Shown one piece after another: positions 1 through 64,000 of a stretch of 64,000 bases of DNA. The stretch is from assembly GCA_016213245.1 (NCBI GenBank), contig JACRBC010000055.1, positions 19,265-83,264 on the forward strand, read 5' to 3'. The stretch is from Candidatus Solibacter usitatus. Its GTDB lineage: Bacteria > Acidobacteriota > Terriglobia > Bryobacterales > Bryobacteraceae. The translations under genes and the position numbers were made by a program. Numbering within the stretch: the first letter of the stretch is position 1; every line of letters starts with the position of its first letter. The notes below the pieces were generated by a model. The model ran no database searches. It was not told the DNA's origin and worked only from the letters and a program-made list of their open reading frames with translations.

Positions 1-957
1 GCTGGCCATGACGACCATGCCGCGCCGCGCCGTGTCGGTCAGCTTGATGACCTGCGTGAGAGCCAGCAGGGTGAGCGGGACCAGAGTGCCGAGAATGATC
101 TGGATGACGATCTGCGAGTTGTAGAGCCGCGTGTGGACCATGAAGTCGAGCGAGTGGAAGCTCTCGTCGGCCTCGTAAATGCGGTGGATCAGGTCGAGCA
201 TCTCGAGCGAGAAGTCGATGACGAAGGCGTAGAACAGATAGCGCGCGATAGTGTCCACGCAGACCTGGTCGATCTCGACATCGCGAATCCAGCAGATCAC
301 CACATAGAGCAGCAGCACGGCGGCGATGCCTGAGACCATCGCCGAGAAGAGAAACACAATGGGCATCAGCGGCGTGGACCACCACGGGTTGGCCTTGATG
401 GAGCCGAAGATGAAGCCGACGTAGCCGTGGAGGAGGAAGGCCGAGGGGATGCCGATGATGGTCAAGATCCAGCCGGCGCGCTCGTCCACGTGGCAGGCCG
501 CGGGGCTGATGTTGTCCGAGCCGAGCGTGAGGGCCTTGTAGAGCCACCGCAGCGGGCCGGTGGTGGTCTTCGATAGCACAACGATCTCGCGCCGGTAGTC
601 GAGCCAGATTTCCAAAAGCAGGACGACCATCAGGTACCAGAGGTAGACAAAGCCGAACATCGCCATGGCCGATGAGGGGTGCGGCGTGAGGTACATCTCA
701 AACGACCGCTCCGGGTGGCCGAGGTGCAATTGCAGGGGCAGCGGCGCCACCAGCAGGAAGCTCAACGCGGTGAGCAGCGCCAGGCGGTAGGTGGGTTTCA
801 CGGCGTCCACCTTGAACACACGCTCGAGCGATGCCAGGATGAATGCGCCGGCCACCAGGCCGGTGATGAACGGATAGAGCACAATGAGGATGCTCCACTG
901 GAGCTCCACCTCATTGGGGTACATGAAGCCTTCGACGCCCTGAAGTAGTGGTTCCAT
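1..957 (-). CDS. NrfD/polysulfide reductase-like integral membrane subunit (partial, runs off left edge)
   Basis: Not in ORF track because it is edge-truncated; reverse strand from ATG at 957 reads MEPLLQGVEGFMYPNEVELQWSILIVLYPFITGLVAGAFILASLERVFKVDAVKPTYRL..., multi-TM NrfD-like; directly follows an Fe-S subunit. Confidence 0.85.
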   Translation of the reverse strand, partial: MEPLLQGVEGFMYPNEVELQWSILIVLYPFITGLVAGAFILASLERVFKVDAVKPTYRLALLTALSFLLVAPLPLQLHLGHPERSFEMYLTPHPSSAMAMFGFVYLWYLMVVLLLEIWLDYRREIVVLSKTTTGPLRWLYKALTLGSDNISPAACHVDERAGWILTIIGIPSAFLLHGYVGFIFGSIKANPWWSTPLMPIVFLFSAMVSGIAAVLLLYVVICWIRDVEIDQVCVDTIARYLFYAFVIDFSLEMLDLIHRIYEADESFHSLDFMVHTRLYNSQIVIQIILGTLVPLTLLALTQVIKLTDTARRGMVVMAS

Positions 958-969
958 GAATGATCTCCT

Positions 970-1734
970 CTAGCGAACCGAGCCGTCGAGGCCCTTGTAG
1001 TAGACCTTGGATCCGGTAGCCATCTGCGGTTTCAGCACCTGGACGGAGTTGTCGCGCAGGAACTCGTGGACCGGATCCTGGGGGTCCTTCAGGTCGGCGA
1101 GCTGCCGCGCCCCGGTGGGGCAGGATTCGCAGCAGGCCGTGGTCAGGCCCTGCGTGATGCGGTGGTAGCAGAGGCTGCACTTTTCCACCGTCTCGGTCTC
1201 CGGATTGATGAAACGGCAGCCGTACGGGCACGCCTGCACGCAGTAGCGGCACCCCAGGCAGTATTGCGTGTCGACCAGCACCACGCCGTCGGGGCTCTCA
1301 AAGGTGGCGCCCACGGGGCAGACCTGCACGCACGGCGAGTGCGCGCAATGGTTGCAGATCTTGGGGACGAAGAAGGCTTTGGCGCCGGAGCGGTACTTCT
1401 CGGGGAAGCCCTCGCGGCCGCCTTCAGGGGAGTCCACTTCGGGCTGCTCGGCGGTCCAGTCCTTGACGTAGTAGCGTTCGATCCAGGTGCGGTAGAAGCC
1501 CTGGGGGACATCGTTTTCAGCCGCGCACCCGCGGACGCAGTTGCCGCAGCCGATGCACTTGCCGATGTCGATGGTCATCGCCCACCAGTGGTCCCGCATG
1601 CGGTACTTGGGGTCGGCCACGGCGGCGGAGGAGGTCTCGCCCCGCAGGGCTTCCAGTCCCGCCGCGGCTGCCGCGGTGAGGATGATGAACTTTCCGGACT
1701 GCTCCAATACTTCGCGACGTGTCGAATCAGACAT
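970..1734 (-). CDS. 4Fe-4S dicluster ferredoxin-type electron transfer subunit (HybA/DsrO/NrfC-like)
   Basis: Four Cys clusters (CIGCGNCVRGC, CNHCAHSPCVQVCPVGA, CLGCRYCVQACPYGC, CSLCYHR...CCESCPTGA); N-terminal twin-arginine STRREVL plus hydrophobic stretch. Confidence 0.9.
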   Translation of the reverse strand: MSDSTRREVLEQSGKFIILTAAAAAGLEALRGETSSAAVADPKYRMRDHWWAMTIDIGKCIGCGNCVRGCAAENDVPQGFYRTWIERYYVKDWTAEQPEVDSPEGGREGFPEKYRSGAKAFFVPKICNHCAHSPCVQVCPVGATFESPDGVVLVDTQYCLGCRYCVQACPYGCRFINPETETVEKCSLCYHRITQGLTTACCESCPTGARQLADLKDPQDPVHEFLRDNSVQVLKPQMATGSKVYYKGLDGSVR

Positions 1735-1752
1735 TGTCTTGTGCCTCCGGGT

Positions 1753-2217
1753 TCATATCTTCGGGGCGTGCGCCTGATGGCAGGCGTTGCAGGGGCTGCC
1801 GCCGGAGTGAGTCTTGGTGACCACCTGGGGGAAACCCTTGGGTTTGGCGACGTTCGCCTCATGGCAGCGGGCGCACAAAACGGCCGTGTCCGGCAGCGCC
1901 GGCTTGGCGGCTTTCGGATCGCCGGCGTTGGCGTGTTTGGCCTGCGGACCGTGGCACGCCTCGCAGGCCACGCCGGCATGCTTACCGGTCTTGCGCTTAG
2001 CCACCACCTCGTCGTGACATCCGGCGCAGACCTCCTGCCCGGCGAAGCGGATGGGGTGCTTGCGGTTGTCATCCATCGCCCCGGGGCGGAAGTGCCCGTA
2101 GTGGCCGAAGTCCTTCGGGATGATGACCTGGCGCACGGCCACGAACAGTACCGTGCCGGCGGCAAAGATGACCAGGGGGCGGATCAGATGGCCCGCGTCC
2201 CGCATAGTCTGCTTCAT
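1753..2217 (-). CDS. Membrane-anchored tetraheme cytochrome c
   Basis: Four CxxCH motifs (CAGCH, CEACH, CARCH, CNACH) after an N-terminal hydrophobic anchor. Confidence 0.9.
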   Translation of the reverse strand: MKQTMRDAGHLIRPLVIFAAGTVLFVAVRQVIIPKDFGHYGHFRPGAMDDNRKHPIRFAGQEVCAGCHDEVVAKRKTGKHAGVACEACHGPQAKHANAGDPKAAKPALPDTAVLCARCHEANVAKPKGFPQVVTKTHSGGSPCNACHQAHAPKI

Positions 2218-2460
2218 GGACGACTCCTCATGGCCGTCAGAGTTAGCACTTGACCTGCCAGATGGCCCGAGTGTACGAAAAATTCCAGATAAGGAGAGAA
2301 AAAGAGGCGAAAGACGTTTGTTTCCGCAACATCCGGCCCCCTGGGCGGGTCATGGTGGGGGTCAGCGGCTCAGCACGCGTGTGCGGGATTTGACCCACCC
2401 CGGGCCGGAAGCTTGACCCAGAGGTGCGTGAATCAGCGCAAGAGCGCGGTTTGAAGGAGT

Positions 2461-3114
2461 TTACGCGAGCCGCGCCCGCACCCAGGCGACCCAGGCGTCC
2501 AGCCCCTCGCCGCTGCGGCAGGAGACGGGGAAGGTGACCAGGCCGGGATTGAGGGTCTGTACGCCGCGCGTGAAATAGTCGAGCCGGAAGTCGGTGTACG
2601 GGATGAGGTCGATCTTGTTGACGAGCAGGACGCCGACGCCGGAGTACATCTTGGGGTACTTGTAGGGCTTGTCGTCGCCTTCCGGAACGGAGGCGACCAG
2701 GACGTTGAGGTGCGCGCCCAGCGACCAGGACGACGGGCAGACCAGGTTGCCGACGTTTTCGATGAGGAGCAGCCGGACGCCGTCGAGGTCGATCAGGCCG
2801 AGGGCGTCGCGCACCATGGCCGCCTCCAGGTGGCACTTGCCGCCGGTATTGACGTGCACCGAGCGCGCGCCGGCGCGCTGGGAGCGCTCGGCGTCAAACG
2901 CCGCTTCCGACGTGTCGCCGTTGATCATGGCGACGCCGCAGTCCGGCTTCAAAGCGGCGACCGTGCGCTCCACCAGCGACGTCTTGCCCGCGCCGGGCGA
3001 GGCCATCAGGTTGAGCGCCAGGATGCGGCGCGAATCCAGAAGCGCGCGGGTTTGGGCGGCGATGGAGTCGTTGGCCGAGAGGACCTTCTCGACGACGGGG
3101 ATGCGGGTGGTCAT
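2461..3114 (-). CDS. hypB: Hydrogenase nickel incorporation GTPase HypB
   Basis: NLMASPGAGKTSLVERT P-loop, NVGNLVCPSSWSLG, LLVNKIDLIPY; within hyp cluster. Confidence 0.95.
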   Translation of the reverse strand: MTTRIPVVEKVLSANDSIAAQTRALLDSRRILALNLMASPGAGKTSLVERTVAALKPDCGVAMINGDTSEAAFDAERSQRAGARSVHVNTGGKCHLEAAMVRDALGLIDLDGVRLLLIENVGNLVCPSSWSLGAHLNVLVASVPEGDDKPYKYPKMYSGVGVLLVNKIDLIPYTDFRLDYFTRGVQTLNPGLVTFPVSCRSGEGLDAWVAWVRARLA

Positions 3115-3452
3115 TCTGGAGTGGAGACCTCGATGGATTCAACGTAGCACTCGCGGCCGCCGTGCGGCATGGCGTGGGCGGAGCCGCAGAGGGGGCAGAG
3201 GAAGTCCTGCTGGCGGACGGAGAAGGGCTTCTGGCAGTCGAGGCAGAAGAGCGTGCCGGGCTCCCGCTTAAAGTGCAGCGTGGCGGATTCGGCCACGGTG
3301 CCGCGCGAGAGCTCATCCCAGAAGAGCTGGATGGAGTCGTCCACGTAGGCGGAGAGTTCGCCGATCACCAGGTGGACATCGGTGACGCGCGCGCCGGCGG
3401 CGTGATTCAGCACGATACCGAGGATGGACTCGGTGATGGAGAGCTCGTGCAT
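3111..3452 (-). CDS. hypA: Hydrogenase maturation nickel metallochaperone HypA
   Basis: MHELSITESILGIV start and Cys zinc-binding motifs (FCLDC...LCPLC); ATGA-type overlap with hypB. Confidence 0.95.
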   Translation of the reverse strand: MHELSITESILGIVLNHAAGARVTDVHLVIGELSAYVDDSIQLFWDELSRGTVAESATLHFKREPGTLFCLDCQKPFSVRQQDFLCPLCGSAHAMPHGGRECYVESIEVSTPE

Positions 3453-3458
3453 GGGAGG

Positions 3459-4478
3459 TCAGCAGATTCTCGGCAGTTGTTCACCGCTGAGCAGGTCGAT
3501 GATGCGCGAGCCGCCGATGGGAGACTCCATCGTGACCAGCGGCTCGCCGAGGCGCTCGACGTGGCCGATGATGGACGCCGCCGGCAGAATGCTGATGGCC
3601 TGGTCGGCCTGGTCGGCCGGCAGGAAGGCCACGAAACGGCCCTCGTTGGCGACGTAGAGCGGATCGAGGCCGAGAATCTCGCAGGCGGCGCGCACGTCCT
3701 GGCGCGTCTGGATGGCGGACTCGGTGAGGCCCAAGCGGGCGCGGGCGCTGAGCGAGATCTCGACCAGGGCGGAGGCCAGCCCGCCGCGCGTGAGATCGCG
3801 CAGGCAGCGCAGTTGAATGCCGCCGCCGAGCAGCGCCTGGACCTCGCCGGCCACCGGCGCCGAGTCCGAGGTGATGTCGCTTTCAAACTGCAGCCCTTCG
3901 CGCGAGCTCATGATGGCCATGCCGTGGCGGCCGATGTCGCCGGAGAGCAGAATGGCGTCGCCGGCCCGGATGGAGGCTGGCTCCAGCACCAGCGCGTGTT
4001 CGAAAAAGCCGATACCGGAGGTGTTGATGTAGAGGCCGTCGGCCTTGCCGCGCTCCACCACCTTGGTGTCGCCGGTGACGATGCGCACGCCGCAGGCGCG
4101 GGCCGCCGCCGCCATGGATTCGACCACGCGCCACAACGTCTCCATCGGCAGGCCCTCTTCCAGAATGAAGGCGGCGGAAAGAGAGTGCGGCGTCGCTCCG
4201 CTCATGGCCAGGTCGTTGACCGTGCCGTGCACGGCCATGGAGCCGATGTCGCCGCCTGGGAAGAAGAGCGGCGTGACGACGAAGCTGTCGGTGGTGAAGG
4301 CCAGGCGCGAGCCGGAGACGGCCAGCACGGCGGAGTCGGTGTCGCTCTGCGGATCGAAGGCGGCAGCGAACAGTTGCTGGATGAGGTTGCGCATCAGCCG
4401 GCCGCCGCCGCCGTGCGCCATCAGCACATGCGGATAGGTGGTGAGGGGAATGGGGCAGGAGAGCGTGAAATCAGGCAT
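3459..4478 (-). CDS. hypE: Hydrogenase expression/formation protein HypE
   Basis: [38 protein letters not shown]-terminus PRIC; start taken at MPDFTLS (4478) inside the longer track ORF. Confidence 0.94.
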
Positions 4479-5559
4479 GAGGCTTGTACCTGTAATAGGC
4501 CGAGCAGGCGCCTTCGGTTGAGACCATGGTGGCGCCGAGCGGCGACTCGGGCGTGCAGCGCGTGCCGAAGGCCGGGCACTCATTGGGCTTCTTCACGCCG
4601 CGCAGGATCTGGCCGCTGATGCACTCGGCGGGCTCGTCCACCTCGCCGGTGAGCAGCGTGAAACGGTTCTCGGCGTCGTACTCGGACCACGACTCCCGCA
4701 GCCGCAGGCCGCTTTGGGGGATTTCGCCGATGCCGCGCCACTTGCGCGGCGAGATCTCGAAGACCTCGCGGACCGAGGCGCGCGCGGGTTCGTTGCCCTG
4801 GCGGCGCACGGCGCGCGCGTACTGGTTTTCCACCTCCGCGCGGCCCTCCTCCAGTTGCCGGACGCAGAGATAGATGCCTTGCAGAATGTCGAGCGGCTCG
4901 AAGCCGGTGACCACGATGGGCACGCCGTAGCGGGCCGCGAGCGGCTCGTACTCCTCGTAGCCCTCCACCGTGCAGACGTGCCCGGCGGCCAGGAAACCCT
5001 GCACGCGGCATTCGGGCGACGCGAGTATCGCCTCGATGGCCGGCGGCACCAGCACGTGCGAGACCAGGATGGAGAAGTTGGCGACGCCGCTGCCGCGCGC
5101 ATGGCGCACGGCCATGGCGTTGGCCGGCGCGGTGGTCTCAAAGCCGACGGCGAAGAAGACCACCTGCCGCTGCGGGTTGCGCCGCGCCAGCTCCACCGCC
5201 TCCAGCGGCGAGTAGACGATGCGCACATCGCCGCCCTGGGCCTTCACCGAGAGCAGATCGGTGCTGGAGCCGGGAACGCGCAGCATGTCGCCGAACGAGG
5301 TGAAGATCACCTCCGGCCGGCGGGCGAGCTCAATGGCTTTGTCGATCTGCTCCAGCGGCGTGACGCAGACCGGGCAGCCGGGGCCGTGCAGCAGCGTGAT
5401 GGCGGGCGGCAGGAGCTGATCGATGCCGAAGCGCAGAATGGAATGCGTCTGGCCGCCGCAGACCTCCATGATGCGCCACTCGCGAGTGGTGACGGCGTGG
5501 AGCGCGGCGGAGAGCTCGCGGGCGGCGGCCGGATCGCGGAACTCGTCCAGGTACTTCAT
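4471..5559 (-). CDS. hypD: Hydrogenase formation protein HypD
   Basis: [56 protein letters not shown]; start at MKYLDEFRD (5559). Confidence 0.95.
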
Positions 5560-5828
5560 GCCGCCTCGCCGCCGGGTGCGTCGTCGATTGTTTCTGCGCC
5601 GGCCGGCTCCAACTGGCGGAGCAGTTCCAGCGTCTTCTGTGCCTCTTCTTCGTCCACCGTGTTGAGGGCGAAGCCGACGTGGACCAGAACGTAGTCGCCG
5701 GGCACGGCTTCGGGCGTGTAGGCGAGCGAGACCTCCTTGATCACGCCGCCGAACGACACGCGCGCCATGCGCGTGATTGGGTCGTCGCCGGTGATGTCGA
5801 CGATCTGGCCGGGAACGGCTAAGCACAT
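5556..5828 (-). CDS. hypC: HypC/HybG/HupF family hydrogenase chaperone
   Basis: [16 protein letters not shown]..., 90 aa, classical MCLAxPG N-terminus; 4-bp overlap with hypD. Confidence 0.94.
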
Positions 5829-8023
5829 GGCGGACCTCCTGATCGAAGCGCCGCGGCCAGGATCTGGCCGGCGGCCACGGCGCCGTCGTTGGGCGGCAGC
5901 GCCTGGTGAGTATAGACCTTGAAACCAGCGCCGCCGAGCGCGGCGGAACACTGTTCGGTGAGCAGCGCGTTCTGAAAACAGCCGCCGGTCAGCAGCACCT
6001 TTTGAATGGCTGCCTTCCTGGCGACTCCCACAATCATACCGACAAGAGCATGATGGAACACCGCCGCCCGGTCCTCGATGGAGCCCTTGGCGGAGGCGAG
6101 GTGCTCGATCAGAGGCTGCCAGTCCGTGCCGCACTCCACCGTCTCCGAGGTGTTGGAGCGGCGAGCGGCAAACTCCAGCCGCATCGCCGCCTCGCCCTCG
6201 AAGGAAGAGACGGGACACAGGCCGAGCAGCGCGGCGGCGGCGTCGAACAGCCGTCCCGCGCTGGTTGTCGCCGGGCAGTTCAAACGGCGGGCCAGCATCG
6301 ACTCCAGCACCTGCCACTCGGCCGCCTGAAACAAATGCCGGGCCAGCTCTTCCCGGCCGATTTCGTGCAGCAGGCCGAGCAGCGCGCGCCGCGGCTCGCG
6401 AACCGCCTGCTCGCCGCCGGGCAGAGAAAACGGCCGCAGATGCGCGATCCGCCGGCAGCGGGCGCCGTCGAACAGCAGAAACTCGCCGCCCCACACGGTC
6501 GCGTCCGTACCGTAGCCCGAGCCGTCCCAGGAGACGCCGAGCAGCGGCGCTTCGATGTGATGCTCCAGCACTCCCGCCAGAACGTGCGCCTCGTGATGCT
6601 GCACGCGCGTGACGGGCAGGCCCAGCGACTCGGCCGAGCGCGTGGAGCCGTAGTCGGGGTGGAGATCGCAGGCCACCCCCGTTGGGCGCAATTGATAGGT
6701 CTCCCTCATGTCGGAGAGTGCCCGCCGGTGGCTCTCCACCGCGGGCAGCGTGGAGAGGTCCCCCAGGTGCTGGCTGACGAAGACCAGGCGGCCGCGCGAG
6801 AAGGCGACGGTGTTTTTCATGTGTGCGCCGGTGGCCAGCAGCTCGGGCAGGTCGACCGGGGAAGGGAGGGGCAGCGGCGCGTAGCCGCGCGCGCGGCGCA
6901 GCAGCACGGGCTGGCCGCCGATGAAGCGCACGATGGAGTCGTCCACCGGGCGCAGGATCGGGCGGTCGTGCATCAGGAACAGGTCGGCTACGGCGCCGAG
7001 CCGGTGCAGCGCTTCGCCGTTGTCGATGCAGATGGGCTCGTCGCTGAGATTGCCGCTGGTGGCGACGATGGCGAAGCCGAGCTCGTCCAGCAGCAGCGTG
7101 TGCAGCGGCGAATAGGGCAGCATCAGCCCGAGAAAGGGATTGCCGGGGGCGATCTCATCCGGCAGTTCGTTGTCGTGCTCCACCAGCACGATGGGCGCCT
7201 GCGGCGAGCGCAGCAGTTGGAGCGCCTCCTCGCTCGCCGGCCACGACGGCGCCATCACCGCGAACGGTTTCGTGGGGCGCCGCTTGCGCCGGCGCAGCTC
7301 GGTGATGACGGCCGCGTTGCGCGCATCGCAGATCAGGTGGAATCCACCGATGCCCTTCAAAGCCACGATGCGGCCGTCGCGCACCGCCTGCGACGTTTGG
7401 AGCAGCGCTTCGTGCCCGGCGGCCAGAGTCTGCCCCGCCGGCGCGCACAGTGTGAGCCGCGGGCCGCAATCGGCGCAACAGTTGGTCTGCGCGTGGAAGC
7501 GCCGGTCGGCGGGATCTGTGTACTCGGCCAGGCACGCCGGACACATGGGGAAACGGTCCATGGAGGTCTGCGGGCGGTCGTAAGGCAAGCCGCGGACGAT
7601 GGAGTAACGCGGGCCGCAGTGCGTGCAGGTGGTGAACGGGTAACGGTAGCGGCGGTTGCGCGGGTCGCCGATGTCTTTGAGGCACGCGGTGCAGATGGCG
7701 AGGTCCGGCAGCAGGTAGGCGGCGGGCTCGCCGGAGGAGTCGCTGTGGCGGACGGCGAACTCGCCGCCGCCCTGCTCCGCGATCGCCTCGGATGAAAAGC
7801 CGCTGACCACGGCGTTGGCTGGCGGTCCGGCCCGCAGTTCCTCTTGGAACGCTTCGACGGACGCTGTCGGCCCTTCGACTTCGATGCAGACGCCCTGGAT
7901 GGAGTTCAACACATAGCCGGCCAGCCCGCGCGCCCGCGCCAGTCGGTAGACGTGAGGCCGGAAGCCCACCCCTTGCACAGCCCCGGTGATGCGGATGCGA
8001 AGGCGCATCGGAGAAGCATCCAT
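5819..8023 (-). CDS. hypF: Carbamoyltransferase HypF
   Basis: Acylphosphatase-like N-terminus [21 protein letters not shown], zinc-finger-like CTACL...CTHCG, Sua5-like and Kae1-like domains; start may be Met7 (8005). Confidence 0.94.
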
Positions 8024-8099
8024 GATACGAGGATGATACGACGCCGCGCTCCGCCGCTTGGGCTAGTCTGGTGTTGAAAGGACCTCCCTGTCGAGAGCC

Positions 8100-9302
8100 A
8101 TGAAGAAGATCTACATCGCCTCCTACCACCAGTCGAAGTTCGGCAAGTTGATGGACATGACCGTGCCGGACATCGTTCGCGCCGCCGTCGACGGCGCCTG
8201 CTCGCAGATCGGCGCGCCTGCGTCGGCGCTGGACACGGGCTCGCTCGGCGCGGCCTGCAACTTCTCGCTCAATGAACAGGGGCTGCTCGCCGGGCTGCTG
8301 GCCGGCGTGCCAGGCATGGAGAGCAAGCCCATCGAGACCGTGGAGAACGCCTGTGCCTCCGGCGGTCAGGCCGTGCTCAGCGTCATCCAGAAACTGCTGC
8401 TCGGCCTCGGCGAGACCGGCATCGCCGCCGGCTATGAGAAGATGCGCGACGCCGAGGGCAAGATGGACGGCAAGCTCATCGGCAAGGTGCTCGGCTACTT
8501 CTCCCATCCGGACGACCGCCAGGGCAAGCTCTTCGTCTTCCCGCACATCTTCGCCGAGGTGATGCGCGACTACATGGCCGTCCACGGCGTGCCCGAGGAG
8601 CACCTGGCGCAGATCGCCGTCGAGGAGTACGCCAACGCCAAACACAATCCCTGGGCGCAGATGAGCAAGGTGCAGATCACCCTCGAACAGGCGATGAAGA
8701 TCGAGGGGCTCAACCGCTACGTCGTCGAGGGACTGCCGCTGAAGACCTACGACTGCTCGCAGATCACCGACGGCTACGCCGCGCTGATCCTGGCCACCGA
8801 GGAGGGTCTCAACCGCCTGGGCGTGAAGAAGCAGGACGCCGTCGAGATCGCCGGTTGGGCGCAGGCCACCGATCCGCTCGCGCGCGCCGGGCGCGACGTG
8901 CTGCGCCCGGCCGGCGCCGGCAGGGCGATGTGCAAGGCCTACGGCATGGCCGGCCTCACTCCGGCCGACGTCAACGCGGCCGAGGTCCACGACTGCTTCA
9001 GCGTCATGGGCGCCATTGGCACGGAGGTGATCGGCAAAGCCGCGCCGGGCCTCGGCGCGCGCTACTGGGTCGAGGGCAAGGCGCGGCCGGACGGCGAGTG
9101 CGGCATCAACACCTCCGGCGGGCTCATCGCCAAGGGCCACCCCATCGGCGCCACCGGCGTGGCCATGATCGGCTGGGCGGCGCTGCAACTGCTGGGCAAG
9201 GCGCCGGCGGAGCTGCAAGTGAAGGACGCGCGCGCCGCCGCCACGTTCAACATCGGCGGGCCCATCTGCGCCTCGGTGTGCACCGTGCTGAAGCCCGGCT
9301 GA
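8100..9302 (+). CDS. SCP2-type thiolase / acetyl-CoA acetyltransferase family
   Basis: ETVENACASGGQAV active-site Cys region, NTSGGLIAKGHPIGATGVAM, C-terminal NIGGPICASVCTVLK. Confidence 0.85.
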   Translation: MKKIYIASYHQSKFGKLMDMTVPDIVRAAVDGACSQIGAPASALDTGSLGAACNFSLNEQGLLAGLLAGVPGMESKPIETVENACASGGQAVLSVIQKLLLGLGETGIAAGYEKMRDAEGKMDGKLIGKVLGYFSHPDDRQGKLFVFPHIFAEVMRDYMAVHGVPEEHLAQIAVEEYANAKHNPWAQMSKVQITLEQAMKIEGLNRYVVEGLPLKTYDCSQITDGYAALILATEEGLNRLGVKKQDAVEIAGWAQATDPLARAGRDVLRPAGAGRAMCKAYGMAGLTPADVNAAEVHDCFSVMGAIGTEVIGKAAPGLGARYWVEGKARPDGECGINTSGGLIAKGHPIGATGVAMIGWAALQLLGKAPAELQVKDARAAATFNIGGPICASVCTVLKPG

Positions 9303-9346
9303 CCGGCTTGCATCCTTACGCATACGAATGGAATGTTCGTGCTACG

Positions 9347-11407
9347 ATGGCATCCATGATACCGATGCCACGCACTCTTTTCGTTGCGGTTTTCGTGCTG
9401 CTGCCGGCCGGCGGGCAAGAAAAGGACGACAAGCCCGTCATCCCCGTGTTGCACCAGAGCATCGTCGTGCGGGCCGCGCCGGTCGAGGTGACCATCGAGC
9501 GGCGGAACGCCGAGGTGGTGCAGAAGTCCCTCTTTTCGCGCGACGACCAGGTCTTCCACCTGCTCGACGCGGGAATCAACGCCGGCCAGCACGAGGGTGG
9601 CGCCAAGAGCCTGGAGATCCGGCGATTCGGTTTCAATCTCGACCACGGCGGAGTCAGCGGCGGGCTGAAGGTGATGACCGACGGGGTTCAGCAGAACCTC
9701 GGCACGCAGGGCCACGGGCAGGGCTACCTCGGCAACCTCAAGAGCCTCACGCCGGAACTGGTTCAGGAGGTCAACCTGATCAACGGGCCGTTCAGCGCCG
9801 AGTACGGCGACTTCAGCGGGCTGGGCGTGGTGCACATCCTCACCCGCGAGTCGATGCCGGATGAGTTCACTCTCCGGCTGCAAGGCGGCTCCTTCGACAC
9901 CGCGCGCGGCTTCTTCGCTTATAGCCCCAACCTGACCACAACCGACGCGCTGGTTGCCTACGAGGGCTCCTATGCCAACGGGCCGTTCATCAATCCGCTC
10001 GGTTACCGCCGCGACAACCTGACCGCGAACATCACCCGACGGCTGTCGGAAAAGCGCCAGGCCGCCGTCAAGGCCAACTTCGGACGAGGCGTGTCGGACT
10101 CCTCCGGACAATTGCCCGTCGACGAGATTGACGCCGGCCGCCTGAACCGCTTCGGCGCCATCGACTCGACCAACGGCATCCGGCAATGGAACGGCACCCT
10201 GGCCGGCTACCTGCGCCAGGAGGGGACGCGGGGCGATGTTCTCAAGTTGGATGGCTTCGTGGGCCGCACCCTCTTCGACCACTTCATGAACTTCACGTTC
10301 TTTCTGAACGACCTCACCGGCGGCGACGCCTTCCAGCAGCACGATTCACGTCTTCAGCAGGGCGCCAACGCGCAGTACCTGCGGCCGCACAAGCTCCTCG
10401 GCATGACGGCTTATCTCTCGAGCGGCGCCAACTTCCACGGCAACCAGATCAACGTGTCGCTTTACCCGCGCCAAGGGCGTGTGCCCACCGGGGTGACCAC
10501 GCGCGCCAACGCCGCCATCACCAACGGCGCGGGCTACGTCCAGGAGAACGTCAGCCTTTTCGGCGGGAAAGTGCTGGCCGGCGCCGGAATGCGCTTCGAC
10601 GCCTTCCGCTTCGCCGTCACCGATCGTCTCGATCCCGATTCCAGCGGCGTCCAAACCGCCGGCCGCTGGCAGCCCAAGGCGAGCCTCTCCTTCACGCCCT
10701 CGTCCAGGGCGCCTCTCACCTTGTTTGCCAACTACGGCCGCGGCATCTCGACTTCCGACGCCCGAGCCATTGTGAAGCGCCCGCGGATGGAGCGGGTGGC
10801 CACCACGGACTTCACGCAGGCCGGCCTGGCGGCGCGCACCGGCAGGTTCTCGGCGCAAAGCTCGGCGTTCCTCATCGAACGTTCCAACGAGCAGGTCTAT
10901 GTGCCCGACGACGGCAGTATCGAGTTCCGCAGCCCCAGTCGTGCCTACGGCTTCGAGACCAAGGCCTCGCTTGAACTCACCCGCTTCGTCTTCCTGAATG
11001 GCGGCTTCACGAAAGTCGCCAACGCTTTCTACACGGGCGTTCCGCGCGCGTACGTGGAAGCGGCGCCCCATTTCGTCGCCAACGCGGGCCTGACCGTTTC
11101 GGGCTGGCGGGGCTGGAGCGGCTCGCTGCGCATGCGTGCCATCAACCACTACCGGCTGGACGGGGAGGACCCTGCCGTCGCCGCCGGGGGCCACACCGTC
11201 TTCGATCTGGGCCTCTCGCGCCGCATCACGCGAGACGTGGACTTCAGTTTCGCCGCCGACAACCTGCTGAATCGTCCCTACTACGAAACGCAGAACTACT
11301 TTGAATCCCGCCTTCCCGGGCAGGAGCCGCGCTTCCGCGTGCACGCCACGCCGGGCTATTCGCGGACGCTCATCGCCGGCATCAGCGTGCGCCTGCGGCG
11401 CAAGTAG
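9347..11407 (+). CDS. TonB-dependent outer membrane receptor
   Basis: Signal peptide (MPRTLFVAVFVLLPAG), plug-like region (RRFGFNLDHGG...VNLINGPFSAEYGDFSGLGVVHILTR), barrel ending ...GYSRTLIAGISVRLRRK; track ORF start (8855) is upstream and antecedent to the real start. Confidence 0.85.
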   Translation: MASMIPMPRTLFVAVFVLLPAGGQEKDDKPVIPVLHQSIVVRAAPVEVTIERRNAEVVQKSLFSRDDQVFHLLDAGINAGQHEGGAKSLEIRRFGFNLDHGGVSGGLKVMTDGVQQNLGTQGHGQGYLGNLKSLTPELVQEVNLINGPFSAEYGDFSGLGVVHILTRESMPDEFTLRLQGGSFDTARGFFAYSPNLTTTDALVAYEGSYANGPFINPLGYRRDNLTANITRRLSEKRQAAVKANFGRGVSDSSGQLPVDEIDAGRLNRFGAIDSTNGIRQWNGTLAGYLRQEGTRGDVLKLDGFVGRTLFDHFMNFTFFLNDLTGGDAFQQHDSRLQQGANAQYLRPHKLLGMTAYLSSGANFHGNQINVSLYPRQGRVPTGVTTRANAAITNGAGYVQENVSLFGGKVLAGAGMRFDAFRFAVTDRLDPDSSGVQTAGRWQPKASLSFTPSSRAPLTLFANYGRGISTSDARAIVKRPRMERVATTDFTQAGLAARTGRFSAQSSAFLIERSNEQVYVPDDGSIEFRSPSRAYGFETKASLELTRFVFLNGGFTKVANAFYTGVPRAYVEAAPHFVANAGLTVSGWRGWSGSLRMRAINHYRLDGEDPAVAAGGHTVFDLGLSRRITRDVDFSFAADNLLNRPYYETQNYFESRLPGQEPRFRVHATPGYSRTLIAGISVRLRRK

Positions 11408-11456
11408 CTCCGCGGCCCACTCATCGTTCGCCCGCGCGAGACATACTGGTTAGAAC

Positions 11457-12395
11457 ATGACCCGGGAAGTGCACGTCGTGGATTCGCACACCGGCGGCGA
11501 GCCCACGCGCGTCGTCATCGCCGGCGGGCCCGATCTCGGCCTCGGTTCCATGGCCGGGCGGCTGATCCGCTTCAAGACGGAGCACGACCGCTTCCGCTCC
11601 GCGGTGGTGAACGAGCCGCGCGGCTCGGACGCCCTCGTCGGCGCGCTGCTGTGCCAGCCCGTGGATCCTGCCTGCGCCGCCGGCGTCATCTTCTTCAACA
11701 ACGTCGGCTACCTGGGCATGTGCGGCCACGGGACCATCGGCCTGGTCGCCACCCTGGCCCACCTGGGCCGTATCAAGCCGGGCGTGATCCGCATCGAGAC
11801 GCCGGTGGGCGAAGTAAGCGCCGAGCTGCACCAGTCCGGCGAGGTCACCGTCGCCAACGTCCCCAGCTACCGCCTGGCCCAGGATGTGCCGGTCGAGGTG
11901 GAAGGCTACGGCGTGGTGCGCGGCGACATCGCCTGGGGCGGCAACTGGTTCTACCTGGCCGGCTCATCGCCCTACGAACTCGACCTCGCGAATCTCGAGC
12001 CGCTCACCGAATTCACCTGGCGCATCCGGCAGGCGCTGGTTCGAAACGGCATCACCGGCAAGGACGGCGCCGAGATCGACCACGTGGAAGTGTTCGGTCC
12101 GCCGCGCGGGCAGGCCGACAGCCGCAACTTCGTGCTCTGCCCGGGCAAGGCATACGACCGCTCCCCCTGCGGCACCGGCACCAGTGCCAAGCTGGCTTGC
12201 CTCTACGCCGACGGCAAGCTGGCGGAAGGCGCCGTGTGGCGGCAGGAGAGCATCGTCGGCTCCGTATTCGAAGGGAGCGTCACGGTGCGCGGCGGCATGC
12301 TGTTGCCCCGCATCCGGGGCAGCGCCTTCGTCAACGCCGAGGCGCGCCTGGTGCTGGACGGACACGATCCTTTCTGTTGGGGAATTCGCCGATGA
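11457..12395 (+). CDS. Proline racemase family protein, probable 4-hydroxyproline 2-epimerase
   Basis: [29 protein letters not shown] (catalytic Cys), [16 protein letters not shown] (second Cys); first gene of hydroxyproline operon. Confidence 0.9.
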
Positions 12396-13498
12396 ACCAC
12401 AGCGCCGACGTCGTCATCGCCGGCGGCGGCATTGTCGGCGCGGCCTGCGCCTACGAGTGCGCCCGGGCCGGGCTCTCGGTGACGGTGATCGAGGGCGCCA
12501 TCATCGGCGGCGGCGCCAGCGCGGCCGGCATGGGCCACATCGTGGTGATGGACGACTCCGAGGCGCAGTTCAATCTCACGCTGCTTTCGCAACAGCTCTG
12601 GAGCGAGCGCGTGGCGGAGATGACTGACGGGGTCGAGCACCTCCCCTGCGGCACCCTCTGGGTGGCTGCCGATGAGGAAGAGATGGCGGAGGTGCGCCGC
12701 AAGCGCGCGTTCTACTCGCAGCGTGGCGTGCCCGTTGAGATGCTCGATTCACGCCAGCTCGCCGAGGCCGAGCCGCACCTGCGTCCGGATCTGGCCGGCG
12801 GCCTGCTGGTCCCCGGCGACAGCGTGGTCTACCCGCCCGTCGCGGCGCGGTGGCTGCTCGACCGCTGCGGCGCGCGCGTCCTCACCGGCGTCCCCATCGC
12901 GACGCTCGACGACAACGGCGCGACGCTCGAGGACGGATCGCGCGTCTCCGGCGGCGTGATCGTCAACGCGCTGGGCGCGAAGGCCGCGCGCCTCATGCCC
13001 TCCATCCCTGTCACGCCGCGCAAGGGCCACCTGGTCATCACCGACCGCTATCCGGGCTTCCTCCGCCACCAACTGGTCGAGCTCGGCTACCTCAAGAGCG
13101 CCCACTCCGCCGGCGCCGATTCGATTGCTTTCAATGTCCAGCCCCGCCGCACCGGCCAGGTGCTGATCGGCTCGTCCCGCCAGTTCGGCGCCGATCACAA
13201 GGGGATCGATCAGCCCATCCTCAGCCGCATGTTGCGGCGGGCGGCCGAGTACATGCCGCGAATCGGTTCCTTGATCGCCATCCGCGCCTGGACCGGCTTC
13301 CGCGCCGCTACACCCGACCACTTGCCCCTGATCGGCCCCATGCCCGGCGCCTCGCGCCTCTGGCTCGCCACCGGCCACGAAGGACTGGGCGTCACCACCG
13401 CTCTGGCCACCGGCAGGCTGATCGCCGATCAGATCACCGGGCGCAGTTCGCCCATCGACGCCGCGCCCTACCTCCCCGCCAGGTGCATCCATGGCTGA
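12392..13498 (+). CDS. FAD-dependent oxidoreductase (DAO family), probable D-hydroxyproline dehydrogenase subunit
   Basis: [31 protein letters not shown] Rossmann FAD motif; C-terminal [15 protein letters not shown]...[23 protein letters not shown] overlap with epimerase. Confidence 0.88.
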
Positions 13499-13736
13499 GC
13501 GCGTCACCATCTTCGTCGACGGCCGGCCCATCGCCGCCGAACGTGGCGCCACCGTCGCCGCCGCCATGCTCTCGGCCGGCATCCGCGCTTTCCGTCACTC
13601 GGTCTCCGGCGAACCTCGCGCCCCGCTGTGCGGCATGGGCATCTGTTTCGAGTGCCGCGTGACCATCGGCGGCGAGCCGCACCGCCGCGGCTGCCAGACG
13701 CTCTGCCAGGACGGACTGGAGGTCTCCACCACGTGA
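13491..13736 (+). CDS. 2Fe-2S ferredoxin-like small subunit of D-hydroxyproline dehydrogenase
   Basis: 81 aa; PLCGMGICFECRVTIGGEPHRRGCQTLCQDGLEV 2Fe-2S motif (HcnA-like). Confidence 0.87.
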   Translation: MAERVTIFVDGRPIAAERGATVAAAMLSAGIRAFRHSVSGEPRAPLCGMGICFECRVTIGGEPHRRGCQTLCQDGLEVSTT

Positions 13737-14923
13737 GCGCTCCAGCCATTGTCGTCGTCGGCGCCGGACCAGCCGGAGTCGCCGCCGCCTGCCGGGCCGC
13801 CGGGTGCGGCAGGCGCGTCGTGCTGCTCGACGACAACCCCGCGCCCGGCGGCCAGATCTGGCGCGGGGACCGGCAACAGCGCTGGTTGGCCCGCCTGGCC
13901 GATTCCGGCGTCGAGGTGCGCTGCGGGACCACCGTTTCGGGGCTGGAATTGCCCGGCGCAACGACTATCCTCGCCACGGGCGCCCGCGAGCTTTTCCTCC
14001 CCTTTCCCGGCTGGACCTCGCCCGGCGTCACCGGCGCGGGCGGATTGCAGGCGCTGATCAAATCCGGCTTCAGCATCGCCGGCAAGCGCGTCGTCGTCGC
14101 CGGCAGCGGGCTCCTGCTTCCCGCCGTCGCCTCCCTCGTCCGCAAGAGCGGAGGCAGCGTCGTTCTGATTGCGGAACAGACCTCGGCCATGAACATGGCC
14201 GCATTCGCGGCGGCATTGCTCTCGCGTCCGGAGAAGCTCGCGCAGTCGGCCGAGGCGGCGCTGTCACTGCTTGGGGTTCCCTACTTCACGCGGTGCGTCG
14301 TGGAGTCTTTCGATGGCGGGCGGGTGCGCCTGCGCCGCGGCAACGCCATCTTCGAATGCGACACCGACTACCTCGCCAGCGGCTTCGGACTCGTCCCTAA
14401 CACCGAGCTGGCGGCTCTGCTCGGCTGCCGGCTCCTCGCTGGCGCGGTGGAAGTTGACGAGTTCCAGCAAACCACCGTCGCCGGTGTCTACGCCGCCGGC
14501 GAGTTGACCGGCATCGGCGGCGTGGAGAAATCCCTGGTCGAAGGCGAGATCGCCGGCCTGGCCGCCGCCGGCGCAGTGGACGAGGCCCGCGCGCTGTTCG
14601 GACGCAGCCGCCGCGCTCGACGCTTCTCCGCCGCGCTGAATCGCGCCTTCGCACTGGACGGCGGCCTGCGCGCGCTGCCGCGCGACGAAACGCTGGTCTG
14701 CCGCTGTGAAGACGTCTCCCACTCCCGGCTCAAGGGCTTGGCCTCCTGGCGCCAAGCCAAGCTCCACACCCGCTGCGGCATGGGCCCGTGCCAGGGCCGC
14801 GTCTGCGCCGCCGCCGCGCAGTTCCTCTATGGTTGGAACGATCAGTCCCCGCGCCCGCCCGTATTCCCCGTGCCCGCCGGCCTGCTCGCCGATCCGGGCA
14901 GCTTCGAAGGAGAACCCACATGA
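13733..14923 (+). CDS. NAD(P)/FAD-dependent oxidoreductase (HcnB/SoxA-like), D-hydroxyproline dehydrogenase subunit
   Basis: GTG start: VSAPAIVVVGAGPAGVAAACRAAG; C-terminal CRCEDVSHSRLKG...TRCGMGPCQGRVC BFD-like Fe-S motif; overlaps previous gene. Confidence 0.87.
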   Translation: MSAPAIVVVGAGPAGVAAACRAAGCGRRVVLLDDNPAPGGQIWRGDRQQRWLARLADSGVEVRCGTTVSGLELPGATTILATGARELFLPFPGWTSPGVTGAGGLQALIKSGFSIAGKRVVVAGSGLLLPAVASLVRKSGGSVVLIAEQTSAMNMAAFAAALLSRPEKLAQSAEAALSLLGVPYFTRCVVESFDGGRVRLRRGNAIFECDTDYLASGFGLVPNTELAALLGCRLLAGAVEVDEFQQTTVAGVYAAGELTGIGGVEKSLVEGEIAGLAAAGAVDEARALFGRSRRARRFSAALNRAFALDGGLRALPRDETLVCRCEDVSHSRLKGLASWRQAKLHTRCGMGPCQGRVCAAAAQFLYGWNDQSPRPPVFPVPAGLLADPGSFEGEPT

Positions 14924-15807
14924 ACTGGAACGGAGTCATCCCCGCCATCACCACACCGTTCAACACTGACCTCAGCGTCGATTACGCCTTCTTCGCCCGG
15001 CACTGCACTTGGATGATCGATAGCGGCTGCTCCGGCATTGTCGCTCTCGGCTCTCTCGGCGAGGGCGCCACGCTCAGCTTCGACGAGAAGCGCGGGGTGC
15101 TGAGCACCGCTGTCGGGGCCGTGGGAGACCGTGCGCCCGTCGTCGCCGGCGTCTCCGCGCTCAGTACCGCCGAGACCGTGGCCATCGCGCGGATGGCCGC
15201 CGATTGCGGCTGCTCCGGCCTCATGGTCCTGCCGCCCTATGTCTACGTGGGCGACTGGCGCGAATCCAAGGCCCACGTCTCGGCCATCCTCCGCGCCACC
15301 CCCCTGTCCTGCATGCTCTACAACAACCCCATCGCCTACAAGACCGACTTCCTTCCCGAACAGGCCGCCGAACTGCTCAACGAGCACGCCAACCTGGAGG
15401 CCATCAAGGAATCGAGCGCCGACATCCGCCGCATCGCCGCGCTTCGCGTGCTGGCCGGCGACAGGTTGAAGATCCTGGCCGGCGTCGACGACCTCATCTT
15501 CGAGGCCGGCCTGGCCGGCGCGACAGGCTGGATCGCGGGACTGGTCAACGCCTTCCCCGCCGAGAGCGTCGAACTCTTCGACGCCTCCATCCGCGGCGAC
15601 CGCGACCGCGCTTTCGCGCTCTACCAGTGGTTCCTTCCCCTGCTCCGCATGGACACCGTGCCGAAGTTCGTCCAGCTCATCAAGCTCGCCCAACAGGAGG
15701 CCGGCATGGGCAGCGAGCGCGTCCGGCCGCCGCGGCTCGAGCTCACGGGAACAGAGCGCGAAGCGGCGCTGGCGGTGATCCGCGCAGCGCTCGCCTCGCG
15801 CCCTTGA
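14920..15807 (+). CDS. Dihydrodipicolinate synthase family protein, probable 1-pyrroline-4-hydroxy-2-carboxylate deaminase
   Basis: MNWNGVIPAITTPFNTDLSVDYAFFARH, GSLGEGATLSFDEKR, LYNNPIAYKTDF, EAIKESSADIRRI; operon context. Confidence 0.87.
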   Translation: MNWNGVIPAITTPFNTDLSVDYAFFARHCTWMIDSGCSGIVALGSLGEGATLSFDEKRGVLSTAVGAVGDRAPVVAGVSALSTAETVAIARMAADCGCSGLMVLPPYVYVGDWRESKAHVSAILRATPLSCMLYNNPIAYKTDFLPEQAAELLNEHANLEAIKESSADIRRIAALRVLAGDRLKILAGVDDLIFEAGLAGATGWIAGLVNAFPAESVELFDASIRGDRDRAFALYQWFLPLLRMDTVPKFVQLIKLAQQEAGMGSERVRPPRLELTGTEREAALAVIRAALASRP

Positions 15808-15810
15808 GTT

Positions 15811-17367
15811 CTACTGGAGCAGCGTGAAGTTCACATCGATCTCGGTGAGTATCTCCACCGGCTCGCCGTTCAGCAGCGTCGGCTGATACCTCCACTGTTT
15901 CACCGCTTCCACGGCCGCCTCCACCAGCCGCGGGTCGACGATCTGGTTCAACACCTCCAGGTTCAGCACCGAGCCATCCTTGCCGATCACCGCGCGCATC
16001 AGCACAGAGCCCTGGATGCCCTCCGCCTTGCAGCTCGGGGGATACTTCGGGGTCACCTTGGTCACCAGTTTCACCGCCTGCACGCTGCCGCCCACGCGAA
16101 TTCGCGTAGGCGCCTGGCCCGGCGCAAGCGGCGCCACCGCCGGCTTGGGTCCGCCCTCGCCCACGACATTCACTGTCTCGTGCACCCTGCCCGTCATGAG
16201 CATGATCTGCAGCGGCTGGGAAGCGCCGCCCTCCACCACAATGCCCTTCAGCTCCAGCAGCGCGAAGCCGGGCTTGGCCACGGCCACGTTGTAGTTGCCG
16301 TCCGGCAGCGGGGCCAGCGCGAATTCGCCGGCTTCGTTTGAGTACACCGCCTCTCTGCGGCTCGATCCGTTGAACGACAACGACACGCGCGCCTTCGGCA
16401 CCACCGCGCCGCTGGGATCGCGCACCACGCCTCGAATGCCGCCGTCGGCCGCCAGCGCCGGCATACGCAGCGCCGCCAGCGGCGCCAGCAGCGCCAGCGC
16501 CGCCGCCGCCACGGTCAATACCGCGCCCCGTCCCACCGGACCGCGCCTCAGGTTGTTACGGAGCAGCGCGCGCAGGCGGTGCTCGAGATCGTTGATTCTA
16601 GCCATTGGGATTGCTCCTTGTGGAATGCGTTCGCGGCCGTTCAGGCCACGGACAATTTCGATCAGGTGGCCGGCGTAGTCCGACGCGCGCCCGCCGTGCC
16701 GCAGCACGCCGTCGTCGCAGGCCAGTTCGGCCTCTTTCCGCAGCCGCGAGGCCGCCATCCAGACCCACGGCAGCGGCCAGTAGAGCGCGCAGGCGAGCTC
16801 GGCGGCCAGTTGCGCCAGCGTGTCCCGCCGCACGGCGTGCGAGACCTCGTGCCGCAGGACCATCTCCAGGCGATCGGCCGGCCAGGCGGTAGCCTCGGCC
16901 GGCAGCAGCACCACCGGCCGCGCCGCTCCGCAGACCACCGGCACGTCGATGCCCGCCGAAACCAGCACCTCGACGCCATCCACCCTGCGCCATGCGCCGG
17001 CGTTGCGCGCCAGCTTCGACGCTCTCCGATGACCCAGCCCCAGACGGAGCAGCAGCAGGGCTGCGCCGCCCGCCCAGAGGCCGGCCATCCACCAGCGCCA
17101 GGGCACGCCTGATGGAACGGCGTCCGCCGTCACCACGATCACCGTCCGCGCCGCCGCCTGCGTCGCCTGCGCCGCCCGCGGCAGGGCCGGCGCCCAGCCG
17201 GGCGCCACCAGCAGCGCCACCGGCAGCGCCAATAGGGCGGCGACGCCCGCCAGCCAGATGAGATGGCGGAGCGAGGCCGGAGCGCGCCGGGCGGCCGCCG
17301 CCACAAGCCCGCACACGCCCAACAGCAGTGTGGCCTTCACGGCGAGTTCAAATAACATGGAGTCCAT
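15811..17367 (-). CDS. M56 (BlaR1-type) membrane metallopeptidase with Ig-like/carboxypeptidase-regulatory and TonB C-terminal domains
   Basis: LRHEVSHAVRRD (HExxH); GGIRGVVRDPSGAVVPKARVSLSFNG...; C-terminal PKYPPSCKAEGIQGSVLMRAVIGKDGSVLNLEVLN. Confidence 0.87.
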   Translation of the reverse strand: MDSMLFELAVKATLLLGVCGLVAAAARRAPASLRHLIWLAGVAALLALPVALLVAPGWAPALPRAAQATQAAARTVIVVTADAVPSGVPWRWWMAGLWAGGAALLLLRLGLGHRRASKLARNAGAWRRVDGVEVLVSAGIDVPVVCGAARPVVLLPAEATAWPADRLEMVLRHEVSHAVRRDTLAQLAAELACALYWPLPWVWMAASRLRKEAELACDDGVLRHGGRASDYAGHLIEIVRGLNGRERIPQGAIPMARINDLEHRLRALLRNNLRRGPVGRGAVLTVAAAALALLAPLAALRMPALAADGGIRGVVRDPSGAVVPKARVSLSFNGSSRREAVYSNEAGEFALAPLPDGNYNVAVAKPGFALLELKGIVVEGGASQPLQIMLMTGRVHETVNVVGEGGPKPAVAPLAPGQAPTRIRVGGSVQAVKLVTKVTPKYPPSCKAEGIQGSVLMRAVIGKDGSVLNLEVLNQIVDPRLVEAAVEAVKQWRYQPTLLNGEPVEILTEIDVNFTLLQ

Positions 17368-17368
17368 T

Positions 17369-17758
17369 TCAGCGTTCCTCCTTCCGTGCCCGCTCGATCA
17401 GCGCCGCCAGGCCGTCCAGCTCCTCCTCCGACATCCGCGCCGACCGCCCATCCAGTAGCGCCGCCGCCGCCCGCGCCGGCGAGCCGCCGAAGAAGGTGTC
17501 CACCATGTGCCGTAGCGCCCCGCGCCGCGCCCGCGCCGGTTGCGCGGTGGGCATGTAGACATAGCGCAGGTCCTCGGCCTCGTGCCGCGCGTGGCCCTTG
17601 TCCTCCAGCGTCCGCAGGTGCGCCCGCACCGCCGAATAGCTGGGCGCGTCCTCCATCTCCCGGTGCACCTCGGCGGCCGTCGCCCGGCCCAGCCGGAAGA
17701 GAATCTCCAGGATCTGCCGCTCGCGGCGGCTTACGTTCATCGTCTGTTGCGTCGCCAT
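17369..17758 (-). CDS. BlaI/MecI/CopY family transcriptional repressor
   Basis: SRRERQILEILFRLGRATAAEVHREMEDAPSYSAVRAHLRTLEDKGHARHE winged helix; adjacent to M56 peptidase. Confidence 0.92.
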   Translation of the reverse strand: MATQQTMNVSRRERQILEILFRLGRATAAEVHREMEDAPSYSAVRAHLRTLEDKGHARHEAEDLRYVYMPTAQPARARRGALRHMVDTFFGGSPARAAAALLDGRSARMSEEELDGLAALIERARKEER

Positions 17759-17786
17759 TGTGTAACCTGCTGTCTTTCCCGCAGCC

Positions 17787-17802
17787 TGCTAGAAATCTAG
17801 CA
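17787..17802. promoter_or_regulatory. Candidate BlaI-family operator, perfect inverted repeat TGCTAGA-AA-TCTAGCA
   Basis: 7-bp arms, 2-bp spacer, 29 bp upstream of the blaI-like start codon (17758). Confidence 0.55.
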
Positions 17803-17821
17803 CGTATTCGGGCCGCTGTCT

Positions 17822-18820
17822 ATGTGGACACCGCCCGGCGCCGGAGGTTCCCGGGTATTTGCAGCCCGTCCGGTCTATGCTGGTCTTCAGGTGCAGCAGT
17901 TCGTCAGGCGCCGGGACCTGTTCAGGCTACCCCTGGCGCTCGCCCTCCGCCCCAGGCCCTGGCCGGGCGGGACATTTCTACAGTTCTGGTCCGCCCACCT
18001 CATCTGGGACGACGCCCGTTGGAGCCGTCTCTATCAGCACTTGTCCGAGATCGGCGTCACCGAGCTCGTCGTGCAATGGTCCCGCTACGACGACATCGGC
18101 TACGTCCCCCTGGTCCTTCGCGCCGCCGACGAGTGCGATGCCCGGGACTGGACGCTGCACGCCGGCCTGGCGCACCACAGCCAGTGGTGGACTGCCCTGG
18201 AACAGGGCCCCGCCGCCCGCGCCCAGGCCCTCGCCCGCGCCTTCGCCGCCCACCTGGAGTGCGCCCGTGAACTCGCCCCGCTCGCCCGCCGCCGCTGCTT
18301 CCGCGGCTGGTACCTGCCCGAGGAGATCGACGATGTCCACTGGCAGGCCGCCGCCGGCGTGGACGCGCTCTGCGGTCATCTCTCCCGCCTCCACCACAGC
18401 CTGCACCCCCTGTCCGCCGGCGGCTTCACCTCCGGCCGCGCCGCGCCTTCCACCCTGGCCCGCTTCTGGGCCCATCTGCGGCGGGAGTCCAAGCTCGACA
18501 CCGTCCTCTTTCAGGACGGCATCGGCGCCGGCAATCTCTCACTGCCCCAATGGGAGACGCTCCTGCCAGTCCTCTCCCGCTCTGTCGGACCCCGCCGCCT
18601 GCGCGTGGTGGTCGAGGCCTTTGAGCAGATCTCGGCCTCTGGTCCCTTTCAGGCACGCCCCGCGCCTGTCGAGCGCATCGAGGCGCAAACCACCCTTGCC
18701 CGGCGCTGGACCCGCCGTCCCCCCATCGCCTTCAGCTTCCCCGAGTATTTCACCCCGGAAGGCGGCGCCGAGGCTCGGGCACGCTTCGAGCTGCTCCGCG
18801 GCCCCCATGGGCGACAATAG
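17822..18820 (+). CDS. Putative DUF4434-like TIM-barrel protein (glycosidase-like), exported; start uncertain (GTG 17891 possible)
   Basis: [51 protein letters not shown]; family call from memory of similar proteins. Confidence 0.55.
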
Positions 18821-18828
18821 CGGTAGCC

Positions 18829-19248
<420 letters not shown>

Positions 19249-19316
19249 TCTGGCCCACTCTTGCCCGGCGCTCCTCCCATTGCCGCTACAATTGAAGCAA
19301 GCTCAAGCAACTCCTC

Positions 19317-20234
19317 ATGTCCAGCCTCCTCGACCGCCTCAAACAAGGCATCCAGAAGACCCGCGCAGGCCTCGTCACCCAGGTCGAGGACATCCTTCTC
19401 GGCAGGAAGGAGATCGACGCCGATCTCCTCGACGAGCTGGAATACACCCTCATCACCGCCGATGTCGGCGTCCGTACCGCCGCCGAGATTCTGGAAGAGA
19501 TCCGCCGCAAGGTCGAGCGCCACCTGGTCAACGACCCGGCCGAGCTTCGCCAGTTGATCCGCGAGCACCTGCTCGGCGTCCTGGAGGCCTCCGACAGGCC
19601 GCTCAATTTCGCCGCCGAGGCCCCCACCGTCGTTCTGATGGTCGGCGTCAACGGCTCCGGCAAGACCACCACCATCGGCAAGCTCGCCGCCCGCTTCAAG
19701 GAGGAGGGCCGCAGCGTGCTGCTGTGCGCCGCCGACACCTTCCGCGCGGCCGCCATCGAGCAACTCGAACTCTGGGGCCAGCGCACCTCCACCGAGACCA
19801 TCCGCCAGGCCCAGGGGGCCGATCCCAGCGCCGTCATCTTCGACGCGCTCCAGGCCGCCAAGGCGCGCAAGACCGGCGTCCTGCTGGTCGATACCGCCGG
19901 CCGCCTGCACACCAAGGCCAACCTCATGACCGAGCTCGAGAAAATGCGCCGCACCGCCGCCCGTGTCGTTCCCGGCGCTCCCCACGAGGTCTGGCTCGTC
20001 CTTGACGCCACCACCGGCCAGAACGGCCTGGAGCAGGCGCGCAAGTTCACCGAGTCGGCCGGCGTCACCGGCCTGGTCCTCACCAAGCTCGACGGCACGG
20101 CCAAGGGCGGCATCGTGGTCGCCATCACGCGCGAGCTCAACCTGCCCATCCGCTACATCGGCGTCGGCGAACAGTCCGACGATCTGCTGCCGTTCGAACC
20201 CGAGAGATTCATCTCGTCCCTCTTTGAAGCATGA
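19317..20234 (+). CDS. ftsY: Signal recognition particle receptor FtsY
   Basis: [79 protein letters not shown]. Confidence 0.95.
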
Positions 20235-21334
20235 GCATCGAGTACCTGCGCGAAGCTCTCTCCCTCGCCCGCCAGGGGCTCGGGCTGGTCTCGCCCAATC
20301 CGGCCGTCGGCGCCGTGCTGGTCGCCGGCAACGGTGACGTCGTCGGCCGTGGCTTCCATACCTGGGCCGGCGTCCGCCATGCCGAAGTCATCGCCCTGGA
20401 GCAGGCCGGCCCGCGCGCCAATGGCGCAACCCTCTACATCAACCTGGAGCCCTGCTGCCACCAGGGCCGCACCGGCCCCTGCACCGAGGCGCTGATCGAC
20501 GCCCGAGTCGCCAGAGTCGTCGTCATCACGGAGGATCCTGACCCGCGCGCCGCCGGCAATGGCCTGCGCCGCCTGCGCGAAACAGGCGTTGAAATCGTCG
20601 TCGATTCCACCCTCGCCGCCGAGGCCGAGGAGCTGAACCGGCCCTTCTTCCACTTCATGCGCACCGGCCTGCCGCTGGTGACGCTCAAGTCCGCCGTCAC
20701 CCTCGACGGCAAGATCGCCGCTCCGGAGGATAACTCCGGCTGGATTACGTCCGAGCGCGCCCGCGCGCACGTGCAGGAGCTGCGCCACCTCCACGACGCC
20801 ATCCTCACCGGCATCAACACCGTCCTCGCCGACGACTGCCAGCTCACCGACCGCAGCGGCCTCGAGCGCCCCCGCCCCTTGCTGCGCGTCGTGCTCGATT
20901 CGCTTCTGCGCCTGCCGCTGGACTCCCGCATGGTCGAGACCTGCAACCACGACGTCCTCGCCGTCTGTACCTCGGTCGCCCCGGCCTGGCGCCGCCAGGC
21001 GCTGGGAGCGCGCGGCGTCGAGGTGCTCGCCGCCGATGGCCCCGGCGGCCGCCCGGACATCCTCAAGGTGGTTCAGGAACTCGGCGCCCGCCAGTACCAG
21101 TCGCTCATGATCGAAGCCGGCAGCAAGGTGAACTGGACCGCCCTGGAGTCCGGCGCCGCCGACCGCATCTTCTTCTACTACGCCCCCAAGATCCTCGGCG
21201 GCATGCAGTCGCTGCCGGTGGCCGGCGGCCTCGGCCGCCGCCGCCGCTCGGACGCCATCCGCTTCACCGGTACCCGTCTGTACCCCATTCCGCCCGACGA
21301 GTTCGCCGTCGAAGCCTGGCTCAGGAAGGACTGA
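20231..21334 (+). CDS. ribD: Bifunctional diaminohydroxyphosphoribosylaminopyrimidine deaminase / 5-amino-6-(5-phosphoribosylamino)uracil reductase RibD
   Basis: PNPAVGAVLV, GVRHAEVIAL, INLEPCCHQGRTGPCTEALI; ATGA overlap with ftsY. Confidence 0.94.
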   Translation: MSIEYLREALSLARQGLGLVSPNPAVGAVLVAGNGDVVGRGFHTWAGVRHAEVIALEQAGPRANGATLYINLEPCCHQGRTGPCTEALIDARVARVVVITEDPDPRAAGNGLRRLRETGVEIVVDSTLAAEAEELNRPFFHFMRTGLPLVTLKSAVTLDGKIAAPEDNSGWITSERARAHVQELRHLHDAILTGINTVLADDCQLTDRSGLERPRPLLRVVLDSLLRLPLDSRMVETCNHDVLAVCTSVAPAWRRQALGARGVEVLAADGPGGRPDILKVVQELGARQYQSLMIEAGSKVNWTALESGAADRIFFYYAPKILGGMQSLPVAGGLGRRRRSDAIRFTGTRLYPIPPDEFAVEAWLRKD

Positions 21335-21337
21335 CTC

Positions 21338-21982
21338 ATGTTCACCGGCATCATCGAAGAGATCGGTACAGTGGCTTCGGTCGAGCCGCGCACGGCCGGC
21401 AGCCGGCTGCGCATCCGCGCGCCGCTGGTCTGCGGCGATCTGAGGGAAGGCGACAGCGTCTGCGTCAACGGCGTCTGCCTCACCGCCGTGGCTTTGGAAG
21501 CCTCCAGCTTCGCCGCCGACGCCGCCCCGGAAACGCTGGCGCGTTCCTCTCTGGGATCGCTGCGCCCCGGCGACCCCGTCAACCTCGAGCGCGCCCTGCT
21601 GGCCGCCTCCCGGCTCGGCGGCCACATCGTCCAGGGCCACGTCGACGGCGCCGGCGAGATCGTCTCCCTCGAACCGCTCGGCGACAACAACTGGTGGCTC
21701 CAGGTGCGCGTCCCGGCTGAGCTACAGCGTTATCTCGTCTTCAAGGGCTCCATCGCCATCGACGGCATCAGCCTCACCATCGCCCGCGTCGAAGGCGACA
21801 TCGTCGGCGTCACCATCATTCCCCACACCCGCGCCAACACCACCCTCCGCGCCAAAGGTCCCGGCGATCCCGTCAACCTCGAAACCGACGTGCTGGCCAA
21901 GTACGTGGAGAAGATGCTCTCGACGCTCGACCTCACAAGCCGCAAGCTGACCGTCGAAGGGATGCTCGAACAGGGCTTCTGA
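21338..21982 (+). CDS. ribE: Riboflavin synthase alpha chain
   Basis: MFTGIIEEIGTVAS; duplicated lumazine-binding repeats; GDSVCVNGVCLTAV, GGHIVQGHVDG, IAIDGISLTI. Confidence 0.94.
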   Translation: MFTGIIEEIGTVASVEPRTAGSRLRIRAPLVCGDLREGDSVCVNGVCLTAVALEASSFAADAAPETLARSSLGSLRPGDPVNLERALLAASRLGGHIVQGHVDGAGEIVSLEPLGDNNWWLQVRVPAELQRYLVFKGSIAIDGISLTIARVEGDIVGVTIIPHTRANTTLRAKGPGDPVNLETDVLAKYVEKMLSTLDLTSRKLTVEGMLEQGF

Positions 21983-21983
21983 G

Positions 21984-22006
21984 CCGCGAGCGGTAGCGAG
22001 CGGGTT
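21984..22006. repeat. Short direct repeat GCGAGCGG-TA-GCGAGCGG between convergent genes
   Basis: gccgcgagcggtagcgagcggg immediately after the ribE stop codon. Confidence 0.45.
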
Positions 22007-22019
22007 CGCCCGTCTCCCC

Positions 22020-24593
22020 CTACACCCCCCGCGGCGGGTGCCCTTTCTCGCCTGAGTAACGCCGCAGCGCCGGGCGCTTCCCCTCCGGCGCCAGCGGCGC
22101 CCAGTCCAGCAGCGCCTTGGCTTGCGCCACCCGGCCGGCCGTCTGGAATCGTAGCGTCACGATCTCCTGCGGCCGCACCGCGAACCGGTAGTTCGGCCCT
22201 TTGCCCAGCGCCCGCCGGTTGCCCCCCACCATGTCGGTGAGCGCGGCATCCTTGTGCGGCAGCCGCATCCGCACCTCCGCTTCGCCCTTCACCCCCAGGC
22301 ACTCCACCAGCCGCACTTCAACGAACTCCCCGTCGCGCCGCATCGACTCCACCAGCACGTTTGCGCTCGTCTCCAGGAACGACCACGTCCGCCCGCCGCC
22401 CCCGCTCAGCGCATAGGGCTGCGTGTTGTACTCGGCCGCCATGTGCGGCACGCGCGCGCCGGCCCACTCGCCTTCGTGCGCCACAATGGCGTATTCCAGC
22501 ACGTGCCGCCCTTTGCCCGACAGCCACGAGTTCGGATAACCGTAGTACTTCTCCGTGGCGTTGAGCAGGAAGATCACCGGCGTCCGTCCGGTCAGCTCGC
22601 GCCCGGACAACCCGCGGTCCAGTATCGCCAGCCCGCCCCCGCCATGCAGCGCGTAATGGCTCCAGCCCACCGCCGGGGTGATGCCCTTGTTGAATCCCGG
22701 CATCTCCTCCGTCGGCTCCGGCCACGCGCTGTGCGTGAAGCCGTATGGGACCGCCCGGCGGACCTCGGCGACATCGCCGGGCAACGGAAACTCGGCCACC
22801 ACCACCGTGCGGTCCGGAATGTCATTGAGAGTTGTCTCGAAGTCGATGCGCGGCGAGTCGTGGTAAAACCGCATCGCTCTCCTGCACGCCCCTCCGCCGA
22901 AAAACGTCCCGTCCACCACCACCGTGGTGGCCAGCGCACCCCGTGTGGTGCTGATCCGCGGCGCCGAATCCGACGACGTGCCCAGCCTGATGCGCTGCGC
23001 CCGCCCCAGCATGTGGTCCCCCGGGTCGGCCGCCTGCTTCTCCGGCCGTTCGGCCACCAGCACGTTCGCCGCCCCGCCCAGCATCTCTTTTCCCGAAGGC
23101 TTCAGGCACAGGCTCAGCAGCGCCCCGGTTCGCTCACTCACATGCGCCGTGTAGTACCGGTTCTCGATCCGCATCGGCAGCGCGATCGCTTGAGGCGCCG
23201 GCGCCGCCTGCGTCGCGCGTGGCGACACCGTCACCGACACCGGCCCCAGCGCAGGCCGGCACAACACGCGGTCGCTCCCCAGCGCTTCGCATGCGACACC
23301 CGCCGGAACAGAGGCGGCCGGAAGCACCACCGGATCCTCTCTCCGCCAGTTCAACGGGTTGAACAGCACCGCGGAGGAGCCCTTGCCCGCCAGCGCGCGG
23401 CCCGCCTCCTCCAGCGCCTTGCCGCTCCCGGCCTCCACACTGCGGAACCGGTCGGCCACGTCCCATGACTCGCCGTGCTCGAACACCATCCCGCCCGCGG
23501 CGCCCCAGAGCGTGTTGCGGTCCATGTTCAGGAACATCTGTAGCCACGCCTGATGCAGATCCTCCACCGGGTAGGCGTGCCGCCCCGCCAGGCTCGCCGC
23601 CGCGGCCAGCGATTCGGCCGCCAGCAGTTGGCGCTCGCACCGCCGGAACCACGTCTTCACCCGCGGGCACTCGATCCAGAAGGAGAGAAAGAAGAACCCC
23701 GTCCCACCGCGCATCACCGGCAGCTTCCACCGGCCCGCCTTCAGCCCCGGCGCCACCTCGTCGAAGTACTTCGACAACGTCGTGAAGCACACCTCCGATT
23801 GCGGATCGTGCCGCCGCCATTCCTCGGCGAACGCCCGCGGATAGTCCGGCCGCAGCGGCGCCAGGTTGTAGTCGCCATTGCCGCCCAGCGCCAGCACCGG
23901 AGCGCCTTCCGGCGTCGTCTTCTGTTTCACCGCGAACTCACGCTTCAACTCCTCCACCTGCTTGGCGTCCAGCGGCCCCTTGGCCGAGAAGATCGGCCGC
24001 GCGTCGGAATAGTGGCCCGGAGAGATCGCCGGCACGCGCGTTCCGTCCGGCGAGTCGAACCAGTGCAACGCCGAGCCGGTCGTGTTGCCCCGCGTGTACA
24101 CCAGCGCCTCCAGCCCCAACCCGGCCGTAATCTGCGCCATCTGCGGGTGCGTGCCGCACACGTCGATGCACCATGCAAACCGCGGCCTCACGCCGAATAC
24201 CTCCTGCTGCCACCGCAGCCCCTCCACGCCCAGCCGCACCAGCGCCTCGCCGCCGGATAGGTTGATCGTGGACTCCAGGAAGAAGCCGTTCACCAGCTCC
24301 ACGCGCCCCGCGCCGATCGCCCGCTTCAGCTCCGCCGCGCGCTCCGGCCTGAAGCCCAGCATGGCGATCATGTTGTTGCACTCCGACAGTACGAAGGCGT
24401 ACTCCGGATCGTCGCGCACGCGGTCCAGGTGGTCGAAGTAGGTGTTGGCGCAATAGACCCGCTCCATCGAGAAGTTGGTCAGCCAGCCGCAGCTCGCCGG
24501 GTGGAAATTGGGGACCACGAAGACCCGCCTTTTCGGCCCCTGCGCCGCCGCCGCCGCGGCAAGGAACGACCTTCGCGTCACTGGTCTGCTCAT
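22020..24593 (-). CDS. Glycoside hydrolase family 38 (alpha-mannosidase-like), Tat-type signal
   Basis: MSRPVTRRSFLAAAAAA; N-terminal VVPNFHPASCGWLTNF...; APEFAWCIDVCG-like region (RFAWCIDVCGTHPQMAQI); large C-terminal beta domain. Confidence 0.7.
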   Translation of the reverse strand: MSRPVTRRSFLAAAAAAQGPKRRVFVVPNFHPASCGWLTNFSMERVYCANTYFDHLDRVRDDPEYAFVLSECNNMIAMLGFRPERAAELKRAIGAGRVELVNGFFLESTINLSGGEALVRLGVEGLRWQQEVFGVRPRFAWCIDVCGTHPQMAQITAGLGLEALVYTRGNTTGSALHWFDSPDGTRVPAISPGHYSDARPIFSAKGPLDAKQVEELKREFAVKQKTTPEGAPVLALGGNGDYNLAPLRPDYPRAFAEEWRRHDPQSEVCFTTLSKYFDEVAPGLKAGRWKLPVMRGGTGFFFLSFWIECPRVKTWFRRCERQLLAAESLAAAASLAGRHAYPVEDLHQAWLQMFLNMDRNTLWGAAGGMVFEHGESWDVADRFRSVEAGSGKALEEAGRALAGKGSSAVLFNPLNWRREDPVVLPAASVPAGVACEALGSDRVLCRPALGPVSVTVSPRATQAAPAPQAIALPMRIENRYYTAHVSERTGALLSLCLKPSGKEMLGGAANVLVAERPEKQAADPGDHMLGRAQRIRLGTSSDSAPRISTTRGALATTVVVDGTFFGGGACRRAMRFYHDSPRIDFETTLNDIPDRTVVVAEFPLPGDVAEVRRAVPYGFTHSAWPEPTEEMPGFNKGITPAVGWSHYALHGGGGLAILDRGLSGRELTGRTPVIFLLNATEKYYGYPNSWLSGKGRHVLEYAIVAHEGEWAGARVPHMAAEYNTQPYALSGGGGRTWSFLETSANVLVESMRRDGEFVEVRLVECLGVKGEAEVRMRLPHKDAALTDMVGGNRRALGKGPNYRFAVRPQEIVTLRFQTAGRVAQAKALLDWAPLAPEGKRPALRRYSGEKGHPPRGV

Positions 24594-26851
24594 TTGGCGC
24601 CTCCTGGTCTCCACGTCGTGACCTCCGCCGGCAGCGGCGGCAAGCCCTGCCGCGCGCGCCGCGTTGCGCCGGTCTGAACGCCCGCTTCGTTCGCCACCAC
24701 GCTGCACATTCGTTTGGACGAGGCCAGTACCCGCCCGCCGTACTCCAGCCGGGTGCCGTCGCCCATGACATAGCCGAGGATGCGCCCGTCCGGCGCCCTT
24801 CGGACCATCGCCAGCAATGCGTCCGTCTTCAGCGGGCCGGCCGCCAGCAACTGTCCACCTTCATCGGGAACCTCCTCCGGCTGCCAGGCGATCAGGTCGC
24901 TGAAGCCCGGGCCCTCCACCACTATACTGGCCGCTCCCAGGCCGCCAGTCACCCGCGGACCCCGGCTCAGCCGCGGCAGCGGCTCGCCCACGCGCGAGGC
25001 CGCCGCCAGCGCGACGTAGCGCGCCCGCACGCCGCGCCGGTTCACCCGCAGCAGGCCCAGCTCATGCTTCGCCGCCCGGCCCTCCCCGCGTACCACCCGG
25101 AAATCGTGCTCCGGCGCGGCCGGCTCGTCGAAGGCGATCCGGCACACCGCCCGCTCGCCTTGCACTTCGAACGGCTCGCCGTACGTCCCCGCGCCGGAGA
25201 TCCTCTTTGCCGCCGTGTACCACTGCCAGTGATAGTCGTGCTCGCTGCCGTCTTTCTGAATGTCGTCGGCGACGACGACATACGGCGCCAGACCCTGCTT
25301 CACAAACAACGCCGTCCGGTCAGCCCTCTCCGCCGGCGCGGATCCGCGCACGCTACGGTCCGCGTACGACAGCCGCGCGTCCCCGCGCGCATAATCGGCC
25401 AACTGGCCGGCCGCCACCCCGGTCATGAAGCCCAGAATCGAGCCGTCGTCGCCCGCTGAGGGCCGGTCCTCAGCCGGCATCCCGCCTTCATCCACAATCA
25501 CCATGTTGTGTTCGATGTCCGCCCCGTGGTGCCGGTGCGAGTAGGGATAGACGTTGGCGTGCGTCGCAAACTGTTCGCCAAACGCCGTGAACAGAAAGCT
25601 GTTCATGTCGTAGTGCGTGTGGTTGGCGTCGTCGTGCCTCGTCGTGAACGCGAACCAGTGCGCCTGCTCGTCGTCCCAGCCGCTCCGCCCGAAAACGTAA
25701 CCCGCGCGGTTGGCGTCCACCTCGAAATAGGACGACGGCGGCAGCCCCAGCGCCCCCGGCGACTCCGCCTTCAATCCTTCCGGGTAGTTCAGGAACACCC
25801 ACAGCGGGTTGATCCGGTCCAGGTCGGCGTACTTGAGAAACGTCCATAGCCCGGCGGCGTCCTGCAACTCCCCAATGCCCCGCAGGTAGATCGGCTGGAA
25901 GACCCGCCGCCCATACTCCGTGTTGTCCCCGGCCGGCCCGCAGCCTCCCTGCGGCATCCATTGGTGGCGCAGGTAGTGCATCGCGTTCACCGCGCCGCTG
26001 GAACCGATGATGTCTTCCCCTCCCAGCCGCCGCACCGCCTCGGCGAACAGCGTCGGGTTCTGGTGATAGTGGGCGTAGCCGGGCCCCTCGTTGCAGATGC
26101 CGTTGGCCCGCCACGTCAGCGGGAAGTAGTTGTCCCGGATCTTCCGGAAACACTCGGCCTGCCACCGCGCGTACTCCGCGTGATTGGACTCCCCCCGCGT
26201 CGCCGCCAGCAGAATCCCCTGCGCCCCCACCGGAATCGCCCCGCAGTTGTACGCCGCGTCCCTCCACCACCAGCTCTCGGTATGCGCGAAAAGCGCGGCG
26301 TTCCACATCTCCAGCCGTCCCAGCACCCGGCGCCGTTGCTCCTCCGCCATCATCGGGTACAGCCAGTCCCAGGCATAGGCGAACGCCTTCGGCCAGTGTT
26401 CCGTCGCAAAGAAGTCGCCGTCCACCACGCGGTGGAACTCGGCCGCGTCCCAACGCGCCGCCGTCTGCTCGAACAACTCCACCGCCTTGCGCCCCACTTC
26501 CCGGTCGCCCTCCACCTGGTAGACCAGCGCCATCGCCTGGAGCTGTTCAGCCAGCCGCTTGCCCTCCTGCCCCACCGCCTGTTTCACCGTCAGATCAGCC
26601 GTGTATGGCGCCGCCGCCAGTTTCTTGACTCGGACCCACGCCTCCCCAGCCATCCCCCCGCCGGCGGCCCGCTTCCGCAGAGCCGGCAACTCCCCCGCGC
26701 TGAATACGATCCCCGGGTGCGTCCCCGGCCGCACCACCACGTATGTCCGCTTCGGTTCTCCAGCGCCCGTCTGCAACCCCAACCCCAGCGCCGCCACCAT
26801 CACAAACCCGCCAAAAACCAACCTCTTCAATCCGCGTTCATCTGAGTTCAT
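24590..26851 (-). CDS. Heparinase II/III family protein (secreted polysaccharide lyase-like)
   Basis: Signal-like N-terminus; toroid-like helical region; YVFGRSGWDDEQAHWFAFTTRHDDANHTHYDMNSFLFTAFGE typical of heparinase II/III C-terminal domain. Confidence 0.8.
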   Translation of the reverse strand: MNSDERGLKRLVFGGFVMVAALGLGLQTGAGEPKRTYVVVRPGTHPGIVFSAGELPALRKRAAGGGMAGEAWVRVKKLAAAPYTADLTVKQAVGQEGKRLAEQLQAMALVYQVEGDREVGRKAVELFEQTAARWDAAEFHRVVDGDFFATEHWPKAFAYAWDWLYPMMAEEQRRRVLGRLEMWNAALFAHTESWWWRDAAYNCGAIPVGAQGILLAATRGESNHAEYARWQAECFRKIRDNYFPLTWRANGICNEGPGYAHYHQNPTLFAEAVRRLGGEDIIGSSGAVNAMHYLRHQWMPQGGCGPAGDNTEYGRRVFQPIYLRGIGELQDAAGLWTFLKYADLDRINPLWVFLNYPEGLKAESPGALGLPPSSYFEVDANRAGYVFGRSGWDDEQAHWFAFTTRHDDANHTHYDMNSFLFTAFGEQFATHANVYPYSHRHHGADIEHNMVIVDEGGMPAEDRPSAGDDGSILGFMTGVAAGQLADYARGDARLSYADRSVRGSAPAERADRTALFVKQGLAPYVVVADDIQKDGSEHDYHWQWYTAAKRISGAGTYGEPFEVQGERAVCRIAFDEPAAPEHDFRVVRGEGRAAKHELGLLRVNRRGVRARYVALAAASRVGEPLPRLSRGPRVTGGLGAASIVVEGPGFSDLIAWQPEEVPDEGGQLLAAGPLKTDALLAMVRRAPDGRILGYVMGDGTRLEYGGRVLASSKRMCSVVANEAGVQTGATRRARQGLPPLPAEVTTWRPGGAK

Positions 26852-28400
26852 CTGCGGCCATTCTCCCGCCCAGCCCCGCCAGCCGGTTCAGCCCGTCCAC
26901 GTAAGCCTTGGCGCTCGCCTCGATCACGTCGGTGGAGGCGCCGCGGCCTGTCACCCTGCGGCCCCCGGACTCCAGGTGGACCGTCACCTCGCCCAGCGCC
27001 TCCGTCCCGCTGGTGACCGCCCGGATGTCGTACTTCACCAGCTTCGCCTGCCGCCGCGCCACCGCCTCGATCGCCTTGTACACCGCGTCCACCGGGCCGT
27101 CGCCCGTGGCCGCGCTCTCCCGCATCTCGTCCCCCACCTTCAGCCGCACCGTGGCCGTCGGAATGGCCGACGTGCCGCTGTAGAAATGCAGATAGTCGAG
27201 ATGGTACACCTCCGGCTCGGAATGCAGTTCGTCATTGAGTATCGCCGCCAGGTCCTCGTCGAAGACCTCCTGCTTCTTGTCCGCCACAATCAGAAAACGC
27301 TGGTAGGTCTGATCCAGTTCCTCCTGCGTCAACGCGTAGCCGAGCTTCTCCAGCCGGTCGCGCAGCCCGGCCCGGCCCGTGCGCGCCGTCAGCACAACAT
27401 GGCTCTGCTCGAAACCGACGTCTTCCGGCCGCATGATCTCGTACGTCTCGCGGTTCTTCAAAACCCCGTCCACGTGGATGCCCGAGCTGTGCGCGAAGGC
27501 GTTCGCGCCGACAATCGCCTTGTTGCCCGGCACCGCCATCCCCAGCATGTCCGATACCAGCCGGCTGGTGCGGCTGAACTCGCGCGTGTGGATCCCCGTG
27601 TGCACCCCGAAATAGTCCGCCCGCGTGCGGAGCGCCATTACCACTTCTTCCAGCGCCGCGTTGCCCGCCCGCTCGCCGATCCCGTTGATCGTGCCCTCCA
27701 CCTGCCGCGCCCCGTTCACCACCCCGGCCAGCGCATTGGAGACCGCCATGCCCAGGTCATTGTGGCAGTGCACGCTGATGGTGGCGCGCCCGATGTTGGA
27801 GACGTGCTCCCGAATGCCGCGGATCAGCGCGCCGTACTGCTCCGGCACCGCGTAGCCCGTCGTGTCCGGAATGTTCACCACGCTCGCGCCCGCCTCGATC
27901 GCCGCCGTCAGCATCTCGTACAGATAGGCCGGCTCGGCCCGGCCGGCGTCCTCGGCGTAAAACTCAACCTCATCCACATGCGACCGCGCCAGCCGCACCG
28001 CCTCCACGGCCATCTCAATCATCCGCGCCTTCTTCTCTTCCACCGTTCTGCCGTACTTGACATCGCCGAACTTCCCCAGAATGTGAATCGCGGAGACGCC
28101 GATCCCCGTGTGGATGCGCGGGCGGCGCGCCTTGGCCAGCGCCCTGCCGCAGGCCTCGATGTCGCTCGCCACCGCCCGCGATAGCGCGCACACCACCGGC
28201 CCGTCCATCTCCTCCGCAATCGCCTCCACCGCCGCGAAATCCTCCGGCGATGAGTTCGGATACCCCGCCTCAATCACGTCCACGCCCAGCCGCGCGAGCT
28301 GCCTCGCGATCGTCAGCTTCTCGCGCCGCCCCAGCCGCGTCCCCGCCGCCTGCTCGCCGTCTCGCAACGTCGTGTCGAAAATCGCTACTTTGTCTGACAT
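26838..28400 (-). CDS. leuA: 2-isopropylmalate synthase
   Basis: [64 protein letters not shown]-terminal LeuA regulatory domain. Confidence 0.93.
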
Positions 28401-28830
28401 TGTGCCTGCCGCCATTCACTCACAAAAGTACCGCATGTGGCCTCCGTGCGCCGTGCCCCTCCGGCTCGCGCCCGCCTCCTATCCGCCGGGCGCCCCGGTC
28501 TCTTCATCGACGAACCCGGCGTCGCCCAACCCGGCGATGATGGAGTCGTCCAACACCTGGCCGCTGTCGCCAAAACCACGGGTGCCGGCAACTTCCACCC
28601 GTGGACCATCGCGCCCGCGGCTCTCTCCTGCGCCACATACGAAGCGTGCCTGAAGCGAACGTGAGTTCGCCTGCGCCAGGTGGACCAGTGGATGGCCCTG
28701 ATCGGCGGCGTCTTCCGGGCCGTCGTCGGCCCGCCGCCGGTCGCCTCAGGGCTCTCACGAAGGGTCTCCCAGCCAGTTGTCACTTTCTTGCCTTCCTTCA
28801 CGCTTCAGAAGGTAGAGAGGAGAATCAACC

Positions 28831-29166
28831 ATGGCCAAGAAAAAAGCGCCGCTTAACGAATCCGGCAAGGGAGCGCCGGCTGCGAAAAAACCAGGCCCGC
28901 GGAAGGCGCAATTGTGGAATCGGACCGTGGCCCGCGAGATCGCCCTCGACCAGACAATGGTTGCCGATGCGGACCTGGACGACAAACTCGGCGGCCAACG
29001 GGTGGCCCTTTTCTCACAAGATGCGCGCGACTTGTACCGCCAACGCTGCGTCGACGAGGCGGGACGCCGGGGCCATGCCGTCGTCAACCCGGATGCGATC
29101 CCTGCCGACGCCGACACCACTGTGAAGGAGGTGGGCGATGCCCTGTTTGACAATGCGAGGCCGTAG
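28831..29166 (+). CDS. Hypothetical protein (111 aa, Lys-rich N-terminus)
   Basis: Continuous ORF preceded by gagagg-type ribosome binding site; no recognised family. Confidence 0.6.
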   Translation: MAKKKAPLNESGKGAPAAKKPGPRKAQLWNRTVAREIALDQTMVADADLDDKLGGQRVALFSQDARDLYRQRCVDEAGRRGHAVVNPDAIPADADTTVKEVGDALFDNARP

Positions 29167-30403
29167 GCTCGCGTCGGTCGCACTGGTTGTCCTGCCAGCC
29201 TTGCTGTACGCGGCAGACCCGGTCCAGTTCCTCGACGCGAGGATTGACTTGGACCGGCGGCAGATCACGGTGGCTTCATCTTCCAATCGCGAGGACTTCT
29301 TGGCAGCGGCTGAGGCGTTAAGTGAAGCGGCAAACTGGAAGCTGCAACTCGACACAAAACCGCTTGGTGTCCGCAATGCCAGCGTCAACGCCAGGGCCCG
29401 CACCGTCACAATTGAGTATGATCCGCGGCTCCTGCCATTTGAAGAAGCGGCGGACATCGACACCGGCGCGCTGTCGGTCCTTTATGTGCCGCTCACCGTC
29501 AAACTAGCGATACCGGCTGGCAAGTCCGCGCCGGCTCCTCCAGCGCTTCAGAATCCGTTGGCGCGCTGCTTCTCTTACAAGCTCACGGGCGAGAAAAAGA
29601 AAGCCGACATCGACATTACGGCCGGGTGGCAAGTTGGAGAAAATGTCAAGCCGCTCTACTTTTGGAGCGTCAAGGCTGGATGCCCGTCACCCTTGGGCGC
29701 CGGTGCGAAGTATGGCAAACTCGGTCCCACGTTCTCGGCGGAGGCAAGCCAGCAGCAGAACGCCGACCCCGATTCCATGAAGGCCGCGATCGCTTATCGC
29801 AAGGATCTGCCCATCGGAAACAGACGCGATGGCTGGCAGTTCAATGCAGACCTGCTGAGCTACGAGTTCGAACGGAAAATAGCCAAAGAGCCCGTGCTCA
29901 GTGATGCGGGCAGGCCGGTGCTGCGCAAGTACATCGACAAGAACTCCAATCTGACGTGGACGAGTAATGCGAAGTATGTGAACCCGTGGAAGCGGATGAA
30001 CTGGACTCTGGGGCTGGCGGGATTCGAGTCCGGCCGTGCCGTGAGCCGGACCGTCAAGTCCACTTCGAGCGATCGGGAGGAGCAGGGCGTTGCCCGCCTC
30101 CTCTTTGATCTGGACCTGCAGAAACCGCTGTTCCGTCAAGGCAGGCCGGTGCTGGAACTGCACGGCTACCATTCCTTGCGTCTGCCGTTCCGGCAGGAGC
30201 CGTTTCAGCGGGTAGGCGAAAACGGCGGGGAAATGTACCTCACCAACAAGCCGCGTCATTGGACCCTGATCGAGGCGAGCTGGCTCATCACCAAAGGCGC
30301 CAAGATCGGCTTCCAATACAAGCGCGGCTCGTTGCCACCGAGTTTTGAATTCGTCGACCATCAATTGACGGTAGGGCTCAACCTGCTGTTGAAGCGCAGG
30401 TAG
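29138..30403 (+). CDS. Hypothetical exported protein, possible outer-membrane beta-barrel
   Basis: Signal peptide (MRGRRLASVALVVLPALLYAADP); alternating beta-type C-terminal strands (ASWLITKGAKIGFQYKRGSLPPSFEFVDHQLTVGLNLLLKRR). Confidence 0.6.
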   Translation: MPCLTMRGRRLASVALVVLPALLYAADPVQFLDARIDLDRRQITVASSSNREDFLAAAEALSEAANWKLQLDTKPLGVRNASVNARARTVTIEYDPRLLPFEEAADIDTGALSVLYVPLTVKLAIPAGKSAPAPPALQNPLARCFSYKLTGEKKKADIDITAGWQVGENVKPLYFWSVKAGCPSPLGAGAKYGKLGPTFSAEASQQQNADPDSMKAAIAYRKDLPIGNRRDGWQFNADLLSYEFERKIAKEPVLSDAGRPVLRKYIDKNSNLTWTSNAKYVNPWKRMNWTLGLAGFESGRAVSRTVKSTSSDREEQGVARLLFDLDLQKPLFRQGRPVLELHGYHSLRLPFRQEPFQRVGENGGEMYLTNKPRHWTLIEASWLITKGAKIGFQYKRGSLPPSFEFVDHQLTVGLNLLLKRR

Positions 30404-30576
30404 AGCCCAACCAGCCCGGGAGACTCCGCTGGATGGATCCGTCGCCCAGTTCGCCGGTGTCTCCCTCCTCGCGTCCCCCGGCGCCCAGCCGTAGCCCTCC
30501 CTGCCACTGCCAAAGCTCGGAAGTGTATTCACGCGGGGCAGCCGCACGGCTCGCCCCGCCTTCTCATCCGCCCGCC

Positions 30577-31227
30577 CTACGCGCTCAATGTCACCGCTGT
30601 CTTGACGCCGATCGCCTCAAGTATCTCCTGCAGCCTCCCGATCGCCACCGTCTGGTACTCACTCTCCTCATAACGGCTGATCACTTGCTTGCTCACTCCC
30701 AGCCGGTGCGCCAATTCCGTTTGCGACAGTCCCCTGGCGATGCGGATCTTTACGATGAACGGCGCGGCCTGGTCCAGCCGCTCAACGGGCGGCAGTGACA
30801 GTTCGCCGGACTTGAGTTGATCGTACTCGCGCAGTTCGTCTTCGAGTTGCCGGATCATGCCCTCGTAGCTGCCTCGAACCGCCGCCGATCGCTTCCCGGC
30901 CATCTCCTCATCCGCCTTGGCCAGCGCCCGCCGAAAGCCCGCTACCTGAACACCCACGTCCGGCCGGGCCTGCATCGCGGGATGGATGAAAAACGCAAGG
31001 CCGTGGCCGGCCCACATCCGCCACTTCCACTTCCGTACCCGCGGTACCAGGATCGGTTCGAAGTCGATCCAATACGGATCAAGGCGATCATAGACGCCCG
31101 CGTCCGGCTCCACCCAATAACCGTCCACATCGCCCGGACCAGGTTTCTCCGTACAGAAGCTCCCGTCGATGTAGATCTCCGCGACGCGGCGGCCAGCAAG
31201 GCCGCCGTGGCTACCTTCTGGTACCAC
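30577..31227 (-). CDS. Fusion of DUF6932-like (nucleotidyltransferase-like) domain with XRE-family helix-turn-helix; GTG start, N-terminus possibly truncated
   Basis: EIYIDGSFCTEKPGPGDVDGYWVEPDAGVYDRLDPYWIDFEP followed by coiled region and RIARGLSQTELAHRLGVSKQVISRYEESEYQTVAIGRLQEILEAIG. Confidence 0.65.
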   Translation of the reverse strand: MVPEGSHGGLAGRRVAEIYIDGSFCTEKPGPGDVDGYWVEPDAGVYDRLDPYWIDFEPILVPRVRKWKWRMWAGHGLAFFIHPAMQARPDVGVQVAGFRRALAKADEEMAGKRSAAVRGSYEGMIRQLEDELREYDQLKSGELSLPPVERLDQAAPFIVKIRIARGLSQTELAHRLGVSKQVISRYEESEYQTVAIGRLQEILEAIGVKTAVTLSA

Positions 31228-31230
31228 CGC

Positions 31231-32376
31231 ATGGCGCAGAACGGGATACTATGGATTCAGTCCCCGCAGTGGAGGAGAACTGGAGTGGGCGCTTTCCAAG
31301 CGGCGGCTGCCGTGGTCACGCCGGCCGATGCACCCGGCATGATTGTTTGGCAGGCCAGCGACGGCCGCGCGCGCATCGAGTTCACGCGCGCCGTGCTGGA
31401 GCGCGTCCGCTTTGAGTGCTCTCGCGCCATGAATGGGCTGGGCTCCACCGGCATCGGCGGCGTCCTGCTCGGCTCCCGGGCAGGTAACTCGTTTCGCGTG
31501 CTCGATTGGAAACCCATCGCCTGCGATCACTCCCGCGGCCCGGCGTTCCTCCTCTCCGCCCGCGATGCGGCCGGCCTGGCCGCTTTCCTGGAAGGCATGG
31601 AGGCTCACTCCGGCCAGGCGATCCTCGGCTGGTTTGTCTCCCACACCCGGCAGGGGCTGGCACTGACCCCGGAGGAAGAGCAACTGCACTCGCGCTACTT
31701 CCCGTCCGGCTCCTTCGCGATCGTCGTCACGCCCGACCGGCTTGGGAACATGCTCTGCGCCGTGCACCTGCAGGGCTTCGCCGCCCCGGCGTTCGACGTC
31801 GTCCCCCTGCCGGGGAAGGCCCGTGAGCCCGGGCAGCGGCGGGCGAGGAAATCCGCCCCAGACAGGCCCGCCCCCGCCGCCGCGGCCCCCGCAGCCCCCA
31901 CCGGCCCCGCGCCCCGCCGGCCCGCCCGGCGCTGGCCGCTCTGGGTGGCCGCGTCGCTCGCCGCCGTCGGCCTGGGCGTCGCCGCCGTGGTGGCCTACAC
32001 CCGGCGCGCGCCCGAAAAGACCGCCGCTGTGCAGGCTGTCGCCCCCATCCAGATGCTCTCCCTGCACGCCGGCCCGCGCGACGGCCGGTTCGTCATCTCC
32101 TGGAACGGCGAGGCCGACGCCATCCTTTACGCGTCCCGCGTTACCGTCATCATCCGGGACGGCGACAAGACCGTCCGCCGCAACCTGTCGCGCCGCGACG
32201 CGCGCTCCGGCATCCAGTTCTACCACCCGGAATCCGGCAGAATCGACGTGACCCTGCTACTGAAAGCCGGCAACGGCCAGGAGTTTCAGGAGTCCACCCG
32301 CTACTCCCGGCCCGCCGGCCCGGCCGCCGAACTTCTCCGTGTCACGCCCGACATGCTCCCGCCCGCCGGCAACTGA
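31231..32376 (+). CDS. Degenerate JAMM/MPN-domain protein with single TM helix and C-terminal beta-sandwich-like domain; start uncertain (31231, 31285 or 31339)
   Basis: GGVLLGSR...AILGWFVSHTRQGLALTPEEE has JAMM spacing but substituted His/Ser/Asp; TM helix WPLWVAASLAAVGLGVAAVVAY; Pro/Ala linker before TM. Confidence 0.6.
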   Translation: MAQNGILWIQSPQWRRTGVGAFQAAAAVVTPADAPGMIVWQASDGRARIEFTRAVLERVRFECSRAMNGLGSTGIGGVLLGSRAGNSFRVLDWKPIACDHSRGPAFLLSARDAAGLAAFLEGMEAHSGQAILGWFVSHTRQGLALTPEEEQLHSRYFPSGSFAIVVTPDRLGNMLCAVHLQGFAAPAFDVVPLPGKAREPGQRRARKSAPDRPAPAAAAPAAPTGPAPRRPARRWPLWVAASLAAVGLGVAAVVAYTRRAPEKTAAVQAVAPIQMLSLHAGPRDGRFVISWNGEADAILYASRVTVIIRDGDKTVRRNLSRRDARSGIQFYHPESGRIDVTLLLKAGNGQEFQESTRYSRPAGPAAELLRVTPDMLPPAGN

Positions 32377-32471
32377 CCGGCTCGAATAGTTTGCATTTGT
32401 AAAACCCGGTTCATGCGCCGCCTGTCGTATCATCAGACTTGACCGCACAACCGGTACCAGCGAAAAGACCT

Positions 32472-33140
32472 ATGAAAACCCTCTCCTCGATCGTTGCCTT
32501 GCTTGCCCTCACCTTGCCCGCCTTTGCCGGCGGCGTGGCCGGCAAGTGGAAGATGTCGGCCAATGCGCCCGACGGGAACACCTACAAGTTCGACCTCGTC
32601 GTGAAGGACGACGCCGGCAAGCTCAGCGCGTCGCTCAACTCCGAGCGCGGCAGCATGCCGCTGAAGGACGTCGCGCTGAACGGCGACGACTTCACCTTCA
32701 AGCTCAGCCTGGATATGGGGGACCTGCCGTTCAAGCTCAAGCTCGACGGCGACGCCCTGAAGGGCTCCGTGACCACGCCCGACGGCGCTACCGGCGCCGT
32801 GTCGGCCACGCGCGACGACGCTGCCGCAGCGGCCCAGGCCGCACCCGTCAGCGCCACCGGCAAGTGGAAGATCGTCGCCCGGATCGGCGAGGACCGCGAG
32901 ATGCGCTACACGCTCGACCTGAAGCAGGACGGCGCGAAGCTGACCGGCGAGATCGGCAACGACGAGGGGCTCCTGCCCATCAGCGAAGGCAAAATCGACG
33001 GCGCGCAGATCAGCTTCAAGGTCGCCTCCGAGGACGGCGTCTACACCGTCACCGGGACGGTGAGCGTCAACGAGGTGAAGGGGACCTACAAGGCGCCCAA
33101 CGGCTCCGGCGGCGCCTTCACCGCCGCCAAGGCCATCTGA
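32472..33140 (+). CDS. Secreted hypothetical protein with two tandem ~90-aa repeats
   Basis: Signal peptide MKTLSSIVALLALTLPAFAG; repeat 1 begins GKWKMSANAPDGNTYKFDLVVKDDAGKLSASL, repeat 2 begins GKWKIVARIGEDREMRYTLDLKQDGAKLTGEI. Confidence 0.7.
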   Translation: MKTLSSIVALLALTLPAFAGGVAGKWKMSANAPDGNTYKFDLVVKDDAGKLSASLNSERGSMPLKDVALNGDDFTFKLSLDMGDLPFKLKLDGDALKGSVTTPDGATGAVSATRDDAAAAAQAAPVSATGKWKIVARIGEDREMRYTLDLKQDGAKLTGEIGNDEGLLPISEGKIDGAQISFKVASEDGVYTVTGTVSVNEVKGTYKAPNGSGGAFTAAKAI

Positions 33141-33155
33141 CGCGGGTTGGGGCGG

Positions 33156-33482
33156 CTATTCGGCCGCCTCGATGCGGTCCACCTTCAGCACGCCTGTCTT
33201 TTCGTACAGCACGCCGGTGACGCGCACTTTGCGCGCGGCATACTTCTCCGGCGTCTGCTGGTCGCTGAGGACGTACATCTTCCTGCCGTCCAGCAGCGCG
33301 TACTTCCATCGGCCGCCGCCGCTCTGGACGCACTCCCGGACGCACTTGCCGGCCGGAGTGATGCCCATGTGGGCGTGATCGGCGCCGCACATGGTGTCGG
33401 TGATGACGCCGGTGTATGTCCGCGCCGGCTGCTGGGCCAGCAGCGCCGCCGAAGCGGCCAGCGCCAATAGTGCGAGTTTCAT
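33156..33482 (-). CDS. DUF5818-like small secreted protein
   Basis: Signal peptide MKLALLALAASAALLAQ; YTGVITDTMCGADHAHMGITPAGKCVRECVQSGGGRWKYALLDGRKMYVLSDQ; 4-bp overlap with upstream gene. Confidence 0.65.
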   Translation of the reverse strand: MKLALLALAASAALLAQQPARTYTGVITDTMCGADHAHMGITPAGKCVRECVQSGGGRWKYALLDGRKMYVLSDQQTPEKYAARKVRVTGVLYEKTGVLKVDRIEAAE

Positions 33483-34198
33483 TGTGGATTCTCCTTGGTG
33501 GTTGAAATCAGCGACAGGCCGCGAGGCCGGTTGAGCCTCCGCCACAGCGCCTCATAGCGCGCCGGGTCCAGCGCCTGCTTGAGCTGGAAACTGAAAGTGC
33601 CGTCCTTCTCGAGCGAGTCCAGGGCGAAGTCGAACGGGCCGCTGCTGGAGACGTTGCGGATATCGGCGTCGCGCCATGTGCGCGACTCGCCGGTGACCGC
33701 GGTCTTGTACACGATACGCTCCGGAAAGACGGCCAGAACGCCTTCCGAGCCGCGGATGGCGCGCACGCGCTTCACCGGGACTCGCCACTCCGGCGTGCCG
33801 GAGAGATCTCCCAGGCGCGCGACGAAGCGCTGGTCCAGGTTCCCGCTGAGGGCCTTGTAGAGCGGCATCAGGTCCGGCTTGCCGTCAAGCGTGAAGTCGA
33901 AGGGCCGATCCTTGCCCGCCAGCGCCGGGCGGTCCTTGTAGGAGAGCAGGCGGATGAGGCGGCCGTCGGTGAGTTCCAATTGCTGGATGTCGTCGTAGCT
34001 CCACTGCAACTGGTGCTTTGTCTTCTTCCCGCCGATCTGCGAGAACGACACGCCCTCGGGCGAGAAGCGCAACATGCCGGCGCAGCCGCCGCGCCAGTGG
34101 TCGTGGCGCGCGGGGTACTCGAAGCCCGCCGCGCGCAGGCCGGCAGGCGCCAGGATCGCCATCAGGAAGATAGCTGTTTCTTTAACTCGAAGTTCCAT
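33479..34198 (-). CDS. Hypothetical exported protein at end of metal efflux operon
   Basis: Signal-like ETAIFLMAILAPAGLRAAG; overlaps cusA-like stop by 37 bp. Confidence 0.6.
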   Translation of the reverse strand: MELRVKETAIFLMAILAPAGLRAAGFEYPARHDHWRGGCAGMLRFSPEGVSFSQIGGKKTKHQLQWSYDDIQQLELTDGRLIRLLSYKDRPALAGKDRPFDFTLDGKPDLMPLYKALSGNLDQRFVARLGDLSGTPEWRVPVKRVRAIRGSEGVLAVFPERIVYKTAVTGESRTWRDADIRNVSSSGPFDFALDSLEKDGTFSFQLKQALDPARYEALWRRLNRPRGLSLISTTKENPQ

Positions 34199-37100
34199 TT
34201 CCACACCTCATAGATAGCCGGATAAACGAGCAGTTCGAGCGCGAAGGACGTAAAGATGCCGCCGACCATCGGCGCGGCGATGCGCTTCATCACGTCGGCT
34301 CCGGCGCCGGCGGACCACATGATGGGCGCCAGGCCCACGAACATCGTGGCTACGGTCATGAACTTGGGCCGGATGCGCTTCACCGCGCCGTGCAGGATGC
34401 ACACCTCCAGGTCGCGCTGGCTATTGAGCCGCCCATTCTTGCGGGCGTCCTCGTAGGCCAGGTCGAGGTACAGCAGCATGAAGACGCCGGTCTCGGCGTC
34501 GACGCCCAACAAGGCGATCAGGCCGACCCAGACGCCGATGCTCATGTTGTAGCCCAGCCAGTAGAGCAGCCAGATGGCGCCGACCGCGGAGAAGGGCACG
34601 GCCAGCAGGATGATGGAGGTCTTGGCCAGCGACTTCGTGTTCATGTAGAGCAGCACGACGATCAGGAACAGCGTCAGCGGCAGGACGAACTTCAGCCGCT
34701 CGCGCACGCGCTCCATGGCCTCGTACTGGCCGCTCCACTGCAACGAGTAGCCGGCGGGCAGCTTCATCTTGTCGCGCAGCAGGGCCTTGCCCTCGTCGAC
34801 ATAGCCGCCGATGTCGCGGTCGGTGATGTCCACGTAGACATAGCCGGTCAACATGCCGTTTTCGTCGCGCAGCATGGAGGGGCCGGAGGCCATCTTGACC
34901 TCCGCCAGTTGCGAAAGCGGCACCTGGACGGCGCCGTTCATGACGGGCACCAGCACGCGCTTCAGGCTGCCGACATCGGAGCGATAGTCGCGCTGGTAGC
35001 GGACGTTGACCGGGTAGCGCTCGCGGCCCTCGATGGTGGTGGTGACGTTGTCGCCGCCGATGGCCGACATCACCACCATCTGCGCGTCCTCGATGGAGAG
35101 GCCGTAGCGGGCCAGTTCCTCGCGCTTCCAGTCGAAGTCGAGGAAGTAACCGCCGCCGGTGCGCTCCGCAAAGACGCTGCGCGTGCCGCTGACGCCTTTC
35201 AGCAGACGCTCGATGCCGGTGCCGATGCGTTCGATCTCGTTGATGTCCGCCCCGTAGACCTTGATGCCCACCGGCGTGCGGATGCCGGTGGTGAGCATGT
35301 CGATGCGGGCCTTGATGGGCATGGTCCAGGCGTTGGAGACGCCGGGGATGGAGAGCCGGGCGTTCATCTCCTCCACCAGTTTTTCGGTGGTCAGCCCGGC
35401 GCGCCACTTCGTCTTGGGCTTGAGCAGGATGACCGTCTCGAACATGGAGAAGGGCGCCGGGTCGGTGGAAGTCTCCGCGCGGCCGGCCTTGCCGAAGACG
35501 CGGTCGACCTCCGGGAAGGACTTGATCAGCCGGTCCTGCAACTGCAAGAGCCGCTCGGCCTCGCCGACCGAGAGCCCGGGCATGGTGGTGGGCATGTAGA
35601 GCAGGGAGCCCTCGTCCAGCGGCGGCATGAACTCGCTGCCGAGCTGCCTGTAGATCGGAACGGTGACGGCCACCAGCGCCAGCGCCGCCAGAATGACGGC
35701 GTACTTCCAGCGCAGTGCGAGAGCGCAGATGGGCTCGTAGATCCAGATGAGCAGGCGGCTGACGGGGTGCTTCTCCTCGGCGTGGATCTTACCCACCAGC
35801 ACGGCGTTGGCCGTGCGGGCCAGCCAGCGGGGCCGGAACTCGAACTGCTTCATGTGGGTGAACAGCAGCCGCATGGCGGGGTCGAGCGTGATGGCCAGGA
35901 AGGCGGCCACGATCATGGTGAAGTTCTTGGTGTAGGCCAGCGGCTTGAAGAGCCGCCCCTCCTGGGCTTCCAGCGCCAGCACGGGCAGGAAGGAGACGGC
36001 GATGACCAGCAGGGCGAAGAAGCTGGGCCCGCCGACCTCCTTCACGGCGTCGATGACGACGCGGGTGTAGTCCTCCTTGCGGCCGCCGCGCTCCCACTCC
36101 TCGAGCTTCTTGTGCGTCTGCTCGACGACGACGATGGCGGCGTCCACCATGGCGCCGATGGCGATGGCGATTCCGCCCAGCGACATGATGTTGGAGGTGA
36201 GCCCCATGGCGCGCATGGGGATGAAGCTGATGATCACCGCCACCGGGATGGTGATGATGGGGATCAGCGCGCTGGGAATGTGCCAGAGGAAGATCAGGAT
36301 CACCACCGACACGATGGCCAGTTCCTCGAGCAGGGTGTGCTTGAGGTTGTCGATGGAGCGCAGGATCAGCTCGCTGCGGTCGTAGGTGGTGACGATCTGA
36401 ACGCCGGCCGGCAGCCCGGGCTTGATCTCCTCGATCCGCGCCTTGACGCGGTCGATCACCTTCAACGCATTCTCGCCCTGGCGCATGACGACGATGCCGG
36501 CGGCCATGTCGCCTTTGCCGTCCAGGTCGGTGACGCCGCGGCGGATGTCGGGACCGAGCGAGACGCGGCCGACGTCCTTCACGCGCACCGGGACGCCGTT
36601 GTCGCTGGCGGCCAGCACGATGCCCCCGATGTCGTCGACCGACTTGGCGTAGCCCCGGCCGCGGACCATGTACTCGGCTCCGGCGAACTCCACCAGCCGG
36701 CCGCCGGCGTCGTCGTTGCCCTTGCGCACGGCTTCGACCACGGTCCGCATGGGCAGGTTGTAGGAGCGCAGCTTGTTGGGGTCCACCTGGACCTGGTACT
36801 GGCGCACGAAGCCGCCCACCGGGGCCACCTCGGCCACGCCGGGGACGGACTTGAGGTGGTAGCGCAGATACCAGTCCTGGTAACTTCTGAGGTCGGCCAG
36901 CGAGTGCTTGCCGGTGGTGTCGACCAGGGCGTACTGGAAGACCCAGCCGAGGCCGGTGGCGTCGGGGCCGAGCTCGGTGTTCACGCCCTTGGGCAGCTTG
37001 GGGAGGACGCCGGAGAGGTATTCGAGCGTGCGCGAGCGGGCCCAGTAGATGTCTGTGCCCTCCTCGAAGATGACGTAGACGTAGGAGTAGCCGAAGTCGG

Positions 37101-37353
37101 AGAAGCCGCGGACGTCCTTTACCTTGGGCGCGCCGAGCATGGCGGTGACGATGGGGTAGGTGACCTGGTCCTCGACGATGTCGGGACTGCGGTCCCAACG
37201 CGAGTAGATGATCACCTGGGTGTCGCTCAAGTCGGGGATGGCGTCCAGCGGGACGTTCAGCATGGACCACCAGCCGCCGGCCACCGCCGAGGCGGTGAGC
37301 AGCAGCACGATGAGCCGGTTGCGGGCGCAGAACTCGATGATGCGTCCGATCAT
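34162..37353 (-). CDS. CusA/CzcA family heavy-metal efflux RND permease
   Basis: 1063 aa; MIGRIIEFCARNRLIVLLL, DLSDTQVIIYSRWDRSPDIVEDQVTYPI, ALIPIITIPVAVIISFIPM, MWSAGAGADVMKRIAAPMVGG. Confidence 0.95.
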   Translation of the reverse strand: MIGRIIEFCARNRLIVLLLTASAVAGGWWSMLNVPLDAIPDLSDTQVIIYSRWDRSPDIVEDQVTYPIVTAMLGAPKVKDVRGFSDFGYSYVYVIFEEGTDIYWARSRTLEYLSGVLPKLPKGVNTELGPDATGLGWVFQYALVDTTGKHSLADLRSYQDWYLRYHLKSVPGVAEVAPVGGFVRQYQVQVDPNKLRSYNLPMRTVVEAVRKGNDDAGGRLVEFAGAEYMVRGRGYAKSVDDIGGIVLAASDNGVPVRVKDVGRVSLGPDIRRGVTDLDGKGDMAAGIVVMRQGENALKVIDRVKARIEEIKPGLPAGVQIVTTYDRSELILRSIDNLKHTLLEELAIVSVVILIFLWHIPSALIPIITIPVAVIISFIPMRAMGLTSNIMSLGGIAIAIGAMVDAAIVVVEQTHKKLEEWERGGRKEDYTRVVIDAVKEVGGPSFFALLVIAVSFLPVLALEAQEGRLFKPLAYTKNFTMIVAAFLAITLDPAMRLLFTHMKQFEFRPRWLARTANAVLVGKIHAEEKHPVSRLLIWIYEPICALALRWKYAVILAALALVAVTVPIYRQLGSEFMPPLDEGSLLYMPTTMPGLSVGEAERLLQLQDRLIKSFPEVDRVFGKAGRAETSTDPAPFSMFETVILLKPKTKWRAGLTTEKLVEEMNARLSIPGVSNAWTMPIKARIDMLTTGIRTPVGIKVYGADINEIERIGTGIERLLKGVSGTRSVFAERTGGGYFLDFDWKREELARYGLSIEDAQMVVMSAIGGDNVTTTIEGRERYPVNVRYQRDYRSDVGSLKRVLVPVMNGAVQVPLSQLAEVKMASGPSMLRDENGMLTGYVYVDITDRDIGGYVDEGKALLRDKMKLPAGYSLQWSGQYEAMERVRERLKFVLPLTLFLIVVLLYMNTKSLAKTSIILLAVPFSAVGAIWLLYWLGYNMSIGVWVGLIALLGVDAETGVFMLLYLDLAYEDARKNGRLNSQRDLEVCILHGAVKRIRPKFMTVATMFVGLAPIMWSAGAGADVMKRIAAPMVGGIFTSFALELLVYPAIYEVWKWNFELKKQLSS

Positions 37354-38705
37354 TTGGCGCCGCTCCTCATGCGGCTCTCGCTGTCGATGAGGAAGGCGCC
37401 GCTGATGACGATGCGCTCGCCGGGCTTGAGGCCGGAGAGGATCTCGACGCGGCCGTCGTAGCGCTCGCCGGCCTCAACCTTGCGCGGTTCGAACTTGCCC
37501 TCGCCGAGGTCGATGTAGACCACCTGCATCTTGCCGGTGTCGATGACGGCGTCCTCGGGAACGGAGAGGCGTGCCGCGCCGCCGAGGGTGAACTCGACGT
37601 TCATGAACTGATCGGGGCGCAGGGCGAAATCGGGATTGTCGGCCTCCAGGCGGACCTTGAGGGTGCGGGTCTGCGAGTCGATCTGCGGCAGGATGTTGGT
37701 GACGCGGGCGCGGAACCTGCGGCCGGGAGCATGGGCGGGCTCCACCACCGCGGCCTGGCCGAGGCGGATCCGCGCGGCGTCGCTCTCGAAGATGTCGGCG
37801 ATGATCCAGACGTGGCTGAGGTCGGCCAGCGTGTAGAGGTCCATGTCGGGCTTAGCCATCTGGGAGGCGAAGGCCTTGCGCTCGATGACGAAGCCGGTTT
37901 CAGGGGAGGCGAGGGTGGTGGCGTGCAGCGGCTGGCCGGTCTTTTCGAGCTGCGCGATGGCGGCGGGCGTCATGCCCCAGTGGTGTTCCAGGCGCAGGCG
38001 GGCTGCGTCGGCCAGCGAGGAGTTGGAGTGCGAAACGCCCGGGACGGGGGAGTGGGCGAGGGTCTCCTTCGCCTTGAGGGCCAGCAGGTACTCCTGCTGG
38101 CTGGCGACGAGCTCGGGGCTATAGAGGGTGAGCAGCGGCTCGCCCTTCTGCACCAGGCGGCCGGTGAAGTCGACGTTCACCTTTTCGATCCAGCCTTCAA
38201 ACCGGGTCTGGACGCGGATGATGCGCGTCTCGTCGACCGCCACGCGGCCGGGGACGCGCAGGGCCTCGGTGGCCGGACGGACCTCGGCGAGGCCGGTCTT
38301 GAGGCCGATCCACTGGCGCTTTTCGGCGGGGATCATGACCAGGCCGGGGTTTGCCTGCTCGTAGATGGGCTGGAGTTCGTTGCCGGTCTCAGGGTTCAGG
38401 CCGGGCTTGTCGCTGCGATAGGCGGGCGAGCGCGGGTCCTGATAGTAGAGCACGCGGCCTTGCGGCTGAGGCGCGGCGGGGTTATCGTCGGGGACCATTC
38501 TCATGCCGCAGATGGGGCAGTCGCCGGGCTTGTCCGACTTGACGTGCGGGTGCATGGGGCAGTGGTAGCCGCGCTTCTCTGCGTGTTTTTCGGCGGAGCG
38601 CCAGCCGGGCGCGCCGGGTCCATACCAGCGGCCGTAGCCGTAACCGGCCACGAAACAGGCGGCGGCCAGGAGCAGGACGAGGAGGAGTGCGAAGGTCTTC
38701 TTCAT
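37350..38705 (-). CDS. CusB-type RND periplasmic adaptor with heavy-metal-binding YHCPMHP motif
   Basis: MKKTFALLLVLLLAAACF; YHCPMHPHVKSDKPGDCPICGMRMVP; membrane fusion protein features; ATGA overlap with cusA-like gene. Confidence 0.93.
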   Translation of the reverse strand: MKKTFALLLVLLLAAACFVAGYGYGRWYGPGAPGWRSAEKHAEKRGYHCPMHPHVKSDKPGDCPICGMRMVPDDNPAAPQPQGRVLYYQDPRSPAYRSDKPGLNPETGNELQPIYEQANPGLVMIPAEKRQWIGLKTGLAEVRPATEALRVPGRVAVDETRIIRVQTRFEGWIEKVNVDFTGRLVQKGEPLLTLYSPELVASQQEYLLALKAKETLAHSPVPGVSHSNSSLADAARLRLEHHWGMTPAAIAQLEKTGQPLHATTLASPETGFVIERKAFASQMAKPDMDLYTLADLSHVWIIADIFESDAARIRLGQAAVVEPAHAPGRRFRARVTNILPQIDSQTRTLKVRLEADNPDFALRPDQFMNVEFTLGGAARLSVPEDAVIDTGKMQVVYIDLGEGKFEPRKVEAGERYDGRVEILSGLKPGERIVISGAFLIDSESRMRSGAK

Positions 38706-38709
38706 GGCG

Positions 38710-39942
38710 TTACTCCGGCAGCAGCACAAGGCCGGTCATCTCTTCCAGGCGAATCAGCGAGAGATGGTAGTCCATCAGGGACTCGTGATAACTCATCTCG
38801 GCCTCGAGGACGGCCATCAGGTTCATCAGCACGGTGAGGAAGTCCACCTGGCCGGTCTCATACGAGTTGAGCGAGGACTCCAGCGTCAGAGCGGCCTGGG
38901 GCATGAGCGTGGTGGAGTAGATGCGCACCAGCTTCCAGGCGGCGGCGCTCATCAGCCAGTCGTCCTTGATCTTGAACAGCAAGGTGTTGCCGGTGGCCTG
39001 GTAGCTGCGGCGGGCGGCTTCGAGCGAGTGGGCCTGCTCGGCCACGGCGGCGCGCTGGCGGTTGCGGGTGAAGATGGGCAGGTTGAAGTCGACCTTGGCC
39101 ATGAACATGGGCGGCATGGAGCCCATGTTGTAGTAGCCGGCCGAGACGGTGTAGTCGGGCGAGCCCTCCTTGCGGGCGAGGTTCAGGGCGAGCTCGGTGC
39201 GCTCGATGTTGTGGCGGTCCCGCAGCAGCATGGGGGACCACGCCTTGGCCTGCTCGTAGAGCCGGTCGAGGGTGATGATGGACTCCTCCGGCTCGATGTC
39301 GGGGGGCTCGGGCACGGGCGTTTCCAGCGGCCGCGCGCAGAGCATGTTGATCTCGGCCTCGCGGCTGCGCTTCTCCTGCTCGGACTTGGTGAGCCGGGCT
39401 TCGAGCAGGGTCAACTGCGTCTGGGCCTTCAGCAGGTCCTGCTGGGCCGCCTTGGCGACGGCGTAGCGCGCCTCGGTCACTTTGAGGACACGCTCCAGCA
39501 GATCGCGGTTGCGCTCCAGGATGCCGGTCAGCGCGTAGGCGTGGTGCAACTGGTGCCAGGCGGTCTTCAGGCGGGCGATGACGGAGAGCTGCGCCTGCCA
39601 GTACTCCTGCGACATGGCGTCGGCCTCTTTCAGGGCCACACGCTCGCGCAGGCCGAGCTTGCCGGCGGCGGGCAAGGTCTGGGAGACCATGAAGCCGATG
39701 TTGGCGGTGGGCTCCATCCCCAGCCCCTGGCCGGGCAGCGGGCCGCCGGCGCTCTGGTAGCCGATGCCGAGCATGGGATCGGGGCGGCTCCGCTCCATGG
39801 CGGGCTTCTGGCGCGCGGCCTCGAGTTTCTTGCGCGCGGCGAGGATCTCCGGGTTCCGGAGCAGGGCCTGGTCGATTAAATCCTTGATGCCGCCGGCGTC
39901 CTGTGGCGCCAGCAGGCCAAGCAATAGGAATGCCTGGAACAT
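38710..39942 (-). CDS. TolC family outer-membrane efflux protein
   Basis: LIDQALLRNPEILAARKKLEAARQKPAMERSRPDPMLGIGYQS and repeat coiled-coil region. Confidence 0.88.
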   Translation of the reverse strand: MFQAFLLLGLLAPQDAGGIKDLIDQALLRNPEILAARKKLEAARQKPAMERSRPDPMLGIGYQSAGGPLPGQGLGMEPTANIGFMVSQTLPAAGKLGLRERVALKEADAMSQEYWQAQLSVIARLKTAWHQLHHAYALTGILERNRDLLERVLKVTEARYAVAKAAQQDLLKAQTQLTLLEARLTKSEQEKRSREAEINMLCARPLETPVPEPPDIEPEESIITLDRLYEQAKAWSPMLLRDRHNIERTELALNLARKEGSPDYTVSAGYYNMGSMPPMFMAKVDFNLPIFTRNRQRAAVAEQAHSLEAARRSYQATGNTLLFKIKDDWLMSAAAWKLVRIYSTTLMPQAALTLESSLNSYETGQVDFLTVLMNLMAVLEAEMSYHESLMDYHLSLIRLEEMTGLVLLPE

Positions 39943-40006
39943 AGACACGTCTCCCTGACAACAACTTTACGTGAACGGGTGGAAAAGTCCGCGAGAGGGG
40001 GACGGA

Positions 40007-40369
40007 TCAGAGCAGAAGTGTCGAGAGGGAGAGGTAAAGAGGCGGTGGGGAAGCGGCCAAAATGACATTGGCCAGGAGGACCGGCTGGTGCGGGGCGGGC
40101 AGATCAACCGACGCCGGCAGGCCGGCGGCGGCGCCGGGCGGGGTGATGGCCAAATCCTGCTTGGCGTCCTTGCCTTCGACGGCGGCATCGCCGGCGGGCT
40201 GCCAGGAGCAGGATTTCTCTGGGCCGTGGACCGGCTTGGGCTTCGGGCAGCAGTCGTGGCCGCAGTGTTTGGCGGTTTCCTGCTTCGGCTGGCAGTTGCG
40301 GCAGGGGGCGGCCACCATGCTCAGGCTGAGCAGGAGGACCGCGCCGAGTTTGAGCCACTTCAAAGCCAT
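40007..40369 (-). CDS. Small Cys/His-rich exported protein, first gene of metal efflux operon
   Basis: MALKWLKLGAVLLLSLSMVAAPCRNCQPKQETAKHCGHDCCPKPKPVHG. Confidence 0.65.
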   Translation of the reverse strand: MALKWLKLGAVLLLSLSMVAAPCRNCQPKQETAKHCGHDCCPKPKPVHGPEKSCSWQPAGDAAVEGKDAKQDLAITPPGAAAGLPASVDLPAPHQPVLLANVILAASPPPLYLSLSTLLL

Positions 40370-40380
40370 ACAACCAATTC

Positions 40381-40398
40381 CAGAATATCAGTGTTCTG
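40381..40398. promoter_or_regulatory. Candidate operator, imperfect 18-bp palindrome CAGAATATCAGTGTTCTG
   Basis: Lies 12 bp upstream of the first gene of the efflux operon, in the divergent intergenic region. Confidence 0.4.
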
Positions 40399-40432
40399 CT
40401 ACAGTTGAAAGACGTATCTGGAGGCAAAAGGG

Positions 40433-41470
40433 ATGCAAACCACCTCACGCCGCGGCTTTACGTCCGCGCTTTTGGCCGCTCCGGCGGTGTTTGGAAGCGA
40501 CAAATCCGCCAGCAGACGCCCGGTGACGGGCAGCGGCGCGCACCGCTTTGAAGTGATCCACGACTGGGGCGAACTGCCACGCACGATCCGCTACGGCAAC
40601 ACGCACGGCGTGTGCGTGGACGCGCAGGGCCATGTCTACATCCACCACACGGTGAACGCCGCGTCGGAGTCCGACGACACGATGGTGGTGTTCGACCGCA
40701 AGGGCAAATTCGTGCGGAGCTGGGGCAAGGAGTTCAAGGGCGGAGCGCACGGGCTGACGATCCACAAGGAGGGGAGCGAGGAGTTCCTGTACCTGTGCGA
40801 CACCAAGCGGGCGCTGGTGGCCAAGTACTCGCTGAAGGGCGAGAAGGTGTGGGAGACGGGCTATCCGGAGGAGTCGCCGAACTACAAGCCGGGAGCGGAC
40901 GGCAAGCGGATCAAGTACAGCCCGACCAACCTGGCGATTGCGCCCAACGGCGACATCTACGTCGGCGACGGCTACGGCTCCAGCTTCGTGAACGTCTACA
41001 ACCCGAAGGGTGAATTCAAGTTCACCTTTGGCGGCAAAGGGAAGGCTGCGGGCGAGCTCGATTCGCCGCACGGCATCGCCATCGACACGCGCGGGAGCGA
41101 GCCGAAGGTGCTGGTGGCCGACCGCGCGAACCGGCGTTTCCAGTACTTCAGCCTGGACGGCAAGCACCTGGCGTTCGGCGCCGAGGGGGACGTGAAACTG
41201 CCGTGCCACTTCGACCAGCGCAAGGGACTGCTGCTGGCGCCGGACCTGGAGGCGCGGGTGACGCTGATGGACAAGGACAACAAGGTTCTGGCACAGCTTG
41301 GCGACGACGAGTCCAACACGTGGGGCAAGCTGCGCAAGGAGCCGCGTGAGAAGTTCATTCCGGGCAAGTTCGTCTGCCCGCACTCGGCGTGCTTCGACAA
41401 GGACGGCAACATCTTTGTGGTGGAATGGGTGGAGGTCGGCCGCGTGACGAAGTTGAGGCGGCTGGCCTGA
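40433..41470 (+). CDS. NHL/6-bladed beta-propeller protein, Tat signal
   Basis: MQTTSRRGFTSALLAAPAVFG; repeats such as NTHGVCVDAQGHVYIHHT, GGAHGLTIHKEGSEEFLYLCD, NLAIAPNGDIYVGDGYGSSFVNVYNPKG. Confidence 0.82.
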   Translation: MQTTSRRGFTSALLAAPAVFGSDKSASRRPVTGSGAHRFEVIHDWGELPRTIRYGNTHGVCVDAQGHVYIHHTVNAASESDDTMVVFDRKGKFVRSWGKEFKGGAHGLTIHKEGSEEFLYLCDTKRALVAKYSLKGEKVWETGYPEESPNYKPGADGKRIKYSPTNLAIAPNGDIYVGDGYGSSFVNVYNPKGEFKFTFGGKGKAAGELDSPHGIAIDTRGSEPKVLVADRANRRFQYFSLDGKHLAFGAEGDVKLPCHFDQRKGLLLAPDLEARVTLMDKDNKVLAQLGDDESNTWGKLRKEPREKFIPGKFVCPHSACFDKDGNIFVVEWVEVGRVTKLRRLA

Positions 41471-41479
41471 CCACTCCAC

Positions 41480-41953
41480 ATGGCAGACATCACAATCCGA
41501 ACGGCCGAGGTGGCCGACGCTGAGTTTCTGGTGCGCGGCAACGCCGGGATGGCGCTGGAGACCGAGCACCTTTCGCTGGACCTGGACCGGCTGCGGGACG
41601 GTGTCCACGCGCTGTTTGAAGAGCCCGCGCGCGGGGTGTACTACGTGGCCGAGAGCGGCGGCCGGCGCGTGGGGCAGATGATGATCACCTACGAGTGGTC
41701 GGACTGGCGCAACGGGAACTTCTGGTGGATCCAGAGCGTTTGGGTGGAGCCGCAGTTCCGCGGGCAGGGCGTTTTCAAAGCGCTGTACGCCCACGTGGAG
41801 AAGCTGGCGCGCGAAGACGGGCGGGTGTGCGGCCTGCGGCTGTACGTGGAGAACGACAACGCGCGCGCGCAGGCGGCCTATGAGCATTGCGGGATGACGC
41901 GCACGGCTTACCAGATGTTTGAAGCGGACTTCGTGCTGGGCCGCCGCGGGTAG
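41480..41953 (+). CDS. GNAT family N-acetyltransferase
   Basis: IRTAEVADAEFLVRGNAGMALET, WIQSVWVEPQFRGQGVFKALYAHVEKLAR, LYVENDNARAQAAYEHCGM. Confidence 0.9.
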   Translation: MADITIRTAEVADAEFLVRGNAGMALETEHLSLDLDRLRDGVHALFEEPARGVYYVAESGGRRVGQMMITYEWSDWRNGNFWWIQSVWVEPQFRGQGVFKALYAHVEKLAREDGRVCGLRLYVENDNARAQAAYEHCGMTRTAYQMFEADFVLGRRG

Positions 41954-41957
41954 GGGC

Positions 41958-42545
41958 ATGGAAGTCATCCAGCACTGGATCGCGCAGTACGGCTACTGGG
42001 GCATCTCCGCCCTGCTGGCGCTGGGCATCGTCGGCCTGCCCATTCCGGACGAGACGCTGCTGGCGTTCACCGGATACCTGGTGTTCCGGGGCGAACTGAA
42101 GCTGGCTCCGGCGGCGCTGGCCGCGCTGGGCGGCAGCGTGAGCGGCATCACGGCCAGCTACATTCTGGGCCGCTGGGCAGGCTATCCGCTGCTGCACAAG
42201 TACGGCCGCTGGGTGAGGGTCGGCGACGCCGAGATCAAGCGGGCGCACGACTTCTATCACAGGCTGGGCGGCCTGTCGCTGACGTTCGGCTACTACATCG
42301 CCGGCGTGCGCCACTTCACGGCGTTCGTGGCCGGCGCGTCGCGACTGGAGTTCCCCATCTTCGCCGCGTTCGCCTACTCGGGGGCGTTGATCTGGAGCGC
42401 GACGTTTCTCACGCTGGGCTACGTGCTGGGCGAGCGGTGGAAGGACATCCTCGAACTGGTACACCGCTTCGGCCACATCGCCGGCATTGCAGCCGTGGGG
42501 GCGCTGGCCGTGGCGGCCGTGGTGTGGTGGCAGCGGCGCGCTTAG
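41958..42545 (+). CDS. DedA/VTT family membrane protein
   Basis: MEVIQHWIAQYGYWGISALLALGIVGLPIPDETLLAFTGYLVFRGEL...GSVSGITASYILGRWAGYPLLHKYG. Confidence 0.88.
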   Translation: MEVIQHWIAQYGYWGISALLALGIVGLPIPDETLLAFTGYLVFRGELKLAPAALAALGGSVSGITASYILGRWAGYPLLHKYGRWVRVGDAEIKRAHDFYHRLGGLSLTFGYYIAGVRHFTAFVAGASRLEFPIFAAFAYSGALIWSATFLTLGYVLGERWKDILELVHRFGHIAGIAAVGALAVAAVVWWQRRA

Positions 42546-44002
42546 GAAGAAGCCCGCCCGTCCGCCTCGGTATCGCCGCGAGGGGGATGGATGGGGAGGG
42601 TGAACCAGAACGTGGAGCCTTGGCCGGGAGTGGAATGGACGCCGACGTCGCCGCCCTGGGCGCGGGCGAGGTGTTTCACGATAGCCAGGCCGAGGCCCGT
42701 GCCTCCGAGCTCACGGGAGCGGCCCTTGTCGACGCGGTAGAAGCGTTCGAAGAGGCGGGAGAGCTCCTCGGGAAGGATGCCGGGGCCGGTGTCGGTGACG
42801 CTGACGCGGAGCTGGTCACCGGATAGGGCGGTCTCGAGGGTAATGGAGCCGTTTTCCGGGGTGTACTTGACGGCATTGTCGATCAAGTTGGAGATCATCT
42901 GGTGGACGGCTTCGGAGTCGCAGAAGACCGGGCTGGCGGCGGACGAGGGGCTGATGACCAGGGAGAGCCCCTTCCTGGCGGCGACGGGGCAGAAGGAGTC
43001 GATGGCCTCGGCGAGGAGGGCGTGGATGGGGTACGAGGCGGGCTCCAGGGGCTGTGTATTGAGTTCGAGGCGGGAGAGGGTGAGCAGGTCGGCGGTGAGG
43101 CGGCCGAGACGTTCGGCGTTCTGGCGGATGATGTGGAGGAAGCGGATGTTGTTGTTGGCGTCACTGATGGCGCCGTCGATCAACGTCTCTGTGTAGCCCT
43201 GGATGGAGGCCAGGGGGGTGCGGAGCTCGTGGGAGACGTTGACGACGAAGTCTCTGCGCACGCGTTCCAGCTTTTCCAGCTCGGCGTGTTCGCGCTCGAA
43301 GTCTTCGACGATCCGGCGGAGATTGCCGCCGGTTTCGTTGAGCTGGCGGGCGAGGGAGCCCAGCTCGTCGTTACCGCGGACGTTGAGGGTGGCGTCGAAC
43401 CTGCCGGTGGCGAGCGTATGAGCGTAATCGATGATGGCGCCGAGGCGGCGGGAGAAGTAGCGGGCGAAGAAGGCGGCGAGCAGGATGGCGGGAAGAAAGG
43501 CGAGGGCGGTGTAGGCAAGCAGGCGGGAGCGGATGGCCGAGACCTGGGAGTTGACCTCCTGGAGCGGCATGGCAAGGCGGATGGCGCCGGCGGGGATGGG
43601 AGAGGCGACGTAGAGGTAGTTGATGCCCATGGTGGGGCTGCGGCGAATGGACTTGCCGGGCCGGCCGCCGAGGGCGGACTCGATTTCGGGCCGATGGCCG
43701 TGGTTTTCCATGCGGGCGGGGTCGTTTTCCGAGTCGAGGAGGACGGCGCCGCCGGGGGCGACGATGGTGATGCGGCCGGCGGCGGCGGCGGCGAGGGTTT
43801 TGACCTGGTCTGGCGTCAGGGTGAGGAGCCGGTCTCTGGAGAGCACGCCGAGCATCCTGGTCTTTTCGTCCATGGCACGCGTGAGGCCGTCGATGTAGGT
43901 GCGTTCAGCGATGCCGGAGGCGAGGTAGTCGACGGCGGTGAGGGCGACCACCATGATGAGAAGGACGGCGGAGATGAGCTTCAGGAAGATGCGGGCTGTC
44001 AT
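42542..44002 (-). CDS. PhoR-like sensor histidine kinase (HAMP, HisKA, HATPase_c)
   Basis: NVSHELRTPLASIQGYTETL H-box, NLIDNAVKYTPENG N-box, DTGPGILPEELSRLFERFYRVDKGRSRELGGTGLGLAIVKHL. Confidence 0.93.
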   Translation of the reverse strand: MTARIFLKLISAVLLIMVVALTAVDYLASGIAERTYIDGLTRAMDEKTRMLGVLSRDRLLTLTPDQVKTLAAAAAGRITIVAPGGAVLLDSENDPARMENHGHRPEIESALGGRPGKSIRRSPTMGINYLYVASPIPAGAIRLAMPLQEVNSQVSAIRSRLLAYTALAFLPAILLAAFFARYFSRRLGAIIDYAHTLATGRFDATLNVRGNDELGSLARQLNETGGNLRRIVEDFEREHAELEKLERVRRDFVVNVSHELRTPLASIQGYTETLIDGAISDANNNIRFLHIIRQNAERLGRLTADLLTLSRLELNTQPLEPASYPIHALLAEAIDSFCPVAARKGLSLVISPSSAASPVFCDSEAVHQMISNLIDNAVKYTPENGSITLETALSGDQLRVSVTDTGPGILPEELSRLFERFYRVDKGRSRELGGTGLGLAIVKHLARAQGGDVGVHSTPGQGSTFWFTLPIHPPRGDTEADGRASS

Positions 44003-44565
44003 GAATAGAGGCGGTGTTGGCGGATGTAGGCGAGGACATCGGCCGGGAGTTCGTCGACGTTCTCGCCGGAGTCCAGTTTACGCCTGATATCTGACGATGA
44101 GATGACAAGAGCGAGGGTTTCCAGCGGGTGGACGCGGGCGGAGGGGGGGACGGGGTAGTGGTAGCCCGGGCGGGAGACGACGATGAACTCGACGGCGGCG
44201 AGGACGCTGGCGGAGCGTTTCCAGGAGGCGATTTCGGCGAAGGCGTCGCCGCCGATGAGGAAGAACAGCTCATCGCCGGGAGCAAGGGAGGCTCTCACGC
44301 GGGAGATGGTGTCGATGGAGTAGGACTTGCGGTCGCTCTGTTCGAGGGGGGATGGGACGAAGCGGGGGTCGGCGGCGCAAGCGAGTTCGACCATGCGATA
44401 GCGGTGGAGGAAAGGGGAAGTGGCGCCGGGGGCTTTGTGGGGCGGGTTGCCGGAAGGGACGAACAAAATCCGGTCGAGTTGGAAGCGGTCCGCGGCTTCA
44501 CGGGCGATGCGGAGGTGGGCGTTGTGGATGGGATCGAAGGTCCCTCCGAAGATGGCGATGCGCAA
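43999..44565 (-). CDS. nadD: Nicotinate-nucleotide adenylyltransferase (TTG start proposed)
   Basis: RIAIFGGTFDPIHNAHLRIAREA, LFVPSGNPPHK, ISSSDIRRKLDSGENVDELPADVLAYIRQHRLY. Confidence 0.9.
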   Translation of the reverse strand: MRIAIFGGTFDPIHNAHLRIAREAADRFQLDRILFVPSGNPPHKAPGATSPFLHRYRMVELACAADPRFVPSPLEQSDRKSYSIDTISRVRASLAPGDELFFLIGGDAFAEIASWKRSASVLAAVEFIVVSRPGYHYPVPPSARVHPLETLALVISSSDIRRKLDSGENVDELPADVLAYIRQHRLYS

Positions 44566-44632
44566 GTGCTTGTCTCTCCTCCAGTTTCGCTGAAACACAG
44601 GGGGGCGTGCAGAGCCGGCGCCAACCGTGCGG

Positions 44633-46228
44633 CTATGGCGGGCCGGTGCGGGCGAAGACGGTGACGGGCGGATTGACAACGGTGACGGGGCGGGAGTTGA
44701 ACCAGGACCTGGGCTGGAAATGGGCGGCGACGCGGTAGCCGGCGCTGCCGTCGAGAAGCGCGCGGTGGAACTCCGGGGTCATGCTCTTCTCGCGCACCGG
44801 CTCGTAGGCTTCCCACGGGATCAAAAGGACGAACTCGGGCTTTTCGCTCAAGGCATCGCCACGGCCGGCTTTCTTGATGGAGAGGACGCCACCGGGCAGG
44901 TGCGGGATCTTGACGGTAATGTCGAAATAGACGACGCGGTCGCCGGGTTTGGCATGCAGGCGGAACCACTCCGAGGCGGCGTAACGGGTGTCGTGATAGC
45001 TCTGCCAGAGGAGATCGGCCTGGAAGATGAGGGCCCAGGCGAGGCAGAGAACGGTTGCGGCGCGGCCGAGCAGCGGCCGGCGCTGCCCGAGGTCGAGCGC
45101 GCCGCGCGCGGCGAAGAGAGCCAACACCCAGGCCGAGGGCAAGACAAACCGGAGCAGGACGAGGCGGACGGGGAAGACGATGAGCAACAGGAGGCAGGGC
45201 AGAACGCCGGCCAGCACGAGAAGCCGCCGGTCTTCCTTCCAGATACGGATGGCGCCCCAGAGCGCCAGCAGCAGGAGCGGCCAGCCCATCGAATCAGCGA
45301 GCAGACGCGCGGTTTCGGCGACGAGAGCGGCGTAGCCGGCAGGCGTGGGAGGGGTGATGAAGTAGGCGCCGATGTCCGGCCCGTGGGTAATGAAATAGAG
45401 GTGATCGAGGAACCGTCCGGTGTGGAAGAGGACGCCGCAAGCCAGGGCGTAGGCGAGCGCGCCGGCGCCGAGCAGGGCTAGGTTGGGCTTCCAGCGGCCG
45501 GCGGGATTTGGGAGGAAGAGCAGGGCAGCGCCGGGGACGACAAACGCGGTGTAGCTTGCGTCCTTGGTGGCGGTGGCCAGGGCGGCGAAGAGGCCGAGCA
45601 GGAGCCCGCGGCGGACGGTCCAGCCCTCCCGCAGGGCGGCGGCGATGACGGCGTAGCCGCAGGCGATCCAGAACAGGGCCGGCACGTCGACGGTGGCCGT
45701 GCGGCCGTAGTGGGCCATGGGGTAGAGGACGGCGACGAAGGCGGCGGCCAGCCAGCCGGCGCGAGGGCTCCAGAGTTTGCGCCCGGTCCAGGCGCTGAGG
45801 ACAACGGTTCCGGCGGCCATCAGGACGCCGGGCAGTCGTCCGAGGATGGTCATCGTTTTCAGTGCCGCGACGGGGTCGGCGAGCCCGAAGGGGTAGACGG
45901 TGGAGGCGGCCGAGAGAGCGCCGGTGAGCCAGAGCCAGGCCAGGTAGGGTCCGACGAAGAGGGCCACGACGAAATAGTGGAACAGGGGGTACTGGGGATT
46001 AAAGGGCGGCTTGCGGGCGATGAAGACGTTGTACAGTTCGGCGGCGGGCGCCAGGGGAGCAAGTTCGTCCGGGCCCCAGGGGGCGATACGGGCGGCGTCG
46101 TTGGCGTGGGGCAGGCCCCAGGGGATTCCCGGGAGGTAGAGCAGCGCCGCCGCAACAAACAGCCAGAGATACGGTCGCAGTTTCAACGGGCGCTCCTGCC
46201 GTGTGGTTTTCGACGGCCAGAATAGCAC
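44633..46228 (-). CDS. Glycosyltransferase family 39-like multi-TM protein
   Basis: LYLPGIPWGLPHANDA...APWGPDELAPL, RTATVDVPALFWIACGYAVI, many TM segments (PMT/ArnT-like). Confidence 0.78.
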   Translation of the reverse strand: MLFWPSKTTRQERPLKLRPYLWLFVAAALLYLPGIPWGLPHANDAARIAPWGPDELAPLAPAAELYNVFIARKPPFNPQYPLFHYFVVALFVGPYLAWLWLTGALSAASTVYPFGLADPVAALKTMTILGRLPGVLMAAGTVVLSAWTGRKLWSPRAGWLAAAFVAVLYPMAHYGRTATVDVPALFWIACGYAVIAAALREGWTVRRGLLLGLFAALATATKDASYTAFVVPGAALLFLPNPAGRWKPNLALLGAGALAYALACGVLFHTGRFLDHLYFITHGPDIGAYFITPPTPAGYAALVAETARLLADSMGWPLLLLALWGAIRIWKEDRRLLVLAGVLPCLLLLIVFPVRLVLLRFVLPSAWVLALFAARGALDLGQRRPLLGRAATVLCLAWALIFQADLLWQSYHDTRYAASEWFRLHAKPGDRVVYFDITVKIPHLPGGVLSIKKAGRGDALSEKPEFVLLIPWEAYEPVREKSMTPEFHRALLDGSAGYRVAAHFQPRSWFNSRPVTVVNPPVTVFARTGPP

Positions 46229-46273
46229 GGAGCCGGGCGGGTGGAGACGGGAGGCGGGGCCGGACGGCCTGGC

Positions 46274-46759
46274 CTACCGGGTGGGCGGCGACTGGCTCTC
46301 GGCGGCGGAGCGGGCGAGTTCATCGCAGCGGTTGTTGTCCTGGTGACCGGCGTGGCCTTTGGTCCAGACCCAGTTGGTGGTGTGGCGGGCGGCCTGTTCA
46401 TCGAGGGCCATCCAGAGGTCCTGGTTGAGGACGGGCTTCTTGGCGGCGGTCCTCCAGCCGTTCTTTTTCCAGCCGTCCATCCAGGACTGGACGCCGTTTT
46501 TGACGTACTGGGAATCGGTGACGATCTCGACCTCGCAGGACTCGCGCAGAGCGGCGAGGGCGCGGATGGCGGCGGTGAGCTCCATGCGGTTGTTGGTGGT
46601 GTGGGCCTCGGCGCCGGACATCTCCTTGGTGTGGGCGCCGTAGCGCAGGATGCAGGCCCAACCGCCGGGGCCGGGGTTGCCGAGGCAGGAGCCGTCGGTG
46701 ATGGCCTGGACCTTCTTCAGGGCGGGTTTCACGGCGGCCTTCTTTGTGGCGCGAGGCAT
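46274..46759 (-). CDS. rnhA: Ribonuclease HI
   Basis: [80 protein letters not shown]-like. Confidence 0.94.
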
Positions 46760-47808
46760 TAGAGCAGCACGGTGGCGAGCTTTTCCTCGCCGTTGTGGAG
46801 TTGCCGCTCGAAGAAGCGGTCGACGAGGTCGAGGATGGGTTGGGAGTCGCGCTCCTGGTAGATGGCGGTGCGGAGTCTTGCGCCGTTGCGGACGCCGTGA
46901 GTGAAGTAGGTGGTGAATTGCTTCATTTTGCCGACGACGTCGAGGCCGCCCTTTTCGATGAGCATGGCGAAATAGGTGTGCATGAGGTCCCAACGATCCT
47001 GCTCGGCGGGCTGGTAGTAGCTGCCGGAGGCGACGTACTCGCGGATCTGGCGGAAGATCCAGGGGTTGGAGGAGGCGGCACGGCCGATCATGACGGCATC
47101 GCAGCCGGTTTCGCGGACCATGCGGACGGCGTCCTCGGGCCGGGTGATGTCGCCGTTGCCGATGACGGGGATGCGGACGGCGGCCTTGACCTCGGCGATG
47201 CGGGTCCAGTCGGCGTTGCCGGCGTAGCCCTGCTCGCGGGTGCGGGGATGGAGGGCGATGGCCTGGAGGCCGTTGTCCTCGGCGAGGCGGGCCATCTGGA
47301 GGTGGACGAGCTCGCGGTCGTTCCAGCCGGCGCGGAACTTCATGGTGAGGGGGATGGTGACCGCAGCGCGCACCCTCCGGAGGAGGTCCTCGACAAGGGG
47401 CAGGTTGCGAAGCAGGCCGGAGCCTCCGTTGCAGGAGACCACTTTCTTGACGGGACAGCCAAAGTTGATATCGACGGCATCGAAGCCGATGTCCTGGCAG
47501 TGGCGGGCGGCTTCGGACATGACCTGCGGGTCGGCGCCGAACAACTGGGCGCTGATAGGGTGCTCCTCGGGCTCGAAGTGGAGGTAGTGGAAGCTCTTGG
47601 AGGGCTTGCGGCCGGGGTGTCGGCTGGTGGCGACGATACCGTGGGAGGAGGTGAACTCCGTCATGATGAGGCCGCAGCCGCCCTGGGCGCGAATCAGGCG
47701 GCGGAAGACGGTATCGGTGACGCCGGCCATGGGGGCGAGCACGGTGGCGGGCTCGATGATCACGGAACCCATGCTGTAGGAGCTGGGAAAGTCAGCCATC
47801 CACTTCAT
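46759..47808 (-). CDS. tRNA-dihydrouridine synthase (DusB/NifR3 family)
   Basis: [95 protein letters not shown]; start [10 protein letters not shown]. Confidence 0.93.
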
Positions 47809-47869
47809 TGTACCGGGTGAAACGGGGCGGGGCCGGGGAACGTAGAAACCTTCAGGAAGGACGGTTCGG

Positions 47870-48760
47870 ATGTGGTCCAGGATAGTTGCGGGCATTGTAT
47901 TGGGCGGCCTGATGGCAGGGCTGGCGGTGTGGCTGGTTAGACCGGCGCCGGTTCCGGAGGTGAAAGTCATCGTGCCGGCGGCGCCGGCGCCAAGGCTGGA
48001 GGCCCCATCGGCTGCGCCGGCCGCGACCGAGCCGGCGGCGATTCCGGTTCCGGCGAAGAAAGCGGCAAGCCGGGGAAAGGTGGAGGTGGCCAAGGCGGTG
48101 GCTGAGCCGGTGGTGGCGGCTGCGGTTGTGCCGCCGGCAGCGGCGGCTCCGGTTCCGCAGCCCGAGGCGGCAATGGAGGTGCGGGCCGCGCCGGCGGCAG
48201 TGGCCCAGCCGGCGGCGAAGCCCGTTCGCCAGCCGCAGACCGCCACGATACCGGCGGGGACGCTGATCACGGTGCGGCTGCGGGACGGATTGAGCTCGAG
48301 GTCGGCGCAGGACGGCACGAACTTCAGCGCGACGCTGGATCATCCGCTGATCGTGGACGGGATGGTGATTTCCGAGCGTGGGACGGAGCAGCGGGGCAGG
48401 GTGGTGGAGGTGGCGCGGGCGGGGCGGGTGAAAGGGCGGTCCGTGCTGGCGCTGGAACTGATCGAGCTGAACACCGCGGACGGGCAAAAAGTGGATATCC
48501 GGACCGAGGCTGTGCGAAAGGAAGAAGAGAGCGGTGTGAAGGACGACGCCAAGCGGGCGGCCGTGGCGGCGGGCATCGGGGCGGCGATTGGGGCGATTTT
48601 CGGCGGCGGCAAGGGGGCGGCGATCGGGGCGGGCGCGGGGGGCGCCGCGGGTGCGGGCGCGGCCGTGCTGACCAGGGGGAAGGACGTGGAGCTGCCGAGC
48701 GAGACGCGGCTGACGTTCCGGCTGAAGGAGCCGGTGGTGCTGACGGAGAAGATCGACTGA
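47870..48760 (+). CDS. Hypothetical protein with Ala/Pro-rich linker and glycine-zipper segment
   Basis: N-terminal TM; IPAGTLITVRLRDGLSSRSAQDGTNFSATLD; AAGIGAAIGAIFGGGKGAAIGAGAGGAAGAGAAV. Confidence 0.7.
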   Translation: MWSRIVAGIVLGGLMAGLAVWLVRPAPVPEVKVIVPAAPAPRLEAPSAAPAATEPAAIPVPAKKAASRGKVEVAKAVAEPVVAAAVVPPAAAAPVPQPEAAMEVRAAPAAVAQPAAKPVRQPQTATIPAGTLITVRLRDGLSSRSAQDGTNFSATLDHPLIVDGMVISERGTEQRGRVVEVARAGRVKGRSVLALELIELNTADGQKVDIRTEAVRKEEESGVKDDAKRAAVAAGIGAAIGAIFGGGKGAAIGAGAGGAAGAGAAVLTRGKDVELPSETRLTFRLKEPVVLTEKID

Positions 48761-48835
48761 TTCGCGCCGGAGGTGGCGGACATTGCTCCCGGGCGCGGAA
48801 ACCGATATCGTGTTCGACGAAGGAGTCGATTCGTC

Positions 48836-50167
48836 ATGCCGAACATATCCAATGCCTGGCCCAGCCGCCGGGCGCTGCTCTCCGCCGCTTCCGCGTTCAC
48901 CATCGTGAGGCCGGAACTGGTGCGAGGCCAGGGGAAAGAGAGATTGCGCGCCGGCATTATCGGCTGCGGCGGGCGCGGCACGCAGGCCGTCACGGACATG
49001 CTGACGGGCACGGAGAACGTCGAGCTGGTGGCCATGGCCGACGTGTTCGAAGACAAGCTGGAAGGCTCTTTGAAGCGGCTGAGGGACCCGGGCGTGGTGA
49101 AGCGTTACGTGGGGACGCCGGTGATGCGCAAGGGGCAGATCCAGGAGATGACGGCCGAGGACCTGGCCAAGGAGTTTGCCGAGCGGGTGAAGGTGGAGCC
49201 GGACAAGCACTTCGTGGGTTTCGACGCGTTTGACAAGCTGATCAAGTCCGATGTGGACATCGTGATGCTGACGACGCCGCCGGGCTACCGCCCGCAACAC
49301 TTCGAGGCGGCGGTGAACGCAGGCAAGCACGTATTTACGGAGAAGCCGATCGCCACCGACCCGGTGGGCTGCCGGCGGTTCATGGCGGCGGCCAAGCTGG
49401 CCGAGCAGAAGAAGCTGACGGTGGTCTCCGGCGCGCAGCGGCACGCGCAGAAGAACTACATCGAGACGGTGGCGAAGATCAAGGCGGGGGCCATCGGCGA
49501 CATCCGCGCCTGCTATTCGAAGTACCTTTCGGGGCCGGTGTTCCACGCGCAGGGGCGCGACGAGAAGTGGGGCGACATGGAGTGGCAGCACCGCAACTGG
49601 TACTCGTTTGTGTGGATCTGCGGCGACCAGATCGTGGAGCAGCATTTCCACAACATCGACTTCATCAACTGGGTGATGGGGGGCCATCCGGTGAAGGTGG
49701 TGGCCTCCGGCGGAATTTCGTGGCGCAAGGGCAAGGAGCTGTACGGCAACATTTACGACCACATGGCGTCGGATTTTGAATACGCCAACGGGGTGCGGTA
49801 TTCGTCGCACTGCCGGCAATACCCGAGGGGGGTGTTCAACGAGGTGTCGGACATGATTGTGGGGACCAAGGGGGCGTCGAACGGGCTGGACCTGTCGGCG
49901 GAGAAAGGCATCAACCCCTACGTGCAGGAGCACACCGACCTGGTGGACTCGATCCGCGGGACGGGGCCGTACCAGAACCAGGGGATGGCGATCGCCGAAT
50001 CGACCATGACGTGCATCATGGGCCGGGAGTCGGCCTACTCAGGGACGATGGTGACGTGGGACCAGATCATGGCGTCGCAGTTGGATTTGCAGCCGAAGGC
50101 GTTCGACTACAAGCTGCAGATGGCGCCGCCGGAGCTGCCGGAGCCGGGCAAGTACAAGCTGGTGTGA
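48836..50167 (+). CDS. Gfo/Idh/MocA family oxidoreductase, Tat-type N-terminus
   Basis: SRRALLSAASAF; RAGIIGCGGRGTQAVTDML; GKHVFTEKPIATDPVGCRRFM. Confidence 0.9.
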   Translation: MPNISNAWPSRRALLSAASAFTIVRPELVRGQGKERLRAGIIGCGGRGTQAVTDMLTGTENVELVAMADVFEDKLEGSLKRLRDPGVVKRYVGTPVMRKGQIQEMTAEDLAKEFAERVKVEPDKHFVGFDAFDKLIKSDVDIVMLTTPPGYRPQHFEAAVNAGKHVFTEKPIATDPVGCRRFMAAAKLAEQKKLTVVSGAQRHAQKNYIETVAKIKAGAIGDIRACYSKYLSGPVFHAQGRDEKWGDMEWQHRNWYSFVWICGDQIVEQHFHNIDFINWVMGGHPVKVVASGGISWRKGKELYGNIYDHMASDFEYANGVRYSSHCRQYPRGVFNEVSDMIVGTKGASNGLDLSAEKGINPYVQEHTDLVDSIRGTGPYQNQGMAIAESTMTCIMGRESAYSGTMVTWDQIMASQLDLQPKAFDYKLQMAPPELPEPGKYKLV

Positions 50168-50172
50168 GTGGT

Positions 50173-50189
50173 GATGTATACTATACATC
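50173..50189. promoter_or_regulatory. Perfect palindrome GATGTATA-C-TATACATC abutting antitoxin start codon; likely operator/-10 region
   Basis: 8-bp arms with 1-bp spacer ending one base before GTG at 50190. Confidence 0.7.
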
Positions 50190-50447
50190 GTGAAGCGCAC
50201 GCAGCTTTATCTCGACGATGACCTCTGGAACGCGCTGCACGCGCAGGCGCTCAGCCAGTCCACAACAATGTCCGAACTGGTGAGGCAGGCCGTGCGGGAG
50301 CGCTACCTTGGCAACGCGGATGAGCGCAGGAGGGCGATGGAGGCCTTCGTGGGTATCCGAAAGGACCGGGACGATCTGCCCGAAACTGAGGAGTATGTGC
50401 GAGGACTCCGCAGGGGAGAGCGGTTGGAGAGGCTGCTGCAGAAGTGA
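50190..50447 (+). CDS. Ribbon-helix-helix antitoxin (VapB/CopG type)
   Basis: KRTQLYLDDDLWNALHAQALSQSTTMSELVRQAVRERYL; GTG start; followed by overlapping PIN gene. Confidence 0.85.
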   Translation: MKRTQLYLDDDLWNALHAQALSQSTTMSELVRQAVRERYLGNADERRRAMEAFVGIRKDRDDLPETEEYVRGLRRGERLERLLQK

Positions 50448-50818
50448 CGATCCTGGTCGATTCCGACATTCTGATCGAGGTGTCGCGCGGCAGGGATCGG
50501 GCGATCGTCGCCAGATGGTTGGATTTGGGATTGTCCGAGGATCTGGTGCTGTGCACGCCAGTGAGTGTGGCCGAACTGTGGGCGGGTGTGCGGCCGAGCG
50601 AACACGAGGCGCTCGCCGAGTTGTTCCGGACGCTGATCTGCGTTCCGCTCGACGCTGAAGCCGGCCGCCAGGCGGGCGAGTACGTGAGGCAATATCGCAA
50701 GAGCCACGGAATGGAACTGGGCGACGCGTTGATTGCTGCCGCGGCGGTGCGTAATCGGGCCGCTTTGTGGACTCGCAATCGAAAGCACTACCCGATGAAG
50801 GATGTGGTCTTCTACTGA
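50444..50818 (+). CDS. PIN-domain toxin (VapC family)
   Basis: TILVDSDILIEVSRG, VSVAELWAGVR, HGMELGDALIAAAAVRNRAALWTRNRKHYP; GTG start overlapping antitoxin stop. Confidence 0.9.
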   Translation: MTILVDSDILIEVSRGRDRAIVARWLDLGLSEDLVLCTPVSVAELWAGVRPSEHEALAELFRTLICVPLDAEAGRQAGEYVRQYRKSHGMELGDALIAAAAVRNRAALWTRNRKHYPMKDVVFY

Positions 50819-50853
50819 AGACCTCGCGCCGGTCGTCCAGTCGCCGTGCGGCG

Positions 50854-52011
50854 TCAGCGCGCCGGTGCGGCGGGGCTCCAGAATTTCCAGGCGACGGCGA
50901 TGGTGAGGAGTTGGACGGCGGCGATGAGGGCGACGCAAGCGGTCCAGCCGCCCCAGGTCCAGAGGAGGCCGGGAAGGGCGGCGCCGGCGCTGCCGCCGGT
51001 GTAATAGAACATGACGTAGAGGCCGACGGCGGCGGCTTTGCCTTCGGTGGAGACCTTGCCGATGTAGCTGGTGGCGGCCGACTGGGCGACGAAGACGCCG
51101 GTGCAGATGAGGGTGAGGCCGGCCATGACGGCGAGCAGGGATGGGATGAGAGTGAGGGCGCTGCCACCGATGCCGGCGGAGAAGGCCAGAACGATGGCGA
51201 TGCGGTTGCCGAGGCGGTCGATCCAATGTCCGGCGAATGGGGTGACGAGAGCGCCGACCAGGAAGACGCCGAAGACGAGGCCCAACTGGCTGGTATTGAG
51301 ATGGAAGGGCGCGGCGGCGAGGTGGAAGTTGACGTAGGTGAAGGCGGCCATCATCGCGAACAGGACGCAGAATCCGGCGGTGTAGGTGGCCAGCAGTTGA
51401 GGATTGCGGAGGTGGCGGAGGATGATGGGGCCGACCGGACGGGAGGCCGGTCCCACTACGAACCTGCGGCCGGGGGGTAGCCAGCGCCAGATGGCGAGGC
51501 CGCTGGCGAGATTGAGCACGCCAAGGACGGCAAAGGCCGTGCGCCAGGAGGCGTGGGTGGCGATGAAGGCGGACAGTGTGCGGCCGGTGAAGCCGCCGAG
51601 AACGGTGCCGGAGACGTAGGCGGCCATGGCGGCGCCGACGCCGTCGTGCCACTCCTCGTTGATGTAGGCCACGGTGACGGCGAAGATGCCGGGGGTGAGG
51701 ACGCCCTGCAAGAAGCGCCAGAAGAGCAACTGGGAGTAGCCGGAGGAGGTGGCGGCGGCGAGCGTGGGGAGGGCCAGCAGGAGCGTGGCGGGGACGATGA
51801 TGTTCTTGCGGCCGAAGCGATCGGCCAGCAGCCCGACGAAGGGCGCGGCGAGCGCGACGGCCAGCGTGGGGACGCTGACCAGCAGGCCGGCGCGGGCGGC
51901 GCTGAGGCCGAACTCCCGGGCCAACGCGGGCAGAAGCGGCTGCGGGGCGTAGAGCACGAGGAAGGCGGAGAAGCCCGCCAGCACCACCGCCGCTTTGCGC
52001 CGCGCGTCCAT
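50854..52011 (-). CDS. MFS transporter
   Basis: 12-TM-like; LYAPQPLLPALAREFGLSAARAGLLVSVPTLAVALAAPFVGLLADRFGRKNII. Confidence 0.9.
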   Translation of the reverse strand: MDARRKAAVVLAGFSAFLVLYAPQPLLPALAREFGLSAARAGLLVSVPTLAVALAAPFVGLLADRFGRKNIIVPATLLLALPTLAAATSSGYSQLLFWRFLQGVLTPGIFAVTVAYINEEWHDGVGAAMAAYVSGTVLGGFTGRTLSAFIATHASWRTAFAVLGVLNLASGLAIWRWLPPGRRFVVGPASRPVGPIILRHLRNPQLLATYTAGFCVLFAMMAAFTYVNFHLAAAPFHLNTSQLGLVFGVFLVGALVTPFAGHWIDRLGNRIAIVLAFSAGIGGSALTLIPSLLAVMAGLTLICTGVFVAQSAATSYIGKVSTEGKAAAVGLYVMFYYTGGSAGAALPGLLWTWGGWTACVALIAAVQLLTIAVAWKFWSPAAPAR

Positions 52012-52079
52012 GGAGCACTATTGTCCCAGAGATCACACGGCAGTTTTCTCCAGGCGGCAACGGTGATAGGCTCACCTGC

Positions 52080-52643
52080 ATGAAGACGACGCGCCGATGT
52101 GCTCTGTTGCCGGTATTGGCCCTGCTTTCACTGCCGCTGGCGGCGCAATGGGACGACGGGCCGGGCGAAGTTCCCTACGTGCCGACGCCGCAAGCGGTGG
52201 TGAATGCGATGCTGAAGCTCGCCGGGGTGGCCAAGGGCGAAGTGATGTACGACCTGGGGTGCGGCGACGGCCGCATCGTGATTACCGCGGCGAAGGAGCA
52301 CGGCGCGCACGGCACGGGCGTGGACATCAATCCCGAACGCATCAAGGAAGCGGAAGACAACGCGCGCAAGGCCGGGGTCGAGAAGCGGGTGAAGTTCATC
52401 GAGAAGAACCTGTTCGAAGCCGACTTTCACGACGCCGACGTGGTGACGCTCTACCTGCTGCCGGACGTCAATCTGCGTTTGCGGCCGAGGCTGCTGAAGC
52501 AGTTGAAGGTGGGGGCGAGGATTGTCTCGCACAGCTTCAACATGGCCGAATGGGAGCCGGACCAGAAGATCGAGGCCGAGGGCCGCAGCCTGTACCTGTG
52601 GAAGGTGACGGAGAAGGCCAAGCAGCAGTACGGCGGGGAGTGA
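52080..52643 (+). CDS. Exported class I SAM-dependent methyltransferase
   Basis: Signal-like N-terminus; VMYDLGCGDGRIVITAAKEHGAHGTGVDINPERIKEAEDNARKAG. Confidence 0.87.
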   Translation: MKTTRRCALLPVLALLSLPLAAQWDDGPGEVPYVPTPQAVVNAMLKLAGVAKGEVMYDLGCGDGRIVITAAKEHGAHGTGVDINPERIKEAEDNARKAGVEKRVKFIEKNLFEADFHDADVVTLYLLPDVNLRLRPRLLKQLKVGARIVSHSFNMAEWEPDQKIEAEGRSLYLWKVTEKAKQQYGGE

Positions 52644-52688
52644 GGCGGCGGCCAGGGGCGGGCGGATGCGCATATACTGGACAGACCT

Positions 52689-54020
52689 ATGGACCGCCGA
52701 CAGTTTCTCTCCACCTCCGCGGCGTCGTTTGCCGCTCCATATTTCGCCCGCGCCGCGGGAAAACCGAAGCGGGTTGGGCTGATCGGATCGGGCTGGTACG
52801 GCAAGAGCGACCTGCTGCGGCTGATCCAGGTGGAGCCGGTGGAGGTGGTGTCGCTGTGCGACGTGGACTCGCGGATGCTGAGCCGGGCGGCGGAGATCGT
52901 CGCCGGGAGGCAGGCATCGAAGAAGCAGCCGCGGATGTTCAAGGACTACCGCGAGATGCTGAAGGAAAAAGACCTGGACCTGTGCCTGATCGCCACGCCG
53001 GACCACTGGCACGCGCTGGCGGCGATTGAGGCGATGAAGGCGGGCGCGGACCTGTACCTGCAAAAGCCGATCTCGGTGGACGTGCGGGAGGGGCAGGCGA
53101 TCCTGGCGGCGGCGCGCAAGTACAAGCGGGTGGTGCAGGTGGGGACGCAGCGGCGATCGACGCCGCACCTGATCGAGGCGCGGGACCGCTTCATCCGGGA
53201 GGGCAAGCTGGGCAAGATCGCCTACGTCGAGGTCTACTGCTACTACCAGATGCGGTCGCGCGACACCTCGGCGCCGGTGGCGCCGCCGGCGTACCTGGAC
53301 TACGAGATGTGGACCGGGCCGGCGCCGATGCGGCCCTATCTGAAGACCATGCACCCGCGGAGCTGGCGGGCGTTCATGGAGTACGGCAACGGGATCATGG
53401 GCGACATGTGCATCCACATGTACGACATGGTGCGGTGGATGCTGGAGCTAGGCTGGCCGGCGCGGGTAAGTTCCGAGGGCGGCATCCTGGTGGACAAGGC
53501 GAGCAACTCCAACATCAGCGACACGCAGACGGCGATCTTCGACCACCCGGAGGTGAAAGTGGTGTGGACGCACCGCACGTGGGGGCAGCCGCCGGATCCG
53601 AAGTATCCGTGGGGGGCGACGTTCTACGGCGATAAGGGAATGTTAAAGGCCAGCGTCATGGGCTACGACTTCATCCCGGCCGAGGGCGAGGCGGTGCACA
53701 AGGACGTCACCTACGAGTTCGAGCAGTATCCGGAGGACCGAACCGAGCAGGACCTGGAGCGGCACGTGGCGCCGGCCATCCGCGGGCACATGCGCGACCT
53801 GCTGGCCTGCCACGAATCGCGCAACAAGCCGGTAGCCGACATCGAGCAGGGGCACATCTCGACGGCGAGCTGCATCCTGGCCAACCTGTCGATGAAGCTG
53901 GGGCGGACGCTCCAGTGGGACGCGGCCCAGGGCGAGGTGGTGAACGACGCCGAGGCCAACCGGCTGCTGGCGAGGCCGTACCGCAAGCCGTGGGTGCATC
54001 CGGACACGAAGTTGGTCTGA
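52689..54020 (+). CDS. Gfo/Idh/MocA family oxidoreductase, Tat-type N-terminus
   Basis: MDRRQFLSTSAASFAAPYFARA; RVGLIGSGWYGKSDLLRL; ADLYLQKPISVDVREGQAIL. Confidence 0.9.
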   Translation: MDRRQFLSTSAASFAAPYFARAAGKPKRVGLIGSGWYGKSDLLRLIQVEPVEVVSLCDVDSRMLSRAAEIVAGRQASKKQPRMFKDYREMLKEKDLDLCLIATPDHWHALAAIEAMKAGADLYLQKPISVDVREGQAILAAARKYKRVVQVGTQRRSTPHLIEARDRFIREGKLGKIAYVEVYCYYQMRSRDTSAPVAPPAYLDYEMWTGPAPMRPYLKTMHPRSWRAFMEYGNGIMGDMCIHMYDMVRWMLELGWPARVSSEGGILVDKASNSNISDTQTAIFDHPEVKVVWTHRTWGQPPDPKYPWGATFYGDKGMLKASVMGYDFIPAEGEAVHKDVTYEFEQYPEDRTEQDLERHVAPAIRGHMRDLLACHESRNKPVADIEQGHISTASCILANLSMKLGRTLQWDAAQGEVVNDAEANRLLARPYRKPWVHPDTKLV

Positions 54021-54078
54021 CGCCGGCGCCCGGCTGACCCCACGCCGCTACAGCCGCCCCGCGGGAGGCTGCTGTACC

Positions 54079-57000
54079 ATGGAATTACTCCCCCGCATGC
54101 ACAACTGGCAAGACCGCCAAAAGGCCCTGCTTGAGGCCCTCGACGCCCGAGTTCTCGTCCTGGACGGGGCGATGGGCACGATGCTGCAACAGCGCAACCC
54201 CACCATCCAGGATTGGGGAGGGCCGGGCTTTGAGAACTGCTCGGAGAACCTGCTGTTCACGCATCCGGAATGGATCAGGGACGTGCACAGCGCCTATTTT
54301 GAAGCCGGCGCCGACATGGTGGAGACCAACTCGTTCGGCGGCCATCCGGTCACCCTGGCCGAATTCGGCTTGGAGGATCGCTGGCACGAGGTGAACGCCA
54401 CCTCCGCACGGTTGGCGCGGGAGGCGGCTGCGGAGCACGACCGTCCGGGGCGCCTGCGTTTTGTGGCCGGATCGATGGGGCCGACGACGAAGGCGATCAC
54501 GGTGACCGGCGGCGTGACATTCGAGGAGTTGAGCGAAGGCTACTACCGCCAGGCGCGGGGGTTGATCGACGGCGGCGCGGATCTGCTGCTGGTGGAGACC
54601 TGCCAGGATACGCGCAACGTCAAGGCGGCGCTGCTGGCGGTGGGACGGCTGGGGCGCGAATACGGCCGCGAGATTCCCGTGGTGGTCTCCGGGACCATCG
54701 AGCCGATGGGGTCGATGCTGGCCGGGCAGACGGCCGACGCGCTCTATGCATCCATTTCGCACGCCAACCTGCTGGCCGTGGGACTGAACTGCGCCACCGG
54801 TCCGGAGTTCATGACGGATCACATCCGGACGATGCATGAGATGGCGCAGACGCGCGTCTCGTGCTACCCGAACGCCGGGCTGCCGAATGAGGACGGCAAG
54901 TATGAGGAGACGCCCGATTCGCTGGCGCGGCAGTTGGAGAAGTTCGCCGCGCACGGCTGGCTGAACATCGTGGGGGGCTGCTGCGGCACGACGCCCGAGC
55001 ACATCCGCGCCATCGCCCAGATGGTGGAGGGCCGGCCGGCGCGGCGGGCGCCGCGGGCGAGCCACCGGGCGTACTACTCCGGCATCGAAGTGGTGGAGGC
55101 GGAGGAGTCCAACCGGCCGCTGATTGTCGGCGAGCGCACGAACGTGATCGGCTCGCGCGCCTTCAAGCAGCTCGTGACGGAGGAGAAGTGGGAGGAGGCG
55201 AGCGAGATCGCGCGGCGGCAGGTGCGCAACGGCGCGCACATCGTCGACGTCTGCCTGCAATCGTCGGACCGGGACGAGCTGAGCGACATTCCGCCGTTCT
55301 ACGAGAAGCTGATCCGCAAGATCAAGGCGCCGGTGATGATCGACACCACCGATCCGCGCGCGGTGGAGCTTTCGCTGAGTTACCTGCAGGGCAAGGCCAT
55401 CATCAACTCGGTGAACCTGGAGGACGGCGAGGAGAAGTTCGAGAAGATCTGCCCCATCGCGCGCGCCTACGGGGCGGCGCTGGTGGTGGGGACCATCGAC
55501 GAGGACCCGGTGCAGGCGCAGGCGTTTACGCGCGAGCGCAAGCTCGAGGTGGCGCAGCGCTCGGTGGAGCTGCTGCAAGGCAAGTACGGGATGGCGCCCG
55601 AGGAGCTGGTGCTGGACCCGCTGGTGTTCCCCTGCGCCACGGGCGATGAGAACTACATCGGCGGGGCGGTGGAGACGATTGAAGCCATCGGGCTGATCAA
55701 GCAACACATCCCGCACGTGAAGACCGTGCTGGGCGTCTCCAACGTCTCGTTCGGGCTGCCGGCAGCGGCGCGCGAGATCGTCAACTCGGTGTTCCTCTAC
55801 TACTGCACCAAGGCGGGGCTGGACCTGGCGATCGTGAACGCCGAGAAGCTGGAGCGATTCGCCTCCATTCCGGTGGAGGAGCGGCGGCTGGCCGAGCACC
55901 TGCTGTTCAACACGCCCGACGCGGAGAAGTTCCCCGGCGTGCCGGAGGACTGGCGGGAGCAGTCGCGCGAGGAACGCGCCGGCGTGAACCAGTTCAACAT
56001 CGCGGCGGTCTCCGATCATTTTCGTGGCGCGCAGGTGCGCGAGAAGAAGAAATCCGCCGAGCTTCCTTTGGACGAACGGTTGTCGAATTTCATCGTGGAG
56101 GGGAGCAAGGACGGGCTGGTCGAGGATCTGGAGCGCAAGCGCGCCGGGGGCGCCGCGCCGCTGGAGATCATCAACGGCCCGCTGATGGCGGGCATGGCCG
56201 AGGTGGGGCGGCTGTTCAACAACAACGAACTGATCGTGGCCGAGGTGCTGCAATCGGCCGAGGCGATGAAGGCCGCGGTGTCGCACCTGGAACGGTTCAT
56301 GCAGAAGTCCGAGACGGCCGCGCGCGGCAAGATCGTGCTGGCGACGGTGAAGGGCGACGTGCACGACATCGGCAAGAACCTGGTGGAGATCATCCTGTCC
56401 AACAACGGTTACGACGTGGTCAACCTGGGCATCAAGGTGCCGCCGGAGGAGCTGATCCAGGCGTTCCGGCGTCATCAGCCGGACGCCATCGGGCTTTCCG
56501 GGCTGCTGGTGAAGTCGGCGCAGCAGATGACGATTACCGGCGAGGACCTGCGCGAGGCGGGCATCGGCGTGCCGCTGCTGGTGGGCGGCGCGGCGCTGAG
56601 CGAGAAATTCACCATGGGCAGAATCGCGCCCGCCTACCGCGCGCCGACCTTTTACGCCAAGGACGCCATGACGGGGCTGCGGCTGCTGAACGAGATCATG
56701 GCCCCGGAGTCGCGCCAAGCGGTGCTGGCGGCGCACACGGTGGCCGAAAGCCCGGCGCCGGCGGGCGGCGCGGGCGCGGGTCCGCAGGCAAACACGAGCA
56801 CGGCGCGTTCACCCAAGGTGCGCGCGGACGTTCCGATTCCCGTTGCGCCTTACCTGGAGCGCAGAGTGCGCGAGGCGCCGCACCTGGCCGAGATCTGGTC
56901 CTACATCAATCCGTTCATGCTGTATGGGCGCCACCTGGGTTACCAGGGGAACTTTGAGAAGGCGCTGCACGAGCGCGAAGAGAAGGCGCTGTCGCTGTTT

Positions 57001-57633
57001 CACCAGATGGAAGAGGTGAAGAAGGCGGCCGCGGGCTTCATGAAAGTGCGAGCGGTGTGGCGCTACTTCGAAGCCGAGCGCGACGGCAACGACGTGAGGC
57101 TGTTCGAGCCCGGCGCGGCGCAGGCCGCGCACGTCTTTCGTTTCGGGAGGCAGGCCGCCGCAGACGGGCTGTGCCTGAGCGACTATGTCCTGGATCCGTC
57201 CGACGACGGGAGGCGCGACCAGATCGCGATCCTGGTGGTCACCGCCGGCGAGGGCGTGCGCGAGCGGAGCGAAGCCGCCAAACAGGCGGGCGAGTATTTC
57301 CAGGCGCACGCCTTGCAGGCGCTGGCCATTGAGAGCGCGGAGGGCGCGGCGGAGTGGCTGCACCGGCGCATCCGGGAGGACTGGGGATTCCCCGATCCGC
57401 CGTCGCTGACCATGCAGGAGCGCTTCACGTCGCGCTACCGGGGCAAGCGCTACAGCTTCGGCTATCCGGCGTGCCCGAACCTGGACGATCAACAGGGCAT
57501 CTGGAAGCTGCTGCGGCCGGAAGAGATCGGCGTGCATCTCACCGAGGGCATGATGATGGACCCGGAGGCAAGCGTCTCGGCGCTGGTCTTCCACCACCCG
57601 GACTGCGCCTACTTCGCGGCCGGCGCCGGGTAG
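54079..57633 (+). CDS. metH: Cobalamin-dependent methionine synthase
   Basis: LDGAMGTMLQQ, NIVGGCCGTTPEHI, VGERTNVIGSRAF, ATVKGDVHDIGKNLVEIIL (B12 binding), C-terminal activation domain FGYPACPNLDDQ. Confidence 0.96.
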   Translation: MELLPRMHNWQDRQKALLEALDARVLVLDGAMGTMLQQRNPTIQDWGGPGFENCSENLLFTHPEWIRDVHSAYFEAGADMVETNSFGGHPVTLAEFGLEDRWHEVNATSARLAREAAAEHDRPGRLRFVAGSMGPTTKAITVTGGVTFEELSEGYYRQARGLIDGGADLLLVETCQDTRNVKAALLAVGRLGREYGREIPVVVSGTIEPMGSMLAGQTADALYASISHANLLAVGLNCATGPEFMTDHIRTMHEMAQTRVSCYPNAGLPNEDGKYEETPDSLARQLEKFAAHGWLNIVGGCCGTTPEHIRAIAQMVEGRPARRAPRASHRAYYSGIEVVEAEESNRPLIVGERTNVIGSRAFKQLVTEEKWEEASEIARRQVRNGAHIVDVCLQSSDRDELSDIPPFYEKLIRKIKAPVMIDTTDPRAVELSLSYLQGKAIINSVNLEDGEEKFEKICPIARAYGAALVVGTIDEDPVQAQAFTRERKLEVAQRSVELLQGKYGMAPEELVLDPLVFPCATGDENYIGGAVETIEAIGLIKQHIPHVKTVLGVSNVSFGLPAAAREIVNSVFLYYCTKAGLDLAIVNAEKLERFASIPVEERRLAEHLLFNTPDAEKFPGVPEDWREQSREERAGVNQFNIAAVSDHFRGAQVREKKKSAELPLDERLSNFIVEGSKDGLVEDLERKRAGGAAPLEIINGPLMAGMAEVGRLFNNNELIVAEVLQSAEAMKAAVSHLERFMQKSETAARGKIVLATVKGDVHDIGKNLVEIILSNNGYDVVNLGIKVPPEELIQAFRRHQPDAIGLSGLLVKSAQQMTITGEDLREAGIGVPLLVGGAALSEKFTMGRIAPAYRAPTFYAKDAMTGLRLLNEIMAPESRQAVLAAHTVAESPAPAGGAGAGPQANTSTARSPKVRADVPIPVAPYLERRVREAPHLAEIWSYINPFMLYGRHLGYQGNFEKALHEREEKALSLFHQMEEVKKAAAGFMKVRAVWRYFEAERDGNDVRLFEPGAAQAAHVFRFGRQAAADGLCLSDYVLDPSDDGRRDQIAILVVTAGEGVRERSEAAKQAGEYFQAHALQALAIESAEGAAEWLHRRIREDWGFPDPPSLTMQERFTSRYRGKRYSFGYPACPNLDDQQGIWKLLRPEEIGVHLTEGMMMDPEASVSALVFHHPDCAYFAAGAG

Positions 57634-59069
57634 TTCGGACCCAGCAACATGCTCTGCGGCCGCGGGATGGGACGGCCGTCACGCACCCACTTTTCTCCAC
57701 GCGGGGCCAGGTGCTCCGCCATGCGGCCGCGCCACCGCCGGAGCGTTTGCTCGTGGCCGGCGACGCCTTCCAGGCCGTGCATCTCGGCGCGGTCGGTCTC
57801 CAGGTGGAAGAGTTGCTCGCTGCCGTCGTAGGCGTGGAAGATGTATTTCCACTTGCCGTCGGTGAGCGCGGTCCAGTGGTTCCGCTTGTCGTAGCAGACG
57901 TCGTGTTCGAGATCGATCCAGTCGCGTCTGGCGGAGAGCAGATTCTGGCCGTCGCAGGCTTCGGGAACCGAGGCGCCGGCCGCTTGGGCCAGGGTGGGCA
58001 GCACGTCGCGGATCTCCACGGGGATTTCACTGACCAGGCCGCGCGGGGCGCCAGGGCCGCGCACCAGCATCGGGATGCGGGCGGAGGGCTCGTAGGCATA
58101 GGACTTGCGCCAGAGGTGGTGGTCGCCGGTCATGTCGCCGTGGTCGGAGAGATAGACGATGAAGGTCTCCTCCATCCAGCCGCGCTTGTCGAGCGCCAAG
58201 AGGATGCGGCCCAACTGCTCATCCATGAAGGAGACCGAGCCGGAGTAACCGACGCGGGCGCGGCGGACCAGATCGGGGCCGACGTCGCCGTGCCAGATGT
58301 CGTCGCGGTTCGAGCTGCGGGGCGCGTAGGTCTCCTGCGCCCAGGCGCCCACCTGGGCCTGGGGCAGCCGGGCGTCCTGGTAGCGGTCCCAGTAGCGCTG
58401 CGGCGGATCGTAGGGGCTGTGGGGGCGGGCGAAGCTGACCTTCATGAACCACGGGCCGGGCTTCTCGTAGGTCTCCAGGAAGCGCACGGCGCAGTCGCCG
58501 GTCCAGCGGGTGGGGTGAAGGCGTTCGGGCAGGACGTAGGACTTGGCGGTGAAGTCGTTGAAGCCGATGCCGGTCGAGTCGGGATTGAGATTGGGGGCTT
58601 CGCTCGCGAACCAGGCGCGGTAGTCGCTGCGAAAGTCGATGTGTTCGGAGCGGCCGCTTTCGTCCAGGATGGTCTGGTGAAAGCCGTGCAGGTGGCGCTG
58701 CGGCGTCCAGTGCATCTTGCCGATGCCGAGGGTGTAGTAGCCGGCGCCGCGCAGCACGCGCGGCATTTCGGCGGGGTAGCTTTGCGCCACGCGCGAGTAG
58801 CCCAGCATGCCGTGGCGCCAGGGCGACATGCCGGTGAGCAGACCGGCGCGCGCCGGGGTGCAGGTGGGCGTGGAGGAGTAGGCGTTGCGGAAACGGACAC
58901 CCTCGGAGGCGAGGCGGTCCAGCGCGGGCGTGAAGACGGCTGTGTTGCCGTCGCATCCCATCCAATCGGCCCTGTGCTGATCGCTCATCAGCAGCAGAAG
59001 GTTGGGCTGGGACTTGGACAGCGCGCGGATGAAGGCCGGCGCGGCGCAGAACTGCCGGCGGGTCACCAT
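57609..59069 (-). CDS. Sulfatase (type I, Cys-type formylglycine site)
   Basis: PNLLLLMSDQHRADWMGCDGN; STPTCTPARAGLLTGMSPWRHG (CxPxR); convergent 25-bp overlap with metH. Confidence 0.92.
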   Translation of the reverse strand: MVTRRQFCAAPAFIRALSKSQPNLLLLMSDQHRADWMGCDGNTAVFTPALDRLASEGVRFRNAYSSTPTCTPARAGLLTGMSPWRHGMLGYSRVAQSYPAEMPRVLRGAGYYTLGIGKMHWTPQRHLHGFHQTILDESGRSEHIDFRSDYRAWFASEAPNLNPDSTGIGFNDFTAKSYVLPERLHPTRWTGDCAVRFLETYEKPGPWFMKVSFARPHSPYDPPQRYWDRYQDARLPQAQVGAWAQETYAPRSSNRDDIWHGDVGPDLVRRARVGYSGSVSFMDEQLGRILLALDKRGWMEETFIVYLSDHGDMTGDHHLWRKSYAYEPSARIPMLVRGPGAPRGLVSEIPVEIRDVLPTLAQAAGASVPEACDGQNLLSARRDWIDLEHDVCYDKRNHWTALTDGKWKYIFHAYDGSEQLFHLETDRAEMHGLEGVAGHEQTLRRWRGRMAEHLAPRGEKWVRDGRPIPRPQSMLLGPNYPAPAAK

Positions 59070-59761
59070 TCCACTTCCGTCCCGGGCTCGAGCGCCATGA
59101 TGCGGCAATCCACCTGGCTCTGGATGAGCGCGGCCAGCTCGTCCGGGCGCCCGGTGAGCGGCGGAAAGGTGCCGAAGTGCATGGGAACGACGGTCTTCGC
59201 CTGCACCAGGCGGCAGGCGAGCGCGGCCTCTTTCGGCCCCATGGTGAAAAGATCTCCGATGGGCAGGAAGGCCAGCTCGGGTTCGTACAACTCGGCGATG
59301 AGGGCCATGTCGCTGAAAACGGCTGTGTCGCCGGCGAAGTAGGCGCGGCGGCCGTCGGGCAGGTGGAGGATGAAACCGGCGGCGTCGCCGCCGTAGATGA
59401 TTTTGCCTTCGTCGGAGATGCCGCAGGAGTGAACGGCGTGGGTCATGGTCACGCGCATCGAGCCGGCCTGTTGCGAGCCTCCCTTGTTCATGCCGCAGGC
59501 GTTCTGGACGCCCTTGGACTCCAGCCAGGCGCAGATCTCGTAGTTGGAGATGACCTGCGGCTTGTGCTTGCGGGCCAGGGGCACGGCGTCGGCGATGTGG
59601 TCGAAGTGGCCGTGCGTGACCAGCATGGTGTCGATTCGCTGGAATTCGAAGCCGGCGGGGAAGGAGGGGTTGTCCTTCACCCAGGGGTCGATGACGACGG
59701 CCTCGCCGCCGTCCAGCCGCAACTGAAAGGTGCCGTGCCCGAGCCAGGTGATCTGCAACAT
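59063..59761 (-). CDS. UPF0173 metal-dependent hydrolase (beta-lactamase fold)
   Basis: MLQITWLGHGTFQLRLDGGEAVVIDPWVKDNPSFP; LVTHGHFDHIADAVPLA; GDTAVFSDMALIAELY. Confidence 0.92.
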   Translation of the reverse strand: MLQITWLGHGTFQLRLDGGEAVVIDPWVKDNPSFPAGFEFQRIDTMLVTHGHFDHIADAVPLARKHKPQVISNYEICAWLESKGVQNACGMNKGGSQQAGSMRVTMTHAVHSCGISDEGKIIYGGDAAGFILHLPDGRRAYFAGDTAVFSDMALIAELYEPELAFLPIGDLFTMGPKEAALACRLVQAKTVVPMHFGTFPPLTGRPDELAALIQSQVDCRIMALEPGTEVEW

Positions 59762-59770
59762 CGTTCTATT

Positions 59771-60238
59771 TTATTCCGCTGAGCTTCTTTCGTAGGTCCC
59801 CATGGCCCAGGCCTCGGCCAGGTCATGGCCGCGGAGTCCCTTGTCGATGCCGTGGCGATCGGAGCCTTCATGCAGCATGAGGCGCGAGGTGTCCAGCGCG
59901 TAAAGTTTGAAGAAGTAGCGATGGGGTCCGTGGCCCTTGGGCGGGCAGGGGCCGCCGTAGCCCTCTTCGCCGAAATCGTTGGTCCCGCTGGTGCCCAGCC
60001 GGCCGGGGATGAAGCCTTCGGCGAGGCCGTGTTCGGAACCGGGGATGTCCCACAGGATCCAGTGCGTCCACACGCCGGAGGGCGCGTCGGGATCGTCGAT
60101 CACCAGTGCGAAGCTGCGTGTGCCGGGGGGCGCGTCCTCCCATTCAATGGTCGGCGAGAGGTTCTCGCCATCACAGGTGTGCCGCTTGGGGATCTGCTCC
60201 CCCTCGTTGAATGCGAGTACGCGAATCTTGAACGCCAT
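59771..60238 (-). CDS. YbhB/YbcL family Raf-kinase-inhibitor-like (PEBP) protein
   Basis: IPKRHTCDGENLSPTIEWEDAPPGTRSFALVIDDPDAPSGVWTHWILWDIP; GPHRYFFKLYALD. Confidence 0.93.
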   Translation of the reverse strand: MAFKIRVLAFNEGEQIPKRHTCDGENLSPTIEWEDAPPGTRSFALVIDDPDAPSGVWTHWILWDIPGSEHGLAEGFIPGRLGTSGTNDFGEEGYGGPCPPKGHGPHRYFFKLYALDTSRLMLHEGSDRHGIDKGLRGHDLAEAWAMGTYERSSAE

Positions 60239-60256
60239 ACAACCTCCTTCGGCGGT

Positions 60257-62023
60257 TCACTTGCGCTTCTCCATTTTCATCCCGAATCCGAATTCCGCCA
60301 GACCGGGGATGGTCACCGGCAGTTTACCACTCACTTCCACCTCGCCGAAGAGCGCCTCGACGGCCGCCATCTCCGACGGCAGGGCGACGCTGAAGGTGGC
60401 CAGGTAGGCGGCCACGCCGGGGTAGGCGCGCAACAGGTAGGGATTGCCCAGCGCCACGAAAGCCAGCGGCTTGCCGCAAGCGAGCAGCGCGTCAAGGAAG
60501 CCCGGGTAGTTGCCGGCCAGCGCCACGCTGCCGCGATAGGCCGAGGCGCTGGCGTAGGCGGCGACAGTCATGCTGCGACAGGCGGCTGAGGCGGCGGCGA
60601 TCTGATCGAACTCGGCCGGCGGCAATTGCGGGTCCAGCAGGAGCGTCCGGGCCTTGGGGGCGCGCGCGCGGATGGCGTCGGCCAGCTCGCGGCCCTGCGT
60701 GGAGAAGCGCCCGGCGGCCAGGATGTAGAAGCAGCCGGCGCCCGGCTCGGCCAGCGGCAGCAGCCCGCCGTCGTTCTTGACCAGCGTCAGCGCCTTGCGC
60801 GCCACCAGCGCGGCCTGCTCCTCGTCTTCGGGCAGCTCGATGGAATCGCTGATCGACTCCAGGTCCACAAGCTTCTTCTTGTGCAAGCCCACCTTGATCT
60901 TGGCGTTGAGGATCCTGAGGACGCTCTGGTCGAGACGCTGCCGGGAGAGGCGCCCGCTCTCCACCGCTTCGACAATAGCCTTCACGCTGTCGCGCGCGTG
61001 GGCGGGGATGAGCAGCAGGTCGGCGCCCGCCTCCACGGCGCGCACGGCCGCCTCGCCCGGCGGGAAGAGCTTGGTCAGGCCCTGCATGTCCATCGCGTCG
61101 GTGGTGATCAGGCCGTTGAACCCCAGATCCTTGCGCAGCAGTCCGGTGAGGATATTCTTCGAGACCGTGGCCGGAATCGCCTCCGGCTCGTAAGCCGGAA
61201 CGTGCAGGTGGGCGGTCATGACGCTATCGACGCCGGCCTCGATGGCGGCCCTGAAAGGAACCAGCTCCACGGCATCCATGCGCTCGCTGGATGCGTTGAC
61301 CACGCCCAGGCCGATGTGGCTGTCGGTTTCGGTGTCGCCGTGGCCGGGGAAGTGCTTCACGGTGGTCAGAACGGCGTTCTTCGGATCCCGGCGGGCGCCC
61401 TCGATGAAGGCTTTGACATGCGCCGCCACCGCCTGCGGGTTTTCGCTGAACGAACGGATGTTGATGATGGGGTTGGCCGGATTGTTGTTGACGTCGGCGT
61501 CGGGCGCAAACAGCCAGTGCACCCCCACGGCGCGCGCCTCGCGGCCGGTGGCCGCCCCCAGCGCCGCGGTGGCCGCCAGGTCGCCCGCCGCCCCGTAGGC
61601 CATCAGGTGCGGGAACTGCGTGGTGGAATGCAGGCGCATGGATGCCCCGCGCTCGAAGTCGCCACCCACGATGAGCGGCACCTTGGCCTGCTTCTGCATG
61701 CGGTTGAGGAAGGCGGCCATCTGGTAGGGATCGGCTTTCTTCACAATGCCGTTCTGCACGCGGTTGAGCACGATCAGTCCGCCGACGCGCACGTCCCGGA
61801 CCAGCGCGGTGTACTCCCGGTAGGCCTTGCTGCGCACGTTGGGCGACTCGCCGTAGAACTGCACCATCAGGAGCTGCGCGGCCTTCTCCCGCAGCGTCAT
61901 GGATTTCAGCCAGCGCTGCGCCTGGCCGGCCGGGCGCTTGGCGGGAGCGGGTTTTGCGGCGGAGGAGACGGCCGCGGGGCAAGTGGCGGTGATGGCCAGA
62001 AGCAAGGCCAGGGACTTTCGCAT
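60257..62023 (-). CDS. Glycoside hydrolase family 3 (beta-N-acetylhexosaminidase-like), secreted
   Basis: GLIVLNRVQNGI, LIVGGDFERGASMRL, VLTTVKHFPGHGDTETDSHIGLGVV, LITTDAMDMQGL; signal peptide MRKSLALLLAITATCPAAVSS. Confidence 0.9.
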   Translation of the reverse strand: MRKSLALLLAITATCPAAVSSAAKPAPAKRPAGQAQRWLKSMTLREKAAQLLMVQFYGESPNVRSKAYREYTALVRDVRVGGLIVLNRVQNGIVKKADPYQMAAFLNRMQKQAKVPLIVGGDFERGASMRLHSTTQFPHLMAYGAAGDLAATAALGAATGREARAVGVHWLFAPDADVNNNPANPIINIRSFSENPQAVAAHVKAFIEGARRDPKNAVLTTVKHFPGHGDTETDSHIGLGVVNASSERMDAVELVPFRAAIEAGVDSVMTAHLHVPAYEPEAIPATVSKNILTGLLRKDLGFNGLITTDAMDMQGLTKLFPPGEAAVRAVEAGADLLLIPAHARDSVKAIVEAVESGRLSRQRLDQSVLRILNAKIKVGLHKKKLVDLESISDSIELPEDEEQAALVARKALTLVKNDGGLLPLAEPGAGCFYILAAGRFSTQGRELADAIRARAPKARTLLLDPQLPPAEFDQIAAASAACRSMTVAAYASASAYRGSVALAGNYPGFLDALLACGKPLAFVALGNPYLLRAYPGVAAYLATFSVALPSEMAAVEALFGEVEVSGKLPVTIPGLAEFGFGMKMEKRK

Positions 62024-62062
62024 CCCCCTCAATCTAGCAGGATCGTCAGGCGGAAACAGGGC

Positions 62063-62530
62063 TCAACTGGCAGTCTTCTTGCGGGCGCGGGGCGGAGCCG
62101 AACGTTCGGCGATCGGCGGCTTTTTTGGCGTCTTGAGCAGACGGCCGGCGGCGCGGATCAGGTGCTGCACCTCATTGGAGCTCTTCATGATCACGGTGTT
62201 GGCGCCGGTGGTCTTCTCCGTCAGCCCCAGGGCGTCCACGAAGCCGGAGATGAGCACGATCGGGATTCCCGGCTTCTCCTCGCGGAGCTTCTCGATCAGC
62301 TCGACGCCGTCCATGCCGGGCATTCTGAAATCGGTGACCACCAGGTCGTACTGCCCGGCACGGAACAGCTCCAATGCCTTCCTTGCATCGGAGGCGCCGT
62401 CGGTGAGATAACCGAGCTCCTCCAGGACCACGCGCCGGGCCATCAGGCCGGAGCGGTTGTCGTCCACCAGGAGGATTCGCGCCGTGGGAATGATTGCGGA
62501 TTTGAGTCGGGCGGGCATGTATGAAAACAT
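62063..62530 (-). CDS. Single-domain response regulator (receiver) with basic C-terminal tail
   Basis: ARILLVDDNRSGLMARRVVLEELGY; YDLVVTDFRMPGMDGVELIEKLR; VLISGF; tail KKPPIAERSAPPRARKKTAS. Confidence 0.9.
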   Translation of the reverse strand: MFSYMPARLKSAIIPTARILLVDDNRSGLMARRVVLEELGYLTDGASDARKALELFRAGQYDLVVTDFRMPGMDGVELIEKLREEKPGIPIVLISGFVDALGLTEKTTGANTVIMKSSNEVQHLIRAAGRLLKTPKKPPIAERSAPPRARKKTAS

Positions 62531-62636
62531 GCCGAAGTTAACAGAGGCGCAATGCCGGTGTCAACGCTCTTGTATCGCTCTCATAGCGAGAGAGATTCAT
62601 TTCTTGACTTCGGCGGTGAGCTGTGATGCGAGCGCG

Positions 62637-63803
62637 CTACTCCACCTCGCGCGGCGCAGTGTAGCCGGTCTTGGCTGTGATGGTGTACTTCATCGGCTTG
62701 TGCTTTTCGTCGGTGATCTTCAGCGGTTCGCCGGTGGAACTCACCAGTTCCACTTTGATCTTGCGGTACTTGCCGTCGCGCGCCGAGTTGGTGGGCTGGT
62801 AGGCCAGCGAGTAGGTGTTGCGCAGCGCCTCGTTGACCTGCCGGAAGATACCCCCGTATTCCCCGAAGAAGCGCGGGAACCAGGCCTGGCCGCCGGTCTC
62901 CTTGGCGAAGGTGCGCAACTGGTTGTCGGCCTGGAGGAAGTCGAGCCTCTGGATGGGCCCCATGGCGCCGTGCGAATCGGCGTATTCGCGAATCGACTGC
63001 AGGGTGCCGAGAGCGTAGATGGGCACGCTGGCGGTCTGGAGCTTGCGGCGGGTCTGGTCGAAGGTGATCTTGGAGAAGGTGTCCATGCCGCTGCCGATGT
63101 AGAGGATGGCCTTGCGGCCCTCGATGTCGCTCATGCGGTCGGCCACGTCGGTCAGGGCGTCGTAGAGGTTGGATTCCGAAAAGCCGGGGATGCGCAGGCG
63201 CGCCAGGGCTTCATTCGTGTCCTGGCGGTTGGTGGAGAAGTCGCTGAGGATCTCCGGGCGCAGGTCGAAGGCCACCACGGCGACGCTGTCCTCGGGCCGC
63301 AGCGTCTGGAGGAAGCCGTAGCAGGCGGTGAGCGTCTCCTGCCAGCCGTAGGACCAGTACTGCTGGTAGAGGTTGCTGAACTCGATCACCATGGCCAGGG
63401 TGATGGGCGCCTCGCCCGTGTTGAATCCGGTCACCTTTTGCGGGACGCCGTCTTCCATGATGCGGAAGTTGCCCGCCGGAATGCCCGGGATGAAGCGGCC
63501 CCGGTTGTCCAGGACGCCGACATCCACGTTGACGGTGAGGGTGTCGCTGCGGAAGGTGGGGCCTTCAGCGGGTCCGCCCTCGCCGGGCTTCTTCTTTTGC
63601 AGCTTGGAGGGAATCTTGCCCTGCGCCGCGGGTGCTGCCGGAGTTTCGGCGGGCTTTTCCGCCGAGACGGGGTCGGCCTTCTTCTTGGGCCGGGCCACGG
63701 TGTCGCCGCTTTCCTTCTTGGGGCCGGATTGAGCCAGCACAAGGGCGCAGCCGGCGGCCAGCGCGACTGCAAGGACGGGACCCAGAAAACGACGCATCAT
63801 CAT
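62637..63803 (-). CDS. VWA domain-containing protein (VWFA-related acidobacterial type), secreted
   Basis: TLTVNVDVGVLDNRGRFIPGIPAGNFRIMEDGVPQKVTGF; ALMVIEFSNL-type VWA; KAILYIGSGMDTFSKITFDQTRRKLQTASVPIYALGT. Confidence 0.85.
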   Translation of the reverse strand: MMMRRFLGPVLAVALAAGCALVLAQSGPKKESGDTVARPKKKADPVSAEKPAETPAAPAAQGKIPSKLQKKKPGEGGPAEGPTFRSDTLTVNVDVGVLDNRGRFIPGIPAGNFRIMEDGVPQKVTGFNTGEAPITLAMVIEFSNLYQQYWSYGWQETLTACYGFLQTLRPEDSVAVVAFDLRPEILSDFSTNRQDTNEALARLRIPGFSESNLYDALTDVADRMSDIEGRKAILYIGSGMDTFSKITFDQTRRKLQTASVPIYALGTLQSIREYADSHGAMGPIQRLDFLQADNQLRTFAKETGGQAWFPRFFGEYGGIFRQVNEALRNTYSLAYQPTNSARDGKYRKIKVELVSSTGEPLKITDEKHKPMKYTITAKTGYTAPREVE

Positions 63804-63918
63804 GATCAGACTCCTACTCTTACTATGATACGCCCGCAACCCGCAAAGGTTGCTCCCGCGCCGGGTGCGCGACATGAATGTTGACCATGGTCGAGTCTTC
63901 TTTCTTGTGGCGTGTTGC

Positions 63919-63938
63919 CTAGCGTAGTGATACGCTAG
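63919..63938. promoter_or_regulatory. Candidate operator, perfect inverted repeat CTAGCGTA-GTGA-TACGCTAG
   Basis: 8-bp arms, 4-bp spacer, 14 bp upstream of an ATG at 63953. Confidence 0.5.
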
Positions 63939-63952
63939 ATCACGGAGGTCCC

Positions 63953-64000
63953 ATGAACGATACCCTCGCGACGCTGGAAGCCCGACGCGCCGCCACCCAA
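63953..64000 (+). CDS. Start of unidentified gene (MNDTLATLEARRAATQ..., truncated by window edge)
   Basis: ATG preceded by ggagg ribosome binding site (cacggaggtcccatg). Confidence 0.5.
   Translation, partial: MNDTLATLEARRAATQ

Follow-up and report, generated by a model that had tools for sequence, protein, structure and literature searches.

The locus analyzed here raises the question of whether a bacterial membrane protein that carries a broken version of the JAMM motif is a genuine relative of the MPN/JAMM proteins, which include enzymes that remove ubiquitin from other proteins, and, if so, what role its domain might play at the cell envelope. The gene lies in a 64,000-nucleotide stretch of a Candidatus Solibacter usitatus assembly, referred to below as the window. 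As stated in the original prediction, the quoted motif sequence is present, the open reading frame at 31231-32376 on the forward strand is real, and the DUF6932-HTH gene is divergent; we place it at 30577-31227 on the reverse strand. The coding start at 31231 probably does not hold. In 31231-31338, differences from the nearest relative, L042, are distributed 1/5/6 over codon positions 1, 2, and 3, with no third-position bias, compared with 16/7/48 from 31339 onward. Judging from these differences, ATG at 31339 is probably the start codon and is preferred over 31231; a GTG near 31309 may be an alternative start. The proposed succession of a Pro/Ala linker, one transmembrane (TM) helix, and a C-terminal domain rich in beta structure agrees with our annotation, the linker by sequence and the other two parts by prediction (Table 1).

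Table 1. Features of the window gene and of related fusion proteins.
Feature	Position or locus	Strand	Basis
Whole gene, 345 aa (probable start): pseudo-MPN - linker - TM - Ig/FN3-like	31339..32376	+	ORF, codon-position pattern
MPN/JAMM-like domain, residues 1-145, predicted to be catalytically dead	31339..31773	+	Relatives, degenerate-only profile, Foldseek
Gly38, at the site of the JAMM catalytic Glu (TGIGG vs VEVGG)	31450..31452	+	Alignment
Cys62 of the family signature C[DE]HxRGPxFxLS	31522..31524	+	Conservation of 97-100% in every clade, whether intact or broken
JAMM motif region V100-S101-H102 ... T110 ... E113	31636..31677	+	Alignment vs H-S/T-H-x7-S-x2-D
Pro/Ala/Arg-rich linker, positive charge ahead of the TM helix	31774..31938	+	Sequence
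Predicted single transmembrane helix, residues 201-222	31939..32004	+	Predicted helix; TM between domains family-wide
Predicted periplasmic Ig/FN3-like beta-sandwich, residues 239-323	32053..32307	+	AlphaFold and Foldseek of this part alone
Pseudo-MPN - TM - Ig/FN3-like - TonB_C fusions	L234-L250, L252, L253		Clade B

The JAMM/MPN+ metal and catalytic motif, given as E-xn-H-S/T-H-x7-S-x2-D in PMC300881, is not matched by the window protein. Glu is replaced by Gly, the first His by Val, Ser by Thr, and Asp by Glu, so that the second His is the only one of the three zinc ligands that is kept. The changes of the first His, Ser, and Asp had been anticipated, but the loss of Glu had been missed, and the exchange of Ser for Thr is not degenerate by itself, since it is found in otherwise intact members of the family. 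Searched alone, the window protein yielded no valid Pfam or NCBIfam match and did not reach Pfam JAB. Weak matches to DotU and anti-sigma models in the linker/TM region were far below the cut-off and were rejected. The best PDB match of the single sequence was the Caldiarchaeum Rpn11-like JAMM protease (PDB 6fjv/6fju; E=0.097).

No gap is needed to align the window motif GWFVSHTRQGLALTPEEE with the pattern GW[FY]HSHTRxxxxLSxxD seen in intact family members. This confirms the predicted consensus spacing and indicates that the likeness reflects homology; a chance motif is ruled out by the same alignment. Intact members score above the Pfam JAB and Prok-JAB cut-offs, and the full motif with the upstream VEVGG Glu is represented by GWYHSHTRSEILLSAQD in L032 and GWFHSHTRSGIHLSQED in L029. 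Because relatives keep the full motif and pass the JAB cut-offs, we regard the MPN relatedness of the window domain as settled. A mixed profile of 18 members matched structures of Rpn11-like protein, CSN5, Rpn11, AMSH, and Rpn8. A second profile (A2), composed of degenerate sequences and including no HxH member, matched the Rpn11-like structure 6fjv (E=9.4e-6), followed by Rpn8 (E about 0.007), and 11 of the 14 members of this set matched Pfam JAB weakly (best 7.9e-4, below the cut-off). With profiles matching solved MPN proteins, the family is related to JAMM proteins, one of the two points on which the original prediction had staked its validity. The whole-protein single-sequence AlphaFold model is of low confidence (pLDDT 44.9); its Foldseek list, headed by Cap3, CSN5/CSN6, Rpn11, and Rpn8 (best E=8.4e-3, probability 1.00), lends slight support to an MPN fold. 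Judged from its relatives, the window domain is thus truly homologous to MPN/JAMM domains, and its metal site is broken.

A search of the order's 257 genomes detected the family in 226, at 1-8 copies per genome; it comprises two main clades. A scan of genome contigs returned one distant locus. The 141 distinct domains sampled divide into 44 with a complete motif and 97 with a broken one. The first His is missing from 95 of the 141, the second is retained in 128, and every domain has Asp or Glu at the acid position. The window clade (17 members, support 100/100) has uniformly lost the first His, exchanged Asp for Glu, and kept the second His, with Gly in place of Glu in 14 members; H102 and E113 are invariant within it. 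The first His is Arg throughout clade B (33 tree rows, support 100/100), which includes the second family copy of the window genome, located at C31. The expectation that some relatives keep HxHx7SxxD was correct, but the intact copies belong to other genera, and both copies in the window genome are broken. When the motif columns were left out of the tree, at least nine changes of the first His were counted; this was a quick tree with weak deep branches. On this evidence, the putative dead form arose several times in the family. The best matches in other families of the phylum (L008, L194, L196, L200, and L201) have intact motifs and a TM anchor, and this suggests that the ancestral state was an active JAMM protein bound to the membrane.

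Several individual relatives deviate further. L230 and L231 (G602 and G595, both of the window genus) are additional relatives of the degenerate type, each with a weak TonB_C tail, and L231, reading GFFRSCTGRELALDAAD, has lost the second His as well. L233:898-1902 (G187) retains no trace of HxH and has the same TM helix and C-terminal domain; an aminotransferase-like open reading frame follows it. L192 (G188, from a different family of the same phylum) falls outside the main family and has a clade-B-like domain, GFYRSHNREGLGFDGED, with Arg at the first His position. L007 (G210, another family) and L080 (G624) have almost identical motif regions across two families, which may be due to lateral transfer or bin contamination.

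The claim that the domain is cytosolic and tethered to the membrane is supported by the TM segment, a charge bias, and a fusion to TonB_C in the sister clade. In 135 of 143 family members, the MPN and C-terminal domains are separated by a TM segment; positive charge is greater on the N-terminal side of this segment in 86 members, compared with 26 showing the opposite. TonB_C (PF03544) terminates 19 of 46 sampled clade-B copies, all of them long members that were fetched deliberately, so that this ratio is not a frequency. In a Pfam test of long clade-B members, three passed the TonB_C cut-off by a wide margin, with E-values from 1.5e-18 to 6.7e-20; two more long relatives fell just below it. 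The tail was absent from every sampled intact HxH member. TonB_C acts in the periplasm. Its position at the end of clade-B proteins therefore places the MPN head in the cytosol and the tail in the periplasm. The C-terminal part of the window protein, modelled alone by AlphaFold (pLDDT 76.6), retrieved mainly FN3/Ig-like structures in Foldseek, none with E<0.001.

Nei-Gojobori dN/dS values for pairs of MPN domains, which are rough since some dS values exceed 1, were 0.08-0.29 within the window clade, 0.09-0.26 within clade B, and 0.09-0.25 between intact members. Purifying selection thus acts on the broken domains as on the intact ones, implying a working part rather than a decaying enzyme. The window domain combines lost metal ligands and selective maintenance with an MPN fold assigned by homology, as is characteristic of MPN-minus proteins.

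Taken together, the broken motif, the selection, and the tethering make the binding or scaffold role put forward in the original prediction the best reading, and we consider it fairly probable that the protein serves envelope machinery as an MPN scaffold that is anchored in the membrane and has no catalytic activity. What points to tethering or scaffolding is that the dead form has arisen repeatedly, is maintained by selection, and carries TonB_C in some cases. On this reading, the protein is a bitopic inner-membrane protein in which a cytosolic MPN fold is joined by a flexible linker and one TM helix to a periplasmic Ig/FN3-like domain. The MPN-fold domain, predicted to lack catalysis, would be unable to bind the JAMM zinc in its ordinary way and most likely acts as a noncatalytic interaction module, gripping a cytosolic partner, possibly a second MPN domain with which it would dimerize. 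The TM helix and the periplasmic part could then couple cytosolic binding to envelope machinery, providing a physical link to transport or TonB components.

By analogy, a mode of action like that of Rpn8 or CSN6 is likely. Rpn8 is itself MPN-minus, and both proteins share with the window family, whose fold is assigned by homology, an MPN domain that has lost its JAMM ligands and is kept by selection. Unlike them, the window family is bacterial and membrane-tethered, with an Ig/FN3-like periplasmic part and TonB_C in some relatives, and has no known MPN-plus partner or proteasome/signalosome complex. The Caldiarchaeum Rpn11-like protease has a complete motif (GWYHSHPGLDVFLSPTD) and, in contrast to the window protein, enters the comparison without a TM or Ig/FN3 part. 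Sulfur-carrier JAMM proteins of the Prok-JAB/Mec type (PF14464) belong to the same superfamily as the window domain; however, they are soluble and intact and lie in sulfur-transfer or conjugation clusters, none of which applies to the window protein. TonB-family transducers (PF03544) are bitopic with the N terminus inside and the C terminus outside, like the window protein, and share TonB_C with clade B, but Pfam finds no TonB_C in the window protein, and ordinary TonB proteins, to our knowledge, carry no MPN head.

Eukaryotic complexes are well known to contain dead MPN domains that act as scaffold subunits. The bacterial family described here includes both intact and dead MPN domains, has lost the metal site repeatedly, and has acquired a TonB tail in one clade, and thus offers a natural series for studying the transition from JAMM enzyme to scaffold. 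In the mainly open-access literature searched, we found no description of a cytosolic head on TonB-like proteins, of MPN-TonB proteins, or of membrane-bound bacterial pseudo-JAMM proteins. It is tempting to speculate, although we hold this only tentatively, that the family constitutes a membrane MPN-plus/MPN-minus system of its own, whose cytosolic MPN heads, many of them pseudo-enzymes, are coupled via Ig/FN3-like and TonB_C tails to TonB- or MacB-type machines.

The neighborhood of the gene points to a somewhat different, and in our judgment unlikely, role, in which the protein would belong to or regulate a MacB-like ABC permease complex, with the pseudo-MPN domain as the cytosolic adaptor of that complex. 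A tandem pair of MacB-like permease genes (MacB_PCD, FtsX) lies divergently and directly upstream in the window genus and near relatives (L042, L043, L045, L046, L048, L049, and L052), and also at more distant members, intact and broken alike (L056, L058, L070, L074, and L076). The permeases of these loci share 57-77% identity with each other and only 37-43% with their closest MacB-like counterparts elsewhere in the window genome; by these identities, they are orthologues. However, many other family loci have different neighbors, which renders the linkage suggestive only, and divergent genes need not function together. Such permeases are also common, with 33 matches in the window genome. In that genome, moreover, the pair is lost: 28405-31175 takes the place of the pair seen in L042, leaving a remnant of a permease start at 31113-31253, so that the link is not obligatory. 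The DUF6932-HTH gene sits within the replacing stretch. Five intact-JAMM loci (L057, L068, L072, L073, and L079) have another type of divergent neighbor, namely a GAF-domain-type gene adjoining a YCF48/BNR-type propeller gene in four of them and a propeller-type gene alone in L072, where the GAF and YCF48/BNR-type calls follow the Pfam naming of the L073 copies only.

The main chemical rival to the dead scaffold is a protein that is still an enzyme, with a metal site rebuilt from the second His, the Glu that stands in for Asp, and perhaps one of two residues of the C[DE]H signature, Cys62 or His64. The full or nearly full conservation of H102, E113, and C62 across the window clade would fit such a site, but the first His is gone, the catalytic Glu is gone in most of the clade, and Cys62 need not be a replacement ligand, because intact members conserve it equally; we therefore think a rebuilt site improbable.

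A scaffold without catalysis might alternatively read bound ubiquitin-like proteins in a bacterial conjugation system, in keeping with the frequent action of JAMM domains on ubiquitin-like proteins or sulfur carriers (PMC1779556). The original prediction had raised a ubiquitin-like system, but no E1, E2, or ubiquitin-like gene was found adjoining the window gene. ThiF had no match within the window, and all ThiF genes of the genome are on other contigs; a Prok-E2_B search was silent, but its control genomes were silent too, and its result carries no weight. The genome has a ThiF gene beside a canonical Prok-JAB gene at a separate locus (G000:C100:5700-7101), which is probably a sulfur-carrier locus of the arrangement described by Iyer et al. 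(2006; PMC1779556). A reader of ubiquitin-like proteins appears very unlikely. Least credible of all is a decaying gene with neutral motif loss: several motif residues are lost and the neighboring operon is deleted in the window genome, but the dN/dS values rule out decay, the frame is open, the same broken pattern is fixed in 17 relatives, and the domain is 83% identical to that of its nearest relative, with a dN/dS of 0.19 for the pair.
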